DNA of 64,000 nt. Source: Adlercreutzia hattorii. Lineage in GTDB: Bacteria > Actinomycetota > Coriobacteriia > Coriobacteriales > Eggerthellaceae. Below, piece by piece: positions 1-64,000 of this stretch. Location: NCBI RefSeq assembly GCF_011405655.1, contig NZ_AP022829.1, forward strand, positions 434,001-498,000, in the 5' to 3' direction. Each line of letters begins with the position of its first letter. Positions within the stretch are counted from its first letter, which is position 1. A program made the translations under genes and the position numbers. The notes below the pieces were generated by a model. That model saw only the letters and a program-made list of their open reading frames with translations, was not told the origin of the DNA and did not search any database.

Positions 1-768
1 GAGCGCGCCGAGTCGGCGCCCGATATGGGAAACCTTATTGCTTTGGCCGACTTGTACGAGGTGACCCTGGATGAGCTTCTGCGCGTGAGCCCCGAGGTGG
101 AAGAGGACATGCGCTTCGAATCCCAGGAACGTGCTGAATCCGTTGAGACCGAGGCCGCTGCTGCGGCGGAGGCGGCTTTGGCAGCGGCGGCGCGGGCCGA
201 GGCGGCGGCTGCGACGGCAGCTGAGGCGCCCGACGTGCCGAAAGTGGTCGTGGAAGTGAGCGCGCCCGCTGCGACGTCGGGAGGCTTCCCGCCGCCTGCT
301 CCGTCCCCTGGACAGGTCGGTGCTCCCGGCCAAGGGGCGCCGCACGGGTTCTCGCCTTCCACATACGGAGCGCCGGGCCATCGATCACCGAGCGCGGGCT
401 ATGGCCCTGGTGCGTCTTCGCACGGTTCGCCGGCATCGCCGCAGAGCCCGGGTGCCTACCCTCCTGGCTCCTGCCCACCAGGTTCCATTCCGCCGGCATC
501 CTCGGTGCCCATTGCGCCGCCACCGACGCCCCAACCGAAAGATCCGCTGCAGTCGTTTCCCTACCCGCTTCTGTGCGCGGTCATCTTCCTACTTGCTGGC
601 TTCTGCTTCGGCTGGTGGCATCCCGGCTGGGTGATCTTCCTCACCATTCCCTTCTACTATTGGGTGGTGAACACCTTGGAGGCTGATCCGGCTTATCAGA
701 CGTGGTTGGCCGAACGCCAGAACGTCGCGGCGAAAAGTGATTCCTCCTCAGAAGGAGGCGCCCAATGA
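1..768 (+). CDS. XRE-family transcriptional regulator with C-terminal membrane segment (5' end outside window)
   Basis: The reading frame is open from base 1. The first residues (ERAESAPDMGNLIALADLYE, then VTLDELL) match the end of a Cro/CI helix-turn-helix domain, so the start codon lies upstream of the window. After an Ala/Glu-rich coiled stretch there is a long Pro/Gly/Ser-rich linker, then two hydrophobic segments near the C-terminus (around YPLLCAVIFLLAGFCFGWW and VIFLTIPFYYWVV). This suggests a DNA-binding domain tethered to the membrane. It overlaps the next reading frame by 4 bases, so the two were probably co-transcribed. Its targets are not visible. Confidence 0.75.
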   Translation, partial: ERAESAPDMGNLIALADLYEVTLDELLRVSPEVEEDMRFESQERAESVETEAAAAAEAALAAAARAEAAAATAAEAPDVPKVVVEVSAPAATSGGFPPPAPSPGQVGAPGQGAPHGFSPSTYGAPGHRSPSAGYGPGASSHGSPASPQSPGAYPPGSCPPGSIPPASSVPIAPPPTPQPKDPLQSFPYPLLCAVIFLLAGFCFGWWHPGWVIFLTIPFYYWVVNTLEADPAYQTWLAERQNVAAKSDSSSEGGAQ

Positions 769-1488
769 AACTGGAACGGAGCACCTATGTGAAAATCGCC
801 CTCATCGTGCTGCTTTGCCTGGGCGTGTGCGGTTTCTTCGGCGGCTGCGGTCGTGGCGTGGTCGTTGCTCCGCTGGGCTCGCTGCTTGCGCCCGGTGGCT
901 TGATGGGCTGTGTGGGCTGGAACGCCATGGGCGAGATCGCCGGATATGCGGGAGACGCGGTCGGCGAGATGGCCGGATATGCGGGCGATGCCGCGAGCGA
1001 GGTGGCGGATGCGACGCTGCACAGCGGTGTGCGCGGCGGCGTCTCTTGAGCGCTTCGTTCTTGAGGCGGCCTCGGGTGAGTACGGCATCGACGGGGCCGA
1101 CGCCATTCTGTGCGAGAAAATGGAACTCGATGTCGCCTCGGGTTCCGTCTCAGTGAGCCAGATGTCGGTGATCGACCTCGAGCTGAGCCTCGCAAGTGGC
1201 AACGTCGCTTACGAAGGCTCCGTCGCCAAGACGCTGCGCATCGATCAGGCGTCAGGCGAGTTTCGCCTTGGGCAGTGCTCGCCTGCTCCAGAAACCATTG
1301 CGGGCTCCCTCGCTTCGGGTCATATCATCCTGGAGCTTCCCGCCGACACGGCACTGAAGGCCAACGTCAACAAGACCTCGGGCAACTTCACGAACGACTT
1401 TGCCGAGTCTGCGGGCGACTCCTCCCAACCCTGCGACCTTTCCTTCGACATTATAAGCGGCAACTTGGAGGTGCTCGGCGTCGAGTAA
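765..1488 (+). pseudogene. DUF4097-type membrane protein, probably broken by a frameshift near 1045
   Basis: The first frame (765-1049) begins with MKLERSTYVKIALIVLLCLG, a membrane anchor, continues through a duplicated GYAGDA-type motif and stops at 1047-1049. The adjacent frame, from about 1040 to 1488, encodes repeated beta-strand units (LEAASGEYGI, LDVASGSVSV, LSLASGNVAY, TSGNFT, ISGNLEVLGVE) typical of the DUF4097 putative adhesin beta-helix. The second frame has no convincing start codon or ribosome-binding site of its own where the domain begins. A single 1-nt loss near GTCTCTTGAG would explain both pieces as one protein of about 240 residues. The alternatives are programmed frameshifting or two separate peptides. 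Confidence 0.55.
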
Positions 1489-1521
1489 ATGGTGTGCAAC
1501 CCCATAGCCTTCAACAGAAAA

Positions 1522-1543
1522 GGGGCGACCTGATGGTCGCCCC
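1522..1543. terminator. Hairpin terminator after the DUF4097 locus
   Basis: GGGGCGACC and GGTCGCCCC form a perfect 9-bp stem around TGAT. There is an A-run on the left, so U-tract termination would work best for leftward transcripts. On the plus strand the hairpin separates the DUF4097 locus from the fixC promoter. Confidence 0.6.
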
Positions 1544-1549
1544 TGCTGC

Positions 1550-1586
1550 GCGCAAATACCTCATGGGGTACTGCATTTGTGCGATG
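1550..1586 (+). promoter_or_regulatory. 37-bp activator box A upstream of fixC
   Basis: This box starts GCGCAAATACCTCA and ends CATTTGTGCGATG. It matches a box at 8884-8920 at 31 of 37 positions. Each box begins exactly 57 bases before a TATSAT hexamer and neither promoter has a good -35, which is the layout of an activator-dependent promoter. The obvious candidate activator is the MalT-like LuxR protein encoded at 6139-8811. The role is inferred; the matching and spacing are directly visible. Confidence 0.65.
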
Positions 1587-1606
1587 CGCTTATAGTCGGG
1601 CCTTTC

Positions 1607-1612
1607 TATCAT
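1607..1612 (+). promoter_or_regulatory. Candidate -10 (TATCAT) of the fixC operon
   Basis: TATCAT lies 20 bases beyond box A and about 45 bases before the fixC start. The equivalent TATGAT at 8941-8946 has identical spacing from box B. No TTGACA-like -35 is present at 16-18 bp. Confidence 0.5.
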
Positions 1613-1656
1613 CCATTGGCAGAGAAATTTGGAGGATGATAAAGAAAGGCGGTAGC

Positions 1657-2952
1657 ATGGCTGACTTTGAAGCCATTGTCGTGGGGGCTGGGTGTGCCGG
1701 TTCTGTCGCTGCATACGAGTTGGCCCGATCGGGTAAGTCTGTGCTTCTTATCGAGCGCGGAAACTATGCAGGGGCGAAGAATATGACCGGAGGGCGCATC
1801 TATTCTCACTCTTTGGCGAAGGTGTTCCCGGATTTTGAGCAGGAAGCTCCCTTAGAACGCAAGATAACCCACGAGAAAATATCCTTGCTCGCGCCCGATG
1901 CCTGTTTTACCGTCGATTTCTCATCGGAAGCGATGCTTGCCCCGAATTCCGATTCATATTCGGTGCTGCGCGCGCCTTTCGACCAGTGGCTCGCGTCGAA
2001 GGCGGAGGAAGCGGGAGCGGAGGCCATCTACGGCATTGCTGTCGAGAGTCTTGTGAAAGATGAAACCGGCAAAGTGATAGGCGTGAAGGCGGGCGAGGAC
2101 GAAATTACGGCTGATGTTGTTCTGCTTTGCGATGGAGTGAACTCTCTGCTTACCAAGCAGGCGGTTGGCGCCGCGCGGCCGCCCGCGAGTGGGATTGCTG
2201 TCGGCATCAAGCAGACCATCGAGCTGCCTCCCTCTGTTATCACTGATCGAGTGCTTTCGGGCTCAGATGAAGAGGGAGCAGCGTGGCTGTTCGCGGGAGA
2301 TGCGACAAAGGGGACATTCGGAGGCGGTTTTGCCTATACGAACAAGTCGTCCATCTCCATTGGCTTGGTTGCAGGGATCGAAGCGACGATGAACCATGGT
2401 CGAGCGCCGGTTTACCAGATGCTCGAGGACTTCAAGCAGCATCCGGCGATCGCGCCTCTGATTGCCGGCGGCAAGGTGGTTGAGCACTCGGGGCATATGG
2501 TTCCTGAGGGTGGCTTGAGCATCATGCCCCCTCTTGTGGGAGATGGCGTGCTTCTCGCGGGGGAGAGCGCCATGATGTGCATCAATTTGGGATATCAGGT
2601 TCGCGGCATGGATTTCGCCATTGCAGCTGGCATGCACGCCGGCCGGGAGGCGGCGCGCGCGTTAAGCGCCGGAGATACTTCCGCGCAGGGGCTGCAGGGC
2701 TATACGGCGGCCCTCGAGAACTGCTTCGTCATGCAGGACTTGCGCCAGTTCTCGAAGGTGCCTTCTTTCATGGAAGGCTTCCATCGCATGTTCGATGGGT
2801 ATCCGCAGGCGATTCGAGACATTATGAACACCATGTTCGTGGTTGATGGCGAGCCGGTTCGGCCTCTGAAGAAGAACCTGAAGCCGGTGCTGGGGCAAAT
2901 CGGAGTTGTCAATATGGCCCGCGATGCGATGGGAGCGATGAAGGCATTATGA
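1657..2952 (+). CDS. fixC: FixC-like flavoprotein (electron-transfer flavoprotein:quinone oxidoreductase type)
   Basis: This 431-residue FAD-dependent oxidoreductase begins with a dinucleotide-binding Rossmann motif (IVVGAGCAGSVAAYELARSG, then VLLIERG). Later regions match FixC/GG-reductase flavoproteins (DGVNSLLTKQ; GVLLAGESAMMCINLGYQVRGMDFAI). FixC works with FixX and FixAB to pass or bifurcate electrons in anaerobic acyl-CoA reduction or nitrogen fixation. The start at 1657 follows GAAAGGCGG; the longer frame from 1579 would begin inside the promoter. It overlaps fixX by 4 bases. It heads the left arm of the cai/fix-like island and is probably activated through box A. FixAB lie about 13 kb away at the far end of the same island. 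Confidence 0.88.
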   Translation: MADFEAIVVGAGCAGSVAAYELARSGKSVLLIERGNYAGAKNMTGGRIYSHSLAKVFPDFEQEAPLERKITHEKISLLAPDACFTVDFSSEAMLAPNSDSYSVLRAPFDQWLASKAEEAGAEAIYGIAVESLVKDETGKVIGVKAGEDEITADVVLLCDGVNSLLTKQAVGAARPPASGIAVGIKQTIELPPSVITDRVLSGSDEEGAAWLFAGDATKGTFGGGFAYTNKSSISIGLVAGIEATMNHGRAPVYQMLEDFKQHPAIAPLIAGGKVVEHSGHMVPEGGLSIMPPLVGDGVLLAGESAMMCINLGYQVRGMDFAIAAGMHAGREAARALSAGDTSAQGLQGYTAALENCFVMQDLRQFSKVPSFMEGFHRMFDGYPQAIRDIMNTMFVVDGEPVRPLKKNLKPVLGQIGVVNMARDAMGAMKAL

Positions 2953-3245
2953 GTGTGCAGCAAATTACGGTGAACGTTGACGGCTATCTGGCGTTAAACA
3001 AATACGAGGTCGATGAGGCCAACGCTCATATCGAGCTTGTCGAGGATCCCTCTGACGAGGAATTCGACAAGCTTGTCATGGTGTGTCCGGCGGCCCTGTA
3101 CAAGCGAGAGCCCGACGGAACGACAAGCTTCGATTATGCGGGTTGCCTCGAGTGCGGCACATGTCGCATCGCCTGTGGGGACACCATAATCGCTCGGTGG
3201 GAGAACCCTCAGCCCACCATGGGAGTGGAATACCGTTTCGGTTAA
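2949..3245 (+). CDS. fixX: FixX-like ferredoxin
   Basis: This 98-residue ferredoxin-like protein has CLECGTCRIAC (Cys66, 69, 72, 76) plus Cys46 in VCPAALY, and ends MGVEYRFG as FixX proteins do. It is the iron-sulfur partner of FixC and should receive electrons from its flavin. It starts in the ATGA overlap with fixC, showing tight coupling. Its length is normal for FixX. Confidence 0.87.
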   Translation: MSVQQITVNVDGYLALNKYEVDEANAHIELVEDPSDEEFDKLVMVCPAALYKREPDGTTSFDYAGCLECGTCRIACGDTIIARWENPQPTMGVEYRFG

Positions 3246-3280
3246 GTCTTTCTTTAGGGGAGAAAAGGGGCGACGTGAAC

Positions 3281-4585
3281 ATGCGGAACACCACTAAAGG
3301 TTGGCTGTGCGTTTCGGGAGGCATGATAAACCTCTCCCTCTCGTACTTTTCCTATACGCTCGTTATTCTGTTTCTCCCCCTGTTGGCGGAGCAGCTTGGC
3401 TGCTCGCTTGCGCAGGCGTCTCTGATTTTTACTACGTCAGCGATTGCCAGCATGGTAGCGAGTATGTTCTTGGGGCCTATTGTGGCGGACCACAACCCTA
3501 AAGGTGTGTATCTCTTCGGTGCCGCCGGTACGGCGGTAATGTTTCTGGCGATAGCTTACGCTCCTGCCCTTGAATGGGTGCTAGCTGCGTCCATTCTGTT
3601 TGGCGTGGCCAATAAGTGCAATGGTACGCTCTCGTACCAGGTGTTGGCTACGGAGTGGTTTCGGGTGGGCAGAGGTACCGTTGCCACGATGGCCACGGTA
3701 GTGTCGGGGCTCTCGAACACTCTTCTAAGTCCGGTTGCTGGAGCTGCGGTTATGCACTTGGGGCTGAGACAAGCTGCTTTGGCGGCGGCAATGCTGCTTC
3801 TCGTGCTGACGGCGGTTGTCACGATGCTTATGATTTGCCGGGGGCCGTCATATTACGGCATGGAGCCGATCGACTTCAATTTCGTCATGGGGAAAACGAG
3901 GAAAAGGGAGCGACTGCAGAGGGTTGCGGCGCCTTACGAATTCGCCATGCCCGCTTCGCGTCTTCTGAGGATCCCGCTTGTGTGGGCGCTTCTCCTCTGC
4001 CCGATGCTGATGCTTATGGCCGAGCGATTCTTCTACACCAACGAAGCGGCGATTTATGCCAGCATGGGGTTTGATGTGGCCCAAGCGTCCATCATGCTTT
4101 CGGTGGTCTATATCGGGTCGATGATCGTGGTCCCGCTATTCGGCTTTCTCAGCGATCGCTTTGGGCCGAAGAGAATATTGCTGACCTATTGCCTCATCGG
4201 GGCCGTAAACATGTTCCTCTTTCCTCTTTGGTGCCAAACAGGATTTGTTGGAGGCGCGATTCTTGCCTTCTTCTACAACGTGGGCACGGTAGGCCTCTAT
4301 TTCGGCTCGGTGGTCACTACGCCCTTGTTCGGTCTGGAGAAAAGCCCAGTGCTTATCGGGTGGACCCAGGTGGTCACCTCGGCGGGCTCTGCCATTTCTC
4401 CCCCGCTGGCCGCTGCCATGTATGAGTGGTCGGGCTCCTATGTGCTTCCTTTGGCCGTGGCCGGTCTGTGCTATCTGGCGGCATTCGCCATCGCGTTCTT
4501 CTGCTTGAGCAAGAAAAGCCAAGATTACTTGGAGAAACTCGACGAACCTTATAAAAGGGATGAACTATGCAGCGAACTGAAATAG
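3281..4585 (+). CDS. MFS transporter (first of two paralogues in the island)
   Basis: This is a 434-residue, 12-TM major facilitator starting MRNTTKGWLCVSGG. The start was chosen at 3281 after AGGGGAGAAAAGGGG; the open frame further upstream covers fixX in another frame. It is paralogous to the 434-residue transporter at 11361-12665. Both share N-terminal KGWLC, the NKCNG/NKFCG loop, the LFGVLSD/LFGFLSDR loop and a C-terminal tail with EPYK or KPYK. It lies between fixX and the ligase, so it probably imports the organic acid used by the island or exports its reduced product. The E. coli cai system uses a BCCT carrier (CaiT) instead, so the substrate may differ from carnitine. Confidence 0.82.
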   Translation: MRNTTKGWLCVSGGMINLSLSYFSYTLVILFLPLLAEQLGCSLAQASLIFTTSAIASMVASMFLGPIVADHNPKGVYLFGAAGTAVMFLAIAYAPALEWVLAASILFGVANKCNGTLSYQVLATEWFRVGRGTVATMATVVSGLSNTLLSPVAGAAVMHLGLRQAALAAAMLLLVLTAVVTMLMICRGPSYYGMEPIDFNFVMGKTRKRERLQRVAAPYEFAMPASRLLRIPLVWALLLCPMLMLMAERFFYTNEAAIYASMGFDVAQASIMLSVVYIGSMIVVPLFGFLSDRFGPKRILLTYCLIGAVNMFLFPLWCQTGFVGGAILAFFYNVGTVGLYFGSVVTTPLFGLEKSPVLIGWTQVVTSAGSAISPPLAAAMYEWSGSYVLPLAVAGLCYLAAFAIAFFCLSKKSQDYLEKLDEPYKRDELCSELK

Positions 4586-6132
4586 TAAGGCAAGATGACA
4601 AGAACATCATAGACCCCTTTTTGCGCCATACGAAATCGGGGCCGACCGATGTTGCGATTATCGACGGCGCTGAAGTGCTGACATACCAAGAGCTGTGGCG
4701 CTTGTCGAAATACGTTGTCCATTCGTTATGGGACTTCGGTATACGGAAGGGCGATCGAGTTGCGTATTTCCTGCCTAATGGCGTTGACCTCATCGTGCTG
4801 TATCTGGCCATTCAGGCCATGGGCGCCGTTGCGGTGCCCGTCAATTATCGTTTTACATCCGAAGAGGTAGGCTGTTTGGTCAACGCTTCGGATGCTGAGG
4901 CTCTGATCTATGCGCCAGAACACCAAAGCGTCGCCATTGATGCCCGCAAGGGCTTCGATCATGCGGTGCAGATACTCAGCAGCCAGTTTATTCGCGATGC
5001 GTTATCTGACATGCGCCAGGGAGGTCAGTCGGATTCCGCCAAGGATTTCGAGGTGTTCCAAGAGGGCGGCCCATCCCGGATTCAATTTACCGGGGGCAGC
5101 ACGGGAGCGCCCAAGGGCGCCGCTCGTACCCATGCAGCGGATCTCGTCGAGATCCGCGATATCTTAGAGACCATAGGGCTTGAGGATGTCGAGCATCCCG
5201 TTGCTCTTGTTCAGGCGCCAATGGAGCATCATGGGGGGCACAGCTGGCTGCTTTCCTGTCTGAGTGCTGGCGCTGCCGTGGTGGTCGCCTCCAAGTTCGA
5301 TGCCGAGGAGATACTCGGCAAAATCGAGCGATACGCCGTGACCCATATCATCTTGCTGCCCCCCAGCGTATACTGTCGTCTCTCACGCGAGGCCGCGCCC
5401 GGCGCTCGCGACCTGTCTTCGGTGCGTATTGTGCAGAGCGCCGCCGGCGCCATGACCCCCTCCATAGTGGAGGGGATATTCCAGCTGTTTCCTGCCTGCG
5501 AGATCAACTATGGTTGGGGACAAAGCGAGAGCGGCGTCGGCACTTCGATGCGATTGTCGAGGGAGGAATACGCTTCAGGCACGCCAAAAATCCATTCGGT
5601 GGGAGTGCCGATGAGATCTTTAGAAATGATGTTGCTCGATGAGAAGGGGGGAGCCTCCGATTGCGGCGAGGCCGTGGTGCGAACGCCGGCCATGATGGAG
5701 GGGTATTACGAACGGCCGGACCTTACGAGGGAAGTACTGCAAGACGGCTGGTTGAGGACAGGCGATGTCTTTGCCCGCGACGAACAGGGCCTGTACTACT
5801 TTAAGGCTCGGGTGAAGGACGTGATAAAAACAGGAGGAGAGAACGTCTACGCAAGCGAGGTGCAGGCGGTTATCCTGAGCCACCCCGAAGTGCAGGACTG
5901 CGTCGTGAAAGGTGTTCCTGATCTGGTATGGGGGGAGGCAGTGGCCGCCATCGTGCAACCGATGAAGGGAAGCGCTCTGTCGCCGAAAGCGATACAGGAC
6001 TTTTGCAAAAGACACTTGGCGAGCTACAAAAAGCCGCAGAAGATAGGCCTGGTAGACGATCTGGGGAGAGACGAGTCGGGGAAAGTGGGCGCCGATCGGA
6101 TGAACGAGCTTTTCTCTTTGGCGGAAAGCTGA
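4567..6132 (+). CDS. Acyl-CoA synthetase (CaiC-like AMP-binding enzyme)
   Basis: This 521-residue ANL-superfamily ligase carries the phosphate-binding loop FTGGSTGAPKG near residue 175, the adenine motif YGWGQSESG, the hinge motif LRTGDVFARDEQG and the C-terminal GRDESGKVG with the adenylation lysine. Family members activate carboxylic acids to acyl-CoA with ATP. The first codons overlap the MFS gene by 19 bases, so it is translationally coupled. It probably primes the pathway, after which the CaiB-like transferases recycle CoA between product and substrate. It is convergent with the LuxR regulator, with only 6 bases between the two stops. Confidence 0.86.
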   Translation: MQRTEIVRQDDKNIIDPFLRHTKSGPTDVAIIDGAEVLTYQELWRLSKYVVHSLWDFGIRKGDRVAYFLPNGVDLIVLYLAIQAMGAVAVPVNYRFTSEEVGCLVNASDAEALIYAPEHQSVAIDARKGFDHAVQILSSQFIRDALSDMRQGGQSDSAKDFEVFQEGGPSRIQFTGGSTGAPKGAARTHAADLVEIRDILETIGLEDVEHPVALVQAPMEHHGGHSWLLSCLSAGAAVVVASKFDAEEILGKIERYAVTHIILLPPSVYCRLSREAAPGARDLSSVRIVQSAAGAMTPSIVEGIFQLFPACEINYGWGQSESGVGTSMRLSREEYASGTPKIHSVGVPMRSLEMMLLDEKGGASDCGEAVVRTPAMMEGYYERPDLTREVLQDGWLRTGDVFARDEQGLYYFKARVKDVIKTGGENVYASEVQAVILSHPEVQDCVVKGVPDLVWGEAVAAIVQPMKGSALSPKAIQDFCKRHLASYKKPQKIGLVDDLGRDESGKVGADRMNELFSLAES

Positions 6133-6138
6133 GCACGC

Positions 6139-8811
6139 CTAGCGCGGTAGGATTCCACGTTCGCGGGCGTTCTCTACGGCCTCAACCCGCGAATGCGCAT
6201 CCAATTTCTGAAGGGTGTTTCGGATGTGCGTTCTCACCGTGTGAACGGAAATATACAGCTGCTGGCTGATGGTCTCCGTGGTACTGCCACGCGCGATCAT
6301 TTCGAGTATTTCGACTTCTCGTTCGCTGAGAACCGGCAACGCTTCGTCAGTGTCGGCTTTGGAGCGCTTGGGCCGGCACTCAAGGGCATGAATGAGGGAT
6401 TGGGCGTAGGCGGGGTGCACGTCTTGGGCGACGGCAAGCTCGAGAAGCGGTTTGAGGATGTCGCCCGCAGCGATCACGCTCCGTACAATCTGCTCCTTTT
6501 CGGCCAGGGCGAGACTATACTCGATAGACCGGAGTGCCTGCTCGCGCTGTCCCAGCTTGAAATATATGCAGCCGAGAAGCGCCCGTGCGCTTAGACACCA
6601 TATCGCAGCACTGTTGGCATCGAAGAGCACCAAGCTGCGCTCCAGCTGCCGCTTCGCCATGTTCATGATGTCTTGACGGTTTGCGTCTTCAAGGGCGAAT
6701 GCCAGCAGTGTTCGTTGGGCTATTATGAAGCTCATAAAGCTTGTGGTTCCCTGGAACGGGGTTTCGACGATCGATCCTTGCGGGTAGAGAACCTTTGCAG
6801 CTTCCGAGTGGTCTCCCTGCTCCAGAAGCACCTTTGCTTTTACCCCCTGGATGTAGGCGCTCCAGTTGCGCTCCGGGCGAGGTGCGGCATATTGCTCGGC
6901 CTCGTTGAGAAGCATGAGCGACGTGTCGATGTCGCTGCGCGCCGCTGCAACTTCGGCCAAACCGATATAGGCGAATGGCAAGTACTTGCCCTTTTGCGCG
7001 TTCGGAGACGGATAGAGCGCGGTGTTGAAATGGACTTCCGCCTCGTTCAGGTGGTTTCGTTCAAAGGCTATGAATCCGAGAATTGCCCGGGCGAGTCGCC
7101 GCTCGGCGTCAAGGGCATTGCTTTGCAGCTCCAGAAGGGCCAGACTGCGCTCCTCTGCCTCGATGAGCGAGCCTTGCAGGAGTAGGACCTCGATGTGCTG
7201 GGTCTCTGCAATGGCGGCGTGGCGATTGTCGTGGGCCTTGACGAATTCCGACCGTGCCTCGGCGGCACATTGGGCGGAAGAGCCGGCATCCCCGTTAAGG
7301 TAAAACCCAAAACTCTGAGACAAGAGGGCCGATCCTCTGAACCAATTGAGGTCGGTCGGAAGATTGTCGAGAGCATGCTTGCCCTCGTCTATAGCCAGGT
7401 CGGCTGATCCGCGATAGCGATAGACCAAGCTTCGTATGGCATGGGCTCTGCCAAGGGCCGGTTTGTCATCGCGGGCGAGAAAGGCCTGCTCGGCAAGGCG
7501 CAGCGGACGCTCTATATGGTCGAGGTCCTTAGAATAATAGCTTGAGAATGCCGCCGAAAGGCAGAGATCCGGCTCCTGTGCCAAGACCGAATCCGGCCAA
7601 CTGAGGAATTCTCGATACCAGGTGAGGCGAGTCTTTTGAGGGCTGATGGACGGAGCGCTCTCAAGAGCATGGGAGTGGTAGCGATCGAGCAGAAGCCATC
7701 CGGCCGTCGTGTCTCCCGAGGCCATATGGTACTCAGCTGCCAAGAGGAGTTCTCCGCGCTTTTGATACCACGCGGCCGCTTTTTGCCAAAGGTCCTTCTC
7801 GTGGGCGAGGTCGCTGGTGCGACTGAACTGATCTCTGAGGAAAGCACGCAGGAGTTTTGGGTAGGCGAAGGTTGTACCCTGGTCATCCACGGGGGAGATC
7901 AGCCCACGATCCTTAAGCCAAACGATGTATTCGCCAGAATCATCAGTAGAGCGTACGGTGTCGCACAGGGGGGCGGAAAATTCGTTCAGAATGCACGTAT
8001 CGAGCATAAAGGTGCGAATGCGTGAGGGCAAGGTATCGTAGATGGCGTCATTGAGCCATTCTGTGATGCGGCGATCGCGGGCGCCGATGTTGGAGACGAA
8101 GTCGTCGCGATCTTCCGGATCGATGCGTTTTATTTGCAGAAGGGCCAGATGGAGCGCCGCTGGCCATCCGCCCGTGAGATCCATGAGGCGCTCCACGGAT
8201 GTCTCTTTGAGATCAATCAGATTCTCCCGGAGGAGGAGGCGCAAGTCTCCTCGCGTGAAAGCAAGGTCTAGGGCTGAAATCTCGAAAAGCTGGCTATGGG
8301 CTCGAAAAGAAGACAAGGGGAACGGAGGCGTAGATTCGCTCGAAATAATAAGGTGCAATGAAGGGGGAGCCCATCGAATGAGGGCAATAACAGCCTCATG
8401 CACCTCGGGATTGGATACGAGATGATAGTCGTTGAGTATGAGGACGTGGTCTCCAGTTATATGGGAGACCTGCTCAAGCGTCCAGGCCAGGTCAAGCGAC
8501 GAAGCGCCTGGGGGAGGGTCTGATTGATAATCCTGCTTCGACAGCATAGCCAAAAGAGACGAGGCAAGCTTCTGGTAGAACATGGCCACTTCGTTGTCGG
8601 ACTCGTCGACTTGGAGCCACGAGACGTGCTTGTCGGTATGGTTGGCCCAGCTTGTCAGCAGCGTTCCCTTTCCCCACCCCGACGATGCGACGCAGAGCGT
8701 GAGAGGGTATTTCGTTCCTTCGTTTAGCAGGCTTAGCAGTCTGTGACGCGGCACGATGCTTTTTGACTCAAGGGATGTTGGAGGACAACCTCCTATGTTG
8801 ATAACACTCAA
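6139..8811 (-). CDS. MalT/LAL-type LuxR-family regulator of the island
   Basis: This 890-residue protein has an N-terminal STAND-type ATPase region, a middle helical-repeat region and a C-terminal LuxR helix-turn-helix (LSEREVEILEMIARGSTTET, then ISQQLYISVHTVRTHIRNTL). The start is TTG at 8811, preceded by GAGGAG at good spacing; no ATG is available. The P-loop reads SSGWGKGT (residues 43-50) and the Walker B reads LILNDYH (N127-D128), so both are non-canonical. The gene is divergent from the CoA-transferase arm and convergent with the ligase. It is the likely activator acting at boxes A and B, perhaps with a CoA thioester or free acid as effector. Confidence 0.85.
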   Translation of the reverse strand: MSVINIGGCPPTSLESKSIVPRHRLLSLLNEGTKYPLTLCVASSGWGKGTLLTSWANHTDKHVSWLQVDESDNEVAMFYQKLASSLLAMLSKQDYQSDPPPGASSLDLAWTLEQVSHITGDHVLILNDYHLVSNPEVHEAVIALIRWAPPSLHLIISSESTPPFPLSSFRAHSQLFEISALDLAFTRGDLRLLLRENLIDLKETSVERLMDLTGGWPAALHLALLQIKRIDPEDRDDFVSNIGARDRRITEWLNDAIYDTLPSRIRTFMLDTCILNEFSAPLCDTVRSTDDSGEYIVWLKDRGLISPVDDQGTTFAYPKLLRAFLRDQFSRTSDLAHEKDLWQKAAAWYQKRGELLLAAEYHMASGDTTAGWLLLDRYHSHALESAPSISPQKTRLTWYREFLSWPDSVLAQEPDLCLSAAFSSYYSKDLDHIERPLRLAEQAFLARDDKPALGRAHAIRSLVYRYRGSADLAIDEGKHALDNLPTDLNWFRGSALLSQSFGFYLNGDAGSSAQCAAEARSEFVKAHDNRHAAIAETQHIEVLLLQGSLIEAEERSLALLELQSNALDAERRLARAILGFIAFERNHLNEAEVHFNTALYPSPNAQKGKYLPFAYIGLAEVAAARSDIDTSLMLLNEAEQYAAPRPERNWSAYIQGVKAKVLLEQGDHSEAAKVLYPQGSIVETPFQGTTSFMSFIIAQRTLLAFALEDANRQDIMNMAKRQLERSLVLFDANSAAIWCLSARALLGCIYFKLGQREQALRSIEYSLALAEKEQIVRSVIAAGDILKPLLELAVAQDVHPAYAQSLIHALECRPKRSKADTDEALPVLSEREVEILEMIARGSTTETISQQLYISVHTVRTHIRNTLQKLDAHSRVEAVENARERGILPR

Positions 8812-8853
8812 AGTGCTCTCCTCGCGCGACGGTGCAAGCCACCAGCTTGGTTA

Positions 8854-8866
8854 GTGATGATATCAC
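8854..8866. promoter_or_regulatory. Short dyad in the divergent regulator/CoA-transferase promoter region
   Basis: GTGAT-GAT-ATCAC is a perfect 5-bp dyad lying 43-55 bases upstream of the regulator start. Read leftward it contains TATCAT, which could be the regulator's own -10. The evidence is weak. Confidence 0.25.
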
Positions 8867-8883
8867 GAGAACCTAGGGGAGTA

Positions 8884-8920
8884 GCGCAAATACCTCAAGC
8901 GATACCTCATTTGTGCGGTG
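8884..8920 (+). promoter_or_regulatory. 37-bp activator box B upstream of the CoA-transferase operon
   Basis: This is the partner of box A (31 of 37 identical): GCGCAAATACCTCA at the left end and CATTTGTGCGGTG at the right. It lies in the 206-bp divergent region between the LuxR regulator and the first CaiB-like gene, so it could serve both directions. The direct repeat TACCTCA occurs twice inside it, about 12 bases apart, which would suit side-by-side binding by a LuxR-type activator. Confidence 0.65.
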
Positions 8921-8940
8921 ACCCGACGATCGTCCATTCC

Positions 8941-8946
8941 TATGAT
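8941..8946 (+). promoter_or_regulatory. Candidate -10 (TATGAT) of the CoA-transferase operon
   Basis: TATGAT lies 57 bases after the start of box B, exactly matching the box A/TATCAT distance. There is no clear -35, in keeping with activator dependence. Confidence 0.5.
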
Positions 8947-9017
8947 CGAACAGCGAGTTGAATTCGCTCGGCAGCGCATCTGCCGAAGTATCGAGGGCTT
9001 TGATCGAAGGGGCGGAT

Positions 9018-10229
9018 ATGGCTAAGTCGGAGGAAATACCCGATTTTGGTCTCCTTCACGGTGTGAAGGTGCTTAGCACGGGCACGGTGGCGGCCGAGCC
9101 CTATGCCGCCACGCTGATGGCCGAGCACGGGGCCGATGTCGTCCAGGTTGAGAATGCGCGCAGCCCTGAGGGGATGCGGAAAAACGTCGCTTTGGAATGG
9201 GCGCAGGATGCACGGTGCAAGCGCACCATTGCTCTTGACATCCCATCGAAAGAGGGGCGGGGTGTCTTCCTTGATCTCATCCAATGGGCAGATATCTGGC
9301 TGGAGTCCTCCAAGGGGGGAACCTATAAGAAATGGGGATTCGACGACGAGTTTCTTTTGGAGCTCAACCCTGATCTCGTTATTGTGCATGTCTCGGGCTA
9401 TGGGGAGATGGGAGAGCCCGACTACGTGCGTCGCCCGAGTTATGACCCGATAGCCCAGGCCTTCAGCGGGTTTATGTACATCAATAGTCCTAGAGGTACG
9501 AAGCCCATGGCGGTTTTCCCGGGCATCGGCGATTTCATTACGGCGCTTTTTGCACTCTGGTCATCGCTGGCGGCTCTCCTGCGCGCCCGCGAGACCGGTG
9601 AGGGGGATGTTATCGACTTGTCCCAGTACGAGGCGATCTTGCGCGTTTCGGCTCAGTATCCGGCCGAGTATTTCACCAAGGGCAATCAGCTGGTCAGAAA
9701 TCCGGATATTGACGGAGATGTGGGCGGTCTCGGGGTCTATGAGTGTAGGGACGGCCGGTATGTGTACGTCGCCCTGAATCCCTCTGCCTTGAAAAGCGAC
9801 GGGCTTGCGCTTTTGGGATTGACGGGAGATCCCGATTTTGATCGGCAGGACGCAATCGTTGCTGGGACGGCCCGGGATGAGAAGTCGAAAAGAGCGATCG
9901 AGGACTACTGTTTGTCCCATACGGCAAGCGAGGTCGATCGTGACTTCAACAAGGTCAATATCGGCTGCTGCAAGATCATGGACTACTCGGAACTGGGAGA
10001 CAATCCGCACTGCCTGAAGCGGGAAAGCATCGTCGAATGGTTCGATGACGCTTCGGGACAGATGGTGCGGGGAGTGGGCATTGTGCCCCGAGTGGAGCGA
10101 AGGCCCGGCCACGTTTGGCGCGGCGCCCCCCGCTTGGGCCAGGACAACGAGGATATCTTGGAGGAGTTGGGCTACTCCTCTGCGGATATAGAAAAGCTAT
10201 ACGCCGAGGGCGTCATTGTGCGCGACTAG
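9018..10229 (+). CDS. CaiB/BaiF-family CoA-transferase (type III), copy 1
   Basis: This 403-residue class III CoA-transferase resembles E. coli CaiB over its whole length, including the C-terminal PGHVWRGAPRLGQDNEDILE segment. The aspartate expected to form the acyl-anhydride intermediate is Asp172 in GIGDFITAL, aligned by inspection to CaiB Asp169. The start at 9018 (MAKSEEIPDFGLL) follows GAAGGGGCGG and matches the start of the second copy at 12702; the frame can be extended to 8958 but without support. It should move CoA from the product thioester to incoming acid. It is the first gene behind box B. Confidence 0.87.
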   Translation: MAKSEEIPDFGLLHGVKVLSTGTVAAEPYAATLMAEHGADVVQVENARSPEGMRKNVALEWAQDARCKRTIALDIPSKEGRGVFLDLIQWADIWLESSKGGTYKKWGFDDEFLLELNPDLVIVHVSGYGEMGEPDYVRRPSYDPIAQAFSGFMYINSPRGTKPMAVFPGIGDFITALFALWSSLAALLRARETGEGDVIDLSQYEAILRVSAQYPAEYFTKGNQLVRNPDIDGDVGGLGVYECRDGRYVYVALNPSALKSDGLALLGLTGDPDFDRQDAIVAGTARDEKSKRAIEDYCLSHTASEVDRDFNKVNIGCCKIMDYSELGDNPHCLKRESIVEWFDDASGQMVRGVGIVPRVERRPGHVWRGAPRLGQDNEDILEELGYSSADIEKLYAEGVIVRD

Positions 10230-10344
10230 TTGGTTGTACGCGAGGCGCCCATTTCCATAATCGTCTCGCTGCAAAGCTAGTGCCCGTTTTCGGAAGGAGA
10301 TGCTAAACGCGCAATTGTTCATAGATGTATTGAAAGGAGGAAGC

Positions 10345-10890
10345 ATGATTGAGATTCCCGAAAGTGTGGAGACATGGGAAGAAACCGAGAAGACCATCGG
10401 GGAGACCCTGCCTGTGATTTACGGGGCAGACGCGGCGACCCTTGGATGGATTCGCCAATGGAATGAGGTGATCGAAGCTGATTGTCCTCTCTATTATGAC
10501 GAAGAGTTGGCGCAGCGGCTGGGATACAAGACCATCCCGGCACCTGCCGGCATGGCCATGGCGGTGGGTACGGCCTCATGGTGGGAGCCCGGGGTGGAAG
10601 AGGGTCGCGTCGGGCCGCTGTATCCCCTCGCAATGCCCATGCTCGTTCCCACTCCTCGGCACTCGCTTGGCTTTGCGACAGACACCGAAGTAGAGTTTCT
10701 GCGTCCCCTCTATCCGGGGGACACTCTTCGCCAAGTCGGGCGGTTGGTGAGCGTGACCCGAAAGCGTCTTAAGGTTGGCGACGGCGCTTTCTTCACTGTG
10801 GAAATTGAGTTTATCAACCAGAACGATGAGACCGTGGCCGTTCAGCGCGTTACGACCTGGTCGGGCAACCCTGTTGAGGAGGGCGAGTAA
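10345..10890 (+). CDS. MaoC-like hydratase/dehydratase subunit (FAS1-like N-terminal hot-dog domain)
   Basis: This 181-residue hot-dog protein matches the N-terminal MaoC dehydratase domain, with YYDEELAQRLGYKTIPAPAG and a TEVEFLRPLYPGDTL strand-turn. Such subunits pair with a catalytic MaoC protein, encoded here 2 bases downstream, to hydrate enoyl-CoA or dehydrate 3-hydroxyacyl-CoA. The start at 10345 follows a strong AAAGGAGG; an upstream ATG at 10300 is less likely. It replaces the crotonase-type CaiD of the carnitine pathway. Confidence 0.78.
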   Translation: MIEIPESVETWEETEKTIGETLPVIYGADAATLGWIRQWNEVIEADCPLYYDEELAQRLGYKTIPAPAGMAMAVGTASWWEPGVEEGRVGPLYPLAMPMLVPTPRHSLGFATDTEVEFLRPLYPGDTLRQVGRLVSVTRKRLKVGDGAFFTVEIEFINQNDETVAVQRVTTWSGNPVEEGE

Positions 10891-10892
10891 CT

Positions 10893-11336
10893 ATGGCGAA
10901 GTGGGATGAGCAATTGACCTTTGAGGAGGTCAGCGAGGGAGACGAACTCCCCGAGCTGGTTCTTCCCCTCACGGTGCAGCGTCTTGTGATGGAGGCCGCA
11001 GCGAATCGCGACTTTGTGCCGTTGCATCATGATGATGCCGCGGCTCAGAGGACGGGAGCGCCGGCCATGTTCGCCAACACGTGGTACTACATGGCTCTCA
11101 GCGAGAGGCATTTGCGCGAGTGGGTTGGACTTGAAGGCGAGATTCTCAAGATCGGGCCGTTCCGCATGGGCAAATTCGCTTGTCCGGGCGTTGACTTGCA
11201 TTGCGGTGCGCGCGTTGTGGAGAAAAGGGAGGAAAACGGAAAGAACGTCGTCGAGCTTGATATTTGGCAAGACGACGGCACCGATAAAAACATGTGGGGC
11301 AAAGCGTTGGTCGCCTTGCCTGCAAAGCAATCGTAA
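10893..11336 (+). CDS. MaoC-like (R)-specific enoyl-CoA hydratase subunit
   Basis: This 147-residue hot-dog protein carries the hydratase signature RDFVPLHHDD; Asp40 and His45 correspond to the catalytic pair of MaoC/R-hydratases. Together with the preceding gene it resembles the two-subunit hydratases of steroid or branched acyl-CoA side-chain pathways. The end of the upstream gene (GAGGAGGGCGAG) supplies its ribosome-binding site, indicating coupling. Confidence 0.82.
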   Translation: MAKWDEQLTFEEVSEGDELPELVLPLTVQRLVMEAAANRDFVPLHHDDAAAQRTGAPAMFANTWYYMALSERHLREWVGLEGEILKIGPFRMGKFACPGVDLHCGARVVEKREENGKNVVELDIWQDDGTDKNMWGKALVALPAKQS

Positions 11337-11360
11337 TCAGGGGAAAGGTACGATTCAACT

Positions 11361-12665
11361 ATGTCGAATACAGTAAAAGGGTGGCTTTGCGCCATAGCGG
11401 GCATGGTGACCATGGGCGTGTCCCATCTGTGTTACTCGATCATCATCATCTTGATGGCATCGATGGTTGCCGCCGTCGGGTGCTCTGCGGCAGAAGGTGC
11501 GCTCATCTTCAGCATTACCGCTATTGGCTCTTTGGTAGCATCGGTTTTCATCGGGCCCTTGCTTAAGGTGCTCAAGACGAAATATGTTTACGTCATCGGC
11601 GGAATCTTGCAGGGCGCTCTGCTGGTGACCATGGGGTATTCCACCAACCTGATGCTTGTTTACGTCATGGCGTTCTTGTTTGGCGTTGGCAACAAGTTCT
11701 GCGGCGCGATGACCCATCAGATCAACGTTACCAACTGGTTTGCCTCTGGGCGCGGAACTATCTCTTCGATGGGCACTCTCGTTTCCGGACTGCTCAATGC
11801 GGTGATGGCGACGGTTACCGGCGTGCTCAGCTCGATGTTCGGATATCAGACCTATTCGCTCATTGCGGGCTTCGTGCTGGCTGGCATCATCGTGGTGCTT
11901 GGCCTGCTGTTTGTTTGCGACGCTCCCGAAAAGTACGGCATGCAGCAGATTGTGCTGAAGGAGAAGGAGGGCAAGAAGACTCGGACGATTGGAGCCGATT
12001 CGAAAGTGTACGAGACGGCCATGCCGATGTCGAAACTGCTGCGCCAGCCTCTTTTGTGGGTTGTTCTGGTATGCCCTTTCCTCATGCAGTTCGCTTGCAC
12101 GACCTACTACAGCAATCAGTCGCTCGTGCTGGGTTCCATGGGTCTGGATGTGATGCAGATCTCTTATTGCGTGTCCATCGTAAGTCTTTCCCAGATGATT
12201 TTGGTGCCGCTGTTTGGTGTGCTGTCCGATGTCATCAGTGCCCGTAAGACTCTCATTATCTACTGCGTTGTGGCCGCAGCTAACATGTTCCTGTTTGGTG
12301 TGACATCTCAGATGGGTCTTATCGGCGGCATGATTCTGGCCTTCTTCTACAACGCTGGCATGGTCAATCTGTACTTCGGTGCTGTCGTTGCCACGCCGCT
12401 CTTCGGCGTGAACAAGTCCGCCACCATCACCGGTTGGTGCAATGCCTCCGTGTCCGTGGCGGCCATGATCGCTCCGGTGTTTGCGGCGGGGCTGTACGGG
12501 GCAACGGACTCTTTCGTTTTGCCGCTGGCCATTGCTGGCTGCTGCTTCACGGTGGTCGTCATTCTTGCCGCCATCGGTATGAGCAGCAAAGCGCGCAAGC
12601 ATTTGGAGGCAGCCGATAAGCCCTACAAAGAGGCTGAGGCGATTGCAGGGGCGGTTGCTGCTTAG
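11361..12665 (+). CDS. MFS transporter (second paralogue)
   Basis: This 434-residue, 12-TM MFS protein starts MSNTVKGWLCAIAGM. It has the same length and layout as the transporter at 3281-4585 and shares many loop motifs, so the two came from one duplication. Having one transporter in each arm suggests either separate uptake of substrate and export of product, or two related substrates. It lies 24 bases after the hydratase and 36 bases before the second CoA-transferase, in one operon. Confidence 0.82.
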   Translation: MSNTVKGWLCAIAGMVTMGVSHLCYSIIIILMASMVAAVGCSAAEGALIFSITAIGSLVASVFIGPLLKVLKTKYVYVIGGILQGALLVTMGYSTNLMLVYVMAFLFGVGNKFCGAMTHQINVTNWFASGRGTISSMGTLVSGLLNAVMATVTGVLSSMFGYQTYSLIAGFVLAGIIVVLGLLFVCDAPEKYGMQQIVLKEKEGKKTRTIGADSKVYETAMPMSKLLRQPLLWVVLVCPFLMQFACTTYYSNQSLVLGSMGLDVMQISYCVSIVSLSQMILVPLFGVLSDVISARKTLIIYCVVAAANMFLFGVTSQMGLIGGMILAFFYNAGMVNLYFGAVVATPLFGVNKSATITGWCNASVSVAAMIAPVFAAGLYGATDSFVLPLAIAGCCFTVVVILAAIGMSSKARKHLEAADKPYKEAEAIAGAVAA

Positions 12666-12701
12666 AAGCATTGCCCTATCCGTTCAATTAAAGGAGAGAA
12701 A

Positions 12702-13910
12702 ATGGCAAAAGCAAATGATGTACCTCAGTTCGGCCTGCTCAATGGTCTCAAAGTTCTCAGCTGTGGGCAAGTGACCGCAGAGCCCCACGCGACGTCTCTG
12801 ATGGCGGAGCACGGAGCGGATGTCATTCATGTCGAGAACTGCAAGTCACCCGAGATGACGCGTGGCTTTGCAATCTCATTCGCTCAGGAGAACCGCAATA
12901 AGCGAAATCTCGCTATGAACGTTCCCGAGTCAAAGGATGTATTCGACAAATTGCTTCAGTGGGCCGACGTGTGGATCGAGTCCTCGAAGCCCGGCATGTA
13001 TGACAAGTGGGGCTACACCGACGAACATGTGCTCGAGCTGAACCCGAAGTTGGTGGTTGTTCACGTTTCCGGTTATGGTCATTTCGGTGATCCGGATTAC
13101 GTGCCGCGTCCCAGCATGGACGTGATCGGTCAGGCGTTTTCGGGCCTTATGGCGCTGAACGGCGAGAAAGAGCCGTCGGCTCCTCTGGTGAGCAAGCCCG
13201 GCATCTGCGATTATCTTACAGGTCTCTATGCGATGTGGGCGGCGCTCATGGGCGTCTACCATGCCCAGAAGACGGGCGAGGGCGATGTGATCGACGTCTC
13301 GCAATACGAATCCTGCCTGAGAGTGCAGGGCTATGGGCCCCTTATGTACACAACGACGGGCGAGCAGTTGAAGCGCACGGGCAACAAAGAGGCCACCTAT
13401 GCCGGCATCGATGTATTCGAGTGCAAGGACGGCAACTACTGCGTCGTTCAGGTGTCCGGTCGTCCGGCGGCAAAAGCCATTGCCGCGTTGCTCGGTCTTG
13501 ACGACGAGGAGCACTTCATTGAGGGTCGTCCGACGTTGAATGGTACGCCGCAAGGAGAACGCCTCGATGGGGCTATCAAGGCGTTCTGCCTTGAGCGCAC
13601 GCCCGATGAGGTTGAGACGCAGCTGAAGGCTATCGGCGTCGCATGTGCGCCCATCAACAACTACGAGATGCTCATGAGCAATCCCCATGTGATCGCGCGC
13701 AACGACTTTGTCGAGTGGTACGACGAGGCGAGCGAGCAGACACTGAAGGGCGTGGCCGTGCTGCCCCCCGTGAAGAACAATCCTGGCCAGATTTGGCGTG
13801 GCGCTCCGAAACTGGGCCAAGACAATGAGGACATTCTGGAAGAGCTCGGATACTCGAACGAAGAGATCGAGGCAATGTATGCCGAGGGAAAGATTGGAAA
13901 GGCGGAGTAA
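12702..13910 (+). CDS. CaiB/BaiF-family CoA-transferase (type III), copy 2
   Basis: This 402-residue paralogue of the 9018 gene begins MAKANDVPQFGLLNGLKVLS after AAAGGAGAGAAA. Its C-terminus (KNNPGQIWRGAPKLGQDNED) is strikingly CaiB-like. Asp170 in GICDYLTGL is the expected catalytic residue. Two CoA-transferases in one operon could form a heteromer, or handle two different donors or acceptors. It lies immediately upstream of the acyl-CoA dehydrogenase, as caiB accompanies caiA. Confidence 0.87.
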   Translation: MAKANDVPQFGLLNGLKVLSCGQVTAEPHATSLMAEHGADVIHVENCKSPEMTRGFAISFAQENRNKRNLAMNVPESKDVFDKLLQWADVWIESSKPGMYDKWGYTDEHVLELNPKLVVVHVSGYGHFGDPDYVPRPSMDVIGQAFSGLMALNGEKEPSAPLVSKPGICDYLTGLYAMWAALMGVYHAQKTGEGDVIDVSQYESCLRVQGYGPLMYTTTGEQLKRTGNKEATYAGIDVFECKDGNYCVVQVSGRPAAKAIAALLGLDDEEHFIEGRPTLNGTPQGERLDGAIKAFCLERTPDEVETQLKAIGVACAPINNYEMLMSNPHVIARNDFVEWYDEASEQTLKGVAVLPPVKNNPGQIWRGAPKLGQDNEDILEELGYSNEEIEAMYAEGKIGKAE

Positions 13911-13914
13911 TTAC

Positions 13915-15087
13915 ATGGATTTTTCGTTCACTGAAGAGCAGGAGCTGTTGGCCGAGAACTTGGTGGAGTTCATGGATCGAGAGTATCCTGAAAGCCTTAT
14001 TAAGGAATGCGATGAGCAGAAGATATTCCCTGTAGAGGCGAATAAGAAGTTCTATGAGGCGGGATTCGGAGCCATCGGCGTTCCGGAGGAGCTGGGCGGC
14101 GTTCCTGCAGATATGGTGACGATGTGTCTGGTCACTTCCATTGTGTATCGCTACTCCTGGGCCGGATGCACCTATAGCCCCCTGTCTATCATGAATGCCG
14201 CCGATAAGGCGAGTCCGGAAATTCGCACGGAGATGCTCGAGGGTCTTATGAGCGGCGAGAAGCGTCACTCTTTCGGCAATACAGAGCCGGGAGCCGGTTC
14301 GGATGCCGCCGGCATCAAGACGTCCTACAAGAAGGTCGACGGAGGTTATGTCATCAACGGGCATAAGATCTACAACACTTATGCCAGCTGTTCCGATTAC
14401 AACATCATCACCGCAAAGGATCCCGAGATTGATGATCCTTACAAGGCGGTTACGCTGTTTGCGATTCCCAACCCGACGCCGGGCATGACTATTGTGGATT
14501 TGCCGACCATCGGGCAATGGCTTGAGCCTACTTGCGAGACGTTCCTGGAGGATTGCTTCATTCCCGATAAGTATCTGTATGGCAAGGAGCATGGCGGCTG
14601 GGTCCAGCTTATGAAGCACTTCGAGGCAGAGCGCCTTCTTTGCGCGGCCATGTACCTTGGTCAGGCCGAGACGGCGTTCGCCGATCTTTGCGCCTACGCC
14701 AATTCACGCATTCAGTTCGGTCAGCCTATTGGCAAGTTCCAGCTCATTCAGGAAAAGGTGTGCCGCGACAAGATCATTCTTGAGAGCATGCGCAATATGG
14801 TGTTCCGTACTGCTTGGGAGTACGACCAGGGCAAGTCTATCCGCATCGATGCGAATATTTGCAAGCTGCTCTGCACTGAAGGCAATTGGCAGATTTGCGA
14901 CGATGGCATCCAGATCCTTGGCGGTCTGGGCTATTGCACCGACCATCGTATGCAGCGTTTGTGGCGCGATGCCCGTGTCGGCCGCATCGGTGCCGGTTCG
15001 AGCGAGATTCTCACGAAGACCATCGCCAAGGACGTGCTTCGCGAGGCTGGCCAATATGGCGGCGGCACGCGCGCGTTGGGTATCTAG
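13915..15087 (+). CDS. Acyl-CoA dehydrogenase / enoyl-CoA reductase (CaiA-like)
   Basis: This 390-residue acyl-CoA dehydrogenase begins MDFSFTEEQELLAENLVEFM, with the FAD/substrate motif NTEPGAGSDAAG near residues 122-133 and the C-terminal helix RIGAGSSEI. The C-terminal position used as base by medium-chain enzymes is not glutamate here. Glu239 in HFEAER aligns with the isovaleryl-CoA dehydrogenase type base. With FixABCX nearby, the enzyme probably runs as a reductase of an alpha,beta-unsaturated acyl-CoA. It starts 2 bases after the previous stop codon; EtfB follows after 8 bases. Confidence 0.85.
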   Translation: MDFSFTEEQELLAENLVEFMDREYPESLIKECDEQKIFPVEANKKFYEAGFGAIGVPEELGGVPADMVTMCLVTSIVYRYSWAGCTYSPLSIMNAADKASPEIRTEMLEGLMSGEKRHSFGNTEPGAGSDAAGIKTSYKKVDGGYVINGHKIYNTYASCSDYNIITAKDPEIDDPYKAVTLFAIPNPTPGMTIVDLPTIGQWLEPTCETFLEDCFIPDKYLYGKEHGGWVQLMKHFEAERLLCAAMYLGQAETAFADLCAYANSRIQFGQPIGKFQLIQEKVCRDKIILESMRNMVFRTAWEYDQGKSIRIDANICKLLCTEGNWQICDDGIQILGGLGYCTDHRMQRLWRDARVGRIGAGSSEILTKTIAKDVLREAGQYGGGTRALGI

Positions 15088-15095
15088 GAGGGCAC

Positions 15096-15854
15096 ATGCG
15101 TATTGTAGTTGCAGTTAAGATTCTGCCGGATAGCAAAGATCTTCGTGCTGGCAATGACGGTGCTCTTGATTTCAGCCATGCTCGCAATGTCGTGTCTGAG
15201 TATGATCTGAATGCCATTGAGGCCGCGGCTCAGCTTGCTGCCTCCCAAGAAGGATCGACGGTAAAGGTTCTTTCGGTGGGCCCGGCGTCTATTGACGAGT
15301 CGAAGGTAAAGAAGAACATTCTATCTCGTGGCGTTGACGAGCTCTACTTTGCCACGAACGACGCTCTGGAGCATGCGGATGCGCGAGCGACTGCGCAGGC
15401 GCTTTCGCTGGCCCTGCAAGACGTTGGTGGCTGGGATGTTGTGATCTGCGGCGATGGATCCGATGATTTCTACGCAAAGCAGGTCGATGCGCAGCTTGCT
15501 GCGACCCTTAACGTCCCCTGCGTGAATGGCGCGACTCTTTTGCAGGCAGGAGACGGCTGTATCGTGGTCGAGCGCGTGCTCGAGGATGTGGTGGAGACGG
15601 TGGAGGTGCCTCTGCCCGCTGTCATCTCGGTGCAGCCATCGGTTGCCGTTCCTCGGACTCCGTCCATGAAGGACATTCTAGCAGCAGGAAAGAAGCCGAT
15701 GCACGTAGCGCCGTTGGACGTGGCTTCCGAAGAGACGGTCGAGTGGGTTGAGTGCAAAGTGCCTGAGCCGACGCCGCGCAAGAAGCAGATCTGCCACGTC
15801 AGCGACGAGGGCGCCATTGCGAGTTTTGCTGCCAGCCTCAAAGCCGCGCTCTAG
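15096..15854 (+). CDS. fixA: Electron-transfer flavoprotein beta subunit (FixA/EtfB)
   Basis: This 252-residue EtfB-family protein starts MRIVVAVKILPDSKDLRAGN and contains FSHARNVVSEYDLNAIEAAA and VVICGDGSDD, typical of FixA. With FixB it binds FAD and AMP or a second FAD and feeds the acyl-CoA reductase. The start at 15096 follows AGGAGGGCAC. It is co-transcribed with the dehydrogenase and FixB. Confidence 0.88.
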   Translation: MRIVVAVKILPDSKDLRAGNDGALDFSHARNVVSEYDLNAIEAAAQLAASQEGSTVKVLSVGPASIDESKVKKNILSRGVDELYFATNDALEHADARATAQALSLALQDVGGWDVVICGDGSDDFYAKQVDAQLAATLNVPCVNGATLLQAGDGCIVVERVLEDVVETVEVPLPAVISVQPSVAVPRTPSMKDILAAGKKPMHVAPLDVASEETVEWVECKVPEPTPRKKQICHVSDEGAIASFAASLKAAL

Positions 15855-15868
15855 AAAGGGGAGAAACG

Positions 15869-16762
15869 TTGAAAGTGTTAGTTTTAGCTGAGCGTCCGGG
15901 TGCGGCAGAAGAGCTTTGCGCCGGTGCGAGGGCCATGGGTGCCGATGAGGTTGCCCTGGTGGCTTTCGGCGACATGGAGATGCCGCCCTCATGCGCTGAT
16001 CTTATCTATCGCGTGACGGTTCCGGAGGGGCTTTCGCTCGATAACGCCACGGCGACGGTCAATGCGATCTTCGATCATGTACGGCCGGATGTGGTGCTGG
16101 TAGAGCCTACGCGTCATATGCGCATTCTTGCTGGCGCCCTTGCTTTCCACGGCGGCACCAGCGCTATTGCCGACGTGATGGAGCTTGACGGCGATGTGGC
16201 CTCCAGCATGTATTATGGAGGAGCCGCTATCCTAAAGCGAAAGCCCGGCAAGACCGCCATCTATCTGATGCAGCCAGGTGCTTTCGGCGATAGCGTTGCA
16301 GCATCGGGCGCCAATCAGGAAGAACCTTTTGCGTGGGTTGATCCGGGTGCCACAGTTAAGGTGCTATCGAGCGAGCCCATCGAGAAGAGCGGGGTCGACT
16401 TGCAGAAGGCCGATGTCGTCGTTGCCGCCGGAAGAGGTTTTGGACTCGAGTCCGATCTTGATATGGCCCGAGCGCTCTGTGACAAGCTGGAGGCTGGTTT
16501 GGGCTGCACGCGTCCTTTGGCCGAGGATATGAAGTGGCTGCCGCGGGAGACGTACATCGGTGTCTCTGGGCTCATGCTTGCTCCTAAGGTGTATGTTGCA
16601 GCAGGGCTTTCGGGCCAGATGCAGCATATGGTCGGTTGCGATCGAGCCGGAACCATCTTTGCTATAAACAAGGATGCCGATGCTGCCGTATTCGATCAGT
16701 GCGACTATGGCATTGTTGGTGACATTCAGACGGTTCTTCCTTTGCTGGTGAACGAGCTTTAG
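15869..16762 (+). CDS. fixB: Electron-transfer flavoprotein alpha subunit (FixB/EtfA)
   Basis: This 297-residue EtfA-family protein starts with TTG at 15869 after AAAGGGGAGAAA. The C-terminal FAD domain is complete: GLSGQMQHMVGCDRAGTIFA, INKDADAAVFDQCDYGIVGD. It pairs with FixA. It is the last gene of the right arm and is followed by a strong hairpin terminator. Confidence 0.9.
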   Translation: MKVLVLAERPGAAEELCAGARAMGADEVALVAFGDMEMPPSCADLIYRVTVPEGLSLDNATATVNAIFDHVRPDVVLVEPTRHMRILAGALAFHGGTSAIADVMELDGDVASSMYYGGAAILKRKPGKTAIYLMQPGAFGDSVAASGANQEEPFAWVDPGATVKVLSSEPIEKSGVDLQKADVVVAAGRGFGLESDLDMARALCDKLEAGLGCTRPLAEDMKWLPRETYIGVSGLMLAPKVYVAAGLSGQMQHMVGCDRAGTIFAINKDADAAVFDQCDYGIVGDIQTVLPLLVNEL

Positions 16763-16787
16763 AAAGAACGGTAGACGTCGAAATGGG

Positions 16788-16820
16788 GAAGTGCCCCTGG
16801 TTTATGCCGGGGCACTTCTT
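16788..16820 (+). terminator. Rho-independent terminator after fixB
   Basis: AAGTGCCCC and GGGGCACTT form a 9-bp stem with an 11-nt loop, followed by CTTCGGTTTT. It closes the right arm of the island. Confidence 0.8.
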
Positions 16821-16892
16821 CGGTTTTGGGCCGCTTTCTCTGGTATAGAGGTTCGCAATGTCGAGCAACCGGGTGTTCGCCTGTCAACGAAA

Positions 16893-16916
16893 AGGGGCAG
16901 CCTTGAGGCTGCCCCT
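16893..16916 (-). terminator. Terminator of the htrA gene (leftward)
   Basis: AGGGGCAGCC-TTGA-GGCTGCCCCT is a perfect 10-bp stem with an A-run on its plus-strand left side, which reads as a U-tract for leftward transcripts. It lies downstream of the htrA stop. Confidence 0.8.
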
Positions 16917-16984
16917 GGAGTAAGGGAATCGTGGATCCCTGTCGTTGGCTGCTCAGGTGCGGGCGAGCGTGCCTCCGCTGTGGC

Positions 16985-18448
16985 TTAGCGCTGACCGAAC
17001 AGGTCGTCCAGGTTCAGGCCGTTGCCATAGCCATCGCCGTAGCCGTACCCGTTGCCGCCGTCCTGGCCGTAACCATCGCCGTAGCCCCAGCCGTAACCGT
17101 AGTCGTTACCGTCGCCGTAGCCCCAGCCAAAGTCCTGACCCTGCTCGGGCATCTGCTGCTCCCGCTGGGCCTTCTGCTCCGCGGCGGCCTTCTGGCTGGC
17201 GGCATCGTCGCCCAGGGTCACGGAAATCTCCTGCTCCTGGCCGTTGCGGTTCACCGTCAGCTTCACGGTGTCGCCGGGGTTCTTCCCACGCACGGCCAGC
17301 ATGAGGTCGGAGGCACCTTCCACAGACTCGCCGTCCAGGGCCGTGATGATGTCGCCCTCCTGGAGGCCGGCCGCCTCGGCGCCGGAGCCCTGGGAGACGG
17401 CGGCCACGTAGGCGCCGGACTCGGCCGCGAGGCCGTAGCTGGCAGCCGCCTGGTCGTTCACCGTGGACAGGCTCACGCCGAGCTGGGCGTGGGTCGGGGT
17501 CTCGCCGGCGATGATCTGCTGGGCGAGGTTCACCGCGTAGTTCACCGGAATGGCGAACCCGACGCCGGAGTAGTTGCCAGAGTACGAGGTGATCAGCGTG
17601 TTGATGCCGATGAGCTTGCCCTCGTCATCCACCAGCGCGCCGCCGGAGTTGCCCGGGTTGATGGCCGCATCGGTCTGGATCATGTTCGGGTAGATAGTGG
17701 TCTCGCCGCTGCCGCCGGACTGCATCGACTCGCTCGCGTCCATGATCTGCGAGCGGCTCGTGGCGGACACGATGCCCGTGGCCACCGACTGCTCGAGCCC
17801 GAAGGGGGCGCCCAGGGTCATGACCCACTCGCCGACGGTCAGGTTGTCCGAATCGCCGATCTCCATGGGGGTGAGGCCGCTGGCATCCTTGGCCTTCAAC
17901 ACCGCCACGTCGGAGGAGGGATCGGTACCCACCAGCTCGGCGTCGTAGGTGTTGCCGGCGATGGTCACCTTATAGGCGCTGCCGCCGTCGACCACGTGGT
18001 TGTTGGTGATGAGGTAGCCGTCCTCGGTCATCACGACGCCCGAGCCGGTACCCAAGCCCTGGAGCTGGCCGCCCGCATCGGCGTAGGTCTCCACGTATAC
18101 CACGGACGGCAGGCACTTGGCGGCCACGGCCTCGGCCAGGGTCGCATCGTCGTTGGTGTTGATGACAGTCTGGGTAGCGGAAGGGGTGCCCGTGGCCTCG
18201 GCGGTGGCGGGGTCGATGATGGCGCCCTGCACGCCGAACGCGAGCATGCAGGCGAGCGCGGCGCCGGCGAATCCGGTGAGGAAGGAGCGGCGGCCGAACT
18301 TCGGCTTGGCGGTGGCGGTGTTCTCGACGCTGGCGGCCACGGAGCCGTCGATGTCGAACTCGTAGGTCTGGCTCGCGGCGGAGTCGACGGCGTTGTCGCG
18401 GAACGAATGCTTGCCGAAGGGGTTCGGAGTGGTGTTCAAGTTGGTCAT
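16985..18448 (-). CDS. HtrA/DegP-like membrane-anchored serine protease with PDZ domain
   Basis: This 487-residue protein has a cytoplasmic N-terminus, one TM helix (about residues 56-76), a trypsin-like domain and a PDZ domain (about 315-410). The catalytic triad is visible: His151 (NNHVVDGG), Asp180 (DPSSDVAVL) and Ser268 (NPGNSGGA). It probably degrades or refolds damaged exported proteins. The start at 18448 follows AGGAGATCAC; the frame extends 30 codons further but without ribosome-binding support. After about residue 445 the tail is Gly/Tyr/Asp-rich with repeated GYGDG and GWGYG units, which is unusual for the family. Confidence 0.88.
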   Translation of the reverse strand: MTNLNTTPNPFGKHSFRDNAVDSAASQTYEFDIDGSVAASVENTATAKPKFGRRSFLTGFAGAALACMLAFGVQGAIIDPATAEATGTPSATQTVINTNDDATLAEAVAAKCLPSVVYVETYADAGGQLQGLGTGSGVVMTEDGYLITNNHVVDGGSAYKVTIAGNTYDAELVGTDPSSDVAVLKAKDASGLTPMEIGDSDNLTVGEWVMTLGAPFGLEQSVATGIVSATSRSQIMDASESMQSGGSGETTIYPNMIQTDAAINPGNSGGALVDDEGKLIGINTLITSYSGNYSGVGFAIPVNYAVNLAQQIIAGETPTHAQLGVSLSTVNDQAAASYGLAAESGAYVAAVSQGSGAEAAGLQEGDIITALDGESVEGASDLMLAVRGKNPGDTVKLTVNRNGQEQEISVTLGDDAASQKAAAEQKAQREQQMPEQGQDFGWGYGDGNDYGYGWGYGDGYGQDGGNGYGYGDGYGNGLNLDDLFGQR

Positions 18449-18652
18449 TGGTGATCTCCTTCTGAAAGGGGGTCGGTCATGTGCTGGAGTGCACACTATC
18501 ACGCCCCAGCACGTCCCAATGACCTCGGCAACCCCCAATCACGACCGGCCCACGCAGATACACCAACGGGAGTAGTCCCTGCGGATTATGGGGAAGCCTC
18601 GAATGCACAAAACAGGGTACTTCTCGTAGGATTTTGTGCCGGGAGGGCTTGA

Positions 18653-18660
18653 ACCGTTTA
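18653..18660. repeat. 8-bp target-site duplication, left copy
   Basis: ACCGTTTA lies directly outside the left end of the IS and is repeated at 20174-20181 outside the right end. This is direct evidence that the element arrived by transposition. Confidence 0.85.
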
Positions 18661-18686
18661 GGTAGTGTCCCGATTGTTGGTGTAGC
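18661..18686. repeat. IS left terminal inverted repeat
   Basis: GGTAGTGTCCCGATTGTTGG followed by TGTAGC. It pairs with the right repeat at 21 of 26 positions. Confidence 0.85.
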
Positions 18687-18766
18687 GATTCGATCTGCGA
18701 GGGCGGCCGGAGGCCGTCCGAGGAGATCGAACCATCCCTAGAACGCTGCTATTCTACACCATTGGA

Positions 18767-20059
18767 TCACGCCGCCTTCCTGACGGCGCCCCCGTCGGCC
18801 ATCACCACGGCGATGATGCGCGCGGCGTGCTCCGCCGCGGTGCCCTCGTACGCCGGCGGCCGTCCGGGCCTCCAGCGGCGCCTGTCCTCGAAGACCTCCG
18901 ATATCGACTCCTCGGTGAACCAGCGCCGCGCCGCCCAGTCCTCGTCCATCTCGGACAGCACCGCGCCCAGGAGCCGGATCAGCGACTTCCTGGATGGGAA
19001 CACCTGGACGACGTTGGCGCGGCGCTTGATCTCCCGGTTCATCCTCTCCTGGACGTTGTTGGTGCGCAGCCTGCGGTGGTGCGCCGGCGGGAAGTCCAGG
19101 TAGGCCAGCGCGTCGGCCTCGGCCTCCTCCAAAAGCGCGCCGGCCGCGGCGCTGACCGCGCCGATCTCGTCGACCGCCAGGTGGTAGAGCTCGCGCACGA
19201 GCGCGGGGTCCGACTCCGCGAACACCGCCCGCATCACCGAGCCCAGGAGCGCCCGCTCGCGCCTGTTGCGGGCCAGCGCGCACACGTTGCGCTCCAGGTG
19301 CACGACGCAGCGCTGCCAGGCCGCGCCGGGGAACACCTCCTCGATGGCGCGCCTCAGGCCCGCGTGGGCGTCCGAGGTGACGCAGCGCACGCCGGCGACG
19401 CCCCGCTCGCGCAGCGAGAGCAGGAAGGCCCGCCACGAGGCGTAGTCCTCGGTGTCGGCGGAGTCCACGCCCAGGAGGACCCGGTGGCCGGTGTCGGCGG
19501 CCCCGATGGCGGTGACCACGGCGCAGCTGGAGACGTGGCCGCCGTCGCGGCACTTGAGGTAGGTGGCGTCTATCCAGAGATAGGGGAAGCGCGCGCCGCC
19601 GAGGGGTCGCCCCCGCAGGTCGGCCACGGCGGCGTCCAGGGACTCGCAGATGCGGGACACCTGGCTGGCGCTCATGCGGTCGACCCCCAGCGCGCGGGCC
19701 ACCTTCTCCACCTTGCGGGTGGACACCCCGCTGGTGACCATCTCGGCCACCGCGGCCACCACGGCGCGGTCGACTCGGCTGTAGCGCTCGATGAGGTCCT
19801 CGGGGAAGTAGGTCCCCCGCCTGAGCTTCGGGATGCGCAGCGTGATGCGCCCGACGCTGGTGAGGAGCCGGCGCTCCCGGTAGCCGTTGCGCTGGTTGCC
19901 CTCGGCGCAGGCGTCCTCGGCCTGCGCGTCCATGATCTCGTTGACGATCGCCTCGGCGAGGGTCCTGACGAGCTCGTTGATGTTGACCATGCCGTCGTCG
20001 AATCTGGGAATCTCGGGCGCGTCGGCGCCGATTGCTGCTAAAGTGTCCATTGCGGTCAT
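18767..20059 (-). CDS. IS256-family (mutator-type) transposase
   Basis: This 430-residue transposase has the DDE core visible as WIDATYLKCRDGG (first Asp), CVTSDAHAGLRRAIEEVFPG (second Asp), the conserved WQRCVVHLERN block, and NNVQERMNREIKRR (Glu). It is full length for the family and uninterrupted. The first ATG at 20059 was used; a second at 20050 sits at better spacing from AAAGG. It catalyses cut-and-paste or copy-out movement of the element. Confidence 0.93.
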   Translation of the reverse strand: MTAMDTLAAIGADAPEIPRFDDGMVNINELVRTLAEAIVNEIMDAQAEDACAEGNQRNGYRERRLLTSVGRITLRIPKLRRGTYFPEDLIERYSRVDRAVVAAVAEMVTSGVSTRKVEKVARALGVDRMSASQVSRICESLDAAVADLRGRPLGGARFPYLWIDATYLKCRDGGHVSSCAVVTAIGAADTGHRVLLGVDSADTEDYASWRAFLLSLRERGVAGVRCVTSDAHAGLRRAIEEVFPGAAWQRCVVHLERNVCALARNRRERALLGSVMRAVFAESDPALVRELYHLAVDEIGAVSAAAGALLEEAEADALAYLDFPPAHHRRLRTNNVQERMNREIKRRANVVQVFPSRKSLIRLLGAVLSEMDEDWAARRWFTEESISEVFEDRRRWRPGRPPAYEGTAAEHAARIIAVVMADGGAVRKAA

Positions 20060-20147
20060 CGCCTTTCTCGAATCGGTTTACTTCGCAACAAACGATTCTA
20101 GCGATGGCCGTTTCTCGTGCCGCGACTATTCGGCACGCGAAACGTCC

Positions 20148-20173
20148 GCTACACCAACGTTCGGGACGCGATC
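20148..20173. repeat. IS right terminal inverted repeat
   Basis: It begins GCTACACCAACGTTCGGGAC and ends GCGATC; it is the reverse complement of the left end with 5 mismatches in 26 bases. The second copy of ACCGTTTA follows at 20174-20181. Confidence 0.85.
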
Positions 20174-20270
20174 ACCGTTTAGCGTGAACAGGGAAAACTT
20201 TTCGCATTTGCCGCCAATAGCTACGAGAAATGGCTCATTTTGCACATTTCGGATCGATGGTGCTTTTAGA

Positions 20271-20351
20271 CGCTCTTCTTCCAGTGTGATGCGCCCGATG
20301 CGGGCGGCCGGGTCATGACCGCGCTCGTAGAGCCGCAGGTTCTGGTTGCGC
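20271..20351 (-). pseudogene. Remnant of the 3' end of a MoxR-type ATPase gene
   Basis: Read leftward this encodes NQNLRLYERGHDPAARIGRI followed by TLEEE. That nearly matches the last residues of the MoxR protein at 26798-28321 (NQNLQFYERGHDLAARIDRI, then TLEEE and stop). The DNA similarity extends about 80 bp and stops abruptly on both sides; the original stop codon is lost. It therefore looks like a small ectopic duplication or the relic of a deleted paralogue next to the IS insertion. Confidence 0.65.
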
Positions 20352-20431
20352 GTGGGGTCGCGCCAAGGCTTTAGACGGCTTGGTGGTGCGCGTCGACTGG
20401 TGCACCAAGCGGCGCGCACCACCGCCGGCTT

Positions 20432-22078
20432 CTAATACTTCTCAACGAGATCGATGAGTTCCTGCTTGGAATGCAGGCAGGTCTTCTCCAAAATGCGGCG
20501 GGTGTGGGTGCGGATGGTGGATTCCGAGACGAAGAGCGCTTCGGCGATGACCTTTGCGGAGCGGCCGCGGGCGAGGTAGGGGAGCACCTCGGCCTCGCGA
20601 CGGGTGAGGCCGTAGTCGTCGGCGAGGAGCGCGAAGACGACCTCTTCGCTGTTAATAGCTTCGGCCCCATCGATCTCGCCGGTCGCAGAAGTGCTGATGG
20701 ACTCCGCAACGGGAGAGGTGCTGGCAGGGTCGGCAGCTGCTTTGTCGGTTGCCTTGACGGCTGTTGGGGCAGCTAAGACCGACGATGGATCTGAGACGCT
20801 CGAATGCGGATTCGCGTTGCCGTCGCCGGTCGCCTCGCCAATCGCCATTCTCCCTTCTGCCTCCTCGTCCGAAACCGAGCGTTTGGCGTTGTGCCAGAGA
20901 AACCATAGCAGGATGACGAGCAGGTACACCGCTCCGATGCACACGCCCACTACAGCGCAGCCAGCCACTTCGGGGAGGAGCATGATCAGATACCCGATGC
21001 CGATGCCCACGAGCCGTGCGAGAATGGACAGCGCCCTCACCAGGCCCCCTATAACGAAGCCCGATACGGCGTAATCGTAGGCAGCTGTGGCTACCAGGTA
21101 CCAGATGACCACGTCGAAGACCCCATGTACGGCGCTCATGATTGCGTTCAGCACTACGGGGTGAACATTCCAGAAAAACGGCAGCGCCGCGAACAGCACG
21201 ATGGCGATGGGGATAAGCAGTTGGTAGACTAGCGACAGGTTTACTCGCCGCTGCAAGGCAACCGTGAAGGCCAAAAGAAGCACTGCAACGACGAAATTCA
21301 GCACGAGGGGCAGTTCATGGGCCGTGCTCGCGGAGTTCACGCTGAGCACGGCGGTCTCCCACATAAAGCCGAACAGGCAGGAGAAAACGAGGGCGGCGAT
21401 GATGAGCGGCACGAGGGTGGTGAGAGCCGCCAGGTAGCGCTGAGACTCGGTTCGGTGGGGCGCGAGGAGAACCGACGGCTGGCTGCTCTCGGTACGGCAG
21501 CGCTTCAGGCAGAGAACCGAGGCTATTGGCAGGGGAGCCATGAGCGCAAGGGGCGGAAAGGGAGTGAGGGCCACGAGGGAGTCGACGGCGAGAAAGATGA
21601 TGGTGGTGAGCAAGAACGACGCCGGGGCATACAGGGCCGTGCGCGAGGGATGCACGCGTCCGAGCACGTCCGCCCAGCTCCCCCATAGGTAGCCGAAGCC
21701 GACGCCGCATAGCGTCGAGCCGATCACTAGCGATGCGGAAAGCGCTGGGCCGGCAAACCATATGCCGGCGCCGCCGATAGCCGCGATGCCGACAAGGATG
21801 CATCCGCAGAAGGGCCACGGCGAGAGTTTCGCCAGATTTTCCGGCGCCCGCTCTACAAGGGCCGACACGCCTAAGAGCACGGTCATGTTTGCCAAAAACG
21901 ATACGACGACGATCAACGTATTGTACTGGGGCGTGTCCGCCGCGCCGGTGAGCAGGATGGAGCTGCGGAAGGTGAGCATGCTGCAGGCCCAGAAAAACGC
22001 GAGGCCGAGATAGCACAGGTGCAGAAAGCGGTGAAGCGGCTCGATAGCGGCCGATGGTGCATCGCGGACTGCTGTCAC
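20432..22078 (-). CDS. Membrane-spanning LuxR-family regulator
   Basis: This 548-residue protein has about 12 predicted membrane helices (residues 20-420), an Ala/Ser-rich cytoplasmic linker and a C-terminal LuxR helix-turn-helix (YGLTRREAEVLPYLARGRSA, then KVIAEALFVSESTIRTHTRR). This MFS-like plus HTH architecture is common in Eggerthellaceae, often beside respiratory reductase genes. It is divergent from torD and the molybdoenzyme operon, so it probably senses a compound at the membrane and controls that operon. The start at 22078 lies 159 bases from torD, with a palindrome between them. Confidence 0.85.
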   Translation of the reverse strand: MTAVRDAPSAAIEPLHRFLHLCYLGLAFFWACSMLTFRSSILLTGAADTPQYNTLIVVVSFLANMTVLLGVSALVERAPENLAKLSPWPFCGCILVGIAAIGGAGIWFAGPALSASLVIGSTLCGVGFGYLWGSWADVLGRVHPSRTALYAPASFLLTTIIFLAVDSLVALTPFPPLALMAPLPIASVLCLKRCRTESSQPSVLLAPHRTESQRYLAALTTLVPLIIAALVFSCLFGFMWETAVLSVNSASTAHELPLVLNFVVAVLLLAFTVALQRRVNLSLVYQLLIPIAIVLFAALPFFWNVHPVVLNAIMSAVHGVFDVVIWYLVATAAYDYAVSGFVIGGLVRALSILARLVGIGIGYLIMLLPEVAGCAVVGVCIGAVYLLVILLWFLWHNAKRSVSDEEAEGRMAIGEATGDGNANPHSSVSDPSSVLAAPTAVKATDKAAADPASTSPVAESISTSATGEIDGAEAINSEEVVFALLADDYGLTRREAEVLPYLARGRSAKVIAEALFVSESTIRTHTRRILEKTCLHSKQELIDLVEKY

Positions 22079-22164
22079 GGCCCTGCTCCTCCTTCTCCAT
22101 TGCCAGTGTGAACTGGGCGTTTCCCTGTCGCGTCCTCTATTATGACTGACTTGCGTCTCGGTAA

Positions 22165-22183
22165 ATCATCAGAAACTGATGAT
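22165..22183. promoter_or_regulatory. Perfect palindrome, candidate operator between the LuxR and torD genes
   Basis: ATCATCAG-AAA-CTGATGAT is a perfect 8-bp dyad in the centre of the divergent promoter region. It is a good candidate binding site for the adjacent LuxR regulator or another dimeric factor. Confidence 0.5.
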
Positions 22184-22236
22184 ATGGCGCATAGCCGACG
22201 ATTCTAGCATGGAGCGCCAACGGAAGGAGGTGCGAA

Positions 22237-22944
22237 ATGCAAGAGACAAGAGGCGGGGCTGCGCGTGCGACCGCGCAAACATCGGAGAGAGAGGTCGTGC
22301 GCGATGCCGCACGGGTGAACGTCTGCGCCAAGGCAGCCTACCTGAGCACCATTGGGGCTCTGTTCTCGCGATGGGGCGATGACTATGAAGCGGCGTACGA
22401 GGCGGCCCGTGCGACAGCGGCCGATTTAGCGATAGCGCCCGCGACGCCGGTGGGCGCCGTGCGCTGCCGACTCGAGAACGAGGTGCTCACCTTGGGCGCT
22501 CCCGCGGCGGCGGTGCCCGTCGAATCGCTTTATAAGCCTTGGGCCGATGGACGGGAGCGCCGCAGAGGGGTCTCGGCTGAGTTTGGTGCGGCCCGGCATC
22601 TGCTCCTCGGTGACAGCGCCCAGCACATGCGGGCCCTTTATCGCGCTCTCGAACTTGAGGTGCCGATGGAGTTTTGCGCCATGCCCGACCATGTGACGCT
22701 CATGACCGAGGTGGTGGCCCTGTGCGTCGATGCGGGAAACCATGAGGCTGCTCTTGCGCTGTTGTCCGAGCATTTCGACTGGCTGGACGCTTACGAGCAA
22801 ACCCTGCTCGCCCATGCGGCCGCGCTCTCGTCGGCGCCCCCCTCGGCTCGTACCGACGAGCTGGCTCGCGCTCTGGCCCATGGGCGCGAGCTGGCGGTAG
22901 CTCTCGCGGCGGCCGTCCGAGACCTATCCGTGTCCCTTCGGTAA
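22237..22944 (+). CDS. TorD/DmsD-family molybdoenzyme maturation chaperone
   Basis: This 235-residue all-helical protein carries the TorD-type motif MPDHVTLMTEVVALC and a downstream FDWLDAYEQTL segment. Such chaperones hold the twin-arginine signal and apoenzyme until the molybdenum cofactor is inserted. It follows a strong AAGGAGGTG and lies directly upstream of the catalytic subunit, its probable client. Confidence 0.8.
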   Translation: MQETRGGAARATAQTSEREVVRDAARVNVCAKAAYLSTIGALFSRWGDDYEAAYEAARATAADLAIAPATPVGAVRCRLENEVLTLGAPAAAVPVESLYKPWADGRERRRGVSAEFGAARHLLLGDSAQHMRALYRALELEVPMEFCAMPDHVTLMTEVVALCVDAGNHEAALALLSEHFDWLDAYEQTLLAHAAALSSAPPSARTDELARALAHGRELAVALAAAVRDLSVSLR

Positions 22945-22980
22945 AAACCGAGGACTTCCCCAGACAAGGAGAAAGCAGAT

Positions 22981-25194
22981 ATGCAAGAGAAGGAGGCTTT
23001 AATGCACTGCAATCCCACCAGGCGAACCTTCCTGAAGGGTACCGCCGCCACCGCTGCGCTGGCTGCTGTGGGCACTTGCTCGGTGGCCGCGTGGCGGGCC
23101 GAGCAGGCCGAGGCCGCCGCCACGGGCGCGGCCAAGATTCAGGGCGCATCGCTGTGCAACGGCTGCTCCAGCAAGTGCGGCCTGATCGCCACCGCTCTCG
23201 ACGGGCGGTTGTGGACCGTCGAGGGCATGAAGGAGCACCCCTATTCCAAGGGAACGCTCTGCGGTCGCGGTCACGGCGCGGCTCAGTGGGCCTATTCCGA
23301 CGGCCGGCTGACTCAGCCTATGAAGCGCGCCGCCGACGGCAGCTTCGTCCCTATCAGCTGGGATGACGCTCTGTCCGAAATTGGCGCGAAGGTGCAGGAG
23401 ATCATCGCCGAGGCCGGCCCCGAGGCGCTGGCCATCATCCAAGATCCGCGCCCCTCGGGCAAGTACTACAGCAAGCGCTTCATGAACGCGCTCGGCTCAC
23501 CCAACGTGTACACCCATGCCGCTGCCTGCAATCTGTCGAAAGAGAGCGGAATTCAGGAAGCCACGGGAGCCCAGAACTTCTCGGTGGACTTCCCCAACAC
23601 CAAAATGGTGGTGTTCATCGGCCGCAGCTATGGCGATGGCATCCGTCCCTCCTCGGTGAAGAGCTTGGCCGGAGCGGCCGAGGGCGGGGCGCGGGTGGTC
23701 ATCGTGGATCCGCGCCTGAACAACACCGGCGTCTTTGCTACCGACTGGGTGCCTATCAGGCCCGGCGCTGATATCGCGTTCCTGCTCGGCATCGCGAACG
23801 TGCTGGTGACGCGCGACCTGTACGATCACGCGTTCGTTGAGCAGTCCGCCGTGGGCTTCCCGGAGTTCGCTGCTCAAGTGACCGAGTACACGCCGGAATG
23901 GGCCGAGGGCATCTGCGATGTGCCGGCCGATACCATCGTGGAAATCGCCGAGTCGCTGGCCGCCGCCGCACCGGCCTGCGCTATCGAGCCTTCCTGGCGG
24001 GCAGCGTTCGGCTGCGCCTATCAAAACTCCTTCGAGACGGCTCGCGCGGTGTGCGCCGTGAATGCGCTTCTTGGCTGCTGGGGGCAGAAGGGTGGAGCGC
24101 TCATCACCTCTTCGCCCAAGGCGGGCGACGTGGATCCGGTGAAGTTCCCCGAGGTGCCCAAGCCGGCCGCCAAGCGTTTGGGCGACGCCGAGTACCCGCT
24201 GGCGCTCTCGGGCACCGGCACCAACCTGGCTGTGCTGAACGGCTGCGCCGATGGCGCCATCCAGGGCGTGTTCTTCTACAACTCCAACGCTGTGCAGGGG
24301 TACGCCCAGCCGGCGAAGTGGCGCGAGGCGCTTTCCCAGGCGAAGCTCGTGGTGACTATCGACGTGCAAATGAGCGAGACTGCTTTGGCGTCGGACTACG
24401 TGCTGCCCGAGTGCACGGTGCTGGAGCGCCTGGAGCTGCCCGAGTTCATCGGCGGCAAGAAGCACTATGTGGCACTGCGCACCCCCGTCATCGAGCGCAT
24501 CCATCCCGAGACGCGCCCCTGCGACGAGATCTTCGCCGGGCTGGCCGAGGCGTGCGGCGTGGGCGAGTACTTCGACTTCACCGTGGAGGAGCTGGCCGAG
24601 GCGCAGCTGGCCAGCGTGGGCACCTCGATCGAGGAGGTGCGCGAGGCCGGTATCGTGGAATTGGCTGACCCCGGCTTCGCGTTCGGCACGCCGACGTTCA
24701 AGACTCCGACGGAAAAGTTCCAGTTCGCCTCGGCGAAGGTGGCGGAAGCGGGCTTGAACCCGGTTATCGGTTACGTGCCGCGTCTGGTGGAGCCGGCCGA
24801 GGGCGAGTTCTCCCTCATCGGCGGCAAGCAGGGTATCCACTCCCACACCATGACGCTGAACCTGGAGGCGCTGAATGCCATCTCCCGGGAATATCAGCTC
24901 GAGCGGCTCTGGATGGCTGCCTCCGATGCCGCGGATCTGGGCATTGTCGACGGCGATACGGTGGAGCTTTCCTCCAGCGAGTGCTCAGGCCAGGTAGCTG
25001 TGAAGGTGACCGAGCGCTTGAAGCCCGGTGTGCTGTTTCTGCCCACCCATTACGGCGGCACATCGCCCTATCTCACTCGGGCCCAGGGCTTTGGCCTCAA
25101 CATGATGGATTTCGTTCCGCTGCATTTGGAACCCGGCGTAGGCTCCACCATGAGCCAGGAGGTAGCGGTGAAGGTTAGGAAGGTGGAAGGCTGA
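22981..25194 (+). CDS. Molybdopterin oxidoreductase catalytic subunit (PsrA/PhsA/DMSO-reductase superfamily)
   Basis: This 737-residue catalytic subunit has a twin-arginine signal (TRRTFLKGTAATAALAAVG). Its N-terminal [4Fe-4S] site is CNGCSSKCGL with the fourth cysteine in GTLCGRGHG. The region HAACNLSKESGI suggests a cysteine molybdenum ligand. It acts outside the membrane with the following FeS subunit and the NrfD-type anchor. Two starts are possible: 22981 (after AAGGAGAAAG) and 23002 (after AAGGAGGC, better spacing). The substrate is unknown; polysulfide, thiosulfate or an organic acceptor would all fit this architecture. Confidence 0.87.
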   Translation: MQEKEALMHCNPTRRTFLKGTAATAALAAVGTCSVAAWRAEQAEAAATGAAKIQGASLCNGCSSKCGLIATALDGRLWTVEGMKEHPYSKGTLCGRGHGAAQWAYSDGRLTQPMKRAADGSFVPISWDDALSEIGAKVQEIIAEAGPEALAIIQDPRPSGKYYSKRFMNALGSPNVYTHAAACNLSKESGIQEATGAQNFSVDFPNTKMVVFIGRSYGDGIRPSSVKSLAGAAEGGARVVIVDPRLNNTGVFATDWVPIRPGADIAFLLGIANVLVTRDLYDHAFVEQSAVGFPEFAAQVTEYTPEWAEGICDVPADTIVEIAESLAAAAPACAIEPSWRAAFGCAYQNSFETARAVCAVNALLGCWGQKGGALITSSPKAGDVDPVKFPEVPKPAAKRLGDAEYPLALSGTGTNLAVLNGCADGAIQGVFFYNSNAVQGYAQPAKWREALSQAKLVVTIDVQMSETALASDYVLPECTVLERLELPEFIGGKKHYVALRTPVIERIHPETRPCDEIFAGLAEACGVGEYFDFTVEELAEAQLASVGTSIEEVREAGIVELADPGFAFGTPTFKTPTEKFQFASAKVAEAGLNPVIGYVPRLVEPAEGEFSLIGGKQGIHSHTMTLNLEALNAISREYQLERLWMAASDAADLGIVDGDTVELSSSECSGQVAVKVTERLKPGVLFLPTHYGGTSPYLTRAQGFGLNMMDFVPLHLEPGVGSTMSQEVAVKVRKVEG

Positions 25195-25730
25195 TGGCCC
25201 GTTACGGAATGCTCATCAACACGAAGAAGTGCGTTGGCTGCTACGCCTGCCGCGTGGCCTGTCAGATGGTGAACGGGCTCGAGTCCGATGAGGCGTTCAT
25301 CAAATTCGACGAGATGGAGCAGGGGGCCTACCCCAACGTGTATGCGGAAGTGGTGCCAGTGCAGTGCATGCACTGCGAGGACGCTCCCTGCGAGGCGGTG
25401 TGTCCCACCCATGCCACCTATACGACCGACTCGGGCGTGGTGCTGGTAGACGAGGAACGGTGCATCGGCTGCAAGTACTGCATGGCCGCCTGCCCTTACG
25501 GCGCCCGCATCCAGATTAAGAAGACCGGCGTTATCGAGAAATGCCGCTTCTGCTGGTACGAGGGCGAGCCGGGCAACCCGCCGCGTTGCGTGGGCACCTG
25601 CATCTCCGGCGCTCGCCTGTTTGGCGACCTGGACGATCCGCAGAGCGAGATCTGCCAGGAAATCGCTCGCACCAATGCCCAGCCGCTGGCGGGCGACCTG
25701 ACCACCGCGAAAATCTACTACGTGAGGTGA
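25194..25730 (+). CDS. Four-cluster ferredoxin subunit (DmsB/PsrB/NrfC type)
   Basis: This 178-residue protein has four cysteine groups: CVGCYACRVAC, CMHCEDAPCEAVC, CIGCKYCMAAC and CRFCW...CVGTC. It would carry electrons between the molybdenum subunit and the membrane anchor. It starts at the base where the upstream gene stops, and the anchor gene follows after 6 bases. Confidence 0.92.
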   Translation: MARYGMLINTKKCVGCYACRVACQMVNGLESDEAFIKFDEMEQGAYPNVYAEVVPVQCMHCEDAPCEAVCPTHATYTTDSGVVLVDEERCIGCKYCMAACPYGARIQIKKTGVIEKCRFCWYEGEPGNPPRCVGTCISGARLFGDLDDPQSEICQEIARTNAQPLAGDLTTAKIYYVR

Positions 25731-25736
25731 TGATCA

Positions 25737-26603
25737 ATGGTTTGGGGATCTATGATCGCTTGGTACCTGTTTTTGGCGGGCGCATCGGCCGGCGCCTTCC
25801 TCACTTCAGCCTTTGTGGAGGCGAAGTATCCCGACAGCGTGAAGATGCGCGTCGCGGGCCGCATTATCTCGCCCATCTTTCTGGGCATCGGTCTGCTCAT
25901 GCTCATGTTGGACGCCGAGGCCGGGCTGCACAACCCGCTGCGGTTCTTCTATCTTATTATGAACCCGGGCTCGGTAATGACGCTGGGCGTGTACTTCATC
26001 TGCGTGTTCATGCCGGTGTCCATTGCCGCGGCGCTGCTTGAGGTGCTGCGTCGCCCGGTGCCGAAGTGGCTCACCTGGACAGGTATCGTATCCGCGTTCT
26101 GCGTGGCGGCCTACACCGGCTTTCTGCTGGGGGTCGTGAGCGCCTACCCGCTGTGGAACAACGCCATTTTGCCGGTGCTGTTCGTGGTGTCGGCTCTGTC
26201 GGCGGGTCTGGCGGCTACGAGCTTGGTGGGCCTTATCACCGATCGTGAGCGCTTCGAGCAGATGTGGCTCATCAAGAAGAGCCACGTGATTCTGTCGGCT
26301 ATCGAGATGGTGGTGCTTGCAACCATGCTCATCATCGTGAGCTCGGGCAGTCCCGAGGGCGCCGCATCGGTTGCCTCGCTCGTGTCGGGCCAGTACGCGC
26401 CAATGTTCTGGGGCGGTCTGGTGCTGCTTGGCCTGGTGGCGCCGTTTGCCATCGAGGGCTACCCGGTGTTTGTCACGCGAAAGGTGGAGACCTCCACCAC
26501 CTCTATGGTAGTGAGCGTCATCGGCGAGGGCGGTGTCCTTGTGGGTGGTTTCATGCTGCGTCTGCTGGTCATTCTGGCGGCTCTACCGGTGCTGTACCTG
26601 TAG
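25737..26603 (+). CDS. NrfD/PsrC-type membrane anchor subunit
   Basis: This 288-residue protein with eight to nine hydrophobic segments begins MVWGSMIAWYLFLAGASAGA, characteristic of the NrfD/PsrC family. It exchanges electrons with the menaquinone pool and completes a CISM-type complex with the two preceding genes. The last codons lie in a 34-bp tandem duplication. Confidence 0.88.
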   Translation: MVWGSMIAWYLFLAGASAGAFLTSAFVEAKYPDSVKMRVAGRIISPIFLGIGLLMLMLDAEAGLHNPLRFFYLIMNPGSVMTLGVYFICVFMPVSIAAALLEVLRRPVPKWLTWTGIVSAFCVAAYTGFLLGVVSAYPLWNNAILPVLFVVSALSAGLAATSLVGLITDRERFEQMWLIKKSHVILSAIEMVVLATMLIIVSSGSPEGAASVASLVSGQYAPMFWGGLVLLGLVAPFAIEGYPVFVTRKVETSTTSMVVSVIGEGGVLVGGFMLRLLVILAALPVLYL

Positions 26604-26653
26604 CGAGATGGCGGCGCTGCCGGTGCTGTGCTCGTAGCGCGATGGCGGCGCTC
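26586..26653. repeat. 34-bp tandem duplication spanning the nrfD-type stop codon
   Basis: Two adjacent 34-bp units (26586-26619 and 26620-26653) begin CCGGTGCTGT and both contain GATGGCGGCGCT; they differ at about five positions. The first unit holds the stop codon, so the C-terminus could vary between strains by slippage. Confidence 0.7.
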
Positions 26654-26707
26654 GCCGGGTGATCGGGCGCCCCGGGGCTTTCTCCCATAGGCGACGCGTC
26701 GCCTGCG

Positions 26708-26742
26708 GCAAGGCCGTGGTCCTTCCGGGATCGCGGCCTTGC
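26708..26742. terminator. Hairpin between convergent nrfD-type and moxR genes
   Basis: GCAAGGCCG and CGGCCTTGC form a 9-bp stem with a 17-nt loop. It has no long T-tract. It lies between the convergent operons and may end both. Confidence 0.5.
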
Positions 26743-26797
26743 TCTTGCTGTGGCTTGGATCCTTTGCCGGGGCAAGGCGCTGCGGTCGCGCTGGGGG

Positions 26798-28321
26798 CTA
26801 CTCCTCTTCCAGCGTGATGCGGTCGATGCGGGCGGCCAGGTCGTGGCCACGCTCGTAGAACTGGAGGTTCTGGTTGTGGGCGAAGTAGCGGTCGCAGCCG
26901 TGGTCGTTGATGAAGGCCATGCCGGCGCGGCTCACGGACAAGTCGGTCACCAGCATGAGCATCTCCTGCCCCTCGCCGAAGGCCTCTTCCACGAACTTGA
27001 ACACGTTGTCCAGGGCGCCTGCCGCCGTATCGATGGCCGCGTCCAGCTCGTCGAGCCGCTCGTTGAAGCGCCCGCGCAGCAGGTTGAATGTGGCGCCCTC
27101 GGGTGTATCGGTTCCCGTGCGCAGCACCTCGTCAAGAAGGCCGATGGTCCGCTCGAAGGAGCGGTAGCGCTCGTCGGAAAGCAGGCTCGCGGCCCGTTCG
27201 GTGTCGCGGGTGCGTGCCAGCTCGGTGGTCGTGGCGCGGATGAGCGCGCTCGCGTCGGCGTCTTCGGCCACGCCTTCGGCGGCCAGGCGCTCCTTCAAAT
27301 CGGCCAACACGCTATGAGCGAACGCCGCTGCTTTCTCTTCCATGACCGCCTCGCGCAAGCAGCTCACCGTGGCGTCCACGATAAGCCCCATGACGGCCAC
27401 GCGCTCGTCGAAGGGCGCCGCCGCGGCCCGCTCGGACAGGCCGGCATCGGCGCTGCCATCCAAGATACGATCGATCTGATAGTCGCTGCGGTACTTCGTG
27501 AACAGGTCGTAATACATGGCGAACCGCTTTGCGATCTCGCCGTTCTGCACGTACTGCTCCACGAGCAGCTCATCAACGGTGAGCCCCTGGGCCTCGTAGA
27601 GCTTGATCATCGCTGACAGATCGTCCCAGCCGCGGGCCGTCACGAACGACGCGCCGTCGGGGGTGGCTTCCACGGCGTAGAAGTGGGAGCGCTCGATGTC
27701 CAGGTAGGTGATGACCGCCGGATGCACCTCGGCCGACACGGCGAACTCGCGCCACACGTCGTAGTCGGGCTCAACCTCGATGCGCTTCAGGCGATCCCAC
27801 GTGGCGATGTCGAAGTCGTGGGCCGTGCGGTTGTACTCGGGCGGGTTGCCGGCCGTCACGACGATCCAGCCGTCGGGCACGGCATGGCGGCCGAAGATCT
27901 TGTATTGCAGAAACTGCAGCATGGCCGGCGTGAGCGTCTCCGATACGCAGTTGATCTCGTCGAGGAACAGAATGCCCTCGCGGCGCCCCGTGGCCTCCAT
28001 CGCCTCATAGACCGAGGCGATGATCTCGCTCATGGTGTATTCGGACACCTGGTATTCCACGCCGTCATAGGTTTTCGTCGCGATGAACGGCAGGCCCAGC
28101 GCGCTTTGGCGGGTATGGTGGGTCATGGAGTAGGACACGAACCCCACTTCCAGTTCTTGGGCGATCTGCTCCATGATGGCCGTCTTGCCGATGCCCGGCG
28201 CGCCCAGCAGGAACACCGGACGTTGGCGCTCGGGCGGCAGAAGATAGTTGCCGAACTCGTCTTTAGTGAAATAGGCGACCATGGCGTTTTTGATCTGCTG
28301 TTTTGCTTCGCGGATGTTCAT
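26798..28321 (-). CDS. MoxR-type AAA+ ATPase
   Basis: This 507-residue ATPase has Walker A GAPGIGKT at residues 40-47 and Walker B ILFLDEINCVSE near residue 120. A long C-terminal helical region ends NQNLQFYERGHDLAARIDRI. MoxR proteins work with VWA-domain partners to assemble or activate protein complexes or metal centres. The start codon overlaps the stop of the VWA gene (28318-28321), a typical MoxR-VWA pair. A degenerate copy of the last 80 bp occurs at 20271-20351. Confidence 0.88.
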   Translation of the reverse strand: MNIREAKQQIKNAMVAYFTKDEFGNYLLPPERQRPVFLLGAPGIGKTAIMEQIAQELEVGFVSYSMTHHTRQSALGLPFIATKTYDGVEYQVSEYTMSEIIASVYEAMEATGRREGILFLDEINCVSETLTPAMLQFLQYKIFGRHAVPDGWIVVTAGNPPEYNRTAHDFDIATWDRLKRIEVEPDYDVWREFAVSAEVHPAVITYLDIERSHFYAVEATPDGASFVTARGWDDLSAMIKLYEAQGLTVDELLVEQYVQNGEIAKRFAMYYDLFTKYRSDYQIDRILDGSADAGLSERAAAAPFDERVAVMGLIVDATVSCLREAVMEEKAAAFAHSVLADLKERLAAEGVAEDADASALIRATTTELARTRDTERAASLLSDERYRSFERTIGLLDEVLRTGTDTPEGATFNLLRGRFNERLDELDAAIDTAAGALDNVFKFVEEAFGEGQEMLMLVTDLSVSRAGMAFINDHGCDRYFAHNQNLQFYERGHDLAARIDRITLEEE

Positions 28322-29862
28322 AGTGGCTCCTCTTCTAGCACGAAGGTTTCATCCAGGATCACTTTCATGGCCCAGGGCGGCACGGGGGCCGAGGCGGCGG
28401 CATCGTCGGAATCGAGGAACACGAAGGCGGTCTCGTAGGCGGGGCGGCGCGCGGGGTAGGTGCCCTGTCCGTCGGTGAAGTAGATGAGGCCGCCCAAATC
28501 GTTCAGCTCGCCGGTGGCCAGCGCTTCGTCCACGTAGGTGAACACGGGGCGGAAGTCGGTGCCGCCCAGGCCCTTGATGGTGGGGTTTTCCAGGTAGTCT
28601 TCCAAATCGCGCAGGCAGGTGATGCGCGCGACGTCGGTAATGGCGGCGTCGCACTGCACGATGAGCACGTTCATGCGCGAGAAGAAGCTCGTCTCGTCGG
28701 CCAGGATGGAATAGGTGCGCTCGATGAACTTGCGCACCAGGCCGTCTTTCGTGGAGGCCGAGGTGTCGATGGCGATGACGAAGTCGCGGATGCGCTTCTC
28801 CTCGGCAAATTCCACTGGTTCCACGAGTGGCAGGTTGCCGTATAGCTCGAGCCCGTAGGTGTAGAACACGTAATCGAACTCGTCGTCGTTTACGCGGATC
28901 TGCTCGCCCATGCGGGCGAACTTGCGCAGGAAGGCCCGGTAATCGTGCTTTTCGCGGGTAACTTTGCGCAGGTTCATGGCGAGGTTCGATCCCTCGATGC
29001 CCCACAGCTTCGCGTAGGCGTCCAGCTGGATGCCCATCTCCAACGCCGCGTTTTCCCACTGCTCGCGGGAGCGATCGAGCTGGACGGTATCGGCAAAGCG
29101 CTCGCCGATGGCCCGGGCGGCGTTTTCGGGGGCATCCTTCTGGGCGATGTCGGCGGAATCCATGGCGCGGTGGGCCTTGTGGGAGTAGGGGACGTCGGCC
29201 GCTTCGTCGGGGATGTCCATATCGGTGCCTGAGGTGTCGGCCTTGGCGGCGGGAGCGCTCGTGCGGCCCTCGCCTTCGGTTGCCTCGCCCGTCTTGCCCG
29301 ACGCTTCTTCTCCTTCGGCAATGACGACGGCATGCCAGGGGCGATGGTCGTCCACGTGGAAGCGAGCGCCGAGGCGGGCGAGCTCGTCGTCAGTTGCGCC
29401 GGCGGCGCGTCGATCGCGCAGGGCAGCGTAGACGCGCTCGGCAGTCATGAGGCCGGCCTCTTCGGCCATGCGCTCCAGCTCGGGACGCGAGGCTGCCGCT
29501 TGGGCCGTGCGCGTGGCGGGAAGATCGAGCTGGTCGATCACCGATTCCACCACCATGTCGCAGGCGATGTCCCATAGAAGGGGATCGATGCCAGCTCCGG
29601 GGTAAAGGTGCAGAAACACGTTGTGAAGCACCGTGTGCAGGTAGGCGCGAGAAGCTTCGGCCGGGTCGTTGGCGTAGGTGCGCGCCCAGGTGACGGGGTC
29701 GAACCGCAAATGCGCGCCATCGGTGGCGAGCGTAGCGCCGGGGATGGGCAGGGGCGCGAGTCGGGCGAACGCCGCGCTCATGAAGCGCAGGCTCACGAGG
29801 AGCTCGTTGCGCACCAGGCCGAGCGCGTCGAGGGCCAGCGCCTCTATCTCGCTTTCGTGCAC
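28318..29862 (-). CDS. VWA-domain protein with DUF2201-type N-terminal region
   Basis: This protein of about 514 residues has a C-terminal von Willebrand A-like domain; the metal-binding motif is DTSAS in FVIAIDTSASTKDGLVRKFI. The N-terminal half resembles the putative metallopeptidase part of DUF2201 (HTVLHNVFLHLYPG; WDIACDMVVESVID). The GTG at 29862 is preferred because it follows AAAGGAGGGGCC. The frame extends to 29958, but those codons lie inside the intergenic inverted repeat. It is the expected partner of the downstream MoxR ATPase. Confidence 0.82.
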   Translation of the reverse strand: MHESEIEALALDALGLVRNELLVSLRFMSAAFARLAPLPIPGATLATDGAHLRFDPVTWARTYANDPAEASRAYLHTVLHNVFLHLYPGAGIDPLLWDIACDMVVESVIDQLDLPATRTAQAAASRPELERMAEEAGLMTAERVYAALRDRRAAGATDDELARLGARFHVDDHRPWHAVVIAEGEEASGKTGEATEGEGRTSAPAAKADTSGTDMDIPDEAADVPYSHKAHRAMDSADIAQKDAPENAARAIGERFADTVQLDRSREQWENAALEMGIQLDAYAKLWGIEGSNLAMNLRKVTREKHDYRAFLRKFARMGEQIRVNDDEFDYVFYTYGLELYGNLPLVEPVEFAEEKRIRDFVIAIDTSASTKDGLVRKFIERTYSILADETSFFSRMNVLIVQCDAAITDVARITCLRDLEDYLENPTIKGLGGTDFRPVFTYVDEALATGELNDLGGLIYFTDGQGTYPARRPAYETAFVFLDSDDAAASAPVPPWAMKVILDETFVLEEEPL

Positions 29863-29896
29863 GGCCCCTCCTTTCGCGACTCGAGCTACAAACATT

Positions 29897-29932
29897 TCGA
29901 CATTTTTGGTCACAAAGTCGAGTTCTGGGTTT
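29897..29932. repeat. Left arm of a 36-bp inverted repeat
   Basis: The arm contains CATTTTTGGTCACAAAGTCG then AGTTCTGGGTTT. It is the reverse complement of 30033-30068 with two mismatches. The arms are 100 bp apart in the region between the divergent VWA and leucine-rich-repeat genes. Confidence 0.85.
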
Positions 29933-30032
29933 TTCTCCTGCCGGAAAGACTCACTCACTTATTGATATTCGATATATTTGGATAAGATCCAATACTGTTG
30001 TGGGTTTCGCTGTCCGTAATTCCCTCTCAAGG

Positions 30033-30068
30033 AAACCCAGAACTCGATTTTGTGACCAAAAATGGCGA
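30033..30068. repeat. Right arm of a 36-bp inverted repeat
   Basis: It starts AAACCCAGAACTCGATTTTG and continues TGACCAAAAATG. Part of it can also pair with GGGTTT at 30002-30007, giving an alternative small hairpin. The 304-bp gap holding both arms has no other gene. Confidence 0.85.
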
Positions 30069-30166
30069 TTCTTTTGTCATTGTGCCTCTTTGCGCTGTAG
30101 TGTAGCATGGGGATTACGCGGGGTAAACAGCCCTTGGGCATCGAAATTGGGAAGGTGCACAAAACT

Positions 30167-32512
30167 ATGGACGCCACTGCTCTGGTCTTTCGCGACGCAA
30201 CTTCTTCTCTTGACGATCTCATTGCGCGGGTGCAAGAAAATCCGATTCATTTAACTCTGGCCGACGTGACGATTGAGGAGCCGGGGCACCCCATCGAGGG
30301 GGAGAACTGGCGCCCTCAGCTGGCTCCCTACAAGCCCTGGGTGCACGATGCGGCCCTCGATGAAACCGAGGAGCTTGATGGCACCGATGGCGACCTGCTC
30401 ATCGTAGGTGCGCTCGGCATGGGTATAACTGATGAGGAGCGCATGGGCATTATCGGCAGTGCTGTGCGCGGGGAAGAGGGGGAGGGGCCAACAGCAAGCG
30501 CAGTCGGACAGGCCATCGGAGAGGCGGCTGCTGGCACTGGCGCAGCAGCGGCGGCAGCGCCAGCGCGCAAGCTGTCGCCCCACGAGCTGTGGACCTTGGG
30601 GCAAACGCCGCGCTGGCAGCCGAAAGAGGAAGCGAAGGATCCGTCTTGCGAAAATGCGCGCGAAACCCAAAAGCGTGAAACATCGCAAAACCGTGAAACA
30701 CTTCTAACAGCTCGTGAAACATTGCTATCCGACCGTGAAACATCACAAAGTGAAGAGACGTACTTTGCCACCAACGTTCCCATAACGGTGCGACGCGATG
30801 GCGAGGGCTACGCGGTTTCCGCCGTGCACCTGGGAAAGCTTGCCGAGCACGGTCTTCGGGCCGACGGCTTGATCGTTGTGGTGCCGTCGTTTATCGACGA
30901 TGTGCCCGTAGTGCGCATCGCCTCAGAGGCTTTTTCCCGACGCTTTACGAGTGGCGCCCGGGTTCGCTTGCTAGTGGTGCCTGACACCGTGGAAGTGGTG
31001 GGCTCCCAGGCGTTCAATGCCGTAAGTGCCGAAGTGGTGTACCTGGGCGCGGGCGTGCGCACGTACGACCCATCCCCGCTGGACATGGCTCTGCCCAACC
31101 CTCGGCTCGAGGCGCGTCGCTACCTGGTGAGCCCTGTCAACAAATGCTATGCGATAAAGGAGGATTGTCTGCTCGAGCGTCTGGGCGGTGGGCACAGCGA
31201 GAGGTTGGGCGCTGGCGATGCGCGCCTTTTCTCGAGCGAGACGATGGCCCCCTTCCGCCTCATCTTCGCCTCGGCACCTTATGCCGAGCATTTTGTGGTC
31301 CCTGATGGCGTGCGCGTCATGAGCGCCGCCGCCTTCGCGAAAGGATGCCCGCCGCCGCGCGTCATCGATGTGCCCGACTCGCTGGAGCGCGTGGACGGCT
31401 CGATGAACCCCGAGACGCTTTGGCGGGCCAGCGATCCAGCGGCGCTTGCACGCATTGTCGCGCGCTGCGGAGGTCGTGTCACTGATTTTCAGGCCGTGGA
31501 AAAAAACCAGTGCTGGTACGGGTTTGCAGAAGGAAATGACCCCGCAGAAAAGGATGGCTTCGCGCGGGAGGACGGTGTTGCGAAGGAGCCCAGCGTCGCT
31601 GCGGAAAACGGTTCGCGTGAGGCTCATCTGGTGGCGGGTCCTCCGGCCCCCGATTCCCCCTCGCGCCAGTTCTCGTCGGCGGCCCATGCCCGCATGAGAG
31701 GCGCGACGGCGGTGTCGGCTCGCGAGGCCGCGGCGAACGCAGCGAGCGCCATGGTGGCGCCGGTTTCTGCCACCGATCGCCTGGCTTTGCCGCGCGAGGT
31801 GGAAGGCGCACCGCTGACGCTCATTGCCGAGCGCGCGCTCATCACGGCGCCAGCGACGTTGGTCATCCCCGATACGGTGCGTGAGGTGCGCGATGACAAC
31901 GCCTGCAAGGGCACGCGTAAGCTCATGCTTCCCGAAGGCTTACGCACCATCGGTGCCCACTGCTTCTGCTCGCGCACGCTGGTCGGCCCCGTGCTCATCC
32001 CCGCGAGCGTCACCAGCATCGGCGAGGGCAGCTTCGAATACGCCATCGTGCGCTTGGCTGCGGCCGATGCGGTGGTGCATATCACGTCCGACCAGCTCAT
32101 AAGTTGCTTTTTGGAAGACGTCGAGGATGGCATCCCCTTCGACTTCGCCCGCTACGATGACCAATTGCTGGTGGGGCGCGGCTTGCCTGATCATCTGGGA
32201 GCCCTGCTCCACCGCGTGGCGGCGCCTTTCCGCTTGGCGCCCGAGATGCGCGATCGCATTGTGGAAGCGCTGCGTGAGCGTGCGGCGGAGGCCGTGCAGT
32301 ATGTGGCGCGTGAGGGGGACATCGCCATGGTGCGCGCTCTGGCCGATGCCGGGTTCTTGAACGATGTCGAGCTGTTCGATCGCCAGATCGAGCGCCTGCG
32401 CGCCAGCAACCGCACCGACTGTGTGCTGTTCCTCATGAACTGGCAGCACGACCGCGCTGAGGCCGCACGCGCCACCGCCCCCAAGCGCGCCCGCGACCGC
32501 TTCGCGCTATAG
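30167..32512 (+). CDS. Large leucine-rich-repeat (LRR_5/BspA-like) protein
   Basis: This protein of about 781 residues has two blocks of irregular LRR_5-type repeats (RIASEAFSRRF, VPDTVEVVGSQAFNAVSAEV; LPEGLRTIGAHCFC, PASVTSIGEGSFEYAIVRL). They are separated by an Ala/Arg-rich segment. No signal peptide is visible, so it is probably cytoplasmic. Near residues 170-193 is a run of R-E-T units encoded by nearly identical DNA. The start at 30167 (MDATALVF, after GGGAAGGTG) was chosen over the ATG at 30107, which lacks a ribosome-binding site. It is divergent from the MoxR/VWA pair and 22 bases upstream of a macrodomain gene. Its function is unknown. Confidence 0.72.
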   Translation: MDATALVFRDATSSLDDLIARVQENPIHLTLADVTIEEPGHPIEGENWRPQLAPYKPWVHDAALDETEELDGTDGDLLIVGALGMGITDEERMGIIGSAVRGEEGEGPTASAVGQAIGEAAAGTGAAAAAAPARKLSPHELWTLGQTPRWQPKEEAKDPSCENARETQKRETSQNRETLLTARETLLSDRETSQSEETYFATNVPITVRRDGEGYAVSAVHLGKLAEHGLRADGLIVVVPSFIDDVPVVRIASEAFSRRFTSGARVRLLVVPDTVEVVGSQAFNAVSAEVVYLGAGVRTYDPSPLDMALPNPRLEARRYLVSPVNKCYAIKEDCLLERLGGGHSERLGAGDARLFSSETMAPFRLIFASAPYAEHFVVPDGVRVMSAAAFAKGCPPPRVIDVPDSLERVDGSMNPETLWRASDPAALARIVARCGGRVTDFQAVEKNQCWYGFAEGNDPAEKDGFAREDGVAKEPSVAAENGSREAHLVAGPPAPDSPSRQFSSAAHARMRGATAVSAREAAANAASAMVAPVSATDRLALPREVEGAPLTLIAERALITAPATLVIPDTVREVRDDNACKGTRKLMLPEGLRTIGAHCFCSRTLVGPVLIPASVTSIGEGSFEYAIVRLAAADAVVHITSDQLISCFLEDVEDGIPFDFARYDDQLLVGRGLPDHLGALLHRVAAPFRLAPEMRDRIVEALRERAAEAVQYVAREGDIAMVRALADAGFLNDVELFDRQIERLRASNRTDCVLFLMNWQHDRAEAARATAPKRARDRFAL
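30674..30742. repeat. Four direct CGTGAAACA repeats inside the LRR gene
   Basis: Identical 9-mers CGTGAAACA occur at 30674, 30692, 30713 and 30734, with spacings of 18, 21 and 21 bases. Each encodes Arg-Glu-Thr with codons unusual for this GC-rich gene. The 8-mer GTGAAACA equals one half of the known parS consensus. Confidence 0.75.
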
Positions 32513-32534
32513 GTGCTGTGAGGGAGGCGAATCT

Positions 32535-33353
32535 ATGGATCGCAAACTGTTGCAATATTTGGTGGAATACCTCGTCGAAGAGGGCAAGGCGCATGGGTGC
32601 GCTCTGCCGCCCGCGGCGGCCGATGCGGCTCAGGGCGGCCTGGCAAGCGCTTCGGCCGAGGCGCTGTGGCTTGCGTTCCGATCACTTGTAAACGTGCGGC
32701 CTCCGTGGCCCGCGCCCGGCGAGTTCCTCGCGGCCCAGGACGAACTGCTGCAGGGGCTCATCGCTGAGGCGGGTGTGGCGACCTTGGCCGACACGACCCC
32801 GTCGCCAACCGACCCGCGCCTACGCTTGTGGCGCGGCGACATCACCACTTTGGCCGCAGACGCCATCGTGAACGCCGCCAACTCCGGCATGACCGGCTGC
32901 TGGGCGCCGCTGCACTACTGCATCGATAACGTTATCCACACTTTCGCCGGTGTGCAATTGCGTGCGGCTTGTGCGAACCTCATGGCAGCGCAGGGGCACT
33001 CGGAGCCAACGGCCCAGGCCAAGGTGACCGACGGCTACAACCTGCCCGCGCGCTACGTTATCCACACGGTGGGGCCCATCGCCAACGGACGTCCCACCGA
33101 TACGCACCGCCGTCAGCTGGCCGAGTGCTATCGCGCGTGCCTGGACGCGACGGCCAAGGCGGGGCTTTCCAGCATCGCTTTCTGCTGCATCTCCACGGGC
33201 GTGTTCGGGTTCCCGCAGGAAGAGGCGGCCTCCATCGCCGTCGCTACGGTGCGCCGCTGGCTTAACGAGCATCCCGATGTGCCCATGACCGTGGTGTTCA
33301 ACGTCTTCTCCGAAACCGACGAGTCGCTGTACTGCCCGTTGCTCGGACTGTAG
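32535..33353 (+). CDS. Zinc-type macrodomain protein (ADP-ribosyl hydrolase family)
   Basis: This 272-residue protein has an approximately 90-residue helical N-terminus and a macrodomain with the loop DAIVNAANSGMTGCWAPLHY. That is followed by CIDNVIHTFAG and the second loop ISTGVFGFP. The C-x4-H-x-C arrangement (Cys122, His127, Cys129) is the mark of zinc-containing macrodomains known to remove ADP-ribose from proteins. No SirTM or lipoate-ligase gene is adjacent, unlike the classic pathogen operons. It lies 22 bases downstream of the LRR gene, so is probably co-expressed. Confidence 0.85.
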   Translation: MDRKLLQYLVEYLVEEGKAHGCALPPAAADAAQGGLASASAEALWLAFRSLVNVRPPWPAPGEFLAAQDELLQGLIAEAGVATLADTTPSPTDPRLRLWRGDITTLAADAIVNAANSGMTGCWAPLHYCIDNVIHTFAGVQLRAACANLMAAQGHSEPTAQAKVTDGYNLPARYVIHTVGPIANGRPTDTHRRQLAECYRACLDATAKAGLSSIAFCCISTGVFGFPQEEAASIAVATVRRWLNEHPDVPMTVVFNVFSETDESLYCPLLGL

Positions 33354-33409
33354 GTGGCATCGCAGCGCTATACTGTCTTCACTCGAATCCGATGAAGAAG
33401 GGAGCGGCG

Positions 33410-33976
33410 ATGTTGGAAGCGCGCGTGGCGCGGCCCGATGAGTTCGATGCGGTGCTTGCGTTCTACACGACGATGATCGACGAGATGCAGGGCACCGATT
33501 TCGACGTGCAGTGGCAGCATGGCGTGCATCCCTCGCCGGCGTTCTTGCGTGAGTCGTTGGAGGCGGCCCAGCTGATCGTGGGGCTGCTGCCCGCAGAAGA
33601 GGTTGAAGTGGTCTCCGAAGGCGGTGAGTCCGAGCCCATCATTGCCTCGGCCATGGTGGTGAATCATGAAGGCGCCCCCGGTTACAACGCCGTTCCCTGG
33701 GCCGTGGATGCTGCGCCCGAACAGGTAGGCGTCCTGCATGTGGTGGCCACGTTGCCGGCCTTCCACGGCCGGGGCTTCGGTCGCCAGCTCGTGAATGGTG
33801 CCGCTGACATCGCCCGAGCCCAGGGCCTGGTGGCTCTACGCCTCGACACCTTCCCCCACAACGTACGCGGCCGCGGCCTCTACGAGTCGTGCGGTTTCGA
33901 GGACAAGGGCGAGTGGACCGTGCACTACCCGGCCCTCGGCGACATCCAGGTGGCCATGTACGAGCTGGCGTTGTAG
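33410..33976 (+). CDS. GNAT-family N-acetyltransferase
   Basis: This protein of about 188 residues has the acetyl-CoA site VVATLPAFHGRGFGRQLVNG and a typical C-terminal strand (NVRGRGLYESCGFEDKGEW). The start at 33410 follows GAAGGGAGCGGCG; an ATG at 33392 is also in frame. The substrate cannot be inferred; its neighbours are unrelated. Confidence 0.82.
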   Translation: MLEARVARPDEFDAVLAFYTTMIDEMQGTDFDVQWQHGVHPSPAFLRESLEAAQLIVGLLPAEEVEVVSEGGESEPIIASAMVVNHEGAPGYNAVPWAVDAAPEQVGVLHVVATLPAFHGRGFGRQLVNGAADIARAQGLVALRLDTFPHNVRGRGLYESCGFEDKGEWTVHYPALGDIQVAMYELAL

Positions 33977-34110
33977 CGTTCGCAAACGCATTCTCGCGCA
34001 AGTCTTCAACGGCGCCGTGACAGTTCGGCGCAGGCGGGGTTGTTGCGCGGCGCTTGCGGCGGCCGTCTTTCTAAAATAGGGAGAATCCCCTGATTGGAAA
34101 GAGGCGACCT

Positions 34111-35745
34111 ATGGCGGTGAGCGCAGCAGATACGACTTCGAAGACGGAGGCGGCTTCGGCCGCTGCAGCTGCGTCGCCCGCAATAGCTCCTACCTCATCG
34201 GCGCCCGCAAAACCCGCAGGCGCTTCCACGCCCCATACCGATCACGCCCTGCACGGCCGGGCGCTGGCGCTCGTGTTCTTCGGGCTTCTGCTCGCCATGT
34301 TCATCAGCTCGCTCTCCGAGACCATCGCCTCCACGGCGCTGCCCACCATCGTGGGCGACTTGAACGGCGTGGAGATCATGCAGTGGGTCTCCACCGCCTA
34401 CATCCTTTCATCGACGCTGGTCATGCCCATCTACGGCAAGCTGGGCGACCTTATCGGCCGCAAGCGTCTCCTCATGGCGGCGCTCACGCTGTACGCCGCG
34501 GGCAAGGTGGTGTGCGGCCTGGCCATGAACATGGAGATGCTCATCAGCGGCCGCCTCGTCTCTGGCCTTGGGGGCGGCGGCCTCATCATCTTATCCCAGG
34601 CGACGCTCTCCGACGTGGTGCCGCCGCGCAAGCTCGGCACCTACATGGGCGTCATCGGCGCCGTGTTCGCCGTGTCGAATGTGCTGGGCCCGCTTATGGG
34701 CGGCTGGTTCGTCCAGGTGACGGGCTGGCGCTGGATCTTCTGGTTCACGGTGCCCGTGGCCCTGCTTGCCGTGGTGGTACTCGGACTCACGTTGCCCCGC
34801 GACGCCCGTGCCCTCGGAAAGCACCCTCTCGATTGGCCCGGCATGATGGCCATGACCGTGGCCGTGACCTCGCTCGTGCTGGCCATGGCCTGGGGCGGCA
34901 CGCTTATTCCCTGGGGCAGTCTGCCGTTTATGGGCCTTGTCGCTCTGGCTGTGGCTGCCGCTGTGGTCTTCGTGCTGTTGGAGCGCCGCGCCGCCGAGCC
35001 CATCATCCCCATGGGGCTCTTCCGCAACCGCAACTTCGTGCTGTGCTCGGTAACGGGGCTTCTCCTGAACATCAGCTTCATGGGAGCGCTCAACTACCTG
35101 CCCACCTACTTCCAAATCCTGGACGATCTGTCGCCGGAGGTGGCCGGTCTCGTGTGCACGGCTACCAGCGTGGGCATCCTTATCACTTCCACAGCCACCG
35201 GCTGGGTGGCGTCGAAGACGGGGCGCTACAAGGGGATGCTCGTGGCCATGTGCGTCGTGAGCACGGTGGGCCTATTCTTGCTGTCGCGCATGCGGGTGCA
35301 CGAGGCGCTGTGGGTGCCAGTGCTGTATCTGTTCGTACTCGGCTTCGGCATGGGGCTCGGCATGCAGCTGCTCGTGCTCGTGGTGCAAAACGAATTTCCC
35401 CACGCCATGGTGGGCACCGCCACGGCGGCGAACAACTTCTTCCGGCAGATCGGCGCTTCGGTGGGCACGGCGCTCGTGGGCGCGCTGTTCACCATGCGCC
35501 TTACGGCCGACGTGGCCGGCAAGCTCACCCATGTGGACAATCTGTCGCTCGCCACACTGACGCCGCAAATCGTGGATGCGCTGCCCGGGTCAGCCCAGTC
35601 GGTCATTGCTGTCGGTTACTCCGACGCCCTGCTGCCGCTGTTCCTCTGGTTCGTGCCGCTCATGCTTGCGTGCCTCGTGATGATGCTTCTTCTGAAGCGC
35701 CACCCCCTCGCCACCACCATCAACCACGGCGGCGCGGGAAAGTAG
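34111..35745 (+). CDS. 14-TM MFS multidrug exporter (EmrB/QacA type)
   Basis: This 544-residue exporter has a low-complexity Ala/Pro/Ser N-terminus (about 48 residues), then 14 hydrophobic helices. The DHA2-type motifs ALPTIVGDLNG, GKLGDLIGRKR and SGLGGGGLIILSQA are visible. It would be a proton-driven drug or metabolite exporter of the inner membrane. It is followed by a gene-free stretch and is not obviously in an operon. Confidence 0.85.
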   Translation: MAVSAADTTSKTEAASAAAAASPAIAPTSSAPAKPAGASTPHTDHALHGRALALVFFGLLLAMFISSLSETIASTALPTIVGDLNGVEIMQWVSTAYILSSTLVMPIYGKLGDLIGRKRLLMAALTLYAAGKVVCGLAMNMEMLISGRLVSGLGGGGLIILSQATLSDVVPPRKLGTYMGVIGAVFAVSNVLGPLMGGWFVQVTGWRWIFWFTVPVALLAVVVLGLTLPRDARALGKHPLDWPGMMAMTVAVTSLVLAMAWGGTLIPWGSLPFMGLVALAVAAAVVFVLLERRAAEPIIPMGLFRNRNFVLCSVTGLLLNISFMGALNYLPTYFQILDDLSPEVAGLVCTATSVGILITSTATGWVASKTGRYKGMLVAMCVVSTVGLFLLSRMRVHEALWVPVLYLFVLGFGMGLGMQLLVLVVQNEFPHAMVGTATAANNFFRQIGASVGTALVGALFTMRLTADVAGKLTHVDNLSLATLTPQIVDALPGSAQSVIAVGYSDALLPLFLWFVPLMLACLVMMLLLKRHPLATTINHGGAGK

Positions 35746-36125
35746 GACGCTTGTGGCCAAAAACGACTCGCGAACTGCATGCGAAAGTGTCTCTAGAGCA
35801 TTTTTTGGTCAAAAAATCTGCGCTGGCTGCGTCAGCGGCTTGCGGTTTCGAAAGTGCGGTTTCTCTTGATCATAGTTTTACCTGGTCAGAACATTATTGA
35901 AAAGGACGCGCGAATGCGTAGATGGTGAAAGTCGGGGAAAGAGGGCTGAAAACCGCAGTTAGCGCGTCTTTTTTGGCCATCTGGCGAATGCGGCTGAAAG
36001 GCGCTGGGGTGCAATCGGCTTGGGCACAGAAAGAAGCCCCGAAATGGCACTTTTAAATCAGAAATATCATTTCGGGGTCAAAGGTGCGCGAGCGAGAATG
36101 TTTGCCTGCAGGTTCGCTCGCTAGC
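35746..36125. other. Gene-free stretch with AT-rich motifs and a hairpin
   Basis: This 380-bp gap has no supported gene. It contains CATTTTTTGGTCAAAAAATC near 35803, which resembles the arms of the 29.9-30.1 kb inverted repeat. It also contains two close copies of TGCGGTTTC and a 10-bp hairpin at 36037-36077. Confidence 0.6.
36037..36077. terminator. Hairpin downstream of the response regulator gene
   Basis: CCCCGAAATG and CATTTCGGGG form a perfect 10-bp stem with a 21-nt AT-rich loop. It lies 49 bases beyond the leftward response-regulator stop and could also end rightward transcription from the exporter. Confidence 0.55.
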
Positions 36126-36830
36126 TTACCCGCAGGCCTCGGGATCGAGGCGGTAGCCGATGCCCCAGACGGTTTCTATGATGCGGGGCTCGGTGGGGTC
36201 GTCCTCTATCTTGGCCCGCAGCTTCTTGATGAACACGGTGATGGAACTGGTCTCGCCGACGAATTCCGGTCCCCAGGCTGCCTCCACCAGCTGTTCGCGG
36301 GAAAGCACCGTGCCGGGGCTTGCAGCCAGCGTCGCCAGGATCTTGAACTCCTTCGGGGTCAGCGACACGTGTTCGCCGGCCAAGGTGGCGCGGTGCTGGG
36401 CCATATCTAAGGAAAGACATCCCACGGTGATGGTGCCGGAGGAAGGCACAGCGCTGCTCGGGCGCATGGCGGCGCGGCGCAGATGCGCCTCGATGTGCAT
36501 CATCAGCTCGCGGGGGTCGAAGGGCTTCACCATGTAGTCGTCGCCACCGGCCGCGAATCCGACGCCCTTGTCCACGATGTCGCCTTTGGCCGACAGGAAG
36601 ATGACCGGCACGGTGACGCCTCGGGTCCGCAGCTCGCGGCAGGCGGTGAATCCATCCATCTTCGGCATCATGACGTCCATGATGATGAGGTCGGGCGCAT
36701 CGCGAGCGACGGCGTCCAGCGCATCGGCGCCGTTGTCGGCGTAAGCGAATTGCCACTCGGCGCCTTCCACCATGTCGCGCACCACCCGGGCAATGCGCGG
36801 TTCATCGTCCACGAGCAGAATCTTCGCCAT
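36126..36830 (-). CDS. OmpR/PhoB-family response regulator
   Basis: This 234-residue regulator has a receiver domain with acidic pair DD (8-9), phospho-acceptor Asp52 (LIIMDVMMPKMDG), Ser80 and Lys102 (YMVKPFD). The winged helix includes RIIETVWGIGYRLDPE. It lies 62 bases downstream of the haem-type sensor kinase. The pair probably controls the divergent molybdoenzyme operon starting at 38974. Confidence 0.92.
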   Translation of the reverse strand: MAKILLVDDEPRIARVVRDMVEGAEWQFAYADNGADALDAVARDAPDLIIMDVMMPKMDGFTACRELRTRGVTVPVIFLSAKGDIVDKGVGFAAGGDDYMVKPFDPRELMMHIEAHLRRAAMRPSSAVPSSGTITVGCLSLDMAQHRATLAGEHVSLTPKEFKILATLAASPGTVLSREQLVEAAWGPEFVGETSSITVFIKKLRAKIEDDPTEPRIIETVWGIGYRLDPEACG

Positions 36831-36892
36831 CGTCGTCCTCCTTCGCGGTTGTCAGCGGCTCGGCCTTCGGCGCTGCGGGCCGCCCTGCGGTT

Positions 36893-38674
36893 TTACGATT
36901 CCTCGTCCTCTTCCTCAATGACGGGCGCATAGGGAATGCGCACGGTGAACGTGCTGCCCTCCTTCACCCGGCTTTCCACGGCCACGGTGCCGCCATGCAG
37001 CTCGGTGAGGTCGCGCACTACGGCAAGCCCTAGCCCCGTGCCCCGGTAGCGGCGGTTGGCCGACTGCCCGGCCTGCTTGTACAGCTCGAAGATCTGGTCC
37101 AGCTCCTCGGGTGCGATGCCCATGCCGTCGTCGGCAACGCGCATGACGATCCAGCCGGCAGGGGCCGCGTCTTCGTCATCCGGGACGTGCGTGCCGGGAT
37201 GGTTGCCGTGGCCGTGGTTCGCCTCTTCGCCGCTTTCGAACCCAATCGTCAGGCGCACGAACCCGCCTCGATGGGTGTACTTGATAGCATTGTTCACCAG
37301 GTTCTCCAAAATGCGGCGCAGCTTCTCCCAATCGGCCATGCTCAAGGGCACGTCCGGCGCCACCGAGCAGGAGAGTCTCACATCCTTGCCTTCCGCGATA
37401 GGGACCAGCGCCTTGCGCACGAACTGGGCCAAATCGACGAAATCCACGGGTTCGGGCAAAAGCTCGTCCTTTTTAGCAGCGTGCTTGGAAATGACGAGGA
37501 TGTTGTTCACCATGTTCAGCAAAAGGGTGGCATTCGATTCGATTTCGCCCACGGCCTCGCGGGTCTTGGGCGCTAGGCTGTCGTCCGCGTTCAGGATGCG
37601 CGCGTAGGCCAAAATGCTGGTGAGCGGCGTGCGCAGCTCGTGGCTGACGATGGCGAAGAACTCGTTCTTGTAGGCCACCTCATCACCCAGCCGATCGAGT
37701 GCTACCTTCAGCTCGCGCTTCTGGTAGTTCAGCATGTCGTTGAGCACCATGAGGTCGTCGGTCTTGGAACGCACCTGGCCCTCCAGATCGGCATAAAGCG
37801 CCTCAAGGTCGCGGGCCATGCGGTCGAACTCGCCGGTGAGCTCCGCCAGCTCGTCGCGGGGCCGCTCGCCGGGGTCGGGCACCGTGAGGGTGTAGTTGAA
37901 GTCGCCCTTGCCCACGGCGCCCGCCGCGCTTCGCAGCTCGTCGATGGGCCGCAGCACCAGCCGGCTTGTCACGAAGTACAGCCCGATGAAGGCCGCTACC
38001 ATCATGAACAACACCATGATCGCCTGCTGCATCATGCTGTCCTGGATGCCGGCGGCGTAAATGTCCATGGGCTCGGTGATGGACATGGCGCCGCCCACCT
38101 GTCCCACCTGCATGCCTTCCTTGGGGTAGCCGTACTGATCCAGCTCGCCGACGGGGTCGCCGTGACATTCCAGGCACGATTCGGTCACGTACAAAGGCTC
38201 GGTATAGCGAAACACCCGCGTGCCGTCGCCGGCGTCTACCACGCGCCAGAACGCCTTGCGTTCCGGGTCGGCGTTGAAGGCGGCCAGAGCCTCCTGCTCG
38301 AACTCGTCCGGCGCGTTGGCGGCCTGACGAGGGGTGTCGTTGGTGAAGCGGATGGAGTAGTCGGTCTCCGTGGTAAACAGCATGGAGATAGACTTCGCCG
38401 CCACCACGCACACGAGGTGCTTCGTACGGAAGGTGCCGTCCTCGGCACGGTTGATGACGTCCTGATTCATATCGACGAAATCCCATGCTGCGCGCATCTC
38501 GGAGGCAAGTACCTCGGCCTTCTCGCGAGCCTCGTTCTCGGCTTGGGCGTTCTGCAGCGACAGGTTCCACAGGATGTCGACGGCCATGAGCGCAACCATA
38601 ATGACGCCGATGGAAACGGCGATCTTGAAACGTATGCCATAGCGGAACGGGCGCCCCGGGTGATCGGTCGACAT
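36893..38674 (-). CDS. Sensor histidine kinase with periplasmic haem-binding DUF3365 domain
   Basis: This 593-residue kinase has a TM helix (18-40), then an extracytoplasmic DUF3365/Tll0287-like domain with a c-type haem motif CLECH (Cys167, Cys170, His171). A second TM follows (215-238), then HAMP, a coiled coil, HisKA with His345 (IVSHELRTPLTS) and an ATPase domain (RRYRGTGLGLAVVRDL). Such domains are thought to sense redox state or a gas through covalent haem. It shares an operon with the response regulator and is divergent from a respiratory molybdoenzyme, so it probably tunes that enzyme to redox conditions. Confidence 0.9.
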   Translation of the reverse strand: MSTDHPGRPFRYGIRFKIAVSIGVIMVALMAVDILWNLSLQNAQAENEAREKAEVLASEMRAAWDFVDMNQDVINRAEDGTFRTKHLVCVVAAKSISMLFTTETDYSIRFTNDTPRQAANAPDEFEQEALAAFNADPERKAFWRVVDAGDGTRVFRYTEPLYVTESCLECHGDPVGELDQYGYPKEGMQVGQVGGAMSITEPMDIYAAGIQDSMMQQAIMVLFMMVAAFIGLYFVTSRLVLRPIDELRSAAGAVGKGDFNYTLTVPDPGERPRDELAELTGEFDRMARDLEALYADLEGQVRSKTDDLMVLNDMLNYQKRELKVALDRLGDEVAYKNEFFAIVSHELRTPLTSILAYARILNADDSLAPKTREAVGEIESNATLLLNMVNNILVISKHAAKKDELLPEPVDFVDLAQFVRKALVPIAEGKDVRLSCSVAPDVPLSMADWEKLRRILENLVNNAIKYTHRGGFVRLTIGFESGEEANHGHGNHPGTHVPDDEDAAPAGWIVMRVADDGMGIAPEELDQIFELYKQAGQSANRRYRGTGLGLAVVRDLTELHGGTVAVESRVKEGSTFTVRIPYAPVIEEEDEES

Positions 38675-38810
38675 GGTGTCCCCTCCTCGTCAATCTTCAT
38701 ATTATGCCCGATGGAGCTGCATGCAGGAGACTTCGGTGGGGAAGGTAATTCTTTTTTAATATTTGCCCCGAAGTCTTAATGAAAAGTTCCGCTGGCCGCC
38801 ATTGAAGTGA

Positions 38811-38823
38811 CGTTGAGTCAACG
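38811..38823. promoter_or_regulatory. 13-bp perfect palindrome upstream of the molybdoenzyme operon
   Basis: CGTTGAGTCAACG lies 151 bases upstream of the 38974 gene in the divergent region with the kinase. The rest of this 299-bp gap shows AT-rich promoter-like sequence but no clear -35/-10 pair. Confidence 0.35.
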
Positions 38824-38973
38824 GCAGAATAATAGCAAGCGAGTGCGAGGGTTTCGGCCGAGGAGGGCCGCCCGATGCGACAGCAAGGCGGTAGGAGATC
38901 CGCCGAGAGCGGGGGTTCAAACGTCTTTTCGCCGCAGCTCGCGAGAAAATCCCATCTGAGGGAGGAGAGTTCT

Positions 38974-41334
38974 ATGACGAAGAACAGCGAACGCGCCATT
39001 GACGCCAAGCTCACCCGTCGCGCCTTCGTGGGCGCTGCCGCGGCTACGGCTGCTGTGGGCCTGGCCGGATGCGCCCCTGCGGCCACCGACGAGGCGCCGG
39101 CCAAGGACGAGGACCTGCCCGTCACGGGGGAGGATCCCTATGCAAATGCGGAGATCTTCTACTCTACGTGCCCGCCGGAGTGCCAGCATCACAACCTCAA
39201 GGGCTATGTGGTGGACGGCAAGCTTGTGAAGGTGGAGTCTTCCGAGTTGAACGACTGCGCCGCCTGCGCTCGCGGCATCGCTCGTGGCTTTATGTGCAAC
39301 GATCCCAATCGACTGACGGTGCCGCTTTTGCGCGACGGCGATAAGGGTTCGGGTAAGTTCAAGGAGATCACTTGGGATGAGGCCTTCGACCTTATCCAGC
39401 AGAAGCTCGATGAGGCCATTGCCACCGATGGCAACCAGTCGATTTGCTACGCAACTGGCTCGGGCAACTTCGGGGCCATGCACGGCCCGGTGGCGAATGC
39501 CTTCTTTGCGCATCTCGGCGGCGCCACTACGACGGTAGGCAAGCTTTGCTGTGCCGGCGTGTACGAGTCTGTTGTGTACATTTACGGCAAGCGCTTTCTG
39601 GACTGCCGTAACCAGATTGAGAACAGCACCTATTGCATTATTTGGGGCAACAATCCCGCCATCACCAAGCAGGGCTACTTCCAGCGTTTCGAGAAAGTGG
39701 TGGAAAACGGTGGCAAGCTCGTGGTGATCGATCCTATCTATACCGAGTCGGCCGCTAAGGCTACCGACTGGATCGCTCCCTGGCCCGGCACCGATGCAGC
39801 CTTGGGGCTTGCGATGCTGAAGACCATCGTGGACGAGAAGCTCTATGATGAGGAGTTCCTGCTGGCTCACACCTGCGCCCCGTGTCTGGTGGACAAGGCC
39901 ACGGGAGAGCCAGTGATGGAAGATCCTGAGGATCCGGCCTCCTTTGTGGTGCTCGATACCGCCACGGGCAATGTGGTGCGCCATGATGCCGCAAACATCA
40001 CGGCTGCCCTCACTTTGGAGGGAACGCCCCAGGCCGAGCAGTACAACACTGAGTTCGAGCTCATCTATGCCAACGCCGCTCCCTGGACAGTTGAGGCTGC
40101 CGAGGCCGAGTGCGGAGTGCCTGCGGCCGACATCCAGCGTATCGCTCGCGAGTACGCGACCGCCGAGCATGCCATGATCGTTCACAACATGGGCGGATTC
40201 ATGCGTACCGAGAATGGTACCTACGCCGTGGCCGTTGGTGCCTACTTGGCAGCGTTCTGCGGACAGATCGGCCATGAGGGTGAGGGCTATTCGGATGCGG
40301 GTGGTGTGTGCGAAGTGAAGACCGGTGCGCCGATCGAGGTTCCCAACTTACTCGAGAAGATGCCCACCATCCCGTGCTTTAAGTTTGGTGAGTCCATTCT
40401 GAACGAAGACCCCTGCAAGGTGAACGTGTTCTGGTCCATGACCGGCAGCCCCATGACCCAGTGGCCCAATACCAACATGGTGCGCAAGGCTCTAGAAAAG
40501 ATCCCCTTCGTCATTACCGTCGATGAGTACCTGACCTCTACCGCCCTCTACTCCGATTTGGTTCTGCCCTGCGCAGGCATCTTCGAGGTGGACGGCGTGC
40601 TGGCCCAGAACCGCTCCCATTGGATTCAGCTGATGGAGAAGGCGGTGGATGCGCCCGGCGAGGCCAAGAGCGATTTGGAGATATTCACTGAGCTCGCTCG
40701 CCGTTACGACTTCGGCGATGCCTTCGATGTGCCCATGGAGACGCTCATCAGCAACGTCATTGAGCCGGCGGGCATCACCTATGAGGAGCTGAAGGAGAAA
40801 AAGGCCATCGACGTGGTGGGTCCCGACTACATTCCCTATAAAGACGGCAAATTCCTTACACCTTCCGAAAAAGCCGAGTTCTGGGTACGCTCCTGGAAGG
40901 AGGAGGGCTTCGACCCCATTGCCTCCTACGCGCGTGCTGAAGAGGACGCTCGCAACGACAATGAACTGGCTCGCAAGTATCCGCTCTTCAGCGTTCAGCA
41001 GAAGACTTATCGCAGTGTGCATTCCACCTTCAACAATCTCGAATGGATGGACGAGGTATGCGATCAAAAGCCCGTGGTTCTTATGAATGTCGCTGATGCC
41101 GAGACACGAGGTATCCAGGATGGCGATGCGGTGGTTGTGTTCAACGATCGTGGCGAGCATCACGGCGTTGCTCTCGTCAACGACCTTATCAAGCCTGGGG
41201 TAGTAGGGCTGCAGAACGGCTGGTGGGAGCAGCAGGGCGGCTCGTCCAGTTATGTGACCAACGATAAGTGGAGGACTCTCGGTGGTACCCACTGCTGCAA
41301 TCAGACTCTCGTTGACGTGAAGAAGGAGGCGTAA
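38974..41334 (+). CDS. Molybdopterin oxidoreductase catalytic subunit (DMSO-reductase superfamily), second system
   Basis: This 786-residue protein has a twin-arginine signal (TRRAFVGAAAATAAVGLAGC) that also contains a lipobox-like LAGC. The FeS site is CPPECQHH with further cysteines in CAACARG and GFMCNDPNRL. The molybdopterin-binding C-terminal domain is present. The start at 38974 follows GGGAGGAGAG. It operates with the FeS protein encoded 4 bases downstream, but no membrane anchor follows. The substrate is unknown; the superfamily includes many gut-bacterial reductases and dehydroxylases. Confidence 0.87.
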   Translation: MTKNSERAIDAKLTRRAFVGAAAATAAVGLAGCAPAATDEAPAKDEDLPVTGEDPYANAEIFYSTCPPECQHHNLKGYVVDGKLVKVESSELNDCAACARGIARGFMCNDPNRLTVPLLRDGDKGSGKFKEITWDEAFDLIQQKLDEAIATDGNQSICYATGSGNFGAMHGPVANAFFAHLGGATTTVGKLCCAGVYESVVYIYGKRFLDCRNQIENSTYCIIWGNNPAITKQGYFQRFEKVVENGGKLVVIDPIYTESAAKATDWIAPWPGTDAALGLAMLKTIVDEKLYDEEFLLAHTCAPCLVDKATGEPVMEDPEDPASFVVLDTATGNVVRHDAANITAALTLEGTPQAEQYNTEFELIYANAAPWTVEAAEAECGVPAADIQRIAREYATAEHAMIVHNMGGFMRTENGTYAVAVGAYLAAFCGQIGHEGEGYSDAGGVCEVKTGAPIEVPNLLEKMPTIPCFKFGESILNEDPCKVNVFWSMTGSPMTQWPNTNMVRKALEKIPFVITVDEYLTSTALYSDLVLPCAGIFEVDGVLAQNRSHWIQLMEKAVDAPGEAKSDLEIFTELARRYDFGDAFDVPMETLISNVIEPAGITYEELKEKKAIDVVGPDYIPYKDGKFLTPSEKAEFWVRSWKEEGFDPIASYARAEEDARNDNELARKYPLFSVQQKTYRSVHSTFNNLEWMDEVCDQKPVVLMNVADAETRGIQDGDAVVVFNDRGEHHGVALVNDLIKPGVVGLQNGWWEQQGGSSSYVTNDKWRTLGGTHCCNQTLVDVKKEA

Positions 41335-41338
41335 GACC

Positions 41339-41905
41339 ATGGCTATCGGATTTTGGATGAACAATAAGAACTGCTACGGCTGCAAGACCTGCTCCATCGC
41401 CTGCAAGAGCGAGAAGCAGTTGGATAAGGGTGTGCTGCTGCGGCATGTGACGGCAATTCGTCAGGATGATCCGCGAGCTTTTGCTTACCTCTCTATGGCC
41501 TGTAACCATTGCGAAGAGCCTGCCTGTATGGCGAACTGCCCGGTAGGGGCCTACAGCAAGCTGGAAGACGGTACGGTGATTCAAGATCACTCCGTGTGCA
41601 TCGGCTGCAAGACCTGCATCTCGGCCTGCCCCTACGGTGCGCCCGGCTACGACGAGGCGTCGAGCACCACGTTCAAGTGCGACGGCTGCTATGATCGGCG
41701 CCAGCGCGGTGAGCTGCCTGCGTGCGTGGCCGCCTGCCCCGGTGCAAATCTGGCCCTCGATGACATGGAGTCTCTGCAGGGCGCGCACGCGGCCGACATC
41801 GTGTCCGACGAGAGCTCCGGTACCAAGCCCAACTTCGTCATCACGGTGGATGCGGCCTTGGCCGAAGAGCCTGACGACATCGTGGTCGAGAACCATACGG
41901 CGTAA
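41339..41905 (+). CDS. Ferredoxin-type electron-transfer subunit (DmsB family), second system
   Basis: This 188-residue protein has four FeS groups: CYGCKTCSIAC, CNHCEEPACMANC, CIGCKTCISAC and CDGCYDRRQRGELPACVAAC. It starts just after the catalytic gene with GAAGGAGGC as ribosome-binding site. It would deliver electrons to the molybdoenzyme; with no anchor gene present, the donor is unclear. Confidence 0.92.
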   Translation: MAIGFWMNNKNCYGCKTCSIACKSEKQLDKGVLLRHVTAIRQDDPRAFAYLSMACNHCEEPACMANCPVGAYSKLEDGTVIQDHSVCIGCKTCISACPYGAPGYDEASSTTFKCDGCYDRRQRGELPACVAACPGANLALDDMESLQGAHAADIVSDESSGTKPNFVITVDAALAEEPDDIVVENHTA

Positions 41906-41943
41906 TTTTCCTGAGGGCGCCCTTGTCCGCGAGGGCGCAAGAA

Positions 41944-41979
41944 CGGCACGAAGCGCTCCCTCCCCTCCGCTTCGTGCCG
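41944..41979 (+). terminator. Intra-operon hairpin between the FeS subunit and permease genes
   Basis: CGGCACGAAGCG and CGCTTCGTGCCG form a perfect 12-bp stem with a 12-nt loop, followed by CCCCCTTTT. The next ribosome-binding site follows within 20 bases. It may attenuate expression or set mRNA processing, so that the enzyme is made in excess over the transporter genes. Confidence 0.6.
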
Positions 41980-42004
41980 CCCCCTTTTGGAAGGAGGACG
42001 AGCA

Positions 42005-43207
42005 ATGTTTTCCCTAGCTTGGAAGAACATCATCCGGCGCTTGGGCGGATCCCTCATGACCGCCCTCATTGCCTTCATCGCCGTTTTTGTCCTGGCCACC
42101 TCGCTGGCTGTTGTGGCATCGCTCGAAAATGGACTGAGGCTCTCGCGGGAGCGACTCGGGGCCGACATCATGGTCCTTCCCGCAGGGGCCTCGGGCAACG
42201 CCTCGGAAGTGCTCTTTTGCGCCGAGCCGGTCAACGTGTACTTGCCGGCCGACGTCGAGCGAACCGTTGCCGAAACCGCCGGCGTGGAACAGGCAACGCC
42301 CCAATTCTTCACGCAAACGGTCAACCAGAGCTGCTGCTCGGTGATCGGGGTGACGCGCGTGGTGGGTATTGACATGGAGACAGATTTCATCGTGGGCCCC
42401 TGGCTGGTCGGCGGGGCCCTTGAAGGGGGAGCGCTGCCGCCGGACGGCATTATCTTGGGGGCCGCAGCGCCACCCATCGAAGGCGGCCAAGCATCCATTC
42501 TCGGATCGGTGTTTCACTGTGTGGGCACCCTTGAGCCAACGGGATCGAGCGTCGACGAGACCATCTTCATGGATGTGAATGCTGCGCGAACCATTGCGGC
42601 CGAAAGTCCGTATCTTGAGAGCGTCTGGCTTAACGTCGATCCCTTCGATGCTATCTCGTGCGTTATGGTGAAGGTGAAAGAGGGAGCGCAGCCCTCGGCT
42701 GTGGCAGCTGCCATTATCGAACAGGTGCCGGGCGCTGCAGCGGTATGCACCTCCGATCTTATTGCCAGCGTAACATCCCAACTGGTCGTGTTGGAATCAA
42801 TGACCCTTGCGTTTCTGGCGGCCATTGTGCTTTTGGCGGCTCTGGCGTTGGCGGGGCGGTTCTCGTCGCTCGTGTCGAGTCGTATGGGCGAGCTCGGCCT
42901 GCTGAGGACGATGGGAGTTGGCCGCCTTAAGGTTGCTTTGAGCTTCGTGGTCGAGGTGGGGGTTGTCACGATGGCCGCGGCTGCGGCAGCGACGGCCTGC
43001 GCGTGCTTGGCGTCGTCGGCCATTATCGGGCAGCTCCATACCTCGTTTGATTTGCCGGGAGCCCTGTTGGCTCCCTCTGCTTACGGGTGGGTTGTCTGCG
43101 CGGCCCTCCTGTTCGCGGTGCTCCTCAGCTTGGTGGCGCTCGTTCAGCCCATGATCGCCCTGATGCGCCAGGATCCCCAGGAAACGCTTGCCAAAGGAGG
43201 GTTGTGA
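42005..43207 (+). CDS. FtsX/MacB-type ABC permease
   Basis: This 400-residue protein has an N-terminal TM helix, a large extracytoplasmic domain (residues 45-260, including a QSCC pair) and three C-terminal TM helices with the FtsX cytoplasmic signature SRMGELGLLRTMGVG. It starts at 42005 after GGAAGGAGGAC. It pairs with the ATPase whose start codon overlaps its stop (TGATG). MacB-like systems transmit force or move lipoproteins and envelope molecules rather than importing solutes. Confidence 0.85.
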   Translation: MFSLAWKNIIRRLGGSLMTALIAFIAVFVLATSLAVVASLENGLRLSRERLGADIMVLPAGASGNASEVLFCAEPVNVYLPADVERTVAETAGVEQATPQFFTQTVNQSCCSVIGVTRVVGIDMETDFIVGPWLVGGALEGGALPPDGIILGAAAPPIEGGQASILGSVFHCVGTLEPTGSSVDETIFMDVNAARTIAAESPYLESVWLNVDPFDAISCVMVKVKEGAQPSAVAAAIIEQVPGAAAVCTSDLIASVTSQLVVLESMTLAFLAAIVLLAALALAGRFSSLVSSRMGELGLLRTMGVGRLKVALSFVVEVGVVTMAAAAAATACACLASSAIIGQLHTSFDLPGALLAPSAYGWVVCAALLFAVLLSLVALVQPMIALMRQDPQETLAKGGL

Positions 43208-43884
43208 TGGAACCGTTGTTAGAGCTTTCCGACGTCGTAAAGGAATTCTCATCCCGTCCCCCGGTGCGCCCCCTCGATGGCCTGAGCATGGTTGTGCCGC
43301 CCTCGACGATGATTGCGGTTACGGGCGTCTCTGGCAAAGGGAAATCGACGCTGCTCAACGTGATGGGCGGTCTGTTGCGCCCCGAAGCTGGCAGTGTACG
43401 GTATCGGAAGATCGACTTGACGCAGGCGACGGCCGCTCAGATCGACGACATTCATCGGCGGGGCATCGGCTTCGTTTTTCAAACGCCCTATTTGTTCCAG
43501 GCGCTGACGGCCTATGAGAATTTGGAGCTGGCATTGCGGGCCTCTGGCGAGAAGGTGGTGCGAGACCGCATTTTCGAGATGCTGGAGAAGCTGGGCCTCA
43601 GCGAGCGGGCCGAGCATCTTCCCTCGGCGCTATCCGCTGGTCAGAAGCGCCGACTGGTGCTCGGCCGTGCGCTTCTCTCCCATCACGATGTGCTGCTGGC
43701 GGACGAGCCGACGAATGACCTGGATGCGGAATGGTCGGAGCGCGTCTTCGAGTTGCTGCGCGGCTTCTGTGCCACCGAGGGGCGGTCGGTGGTTCTGGTG
43801 ACCCATGACCGCTCCTATGCTGCCCAGGCCGACAAGGTATACCTTTTGGAAGGCGGAAAGCTTCGGGAGGAGGTGACGCTGTGA
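43207..43884 (+). CDS. ABC transporter ATP-binding protein (LolD/MacB type)
   Basis: This 225-residue ATPase has Walker A GVSGKGKST near residues 40-48, ABC signature LSAGQKRR, Walker B VLLADEPTNDLD and the H-loop THD. The extra Lys inside the P-loop (GKGKS) is unusual. It is coupled to the permease upstream and overlaps the propeller gene by 4 bases. Confidence 0.88.
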   Translation: MEPLLELSDVVKEFSSRPPVRPLDGLSMVVPPSTMIAVTGVSGKGKSTLLNVMGGLLRPEAGSVRYRKIDLTQATAAQIDDIHRRGIGFVFQTPYLFQALTAYENLELALRASGEKVVRDRIFEMLEKLGLSERAEHLPSALSAGQKRRLVLGRALLSHHDVLLADEPTNDLDAEWSERVFELLRGFCATEGRSVVLVTHDRSYAAQADKVYLLEGGKLREEVTL

Positions 43885-45032
43885 TCACGCGCAGGAGCTT
43901 TGTGATGTTAGCGGGTATTGGGGCCATGGGGCTGCTGGGCACACCAGGGTGTGCCGCTCTGACTGAGGAGTCGCCAAGAGATGTAGCCGAAGAGGGAGGG
44001 CCGCGTGAGAGTTCGTCGCCGACTCCCCAAAAGGAGCCGATCAATGCCGGCGAGCCATTTTCGGGGGAGATTGCTCCCGGGATGCTGTGCGTTGCGGAGT
44101 ACGCGACGAACGCTCTTGCAGTTGTCGACGCGAGGGCGGGAGAAGTAGTTGGGCGCATTCCCGTCGGCCGCAATCCGGCTTCGGTTCTAGTTATGCAGGG
44201 TATCGTTTTCGTGGGATGCAGCGGTACTGGCGAGGTGACGGCGGTCCCGGTAGCAAATCCGGCCGCTGCGGCCCCCATTCCCGTGGGACATCAGATTCTC
44301 GGGCTGTGTCGCGACGAGGCCCGGGGGCTTATCTATGCTGGCGACTACTTTGCCAACGGCGTCCATGCAATCGATGCGGCGCTGCAATCGCTTGTGAGTA
44401 CGATGGATCTGAGCTCCTCGGGGTTCAGCGGCCGTACCGACCCGCCGCCTTGCTGCACCATTGAGCCGGGGGCCGGCCGCCGCACGGTGGCGTTGGCCCT
44501 GGCGCCTGAGGGGGACGTGCTGTACGCGGCCAACTACGGCACCTACGACGTGGCTCGCATCGATCTTGCGACGGGCGAGGAGCTCGATGCCTTCGACGGC
44601 GTGGTGGGTCCGCGGCAGATTCTTGTGTCGGCCGATGGCGGCCAGCTCATTTTGGCCGGCGTGGGCGGTGAGGGCGAGCAGCAGGTGAGCGCGCTGTACG
44701 TGCTCGACCGCGCCACGGGCAAGCGGGTGCTCGAGGTGCCCGTGGGGCTCTCCGTGGCCGGAGTGGCGCTTGCCGCCGATGGGCGGCGGGCGTGGGCTAT
44801 CGCCCGGGACGACGGCGAGCTCGTGGCCTTCGACGCGGCCGATTGGACGGAGACGGGGCGGCTCTCACTGGGCGTGGGCATCGACACGCTGGTGCTCTCG
44901 CCCGACGGGGAGACGCTCTTTGTGGGAAACAGCATTGGTGGTCAGGTGCATGCCGTTGACGCGGAGACGCTGGCGCTGCGCACGACCGTGGAAGGATTGG
45001 CGGCGCCTAAGGGCCTCGCCGTCATTGTCTGA
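43881..45032 (+). CDS. Secreted YVTN-type beta-propeller protein (putative lipoprotein)
   Basis: This 383-residue protein has a twin-arginine-like signal (MITRRSFVMLAGIGAMGLLG) followed by TPGC, a possible lipobox. The mature part is built of repeated blades (AVVDARAGEVVGRIPVGRNP; VARIDLATGEELDAFDG; VLDRATGKRVLEVPVG), as in YVTN/surface-layer or NHL-like propellers. It probably works outside the membrane with the FtsX permease. The role is unproven, though ABC systems plus secreted repeat proteins recall Nos-type metal-site assembly. Confidence 0.8.
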   Translation: MITRRSFVMLAGIGAMGLLGTPGCAALTEESPRDVAEEGGPRESSSPTPQKEPINAGEPFSGEIAPGMLCVAEYATNALAVVDARAGEVVGRIPVGRNPASVLVMQGIVFVGCSGTGEVTAVPVANPAAAAPIPVGHQILGLCRDEARGLIYAGDYFANGVHAIDAALQSLVSTMDLSSSGFSGRTDPPPCCTIEPGAGRRTVALALAPEGDVLYAANYGTYDVARIDLATGEELDAFDGVVGPRQILVSADGGQLILAGVGGEGEQQVSALYVLDRATGKRVLEVPVGLSVAGVALAADGRRAWAIARDDGELVAFDAADWTETGRLSLGVGIDTLVLSPDGETLFVGNSIGGQVHAVDAETLALRTTVEGLAAPKGLAVIV

Positions 45033-45043
45033 AAGGGAGCAGA

Positions 45044-45463
45044 ATGAAGAACGTGAAGCTGATCGTGCCGATCATCTCGCTGGTGTGCGCCGCCGTGGTG
45101 TGTGGGGCGGTGCTTCTGTGGGCACCCGTCTGCGCGGGAACCCTCGAGCTAGCCAATGGGAACATGGTGCCCATGCGGTGCGCCTACACGGCCAAGGTCG
45201 CCGTGCTGCTGGCGCTGGTGCTGGCCGCGGTGGCGGTGGCGGCGCTCGTGACGAAGCGCCCCATGACTGTGGCGCTGGTGCTGTTGTCGTGCGCCATCGT
45301 GCTCATGACTTTCGACACGCCGCTGTCCGTCGGCGTGTGCAAGAGCGCCGACATGGCCTGCCAGGCCACGGCCCTCTGGCTGCGCATCGCCGGAGGCGTG
45401 TCAGCGGTAGCCGCCCTGGCCGGCGCCCTCCTCAACCCCGACCGCAAGCGCGTAGCGGAGTAG
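45044..45463 (+). CDS. DUF4418-family four-helix membrane protein
   Basis: This 139-residue protein has four hydrophobic helices and several cysteines near the membrane faces (VCGAVLLWAPVCAGTLE; PMRCAYTAK; CKSADMACQ). It matches the DUF4418 family, which commonly accompanies FtsX/ATPase pairs. It starts 12 bases after the propeller gene. Cysteine content at the outer face is consistent with redox or metal work but is not proof. Confidence 0.75.
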   Translation: MKNVKLIVPIISLVCAAVVCGAVLLWAPVCAGTLELANGNMVPMRCAYTAKVAVLLALVLAAVAVAALVTKRPMTVALVLLSCAIVLMTFDTPLSVGVCKSADMACQATALWLRIAGGVSAVAALAGALLNPDRKRVAE

Positions 45464-45534
45464 GGCGTCCCTCGCGCTCGGGCCGCAAGCCTGCCCAGGT
45501 GCGCTAGGTTGACGATAACCCTCTTCTTCGATAT

Positions 45535-45564
45535 CCTTCTCTATCACTTTGGTGATAGAGAAGG
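45535..45564 (+). promoter_or_regulatory. Perfect hairpin covering the ribosome-binding site of the DUF3990 gene
   Basis: CCTTCTCTATCAC-TTTG-GTGATAGAGAAGG is a perfect 13-bp dyad. Its right arm contains most of the GAAGGAG ribosome-binding site 7 bases before the ATG at 45572. It can act in RNA as a translation block, and in DNA as an operator for the XRE protein encoded downstream. Confidence 0.7.
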
Positions 45565-45571
45565 AGTTGTT

Positions 45572-46231
45572 ATGAGCGAGTCCGTGCGCCTTTACCATGG
45601 GTCGCCTATCCGGGTGCCAAGGCCGTTGTTCGGGGTGGGCAACCCCTATAACGACTACGGCCTGGGCTTCTACTGCACCGAGTCGCTTGAGCTGGCCTGT
45701 GAATGGGCGTGCCCGAAGGCGAGGGACGGGTTCGCGAACGCCTACGACCTCGCTCTCGACGGCCTCGATGTCGTCGATTTGGATGCCGAGCCTAACGGCA
45801 CCATCGAATGGCTCGCCGTGCTCTTTGCCAACCGACAGTTCGACGTGGCAACAAATCTCATGGAGGCCGCCAAGTCCTACGTGGCGGCTCGTTATCCGGC
45901 AGAGCTGGGCAAGGCGGATGTGATCATCGGCTACCGGGCCGACGACTCCTACTTCTCGTTCGCCCGGGCCTTTCTGGAAAACCGCATCAGCCTTGGGCAG
46001 CTTGAACGGGCCATGAAGCTCGGCGGCCTGGGCCGCCAGGTGGTCGCGGTGAGCGAGGCCGCTTTCGGGGCCCTCACGTTTGCGGGGGCAGAAGTGGCCC
46101 TAGCGTCTCGGTGGCACGAGAGGCGCATGCGGCGGGACGAGAGGGCCCGGCGCGATTTCGATCGCATCCTGCACGAAGAGCCCTTCGACCCCGCTGGCGT
46201 GTACATGCTCGACCTGATGAGGGAGGGCTGA
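45572..46231 (+). CDS. DUF3990-family protein (putative ADP-ribosyltransferase-like toxin)
   Basis: This 219-residue protein begins MSESVRLYHGSPIRVPRPLF and has the DUF3990 signature NDYGLGFYCTESLELACEWA, an ART-like H-Y-E style core (YHGS ... GFYCTE). Members occur in small gene pairs resembling toxin-antitoxin modules. Here it is followed after 3 bases by an XRE-domain gene. The start at 45572 is set by GAAGGAG. Enzymatic activity is inferred from fold family only. Confidence 0.72.
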   Translation: MSESVRLYHGSPIRVPRPLFGVGNPYNDYGLGFYCTESLELACEWACPKARDGFANAYDLALDGLDVVDLDAEPNGTIEWLAVLFANRQFDVATNLMEAAKSYVAARYPAELGKADVIIGYRADDSYFSFARAFLENRISLGQLERAMKLGGLGRQVVAVSEAAFGALTFAGAEVALASRWHERRMRRDERARRDFDRILHEEPFDPAGVYMLDLMREG

Positions 46232-46234
46232 GAG

Positions 46235-46891
46235 ATGGGGGAGTACCATTATGCGGTCATCGAGCTGCCGTCCTCGCCCTATGCCCACGACCTGCAGGAG
46301 GTGCTGGCGTTCGTCTTCGATATCGGCGTGAACCTCGCCGGGTGCACGGGTTCCCAGGTGGCCCACGCGTTTTTGGCATCGGGCCTCGCCGAGGAATTCG
46401 AGAAGCAGAACCCGGTGTACGTGGCCGGGAAGTCGTCCTACGACCTGCTGCGCACCATGCTGCCGCTGCTTCCCTGCGAGGAGCTGCCCGCGCCGAGTCT
46501 CCGCTACGACCGCACGCCGGACTTCTGGGTCGGGTGGGTGCTCGCGCACTACCAGATGGTCACGGGGTGCTCGTACCGATCCATCTTCGCGACGGCCACC
46601 TACGACGAAATTCGCTCCATGTACTGGCCGCTGCACGAGGCCCCCGAGGGCAAGTTCGTCGCCGTTTTCGACGAGATGCGCACCGAGCGCGCGGGGGCCA
46701 CTAACCTCCGCATGCTGCGGGAGGCAGCCGGCCTCTCCCAGTCGCAGCTGGCGAAGGCGTCCGGCGTGGGGCTGCGATCCATCCAGCTCTACGAGCAGCG
46801 ACAGAAGGACATCAACAAGGCCCAGGGCATAGCCCTCTACCGCCTGTCCCGCGCCCTCCGCTGCACCATGGAGCAGCTGCTGGAACGGTAG
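46235..46891 (+). CDS. XRE-domain protein paired with DUF3990 (putative antitoxin)
   Basis: This 218-residue protein has an unrecognised N-terminal domain of about 150 residues and a C-terminal Cro/CI helix-turn-helix (LRMLREAAGLSQSQLAKASG, then VGLRSIQLYEQRQ). The HTH could bind the perfect dyad at 45535-45564 and repress the pair. Its tight linkage to DUF3990 supports a toxin-antitoxin or defence role. It is convergent with the truncated LuxR gene. Confidence 0.68.
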   Translation: MGEYHYAVIELPSSPYAHDLQEVLAFVFDIGVNLAGCTGSQVAHAFLASGLAEEFEKQNPVYVAGKSSYDLLRTMLPLLPCEELPAPSLRYDRTPDFWVGWVLAHYQMVTGCSYRSIFATATYDEIRSMYWPLHEAPEGKFVAVFDEMRTERAGATNLRMLREAAGLSQSQLAKASGVGLRSIQLYEQRQKDINKAQGIALYRLSRALRCTMEQLLER

Positions 46892-46916
46892 AAGGGGACG
46901 CACGCTGGCAGCCCCT

Positions 46917-46949
46917 GGCGATTCTGCACTCACTGCGTTCAGAATCGCC
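46917..46949. terminator. Bidirectional hairpin between the XRE and LuxR genes
   Basis: GGCGATTCTG and CAGAATCGCC form a perfect 10-bp stem with a 13-nt loop between convergent stop codons. There is no long T-tract. Confidence 0.6.
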
Positions 46950-46956
46950 TCTGCTC

Positions 46957-47322
46957 TTACCGTCCCTCGGGCTCGAAGCGCTCCACGAGGGCGATGAGTT
47001 CTTGGCGCTTGTGGGTGTCCAGCTTGACGTAGATGCGCTTGGAATGAGTGCGCACCGTGTTCTCGGAGACGAACAACAACTCAGCGATGTGGGCCACAGT
47101 GTTGCCCCGGGCGATGAGCTCGGCCACCTCGGCCTCGCGGGCCGAAAGGCCGTAGAACTCGCGCACCGCTGCCATCTGCTTCGAGAAACAGTCGCGGAAG
47201 GCGGCGCCGTCGCGTGCGAGCAGCGCGCTGCTAGACGGTGCGCTCTTGGGGGTCGTTTCTGTAGCACCTTCGCCCTGCTCGCCGCACTCTTCCTCATGCG
47301 CTTCACCTTCTACATGAGCCAC
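46957..47322 (-). CDS. Truncated LuxR-family regulator (HTH domain only)
   Basis: This 121-residue protein (GTG start) has an acidic low-complexity N-terminus and a complete LuxR helix-turn-helix (YGLSAREAEVAELIARGNTV, then AHIAELLFVSENTVRTHSKR) ending VERFEPEGR. It closely resembles the C-terminal part of the membrane LuxR protein at 20432-22078 but lacks all membrane helices. It is therefore probably the remnant of such a regulator. A weak ribosome-binding site makes expression uncertain. Confidence 0.6.
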   Translation of the reverse strand: MAHVEGEAHEEECGEQGEGATETTPKSAPSSSALLARDGAAFRDCFSKQMAAVREFYGLSAREAEVAELIARGNTVAHIAELLFVSENTVRTHSKRIYVKLDTHKRQELIALVERFEPEGR

Positions 47323-47346
47323 CTCACCGTAGGCCTCGGCGTCTAA
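47275..47346 (+). pseudogene. Possible 3' remnant of a DmsC-type membrane anchor gene
   Basis: In the plus frame this stretch encodes LLAALFLMRFTFYMSHLTVG followed by LGV and a stop. That resembles the extreme C-terminus of DmsC-family anchors (R-x-x-FY ... VG). It lies antisense to the acidic start of the truncated LuxR gene, which suits a deletion that fused the ends of a dms operon and its convergent regulator. The match is short. Confidence 0.3.
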
Positions 47347-47376
47347 TCTGACAAAACTTTTTACAGTTTACGGAAA

Positions 47377-47401
47377 AATCTGTTAAAAATTTTGACAGAT
47401 T
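47377..47401. promoter_or_regulatory. AT-rich inverted repeat upstream of the truncated LuxR gene
   Basis: AATCTGT and ACAGATT flank TAAAAATTTTG in an AT-rich island within otherwise GC-rich DNA, 55 bases upstream of the LuxR start and downstream of the phosphodiesterase stop. It could be a promoter/operator or a weak terminator. Confidence 0.3.
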
Positions 47402-47428
47402 GCCCGCAAGGAGAGCGAGTGAGATCGC

Positions 47429-47944
47429 CTAAGCCTCCATCAGCACTTTCCCGTCCAGGTTCTCCACCCAGGTGTGCCGAATGTGGCCGTCTTCCACGTC
47501 CATCTTTGCGATGGTGCGGCCGAAATCGCTGCGAGGGCGGTACACGGCGCCGGGGCACAGGTAGAGGCCCGCGGGCCGCGCGTCGGGGCCCGTTTTCAGC
47601 TCGGGCACGTGGGTGTGGCCGTGAATGATGACGTCGGGCAGGGGGTCGCCCGGTGCCAAGGCCGCCGATCCGGCGAAGCTCACGCGCACGTCGCCCGGCT
47701 TGTGGCCCACGAGGAAGCGCACGCCTTCCAAAACCGGGTGCGCGAAATGGCCCGCGGCGCTGCCGTACTCGTCGAAGTCGTTGTTGCCAAGCACCGCCGT
47801 GACTGGCGCCAGTGTTTCCAGCTCGCGCAGAACGGACGGCCCGCCGATGTCCCCGGCGTGAATGATGTGGTCGCAATCCGCCAGGGCCGCATAGGCGCGC
47901 GGGTCCAGCGAGCCGTGGGTGTCCGAGATGATGCCGATGCGCAC
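47429..47944 (-). CDS. YfcE/MJ0936-type metallophosphoesterase
   Basis: This protein of about 171 residues has the calcineurin-like metal motifs ISDTHG, HAGDIGG, LGNND and HGHTH. It would be a small phosphodiesterase of the YfcE class; the substrate is unknown. GTG at 47944 is preferred because it follows GAAAGGAGCCCGGCT; an upstream ATG at 47971 lacks comparable support. Confidence 0.87.
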   Translation of the reverse strand: MRIGIISDTHGSLDPRAYAALADCDHIIHAGDIGGPSVLRELETLAPVTAVLGNNDFDEYGSAAGHFAHPVLEGVRFLVGHKPGDVRVSFAGSAALAPGDPLPDVIIHGHTHVPELKTGPDARPAGLYLCPGAVYRPRSDFGRTIAKMDVEDGHIRHTWVENLDGKVLMEA

Positions 47945-48037
47945 AGCCGGGCTCCTTTCGAGAAATGCCATGGCCCTCCATCGCTCTTTTGCCTATCCAG
48001 CGAGCGATAGGTGCGGGCGCGAAGGCCGGTTCCTCCC

Positions 48038-48043
48038 TATAAT
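48038..48043 (+). promoter_or_regulatory. Consensus -10 (TATAAT) upstream of metF
   Basis: TATAAT lies 66 bases before the metF start with no obvious -35. A CCTATC/GATAGG dyad at 47992-48011 lies just upstream and could be an activator or repressor site. Confidence 0.45.
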
Positions 48044-48109
48044 AGCGCGTGGAAGATGTGACGCGCCCGACGCGCAGAGGAATCGCACGAGGAAAGAGAT
48101 CCGTCGCTT

Positions 48110-49042
48110 ATGGAAACTGTTGCCCGCCTATTCGAGGAGAGCCGCGAGAATCGTTCGGCCGACGCCCGGTGCTGTGGGGTGGCCGATAAGGAAGGCGCCG
48201 CGGGGCGCATTCCCTTCTCGGCAGAGATGTTCCCGCCGAAAGGCCAGCTCACGTTAGATGCGGCCCGAAAGGTTGTGGAAGGTTTGCGCGCGGCGTCGCC
48301 GGACTTCATCTCGGTGACCTGCTCGGCTGGCGGCAGCGGCAACGGCAGCGGCGGTCAGACGGCGGCCATCGCCGAGCTCGTCCAGAAGGAGGCGGCCATA
48401 CCCGCCGTCGCCCACTTCACCTGCGTGAGCGCCACCCGTGCTTCGGTGGACGATGCTGTGGAAGACCTGCGCGCCGCCGACGTGAAAACAGTGCTCGCCC
48501 TGCGCGGCGACCTTGTGGATGGCCAGCAGCCGGCCGACTTCCGTTATGCCTGCGAGCTCATCCCGCGCCTGAAGGAGGCGGAGCTGTGCGTGGGCGCGGC
48601 GGCCTACCCCGAGGGACACATCGACTGCCTGGACCCGCGCGAGAACATCCGCCATCTGCGCGCGAAGCAGGATGCCGGCGCCGACTTCTTCATCACCCAG
48701 CTGTTCTTCAACAACGATGACTTCTACCGTTTCCGTGAGGCGGCCGAATCGGCGGGCGTTACCGCGCCCATCTCCTGCGGCATCATGCCGTTTCTGGGGA
48801 AGTCGCAGATCCAGCGCATGGTGTTCCTCTGCGGCAGCTCGCTGCCGGCGCCCATCATCAAGCTGCTGGCGAAATACGAGGACGACCCGGCCTCCCTGCG
48901 CCAAGCCGGCATCGAATACGCCTGCAACCAACTGGTCGACCTCGGCCGCCACGGCGTCGACGGCCTGCACGTGTACGCCATGAACCAGCCGGATATCGCC
49001 TGTGCCGCTGCCGAGGCGGTCGCCGCTGCCGGACTTCGGTGA
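48110..49042 (+). CDS. metF: 5,10-methylenetetrahydrofolate reductase
   Basis: This 310-residue TIM-barrel flavoprotein contains FSAEMFPPKG, FISVTCSAGGSG, VLALRGD, GADFFITQLFF and ISCGIMPF, all standard for MetF. It makes methyl-tetrahydrofolate for the cobalamin-dependent methionine synthase encoded just downstream. The start at 48110 follows GAGGAAAGAG. No cobalamin or SAM riboswitch is recognisable in the short leader. Confidence 0.92.
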   Translation: METVARLFEESRENRSADARCCGVADKEGAAGRIPFSAEMFPPKGQLTLDAARKVVEGLRAASPDFISVTCSAGGSGNGSGGQTAAIAELVQKEAAIPAVAHFTCVSATRASVDDAVEDLRAADVKTVLALRGDLVDGQQPADFRYACELIPRLKEAELCVGAAAYPEGHIDCLDPRENIRHLRAKQDAGADFFITQLFFNNDDFYRFREAAESAGVTAPISCGIMPFLGKSQIQRMVFLCGSSLPAPIIKLLAKYEDDPASLRQAGIEYACNQLVDLGRHGVDGLHVYAMNQPDIACAAAEAVAAAGLR

Positions 49043-49132
49043 ACACCGTGGTTGTCTTTTACGCCATCTCGAGAGCCGTGCCGAAGGCGCTGTGCCTAAG
49101 AGCCTCCGACGTTGTTGGAGGATGGTGACGCC

Positions 49133-49795
49133 GTGGAACTGAAAACGCGCGTCGATAGGGAAGAGGCCCTGGCGTTTCTGGGCCATCGCGGCCAGGAGCT
49201 GGGGGATCTGCGCGAAAGGCTGGAACGCGCGGCTTGCTTGTGCGAAAAGGAGCTCGTCCCGCGCGGGGTGTACCGCGAGATGGACGCGTCGGAAGCCCTC
49301 GCCCTGTTGCCGGGCCGCGATATCGCTCGCCATGTGGGAGGCTGCACGCGCGTGGTGCTGCTGGCGGTGACGCTGGGGACGCAAAGCGAGATGCTGCTGC
49401 GTCGCGAGCGCGCCCTCAGCGCGACGGACGGCCTGCTCGCGGATGCCTGCGCATCGTCGCTCGTGGAACAGGCGGCCAATGTGCTGAACGGGCATATCGT
49501 GGAAGAGGCCGCGGCGCGAGGTCTGGCCGCCACTACGCGCTTCAGCCCCGGCTATGGCGACCTGCCGCTGAGCTGCCAGCCGGCTTTTCTCGTCGCAAGT
49601 GGCGCCGATCGCGCCCTGGGAATCTGCGCCACGGCGGCCCACCTTCTCGTTCCCGCCAAATCCATCACGGCCGTCATCGGCCTGTACCCCGGTCGAGGTT
49701 TCGTCCGGGAAGGAGCGCGCTGCTCCACTTGCCCCGTTGCCGATACGTGCGCCCTGCGCGCTCAAGGAAGGACTTGCTATGGCAACCCCGCGTAA
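49133..49795 (+). CDS. Stand-alone methionine synthase activation-domain protein
   Basis: This protein of about 220 residues matches the SAM-binding activation domain of MetH: RFSPGYGDLPLSCQPAFL and LLVPAKSITAVIGLYPGRG. A C-terminal Cys cluster follows (CSTCPVADTCAL). It would reactivate oxidised cobalamin on MetH by reductive methylation. GTG at 49133 with GGAGG upstream is likely; a TTG at 49112 is also possible. Its 3' end overlaps metH by 17 bases, so the split pieces are made together. Confidence 0.82.
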   Translation: MELKTRVDREEALAFLGHRGQELGDLRERLERAACLCEKELVPRGVYREMDASEALALLPGRDIARHVGGCTRVVLLAVTLGTQSEMLLRRERALSATDGLLADACASSLVEQAANVLNGHIVEEAAARGLAATTRFSPGYGDLPLSCQPAFLVASGADRALGICATAAHLLVPAKSITAVIGLYPGRGFVREGARCSTCPVADTCALRAQGRTCYGNPA

Positions 49796-52517
49796 GCTCA
49801 CCGTGACCGATGCCCATCTGGCCGAGGCCCTGGCCGGCCGCGCCTACCTGCTGTTCGATGGCGGCATGGGCACTCTCGTCCAAGCGGCCGGTCTCCATGC
49901 CGTCCACGCGGTGCCGGATCTGCTGAACCTCACGCACCCCGAGGCCATCGTAGCCATCCAGCGTCAGTACGTGGAAGCTGGCGCCGACTGCATCACCACC
50001 AACACCTTCAGCGCCAACCGCCTGAAGCTCGCGAGCACCGATGCCACGGTGGCCGAGGTGTACGCGGCGGCTGCGGCCAACGCGCGGGCGGCCGGAGCGC
50101 CGCTGGTGGCCGGCGACATCGGGCCGACCGGCGCGCTGCTCGAGCCTCTGGGCACCCTCACCTTCGACGAGGCCTTCGATATCTTCTCCGAACAGGCCTG
50201 CGCCGCCGAGGCGGCGGGCTGCGACCTCATCGTCGTGGAAACCATGGCCGACCTGCTGGAAGCCAAGGCTGCCGTGCTCGCTGCGGTGGAAAGCACGACG
50301 CTGCCGGTGTTCGCCACCATGACCTTCGGCGAGGACGGCCGGACCTTCCTCGGCACGACGCCGGCCATCGCCGCCACGACGCTGTCGGCGCTCGGCGCCT
50401 CGGCCGTGGGGCTCAACTGCTCGCTGGGGCCGACGGAGCTGGCACCGCTCGTGGGGGAGCTCGCGCCTCACGACCGCGCCCTCGTCATGGCGCAGCCCAA
50501 CGCGGGCTTGCCCCGCATTCAGGACGGCGAGACCGTCTTCGACGTGGGCCCTAACGAATTTGCCCAGGCCATGGAGGCGATCCTAGATGCCGGCGCTACC
50601 GTTGTCGGCGGCTGCTGCGGCACGACGCCCGACCATATTGCTGCTCTGCGCGCGCTCATCGATGCGCGGCCGCTCCCCGCGGTTGCATCCGTCTCCGTTC
50701 CAGCCCACGCTCCTGTGGCCTCCTCTGTGGCAGCTGTTTCCGCGGGCTCCGCTTCTTCCCGTATTGCTTGGGGGGAGCAAAGCGAGCCGAAGGGCCTCTC
50801 GGTGCCCAGCGTCCCCAACCTGCGTTATTGTCCTGCCTTCACGGTGACCTCGGCGCAGCAGATGGCGTCGCTGCCCGAGGGCGAGGCGCGCATCGCCGTT
50901 ATCGGCGAGCGCATCAACCCGACGGGGAAAAAGAAGCTGAAGGCCGCTCTGCAAGCGGGCGATGTAGACTACCTCGTGGCCGAGGCCGCCGCTCAGCAGC
51001 GCGCCGGCGCCGACATCCTCGATGTGAACGTGGGCGTGCCTGGCCTCGACGAGCCGACGCTCTTATCGCAGGTCACGCGTACGCTGCAAGCCACGGTGCC
51101 CCTGCCGCTGCAACTGGATTCCTCGGATCCGGTCGCTATCGAGGCCGCGGCTCGCGGCTATGCGGGCCGTCCCATGGTGAACTCCGTGAACGGTAAGGCC
51201 GACAACCTCGCCGCCGTGCTGCCCGTGGTGGCGCGCTACGGTTGCACGGTGGTCGGCCTCACTCTGGACGAAAACGGTATCCCACCCACCGCCGAAGAGC
51301 GCCTGGCCATCGCCGAGCGCATCGTGGCCACCGCCGAGTCCTACGGCATTCCGCGCGAGGACGTGGCCATCGATTGCCTCGTCATGGCCGCGGCCACCAA
51401 CCAAGACGAAGTGCGCGAAATTCTGCGTGCCGTGGCCCTGGTGAAGGAGCGCCTCGGCGTGCGCACGGTGCTCGGCGTGTCGAATGTCAGCTTTGGTCTG
51501 CCAGCGCGGCCGCTCGTGAACAGCACGTTCCTTGCTGCTGCGTTCGGGGCCGGCCTCGACATGCCCATTTTGAACCCCCTGAACGCCCGCTACCGCGACA
51601 CCGTGGCCACCTTCCGCATCTTAAACGGCCAAGACGCCGGCTGCCGAGCGTTCTTGGAGGCCTACGCGAATACGGCCGATCCCTACGAGGTCGCCGCCGG
51701 CATTTCGACTGCGGGCGTGGTCGGCGGCTCCATCCCCGTTGGGGGCGACCTTGGTCGCCCCTCCTCAAGCAAGGCGACCCCACTTGAGGAGGGCGGCGCA
51801 AGCCCCGCCCCTACGGAGGGGGTCCCTGCCGGCTGTCCCATCCCGATAACGGAAACCTTCGCCGACGCGGCCGACGTCGTTTCCCACCTAGCCGAATGCG
51901 TGCTGGAGGGCCGCGGCACGCCGGTGGCGGCGGCCACCGAACAGCTGCTGGAGACCCACGACGGTCTGGCCGTCATCAACGACATCTTCGTGCCCGTTCT
52001 CGACGTCGTCGGCCAGAAGTACGATGAGGGCGTGTTCTTTCTGCCCCAGCTCATGGCCTCCGCCGAGGCCGTCAAAGCCGGCTTCGATCTCATCCGCGAC
52101 CACGCCCAGGCCGCCGCAAGCGCCCCCGGAACCACCAACGCCGCGGGCGATCGCGCCATCATTGTGGCCACGGTGCAGGGCGACATCCATGACATCGGCA
52201 AGAACATCGTGAAGATGCTCCTGGAAAATTACGGCTTCACCGTCATCGACCTCGGCCGCGACGTCGCCCCCGAGGCCGTCCTGGCCGCCGCTCGCGACAC
52301 CCGCGCGCGCCTCATCGGGCTCTCGGCGCTCATGACCACCACGGTCGGCGCCATGGAGCGCACCATCCAACTCATTCACGAGCAGCTTCCCGGCACCGCG
52401 GTCATGGTGGGCGGCGCGGTCATCACCCAGGAGTTCGCCGACCAGATCGGAGCCGATTTCTACGCAAAGGACGCCGCCGCTTCCACCCGCGTCGCCTCGG
52501 CCTTCTTCGATGACTAA
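49779..52517 (+). CDS. metH: Cobalamin-dependent methionine synthase lacking the activation domain
   Basis: This 912-residue protein has a homocysteine-methyltransferase domain with zinc ligands (GLNCSLGP; GGCCGTTPDHI), a pterin domain (GERINPTGKKKLKAALQAGD), and a cap plus B12-binding domain with the axial histidine in GDIHDIGKN. It ends after the B12 domain, the activation function being supplied by the overlapping upstream gene. Residues about 653-680 come from an inserted REP-like palindrome in the linker. The start at 49779 lies downstream of AAGGAAGGAC. Confidence 0.92.
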   Translation: MATPRKLTVTDAHLAEALAGRAYLLFDGGMGTLVQAAGLHAVHAVPDLLNLTHPEAIVAIQRQYVEAGADCITTNTFSANRLKLASTDATVAEVYAAAAANARAAGAPLVAGDIGPTGALLEPLGTLTFDEAFDIFSEQACAAEAAGCDLIVVETMADLLEAKAAVLAAVESTTLPVFATMTFGEDGRTFLGTTPAIAATTLSALGASAVGLNCSLGPTELAPLVGELAPHDRALVMAQPNAGLPRIQDGETVFDVGPNEFAQAMEAILDAGATVVGGCCGTTPDHIAALRALIDARPLPAVASVSVPAHAPVASSVAAVSAGSASSRIAWGEQSEPKGLSVPSVPNLRYCPAFTVTSAQQMASLPEGEARIAVIGERINPTGKKKLKAALQAGDVDYLVAEAAAQQRAGADILDVNVGVPGLDEPTLLSQVTRTLQATVPLPLQLDSSDPVAIEAAARGYAGRPMVNSVNGKADNLAAVLPVVARYGCTVVGLTLDENGIPPTAEERLAIAERIVATAESYGIPREDVAIDCLVMAAATNQDEVREILRAVALVKERLGVRTVLGVSNVSFGLPARPLVNSTFLAAAFGAGLDMPILNPLNARYRDTVATFRILNGQDAGCRAFLEAYANTADPYEVAAGISTAGVVGGSIPVGGDLGRPSSSKATPLEEGGASPAPTEGVPAGCPIPITETFADAADVVSHLAECVLEGRGTPVAAATEQLLETHDGLAVINDIFVPVLDVVGQKYDEGVFFLPQLMASAEAVKAGFDLIRDHAQAAASAPGTTNAAGDRAIIVATVQGDIHDIGKNIVKMLLENYGFTVIDLGRDVAPEAVLAAARDTRARLIGLSALMTTTVGAMERTIQLIHEQLPGTAVMVGGAVITQEFADQIGADFYAKDAAASTRVASAFFDD
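51736..51818. repeat. REP-like palindromic element inside metH (copy 1)
   Basis: An 83-bp element starts CCGTTGGGGGCGACC, holds the perfect hairpin GGGCGACC-TT-GGTCGCCC and the pair CTCAAG/CTTGAG, and ends GCCCCTACGGAGG. It matches the element at 61586-61669 in order and size. It is read in frame as about 28 residues of the MetH linker. Confidence 0.8.
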
Positions 52518-52601
52518 TTCGCGTAGATGCCCCCACAGACCGCCGATCGCGCTATCATAAGGCCGTTCCAATTCCACCCTCACCGAAGCAAAGGAGCCTT
52601 A

Positions 52602-52919
52602 ATGGGGAAGAAGGACGTTGAAGCCCTCGAGATCACCATCGACGAACTGCCCACTTATCTGCACACGAACCACGCCGTCTACATGGAAGTGGCCGATGGG
52701 CTGTATTACCTCACCGATGTGAATGACCGCTATTGGCGCGCCCAGGACACCAACCAGTTCAACGAGAAGGGCCACTACGTCGACGCGAGCCCCCTCGTCC
52801 CCACGATCGCCGAGTTCCTCGAGCTGCCCTTCTGCGACGGCAGGTCGGTGACGGATCTGTTCGCCGAGGCCACCTTCTACGCATCCGGCGACGGCAAGGA
52901 CATGCCCGAGGATTTCTAA
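52602..52919 (+). CDS. Conserved small protein of unknown function
   Basis: This 105-residue acidic protein begins MGKKDVEALEITIDELPTYL and ends DGKDMPEDF. It has no signal peptide, membrane helix or recognised motif; several aromatic residues cluster in GLYYLTDVNDRYWRAQDTNQ. The start at 52602 follows AAAGGAGC. It has its own terminator and is probably a monocistronic cytoplasmic protein. Confidence 0.7.
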   Translation: MGKKDVEALEITIDELPTYLHTNHAVYMEVADGLYYLTDVNDRYWRAQDTNQFNEKGHYVDASPLVPTIAEFLELPFCDGRSVTDLFAEATFYASGDGKDMPEDF

Positions 52920-52975
52920 GCGCCGGTGCGTGTTTTCCGAAGCGGTCTGTCTTTTGTTCTTACGACGTTCAAGAA

Positions 52976-53004
52976 CCCCGAGGTGTCGAAAGGATGCCTC
53001 GGGG
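52976..53004 (+). terminator. Terminator after the small unknown gene
   Basis: CCCCGAGG and CCTCGGGG form an 8-bp stem with a 13-nt loop, followed by TTTGTG. Confidence 0.65.
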
Positions 53005-53077
53005 TTTGTGCTATGATGCCCTGCGAACTACCCTGGTCGCGAAGTGCGCGGCCACTCGAGAAGAGAAAGAAGGAATC

Positions 53078-53926
53078 ATGGCAGAAGAATGTTCCCACGA
53101 GTGCTCCAGCTGCGGCGTCTCCGGCTGCGGCGATCGCACCGCCGAGGCTGGCCCCAGCACCCTTGCGCCCAACAAGCGCACCAACGTCAAGCATGTGATC
53201 GGCGTCGTGTCCGGCAAGGGCGGCGTGGGCAAGTCCCTCGTCACCAGCCTACTCGCCTCCGAGATGAACAAGCGCGGCCACAAGGTGGCCATTCTGGACG
53301 CCGATATCACCGGCCCGTCCATCCCGAAGTCCTTCGGCGTTGATAGCCGCCTGACCGCCGATGCCGACGGCATCAATCCGGCGAAGTCCGCCAGCGGCAT
53401 CGAGGTCATGTCCGTGAACCTCATGCTTCCCGAGGGCGACATGCCCGTGGCTTGGCGCGGCCCGGTCGTCACCGGCGCCATCAAGCAGTTCTGGCAGGAA
53501 GTGAACTGGGGCGACGTCGACTACATGTTCGTCGACATGCCTCCGGGAACTTCCGACGTGTTCCTGACGGTTTTCCAGTCGCTGCCCGTGGATGGCATCG
53601 TCACCGTGTCGGCTCCCCAGGAGCTCGTAGCCATGATCGTCGGCAAAGCCGTGAATCTGGCGAAGTCGCTGGAGGTGCCGGTGGTGGGCCTCGTGGAGAA
53701 CATGGCCTACTTCAAGTGCGACGAGTGCGGCAAGGAGCACCACATCTTCGGCGAGCCCCAGGGCGCGGCCGTGGCCGAGAAGTACGACATCCCCGCCGTG
53801 GCCACGCTGCCGATGGACCCGACCTTCGCGCGCCTGGTGGACGAGGGCAAGGTGGAGGCCTACGAGGTGGAAGGCGCCCTGGACGGCATCATCGACCAGA
53901 TCGTCGCCACCTGCGAGGCCGAGTAA
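53078..53926 (+). CDS. mrp: Mrp/NBP35-family iron-sulfur cluster carrier ATPase
   Basis: This 282-residue P-loop ATPase has a deviant Walker A GKGGVGKS and the segments DADITGPSIPKSFG, DMPPGTSDVFLT and QGAAVAEKYDIP. It also has a C-terminal CDEC pair that bridges a cluster between subunits. An extra N-terminal Cys-rich segment (CSHECSSCGVSGCG) recalls NBP35-type proteins. It delivers FeS clusters, suiting a genome rich in FeS reductases. The start at 53078 follows AAAGAAGGAATC. Confidence 0.92.
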   Translation: MAEECSHECSSCGVSGCGDRTAEAGPSTLAPNKRTNVKHVIGVVSGKGGVGKSLVTSLLASEMNKRGHKVAILDADITGPSIPKSFGVDSRLTADADGINPAKSASGIEVMSVNLMLPEGDMPVAWRGPVVTGAIKQFWQEVNWGDVDYMFVDMPPGTSDVFLTVFQSLPVDGIVTVSAPQELVAMIVGKAVNLAKSLEVPVVGLVENMAYFKCDECGKEHHIFGEPQGAAVAEKYDIPAVATLPMDPTFARLVDEGKVEAYEVEGALDGIIDQIVATCEAE

Positions 53927-54001
53927 AGCCGGCGCTGCGAGGGGCGCGAGCGCCGCGCGAGGACCGCTAGCGGGAATTTCCAAAATTCCTGAAAAAAGTT
54001 C

Positions 54002-54029
54002 TTGCGCACCGCTGCCGTTATGCTAATAT
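54002..54029 (+). promoter_or_regulatory. Promoter of the tRNA-Ala gene
   Basis: TTGCGC and an extended -10 TGCTAATAT are separated by 16 bp and end about 17 bases before the tRNA. Confidence 0.6.
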
Positions 54030-54046
54030 AGTCCTCGCACTTTTTC

Positions 54047-54122
54047 GGGGCCTTAGCTCAGCTGGGAGAGCGCATGGCTGGCAGCCATGAGGTCAGGGGT
54101 TCGATCCCCCTAGGCTCCACCA
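54047..54122 (+). tRNA. tRNA-Ala (anticodon GGC), CCA encoded
   Basis: Cloverleaf elements are clear: acceptor GGGGCCT/AGGCTCC, D-loop AGCTCAGCTGGGAGAGC, anticodon loop CTGGCAG, T-arm GGGGTTCGATCCCC, and CCA at the 3' end. A strong terminator follows. Confidence 0.95.
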
Positions 54123-54130
54123 ACCTTTCA

Positions 54131-54155
54131 AGCCCGCCGTTAGGCGGGCTTTTTT
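54131..54155 (+). terminator. Terminator after tRNA-Ala
   Basis: AGCCCGCC-GTTA-GGCGGGCT forms an 8-bp stem followed directly by TTTTT. Confidence 0.9.
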
Positions 54156-54476
54156 GTTGATGCTGCGGTTTCGACAGGCACCTGGAAAATGACCCTTCAC
54201 CTCAGGTTTTAAGGAATCCTTTCAGGAACTTTACAGGTATGTGCGATTATTGTTGACACCGTGTGTGGACTAAGTAATTCGCTTTATACGGTGCGCGCGC
54301 ATTGAAATAATAGCTCTCTGACCTTACGAAACGGTAAAGAACGTTACGCTAGGGTTGCAACATTCAGTTAGCGCTCATGAAGGAAGGGCGGGAGTCCCGC
54401 GGAGGGAGCGGGAGTGCGCTCGATGAGCCTGCGCCGGCAATAGGGCTGACGCAATGTCATGAAAGGTTGAGGACAC
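54156..54476 (+). other. Leader/promoter region of the foldase gene
   Basis: This 321-bp gap has no supported gene. TTGACA at 54253-54258 is a good -35 candidate, but its -10 is ambiguous (GTAATT at 54274 is the nearest). A long GC-rich untranslated leader follows, with a small hairpin GGGAGTCCC near 54390. Confidence 0.5.
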
Positions 54477-55874
54477 ATGAAATTTGCCTCGTTCAAGAGC
54501 TCTGCTCTGAAGAGCGTGGGAGCGGTTTCGCTCTGCGTCGCTCTCGGTGCCGGGCTGGTGGGCTGCGGCGGCAACGGTGCCGGCGGCGGCGCGGTGGCCG
54601 CGACGGTCAACGGCCAGGACATCATGGAGCAGACGGTCACCGATTACATCGCCAACTTCCGCACCTCCAGCTCGCTGGAGTCCGATGAGGCGTGGGGCGA
54701 GTGGATGGTCGCCAACGGCTACACCCCCGAGTCCGTGCGCGAAGAGGTCATCGACTACTACGTCAACCAGGATCTCTACGACCAGGCCGCCAAAGAGTAC
54801 AACGTGACCGTGGAGCAGGCCGACATCGATTCCGCCATGGAGGAGACCAAGGCCATGTTCGAGTCTGATGAGGCCTTCCAGGAGGCTCTCGAGGCGTCCA
54901 GCATGACCGAGGAGTCCTACATCGAGGACGTCATTCGTCCGAATCTGCTTCAGACGAAGCTCGCCGAGGCCGTGGCCGCCCAGGATACTGAAGGCGAGGG
55001 CGAGGATGCGACCCTGGCCCAGGCCCAGGCCATGAGCGAGCAGTTCAACGGCGCTAAGCGCTCGAGCCACATCCTGCTGACCGCCGAGGAAGGCGAGGAC
55101 GACGCCGCTCTGGCCGCCCGCGCCCAGGAGCTGCTTGATCAGATCAACGCCGGCGAGATCTCCTTCGAGGATGCCGCTTCCCAGTACTCCACCGACACTG
55201 GCTCCGCTGCTAACGGCGGCGATGTGGGCTGGGACGCGCTGAGCACCTTCGTCACTGAGTACCAGGACGCTCTGGCCGGCCTCGAGAAGGATCAGATCGT
55301 CGCCGCTCCCGTCAAGAGCGAGTACGGCTACCACATCATCAAGGTGACCGATGTCTACGAGGTTCCCGAGGGCGGTATCACGTCGGTTGACCAGCTGCCG
55401 ACCGAGTTCCAGGAGTATCTGACCTACATGGAGCAGAGCAACGCCTCCCAGAACTTCTCCACCTGGTTCGAGGAGTATCGCAACAACGCCGAGATCACCG
55501 TTAACCCGATGCCCGAGGGCCTGCCCTACGCCATCGACCTTGCTCCCTACGAGGAGGCTGCTGCCCAGAATGCCGAGGGCGACGCTGCCGCCACCGAGGG
55601 CACTGAGCAGCCTTCCGACGAGACCATGTCCGCCGAGGATCAGGCCGCTGCCGACGCCGCCGCTGCCGATGCGGCCGCCGACGAGGCCGCTGCCGGCGAG
55701 GCTGGTGCTGATGCCGCTGCCGACGATCAGGCCGGCGACGCTGCCGCTGCCGACCAGGCAGTCGATGAGGCCGCTGCCGACCAGACGGCCGCCGACCAGG
55801 CTGGCGCTGACGCTGCCGCCGACCAGGCCGCTGCCGATCAGGCCGCCGAGGGCGCCGAGGGTACCCAGCAGTAA
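54477..55874 (+). CDS. PrsA/SurA-like peptidyl-prolyl isomerase lipoprotein
   Basis: This 465-residue protein has a lipoprotein signal ending LGAGLVGC (Cys30), a SurA-like N-terminal helical domain (residues 35-190) and a parvulin domain. The parvulin domain includes SSHILLTAEEGEDDAALAAR, GDVGWDALSTFV and KSEYGYHIIKV. It should fold exported proteins outside the membrane. After about residue 350 the tail is an Ala/Asp/Glu/Gln-rich low-complexity run (AADQA-type units) to the end, perhaps spanning the cell wall. It follows GGTTGAGGACAC and ends before a strong terminator. Confidence 0.88.
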   Translation: MKFASFKSSALKSVGAVSLCVALGAGLVGCGGNGAGGGAVAATVNGQDIMEQTVTDYIANFRTSSSLESDEAWGEWMVANGYTPESVREEVIDYYVNQDLYDQAAKEYNVTVEQADIDSAMEETKAMFESDEAFQEALEASSMTEESYIEDVIRPNLLQTKLAEAVAAQDTEGEGEDATLAQAQAMSEQFNGAKRSSHILLTAEEGEDDAALAARAQELLDQINAGEISFEDAASQYSTDTGSAANGGDVGWDALSTFVTEYQDALAGLEKDQIVAAPVKSEYGYHIIKVTDVYEVPEGGITSVDQLPTEFQEYLTYMEQSNASQNFSTWFEEYRNNAEITVNPMPEGLPYAIDLAPYEEAAAQNAEGDAAATEGTEQPSDETMSAEDQAAADAAAADAAADEAAAGEAGADAAADDQAGDAAAADQAVDEAAADQTAADQAGADAAADQAAADQAAEGAEGTQQ

Positions 55875-55902
55875 GCTGCTCTCGACAACCCAGGCGTTTC
55901 CC

Positions 55903-55933
55903 AAGGACCCGCGCTCAGGCACGGGTCCTTTTT
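55903..55933 (+). terminator. Terminator after the foldase gene
   Basis: AAGGACCCG and CGGGTCCTT form a 9-bp stem with a 10-nt loop, followed by a T-run. Confidence 0.9.
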
Positions 55934-56167
55934 GTGGCAGCGAATGATGCTTCAAGAGGGAATCCCCCCCCGAGGACGCACTCTCGGCCACGCAGCCAGC
56001 AGCGAGCTTTGCCGACGAAGGGTTCGCTCTCTGCCGGCGGCATTCGGAAGTAGCCAAAGGTACCATGTCCATTTGTGGAAGAGGTCGCCGCGAAAACCGT
56101 TTCCGTCCGCGAAATGCGTTATGCTTCTTCCCTAGAACCCCGTTCTGCTCTCTTCGAAAGGCCTTCC

Positions 56168-57469
56168 ATGCTCTTTGCCGATATCAATCTTCTCGACGCC
56201 GACTTCGCTATCAAGCACCACCAATGGGTGGGGGTGCGCGACGGCCGAATCGCCTATATCGGCTCGGTGCCTCCTGCGCCCGATGTGGCTGCCACCTTCG
56301 GCGAGACCTACGATGGCACGGGACGTCTGCTCATGCCCGCGCTCTACAACGCCCATGCCCATGCTCCCATGACGCTTCTGCGCGGTTACGCCGAGAACTT
56401 GCCGCTGCAGCGTTGGCTCGAGGAGAAGTGCTTCCCCTTCGAGGCCAAAATGACCGCCGAGGATTGCTATTGGGGCACGGTGCTCGCCTGCGCCGAGATG
56501 GCGCGCTTCGGCGTGGTCAGTTTTTCGGACATGTACTACGCGACCGAGGAGCGTGCCCGTGCGGTGCTCGAGGCCGGCATGAAGGCCAACATGTGCGAGG
56601 GACTCGTTGCCTTCGAGGAGAAGCCCTATGCGGAATATCCCATCTGCGCCCAGATGGAGGCCCTTGTGCGCGACTGGCACGGGGCCGGCGACGGACGCAT
56701 TCGCATCGACTATAACATCCATTCGGAGTACCTGTCCACCGAGACGGTTTGCCGCGACATTCTGGACATCGTGCGTGGCACCGACCTGCGCCTGCACATC
56801 CACCTGTCCGAGACCGAGAAGGAAGTGCGCGAATGCCGCGAGCGCCACGGCGGCCTCTCGCCGGTGCAGTATTTCGAAAGCCTCGGGTTGTTCGACGTGC
56901 CGGTGACGGCGGCCCATTGCGTATGGGTCGATGACGCCGACCTGGATATCTTGCAGCAGCACGGGGTGTTCGTCGCCAACAACCCGGCTTCCAACATGAA
57001 GCTTGGCAGCGGTTTCGCGCCCATTCCCGAGATGCTGCGCCGCGGCATTCCCGTGTGCCTGGGCTCCGATGGCATGGCGTCGAACAACAACCACAACCTG
57101 TTCCACGACATGTACTTGCAGGCGCTTATCTACAAGGGCGCGACGCTTGATCCGACGGCGGTCACGCCCCAGCAGGCGCTGGCGGCGGCGACGCGCACCG
57201 GCGCGCTTTCCCAGGGCCGCGAGGATTGCGGCATTGTGGCCGCAGGTGCCCGTGCCGACCTGTGCGTGCTGGATACCACGGGCCCCTCCTGGTGCCCCGC
57301 GCCCGACCCGGTGTACAACGTGGTCTATGCCGGCGATGGTGCCGACGTGGTGCTCACAATGTGCGATGGCGAGGTGATCTACCGCGCCGGTGAATGGCCC
57401 ACCATCGACGTCGAGCGCGCCAAGGCCGAATGCGTCGCCCGCACCGCCCGCATCATCAGCGAGCTCTAG
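56168..57469 (+). CDS. Amidohydrolase of the S-adenosylhomocysteine/methylthioadenosine deaminase group
   Basis: This 433-residue metal-dependent deaminase has HxH at His63/His65 (NAHAHAPMTLLRGYAENLPL), HLSETEKEV, the next metal His in AAHCVWVDDAD, and the catalytic Asp in GSDGMASNN. The family deaminates adenosine-type compounds; methyl-cycle salvage would fit the nearby metF/metH but is not proven. The start at 56168 follows CGAAAGG. Confidence 0.85.
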   Translation: MLFADINLLDADFAIKHHQWVGVRDGRIAYIGSVPPAPDVAATFGETYDGTGRLLMPALYNAHAHAPMTLLRGYAENLPLQRWLEEKCFPFEAKMTAEDCYWGTVLACAEMARFGVVSFSDMYYATEERARAVLEAGMKANMCEGLVAFEEKPYAEYPICAQMEALVRDWHGAGDGRIRIDYNIHSEYLSTETVCRDILDIVRGTDLRLHIHLSETEKEVRECRERHGGLSPVQYFESLGLFDVPVTAAHCVWVDDADLDILQQHGVFVANNPASNMKLGSGFAPIPEMLRRGIPVCLGSDGMASNNNHNLFHDMYLQALIYKGATLDPTAVTPQQALAAATRTGALSQGREDCGIVAAGARADLCVLDTTGPSWCPAPDPVYNVVYAGDGADVVLTMCDGEVIYRAGEWPTIDVERAKAECVARTARIISEL

Positions 57470-57841
57470 CCATATCCCATGCGTCGAGCAGCCCAGCTGC
57501 TCCCAGTTTCGCGAGGCCGCGGTTCTTGCCGTGGCCTCGCGCGTCGCGGCCGCACCTTGGGGCCTCATTTTGTCATTTGGGTTTGGGGCCAACGGCATTT
57601 TGATCCTCGATCCGCAGCCCGAGGCATCTTTTTGTCGTTCGGTTCTGAAACGTGCGACATTTTAGGCTCTCGGGCTGCGGTGTTAACCATGAAAAACAAA
57701 GTCGCAGCAAGAGAAGCACCAGGTCACAGCTTCGTGCCTCCAAATCCTTCCTCGGCAACCCGCAGCCAGACCAGCAAAAATGTCAGAACAAGGAAGGACG
57801 CCTGACAAAAATCATCTTTGGGCTGCGGTTGTCAGGGTGCG
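57470..57841. other. Gene-free convergent gap with alternating CCGCAGCC/GGCTGCGG repeats
   Basis: This 372-bp region between convergent genes contains CCGCAGCCCGAG (57612-57623), its perfect reverse complement CTCGGGCTGCGG (57669-57680), then CCGCAGCC (57760-57767) and GGGCTGCGG (57820-57828). TGTCAG/CTGACA at 57781-57807 adds another dyad. No gene is supported. The repeats could be terminators or a remnant of a dispersed palindromic element. Confidence 0.6.
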
Positions 57842-58798
57842 TTATTGCCAGGAGGGGAGTCCCAGGACCTCTCGCAGATGCTTGTGCTTTGCATCGAAGT
57901 CGCCTATGCGGAATCGGATCGGTTTGCCAAGTGCGCGGGCAACAGAGAGCGCGATTTTCCTTGTTTCGCTGGTTGAGTTGAGCTGCAATCGTCCCACGGT
58001 GATGATCCGGTAGTTCATGGCTTGCAGCGTCATGCGTTTAACAGCGTCTTCCTGCAGCTGCTCGGACGTAAGGTGGCGTTCGTCGCTGTCGTACTCGAGA
58101 ATGAGTCTTTGCGCGGGCCAGCAAACATCTGCAACATAGTACTCTTTTCGCGAAAGCGGGCGAGCGGCACCGGTGAGTTCGATGGAATGATTCAGCCTCG
58201 GTCGGGCGAAGTGATAGCCGCCGAGATGGTTGGGGAGCGTCATGAGAAGAGCGAGGGCTGCCTCTCTCGGCGAGGCGGCGTTATCGAGAATCCAAGGAGC
58301 GGCGCGTCTCGTCATGGCGCAGCCTCGTATGTCCCGGTGGGCCAAAAGAGCTTCTTGGATGCGCTCAGATGAAGTAAGAACGGGGCGATTGAAGACGGTG
58401 TCGAAAGGAGGCGTTAGACCGTAGGCGCCGCAAAGGGTGCTTCCTTTGAAGATCACTTCGGCAAGGTCGTGACTCCAGTTGCTTTGGAGAAAGGCGACCT
58501 CGGGGGAAGGAGCAAAGAGTCCTTGCGCAATGCGAAAATAGCGATCTTGCTGAATTGACGCCTCTGCGACATGGCAGCGCACATCTTTGAGATTGCGCTT
58601 TTGCTGGCGTGAAGGAACGATGATGCGAAAAGGCTTGCTCAGCCAGGGGAGCCTATCCTCCAGATACTGAACGGCGGCAGCGTTGGGGGTGATGTCCTCC
58701 TGGTGGGCGATATCAAGCCACAGAGTGAGGAGAGAGGTGAAATCGCCGTGCTGGTAGAAATCGAGGGCACTCGAGCCCCATAGTATTAGTTTCGACAT
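57842..58798 (-). CDS. Protein with DUF559/Vsr-like C-terminal nuclease-type domain
   Basis: This 318-residue protein has an N-terminal half with no recognised motif. The C-terminal segment YVADVCWPAQRLILEYDSDE resembles the D...ExD core of small PD-(D/E)XK proteins of the DUF559 group, followed by TLQAMNYRIITVGRLQL. Many Eggerthellaceae carry such proteins with an AbiEi-like layout, so a defence or toxin-antitoxin role is possible. The start at 58798 follows GGAAAG. It stands alone. Confidence 0.6.
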   Translation of the reverse strand: MSKLILWGSSALDFYQHGDFTSLLTLWLDIAHQEDITPNAAAVQYLEDRLPWLSKPFRIIVPSRQQKRNLKDVRCHVAEASIQQDRYFRIAQGLFAPSPEVAFLQSNWSHDLAEVIFKGSTLCGAYGLTPPFDTVFNRPVLTSSERIQEALLAHRDIRGCAMTRRAAPWILDNAASPREAALALLMTLPNHLGGYHFARPRLNHSIELTGAARPLSRKEYYVADVCWPAQRLILEYDSDERHLTSEQLQEDAVKRMTLQAMNYRIITVGRLQLNSTSETRKIALSVARALGKPIRFRIGDFDAKHKHLREVLGLPSWQ

Positions 58799-58981
58799 TG
58801 ACCGTCACTTTCCAATCGATAATGAAGCCATGCGGCGGTGAGGGATGGCGCGTGTGGCTCCTGCGCCCTGCGCGCGTTCGAACAGGCTACTCTCTCCGAA
58901 CCGTATTAATGACGCGAGAATGTCTCGGTTGGTTCCTCGCGCCAACCGTGGTGGCGTCGCATGGGCGGTTGGGGGGTGCAC

Positions 58982-59077
58982 GGGCCAACTCGCGGGCCAA
59001 CTTGCGGTCCAGCTTGCGGGCCAGCTCGCGGATCAACCTGCAAACCAATTCGCGGACCAACTCGCGGATCAAACCCT
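58982..59077. repeat. 12-bp minisatellite, eight units
   Basis: Eight consecutive units vary on GGGCCAACTCGC (starts 58982, 58994, 59006, 59018, 59030, 59042, 59054, 59066). Units differ at one to five positions and the period is constant. Because 12 is a multiple of three, every frame reads as a tetrapeptide repeat. Confidence 0.88.
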
Positions 59078-59155
59078 GAGAAGCTCCCCCTGAGAAAAAG
59101 CGCACGAACTTCGTCTCGCGAATTTTTCGCTGTACTCAGCGGACGCGGTGCCCTC

Positions 59156-59164
59156 TGCTAATAT
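59156..59164 (+). promoter_or_regulatory. Extended -10 promoter of the EF-G-like gene
   Basis: TGCTAATAT is the same extended -10 string as in the tRNA-Ala promoter. No strong -35 is evident. Confidence 0.45.
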
Positions 59165-59400
59165 GGATGCCACGGAAAAGACGCCGTTCGTCGGCGCTGA
59201 AAGACCGCTCGCTGGCGATGCGCCAAGAGCTCGCGGGTCGTGGATCTGTCAGTTGGCGCGGCCCCGGCAGCGGGTGTTCGCGGCAACGGGAATTCAGCGT
59301 AGCGTTTGGCGAGAAGGCGCGCGACCGATGGGCGGCGCGCCCGGGTTAGACCCGCGCAAGGGGTGCGGGCGCCCTCTATCAGGAAGGCAGGTGGTCGCTC

Positions 59401-61479
59401 ATGGCAGCTCCGGCTCCCGAACACGTCAGAAACATCGTCCTTGTAGGACAGGATGGCGCCGGCAAGACCTCGCTGGCCGAGGCCATGCTCTTCGTCTCCG
59501 GCAAGACGCCGCGCATGGGCACGACCCACGACGGCAAGTCGTACCTCGATTACGACCCCGAGGAGATCAAGCGCAAGTTCACCATCTCCACCTCCATTGC
59601 CCCCATCCCCTACAAGGACTACAAGATCAACGTGCTGGACACCTCCGGCCATCCCGACTTCATCGGTGATACGCTGGCCACCATGCAGGCGGCCGAAATG
59701 GCCCTGTTCGTGGTGGACGCCGTCGACGGCCCCCAGGTTATGACGACGAAGCTGTGGCGCGAGGCGGAGGACATGCGCCTGTCGCGCGCGGTGTACATCA
59801 ACCACATCGATCGCGAGAACGCCAACTTCGACGCCGCCATGGCGTTGCTGCACGCCCGCTTCGGCGGTCGCCTCGGCGCGGTGACCATCCCCATCGGCCA
59901 GGCCGAGGACTTCCAGGGTGTCATCGACATCATCCGCATGGAGGCCCGCTATTTCGAGGACGGCGGCGAGCGCGTGGAAGCGGTGGAAACCCTGCCGGCG
60001 AAGTACCAGGAGGAGGCGCGCAACGCCCGCGACAAGCTGTGCGATCTGGTGGCCGAGGCCGACGACGAGCTTATGATGAAGTACCTCGAGGGCGAGGAGC
60101 AGCTCACCCAAGAGGAGCTGGAGGGGCTGCTGGACAAAGCCATCGCTCAGGAGCTCATCATTCCGGTGTTCGTGGGATCCACCATTATTATGCAAGGCGT
60201 TCAGGGCCTCATGGAGGACATCTGCACCTATTTCCCGCACCCGAAGAGCCACGGTCGCTTCCGCATGGCCGACGACGTGACGGTGCGCATCGACGAGACG
60301 AAGCCCCCCTGCGCCTTCGCCTTCAAGACGGTGTCTGACCCGTTCGTCGGACGCCTCACCTTCCTGAAGGTCATCTCCGGCTACCTGGAGCCGGGGCTGG
60401 AGCTCGTCTGCGGGCGCACCGGCAAGAAGGAGCGCCTCGGCAAGATCCAGGTCATGATGGGCAAAGAGGCCGTCGACGTGAAGAGCGCCAAGGCCGGCGA
60501 CATCGTCGTGGTGCCGAAGCTTTCCGACGTGCGTGCGGGCGACACGCTCTCCTGCGAGGGCACCATCGCCATCGAGCCTTTGCCGTTGCCCGAGCCCTTG
60601 TACCCCGTGGCCATCGAGGCTGTGTCGAAGAAGGAGGAGGACAAGCTCGGCACCTTCCTAGCCCGCGCCGCCGAGGCTGACCCCACTATCCGCATCACGC
60701 GCGACGAGGACACGCATCAGACCATCATCCACGCCATGGGCGAGACCCAGGTAGACATGCTGATCGGGCGCTTGAAGGAGCAGTCCGGCGTGGAGGCGAA
60801 GCTCGTGCCCGTGCGCATCCCCTACCGCGAGACCATTACCAAGCAGGCCGAGGCCCAGGGCCGTCACAAGAAGCAGACCGGCGGCGCCGGCCAGTTCGGC
60901 GACTGCTGGCTGAGGTTGGCCCCCATCCCCGGCGAGGGCTACGAGTTCGTGGACGAGATCAAGGGCGGCGCCATTCCCAACGGCCTCATCCCGGCGGTGG
61001 ATAAGGGCGTGCGCGAGGCCATGGAAGAGGGCTTCCTCGCGGGGTACCCCATGGTGGACATCAAGTGCACGGTGTTCGACGGCTCGTATCATTCCGTCGA
61101 CTCCAACGAGATGGCCTTCAAGACCGCGGCGCGCATCGGCTTCCGCGCCTGCTGCGAGAACGCCGGCCCCATCATCTTGGAGCCCTGGGCCACTATGGAA
61201 GTGACCGTGGGCGAGGAGTACGCCGGCACCATCATGGGCGACATCTCCACGCGCCGCGGCCGCATTGTGGGCACCGACGCGGGCTTCGCGGCCGGCGAGA
61301 CCGTCATCAAGATGCGCGCGCCCTATGCCGAGGTCATCAACTACACCAAGGATCTGCGCTCCATGACCCGCGGCTCCGGCTCCTACACGCTCACCTTGGA
61401 AGGCTACGAGCAGGCGCCGGCCGACGTGACGAAGAAGCTCGTGGAAGCCTACGAGGCCGCCCGCGCCGCCGGAAACTAA
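59401..61479 (+). CDS. EF-G-like translational GTPase
   Basis: This 692-residue protein has EF-G architecture: G1 GQDGAGKTSL (16-25), G3 DTSGHPDF (80-87), domain IV/V segments HKKQTGGAGQFGDCWLRL and MGDISTRRGRI. The G4 motif is NHID (134-137) instead of NKxD, as in divergent FusA2-type paralogues. It also has several insertions relative to housekeeping EF-G. It may aid translocation or ribosome recycling under stress rather than bulk elongation. A leader of about 235 nt precedes it and a strong terminator follows. Confidence 0.87.
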   Translation: MAAPAPEHVRNIVLVGQDGAGKTSLAEAMLFVSGKTPRMGTTHDGKSYLDYDPEEIKRKFTISTSIAPIPYKDYKINVLDTSGHPDFIGDTLATMQAAEMALFVVDAVDGPQVMTTKLWREAEDMRLSRAVYINHIDRENANFDAAMALLHARFGGRLGAVTIPIGQAEDFQGVIDIIRMEARYFEDGGERVEAVETLPAKYQEEARNARDKLCDLVAEADDELMMKYLEGEEQLTQEELEGLLDKAIAQELIIPVFVGSTIIMQGVQGLMEDICTYFPHPKSHGRFRMADDVTVRIDETKPPCAFAFKTVSDPFVGRLTFLKVISGYLEPGLELVCGRTGKKERLGKIQVMMGKEAVDVKSAKAGDIVVVPKLSDVRAGDTLSCEGTIAIEPLPLPEPLYPVAIEAVSKKEEDKLGTFLARAAEADPTIRITRDEDTHQTIIHAMGETQVDMLIGRLKEQSGVEAKLVPVRIPYRETITKQAEAQGRHKKQTGGAGQFGDCWLRLAPIPGEGYEFVDEIKGGAIPNGLIPAVDKGVREAMEEGFLAGYPMVDIKCTVFDGSYHSVDSNEMAFKTAARIGFRACCENAGPIILEPWATMEVTVGEEYAGTIMGDISTRRGRIVGTDAGFAAGETVIKMRAPYAEVINYTKDLRSMTRGSGSYTLTLEGYEQAPADVTKKLVEAYEAARAAGN

Positions 61480-61532
61480 CGGCATTCTCATAGCAGAATG
61501 GGACGGAGCGAAAACGCTCTGCCCCATCCCAC

Positions 61533-61559
61533 AAGGGCGGACTTCGGTCCGCCCTTTTC
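61533..61559 (+). terminator. Terminator after the EF-G-like gene
   Basis: AAGGGCGGAC-TTCG-GTCCGCCCTT is a perfect 10-bp stem closed by a TTCG loop and followed by TTCG with T-rich sequence. Confidence 0.85.
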
Positions 61560-61585
61560 GTTGCGCGAGAGCGTGGCGCTCCAAT

Positions 61586-61669
61586 CCGTAGGGGCAGACC
61601 TTGGTCTGCCCTCCTCAAGCGCGGCGCCCTCACCTGAGGAGGGGCGACCAAGGTCGCCCCCTACGGAGG
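61586..61669. repeat. REP-like palindromic element upstream of rpoB (copy 2)
   Basis: This 84-bp element has outer arms CCGTAGGGGC and GCCCCCTACGG, internal hairpins GGCAGACC-TT-GGTCTGCC and GGGCGACC-AA-GGTCGCCC, and the pair CCTCAAG/CCTGAGG. Its size and order match the element in metH at 51736-51818. It resembles a multi-stem REP/MITE sequence. Confidence 0.82.
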
Positions 61670-61739
61670 ACGGAACGCAACAACGCCCAGCTCCGAGCCC
61701 TATTTTCCAGAAAATTTCCATGGCTCGTAAAAATTTTTC

Positions 61740-61768
61740 TTGACTCGGGCTTCACGCCGTAGTATTTT
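61740..61768 (+). promoter_or_regulatory. Promoter of rpoB
   Basis: TTGACT (61740-61745) and TATTTT (61763-61768) are separated by exactly 17 bp, in an AT-rich patch about 55 bases before the start codon. Confidence 0.75.
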
Positions 61769-61823
61769 AGCGAATTGCAACTTTTTTGCAGATTTGCGAT
61801 GGACGTGAAGGAGGAACAGCCTC

Positions 61824-64000
<2,177 letters not shown>

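Follow-up and report, generated by a model that had tools for sequence, protein, structure and literature searches.

How is a molybdoenzyme of gut Actinomycetota held at the membrane when no anchor gene accompanies it, and why are its genes followed by an ABC transporter? The question is raised by a locus of Adlercreutzia hattorii within a window of 64,000 nucleotides (the whole stretch analysed; contig NZ_AP022829.1, positions 434,001 to 498,000). Eggerthellaceae use large sets of molybdoenzymes to transform drugs, steroids and polyphenols; to our knowledge, it is not settled how the enzymes that lack an anchor subunit stay at the membrane and obtain their electrons. A lipid anchor would be a simple and testable answer to the first of these points. 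The ABC unit found here, rich in cysteines, ties one such enzyme to iron-uptake loci with permeases of no known cargo, and since the unit is common to both, solving its role in one context would inform the other.

Gene organization of the locus

Six genes, all on the plus strand, were identified inside 38974-45463 from open reading frames and Pfam matches. The layout described by the sequence-only reading was confirmed gene by gene, and the same order was found, on one contig each, in six further genomes (G002, G007, G039, G085, G104 and G133). MoA, the catalytic subunit (38974-41334; Molybdopterin 1.9e-51, Molydop_binding 7.1e-21), is followed by a DmsB-like FeS subunit with 16 cluster cysteines (41339-41905; Fer4_11 1e-24, under the DMSO_dmsB cut-off). 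The four downstream genes, here called the module, encode an FtsX/MacB-type permease with an SCCS motif (42005-43207; FtsX 6.8e-9, MacB_PCD 2.8e-8), an ABC ATPase of the MacB/LolD kind (43207-43884; ABC_tran 9.6e-30), a predicted Tat-lipoprotein with a YVTN-type beta-propeller (43881-45032; YNCE 7.7e-11; signal RRSF...GC) and a DUF4418 protein (45044-45463; DUF4418 3.2e-16). Between FeS and FtsX lies a gap of 99 bases (41906-42004) with two strong predicted hairpins, folding at -47 kcal/mol as calculated without a control folding. These hairpins may act as a partial terminator, and a terminator scan did not flag them. Because such strong hairpins separate FeS from FtsX, transcription of the six genes as one message is putative.

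A two-subunit enzyme with a predicted lipid anchor

Judged from domains and signal, MoA and FeS make up an exported oxidoreductase of two subunits that belongs to the DMSO reductase family; in MoA, both the Molybdopterin and Molydop_binding domains score above the Pfam cut-off. This surface enzyme probably uses molybdenum. The Tat signal (TRRAF) ends in the lipobox LAGC with Cys33 at bases 39070-39072, and the first FeS motif is modified to CxxxCQHH. A cysteine pair is found at residues 192-193 (bases 39547-39552), of which Cys192 aligns with a cysteine of formate dehydrogenase; cysteine is the MoA residue aligned at the metal-site loop. Against the NCBI dmsA_ynfE profile, MoA scored 281 bits, far under the cut-off of 778, and 31 matches to PF00384 were found in the window genome. 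MoA-FeS shares with DmsABC and the DMSO reductase family a catalytic subunit, a four-cluster FeS subunit and a Tat signal, but it differs from DmsABC in having no anchor gene, in the lipobox on its catalytic subunit and in the missing third cysteine of the first FeS motif.

By prediction, a lipid attached to Cys33, rather than a membrane subunit, holds MoA at the external side of the membrane. The features of a Tat lipoprotein (twin arginine, hydrophobic stretch and lipobox cysteine) were recognized by pattern and alignment in both MoA and the propeller. No DmsC/NrfD-type anchor gene adjoins MoA-FeS among the open reading frames and Pfam matches at the locus, and all 15 NrfD matches of the window genome are located away from it. 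Since MoA and the propeller bear lipoboxes, the term "anchorless" used by the sequence-only reading holds for the absence of an adjoining anchor gene only, and not for the enzyme, for which a lipid anchor is predicted.

Two-subunit catechol dehydroxylases without an anchor subunit have already been reported in Gordonibacter (PMC11574389, PMC11585353). They resemble MoA-FeS in being composed of a catalytic and an FeS subunit without a membrane anchor, a likeness drawn from their published description. The portions of these reports available to us name neither a lipid anchor nor an ABC module (PMC11574389, PMC11585353), and the word "lipoprotein" does not occur in the Metallomics review's main text (PMC11574389). 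In the open-licence literature, no title or abstract among the matches listed dealt with lipid-anchored Eggerthellaceae molybdoenzymes. Elsewhere, NirK and NosZ of haloarchaea, exported respiratory enzymes of denitrification, were predicted as lipid-anchored Tat substrates in the accessible text (PMC8301774), as MoA is here, but these are archaeal copper enzymes whereas MoA belongs to a bacterial molybdoenzyme family. In alternative complex III, the accessible text places the lipobox on subunit ActE and not on the molybdopterin-like subunit (PMC5928083).

Across the molybdoenzyme family, lipobox and adjacent anchor gene tend toward mutual exclusion. The underlying table was not blind, as the rules for the RR motif, the lipobox pattern and the anchor call were revised after its first version, and for most loci it covers only some 3 kb beyond the catalytic gene. 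Three rows of the subfamily are misclassified: L054, whose "anchor" is its own FtsX; L093, entered as lacking a lipobox although one is visible in the signal, and with an "anchor" that is a symporter by eye; and L097, in which the "anchor" is a 6-helix protein without a Pfam hit. In the tree run, the lipobox states were derived from the anchor classes, and the run therefore counts independent contrasts only, of which there are 6, with 4 on starred branches (sign test p 0.125).

Recurrence and origin of the module

The MoA-FeS subfamily was found in 25 of 138 Eggerthellaceae genomes searched, and the module is present in 7 of the 25, as surveyed from six-frame open frames and not with a gene caller. 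Gene order is kept across these 7 genomes, which span 5 genus groups and whose enzymes belong to more than one lineage; in G104, pieces of further copies are located on three other contigs. At the remaining 18 loci the module is absent, and 17 of those 18 genomes have no DUF4418 match anywhere, which argues against an obligatory form of the assembly or electron-entry system suggested by the sequence-only reading. Neither the module nor a DmsC/NrfD-type anchor gene was found at the locus in 16 of the 25 genomes, two of them near contig ends (contigs end 0.3 kb after FeS in G008 and 1.7 kb after it in G038), and a DmsC-like third gene is present in two, G037 and G127. With neither element in 16 genomes and a lipobox on the enzyme itself, the idea that the module stands in place of an anchor was not borne out.

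The survey of co-occurrence, proposed earlier as a check, revealed a recurrent association in which the propeller accompanies the module only. Eight copies above 500 bits were found in 7 of the 138 genomes, all in the module, and the next best match scored 43 bits. A scan by pattern over 84,980 named genomes, which missed at least G085 and is thus not exhaustive, returned 6 loci, all Eggerthellales by title. No paper on a molybdoenzyme combined with an FtsX/ABC pair and a beta-propeller was found in the open-licence literature.

The module FtsX genes form one clade (SH-aLRT 96) in a tree leaving out L060, whose frame is split. A single clade of module-bearing enzymes was rejected (p-AU 5e-6), and grouping the window enzyme with its module-bearing congeners gave p-AU 9e-72, the group having been named after the tree was seen; the AU tests were run without the outgroup, G127 and one row of G104, and contig ends truncate MoA in G037, in G127 and in one of the G104 copies. 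The window MoA is 84% identical to that of a module-less relative and 52% to that of a module-bearing congener. The trees suggest that the module had one origin and became associated with several enzyme lineages. Because the module is present in 7 of 25 genomes, because FtsX, ATPase and DUF4418 also occur elsewhere and because the trees do not match, the association of enzyme and module is real but optional. The module is most probably neither a substitute for an anchor, nor an obligatory maturation system, nor a NosDFY system.

FtsX-ATPase-DUF4418 at loci without the enzyme

DUF4418 matches numbered 38, of which G113 was dropped (below the cut-off and with stops). Among the remaining 37, an FtsX of this type and an ATPase lie within 9 kb in 25; no such FtsX was found within 9 kb in 11, several of them on short contigs, and in one further case the contig ends before FtsX. 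MoA is absent from 18 of the 25 loci; by context, these 18 comprise 9 importer loci, 4 of iron-uptake type and 5 others. The sequence-only reading had named frequent occurrence of the four downstream genes on their own as evidence against it. This was found in part: on readable contigs the full set never appeared without MoA-FeS, whereas FtsX, ATPase and DUF4418 did so at these 18 loci, 10 of which have the three genes contiguous and on the same strand. DUF4418 and FtsX lie on opposite strands in 7 of the 9 importer loci, with 0.1 to 6 kb between DUF4418 and the FtsX-ATPase genes, so the three genes there are neighbours and not one operon. By its distribution, FtsX-ATPase-DUF4418 appears to be a separate, portable envelope unit.

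At 15 of the 18 loci, inspection by eye found a same-strand lipobox gene no more than 4.5 kb from FtsX, and at 11 within 500 bases; this is a raw count, and lipoproteins are common. The NMT1-type binding proteins near the unit have CE, GC and CCF in common (9 of 9). Iron binding in the manner of Thi5 was considered for the CCF motif by motif resemblance only, the fungal iron motif being given as CCCFC in the accessible text (PMC10512395). At locus L053, FTR1, P19, FtrD-like and FMN_bind genes were identified by Pfam; at both L052 and L053, FtsX(CC)-ATPase-DUF4418 comes after such an FTR1/P19 operon and is additional to the operon's own two FtsX and ATPase. The accessible description of this operon (C. 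jejuni 1649-1656, and gram-positive forms with an FMN-binding protein) contains two permeases and an ATPase, with substrates called unknown (PMC6083913). FTR1, P19, FtrD-like and FMN-binding genes are all absent at the window locus. The module FtsX has two sisters: the one at L032 adjoins a rhodanese lipoprotein, a hint of sulfur, and the one at L033 a lipoprotein without a Pfam hit.

Conserved cysteines of the module proteins

The SCCS motif of FtsX is located in the MacB_PCD region (Cys110-111, bases 42332-42337) and is invariant across module copies; the CC pair occurs in 26 of 30 aligned relatives and was not found in L105, L106, L110 and L111. Four transmembrane helices mark the type VII ABC group; in relatives, a crude hydropathy count gave 1 to 6, the lowest from a cut protein. 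A long loop of the propeller, which is YVTN-type by Pfam and predicted model, holds a cysteine pair (residues 191-192, bases 44451-44456) that is invariant in 8 of 8 copies. The likeness of the propeller to L-NosZ, the clade III lactonase-type N2O reductase, is weak (32 of 700 bits) and was rejected.

DUF4418 has four helices in its predicted model, and cysteines 30, 46, 99 and 106 are all present in 31 of 31 aligned proteins. The model is of middling quality (pLDDT 71.5), and its best Foldseek E value of 0.29 gives no clear match among solved structures; the VIA rows are mostly four-helix bundles, including claudin-like TARPs. DsbB, likewise with four helices and four cysteines, was considered, and it is absent among the Foldseek matches listed. 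No redox-active fold was identified among the module proteins, and the module cysteines may be plain structural disulfides. A single paper in the open-licence literature was found to name DUF4418, in one row of an expression table in the part available (PMC7701253).

Proposed role and alternatives

At a probability of about 0.4, FtsX-ATPase-DUF4418 with the propeller would be an ATP-driven envelope unit whose conserved cysteines act upon a client lipoprotein, and an optional accessory of lipid-anchored MoA-FeS. The portable unit and a dedicated propeller lipoprotein would have come together a single time, the resulting four-gene module being found only beside MoA-FeS. ATP hydrolysis in the cytosol would drive movements of FtsX outside the membrane, while the FtsX pair, the four DUF4418 cysteines and the propeller pair would bind a thiol-seeking species (a metal ion, a disulfide or sulfane sulfur), reduce it or hand it on. 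The propeller would serve as adaptor to MoA-FeS; at other loci the client might be a binding lipoprotein of NMT1 type or, in the iron-uptake operon, the FMN-binding lipoprotein. The module would thus service the enzyme, its substrate or its product under some conditions, instead of assembling the enzyme in every cell. A wider reading, which we hold as possible with much doubt, is that FtsX(CC)-ATPase-DUF4418 is an undescribed ATP-driven extracytoplasmic machine for thiols, metals or sulfane sulfur, plugged by dedicated lipoprotein adaptors into different surface redox systems, here widespread lipid-anchored, anchor-subunit-free molybdoenzymes of gut Actinomycetota.

By domain content, the FtsX-ATPase pair belongs with the MacB/LolCDE/FtsEX (type VII) group, having FtsX and MacB_PCD domains and a separate MacB/LolD-like ATPase, but the module adds the SCCS motif, the DUF4418 partner and the propeller. 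These domains favour a MacB-like exporter of a toxic substrate or product with the propeller as external binding protein, and optional occurrence would suit a protective role; however, no MacA adaptor or TolC channel gene adjoins the locus, so that MacAB-TolC was rejected there, and the unit is also found in or beside uptake loci, which leaves efflux unlikely. LolF and LolC are the nearest solved relatives of FtsX, and together with the nearby lipobox genes they suggest that FtsX-ATPase might handle the enzyme and propeller as lipoproteins, by pulling on them, relocating them or releasing them. Yet significant likeness to LolF is confined to profile positions 224-398 in the C-terminal part, and the lipobox enzyme does without the module in 16 genomes, making Lol-like handling quite improbable.

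A required maturation or electron-entry system of NosDFY type could draw on the recurrent operon order, the cysteine-bearing membrane protein and the lack of an anchor gene. As in NosDFY, an ABC pair and a secreted protein stand beside a respiratory-type metalloenzyme. NosD is a beta-helix protein and NosY an ABC-2 type permease, whereas the secreted protein here is a YVTN-type propeller and the permease is of the FtsX/MacB_PCD type, so that the likeness seen by the sequence-only reading did not hold; moreover, we know of no ABC pump that carries electrons. Given also the 18 module-less genomes, we regard such a system as very unlikely. That enzyme and module are two transcription units adjacent by chance is suggested by the hairpins before FtsX, but the order kept beside more than one enzyme lineage and a propeller not found elsewhere render coincidence highly improbable.

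Flanking regulatory genes

Upstream of MoA lies a divergent two-component pair on the minus strand (36126-38674). It consists of an OmpR-type response regulator (36126-36830; Response_reg 2.9e-29, Trans_reg_C 1e-27) and a sensor kinase (36893-38674; HisKA, HATPase_c) with an extracytoplasmic Tll0287-like (DUF3365) domain (7.2e-32) and a CxxCH motif read from the translation. The same pair was found beside most MoA relatives too.

The locus and its enzyme

All six genes noticed in the sequence-only reading are present at 38974-45463 (plus strand) in the window, bases 434001-498000 of a single-contig genome of 2.9 Mb: a molybdoenzyme catalytic subunit (MoA), its FeS subunit and a module of an FtsX/MacB-type permease, an ATPase, a propeller and a DUF4418 protein. 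Both molybdopterin domains are found in MoA, whose best-scoring match, DmsA/YnfE, falls far under the cut-off. The first iron-sulfur motif of such enzymes usually has a third cysteine; in MoA it reads CxxxCQHH and the third cysteine is absent, while the two histidines are invariant among seven aligned proteins. In the CysCys pair of MoA, Cys192 aligns with a loop cysteine of a formate dehydrogenase (7bkb) that we take to be a metal ligand. The FeS subunit carries four cysteine clusters, as in DmsB.

Upstream and divergent lie a response regulator and a sensor kinase (36893-38674, minus strand) with a Tll0287-like outer domain, in which a CxxCH motif suggests a heme c sensor. The kinase adjoins most MoA relatives in the neighbourhood survey, and was not found there beside those of genomes G099, G026 and G133.

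Predicted lipid anchor and membrane anchor

MoA had been described as anchorless. The description holds in that no anchor gene is present, but the MoA signal, TRRAFVGAAAATAAVGLAGC, combines a twin-arginine motif with a lipobox and predicts a lipid anchor at Cys33. The propeller signal (RRSF...GC) has the same two elements, so that both proteins would be lipid-anchored. A lipobox was found in all 23 readable N-termini of the subfamily of MoA relatives (22 by script, one, L093, by eye; three of 26 rows are cut at contig ends). Another 49 molybdoenzymes came from the fetched loci, a non-random sample with many near relatives, and were scored by rules that were revised once after a first table. 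None of the 22 followed by an anchor-type gene (six or more helices, start no more than 1 kb past the catalytic gene) has a lipobox, and all 27 without such a gene have one. These labels switch six times on a tree made without signal sequences; the four independent contrasts that fall on well-supported branches all point the expected way but are too few for significance.

As a check, the window's own genome was taken in full: of its 31 PF00384 matches (L112-L118, L160-L183), 29 have a Tat signal. In this Tat-bearing set, no lipobox occurs in any of the 10 enzymes whose anchor gene lies within 1 kb, and one is present in 18 of the 19 others (p = 5e-7). Reading on along the operon shows a gene of seven or eight helices for three lipobox enzymes (L161, L168, L171); for L168 and L171 this gene matches NrfD and lies past an intervening non-membrane gene. 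Recounted as anchored, the three leave a lipobox in 3/13 anchored enzymes vs 15/16 others (p = 3e-4). Also against the rule, the script's plain count, which took in membrane genes as far as 1.5 kb downstream, gave 14 enzymes with a lipobox and no gene, 4 with both, 10 with a gene only, 1 with neither and 2 without Tat. Genes with six, eleven and eight helices, 1.3 to 1.4 kb away in L165, L176 and L177 respectively, were not counted as anchors, and the genome's NrfD search gave no match to them. With L161, L168 and L171 as exceptions once the operon is read further, an enzyme thus tends to have either a lipobox or an anchor subunit, though not strictly. Unassigned five- or six-helix proteins follow lipobox molybdoenzymes at L096:9427-10131, L097:8733-9512 and L165:5031-5795, the first two without a Pfam match, and are possible alternative membrane partners. 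An NrfD-like match with one in-frame TGA was also seen at about 25731-26585 (plus strand), inside a gene set of MoA-FeS-NrfD type (L117).

The enzyme without the module

A profile of seven MoA proteins was run against 138 Eggerthellaceae genomes, with seven candidates scored per genome. It gave 24 matches above 1000 bits plus fragments in G104 and G127, together 25 genomes, and the next family scored 427 bits. The module is present in seven (the window's own G000 and G002, G007, G039, G085, G104 and G133), and two (G037, G127) have a DmsC-like third gene. In the other 16, two of them (G008, G038) near contig ends, neither the module nor a DmsC/NrfD-type gene was seen beside FeS; in G098 and G109 a five- or six-helix gene without a Pfam match follows FeS. 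DUF4418 has no match anywhere in 17 of the 18 module-less genomes, and the propeller none above 43 bits in any. In 18/25 genomes, then, MoA-FeS stands without the module at its locus, and the enzyme does not seem to depend on it. The observation made from the sequence alone is right, and its interpretation holds in part. In one module-less family member, the gene after MoA-FeS encodes Oxidored_molyb and MtrC-like domains (L087:9537-11438, plus strand).

The propeller is dedicated to the module. Its profile gave eight matches above 500 bits in 7/138 genomes, the next at 43 bits, and a pattern search across 84,980 named species, which missed G085 and may lack the window's own record, found six propeller loci, all Eggerthellales by title. 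MoA-FeS is on the same contig for seven of the eight copies, the eighth (G104, C155) being on a short contig. In that genome C128 carries a MoA piece with FeS and FtsX, and C210 (L103) the kinase, FeS and an N-terminal MoA piece with one in-frame stop, possibly another copy that is broken or misassembled. A cysteine pair, present in 8/8 copies, lies between strands 170-176 and 202-207 of a model with mean pLDDT 82.8 and lower confidence there. Among solved structures, the closest folds are those of YVTN propellers in general, and the matches listed include NirF, hydrazine synthase and AztD; likeness of a modelled fold by itself assigns no function.

A portable set and its history

FtsX, ATPase and DUF4418 travel as a portable set. 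Of 38 family matches to DUF4418, 37 were examined, and for 25 both an ATPase and an FtsX of the module's type lie no more than 9 kb away; 11 lack these and one is cut. The 25 comprise seven loci with MoA and propeller, nine with an NMT1-type binding protein, four with iron-uptake-type homologues and five with none of these. The four have FMN-binding proteins (4/4), FtrD (3/4), and FTR1 and P19 in L052 and L053, the gene types of L053 being assigned by Pfam. The set is contiguous on one strand in 10/18 MoA-less loci (L032, L033, L038, L041, L042, L045, L052, L053, L064, L065), and in 7/9 importer loci (those with the NMT1-type protein) DUF4418 and FtsX are encoded on different strands. In a phylum sample of 396 genomes, DUF4418 was matched in 12, over cut-off in 10; one distant member (L104:2914-11910) has DUF4418, FtsX, ATPase and an FtrD-like gene, with NapC-like and ResB-like genes near.

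In the permease tree, the FtsX genes of the module fall into a single clade (SH-aLRT 96) whose sisters are L032 and L033; within it the window's copy groups with those of its congeners G002 and G007 (100). The enzyme tree conflicts with this, placing the window's MoA with module-less G004, G008 and G134. With groups named after the tree was seen, constraint tests rejected the window's MoA with G002 and G007 (p-AU 9e-72) and a single clade of those module-bearing enzymes that were included (p-AU 5e-6). Identity to the window is 84% (G004) and 52% (G007) for MoA, and 83% and 80% for the kinase; in G007 it is 64% for FtsX, 69% for ATPase, 66% for propeller and 82% for DUF4418. Because the trees and identities disagree, the module must have moved or its neighbouring enzyme pair must have been exchanged, the break falling between FeS and FtsX. 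Through such exchange the module has stayed with one enzyme subfamily, which argues for a working link. The FeS-FtsX gap in the window is 99 bases with two strong predicted hairpins; the corresponding gaps of the six other module loci, and the stretch after FeS in the eight module-less loci folded, are likewise predicted to form strong hairpins. Transcription of the module may be weaker than that of the enzyme, or separate from it.

Cysteines and a proposed mechanism

Enzyme and module are a new combination built around a conserved ABC unit. Four DUF4418 cysteines are invariant in 31/31 aligned proteins (23 family matches and eight from the phylum), and the FtsX cysteine pair is found in 26/30, not in four distant relatives. 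Beyond the observed gene order, families, motifs, distribution and tree conflict, a mechanism may be proposed in which these cysteines would face a given membrane side, the propeller would act as adaptor and the cargo would be thiol-seeking. The substrates of the P19 operon's own permeases and ATPase are called unknown (PMC6083913), and a flavinylation survey calls the role of the FMN-binding protein in a P19-type operon not defined (PMC8238504); thus, on these accounts, no ready cargo can be borrowed from such operons.

The NMT1-type binding proteins carry CE, GC and CCF in 9/9 (L042, L060, L051, L048, L040, L056, L057, L063, L062), and these motifs of lipoproteins neighbouring the cysteine-pair FtsX recall the iron motif of Thi5 in fungi. 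Beside an FtsX sister to the module's, L032:7574-8731 (minus strand) encodes a rhodanese-domain protein that has a lipobox and the motif CVLCIDSC.
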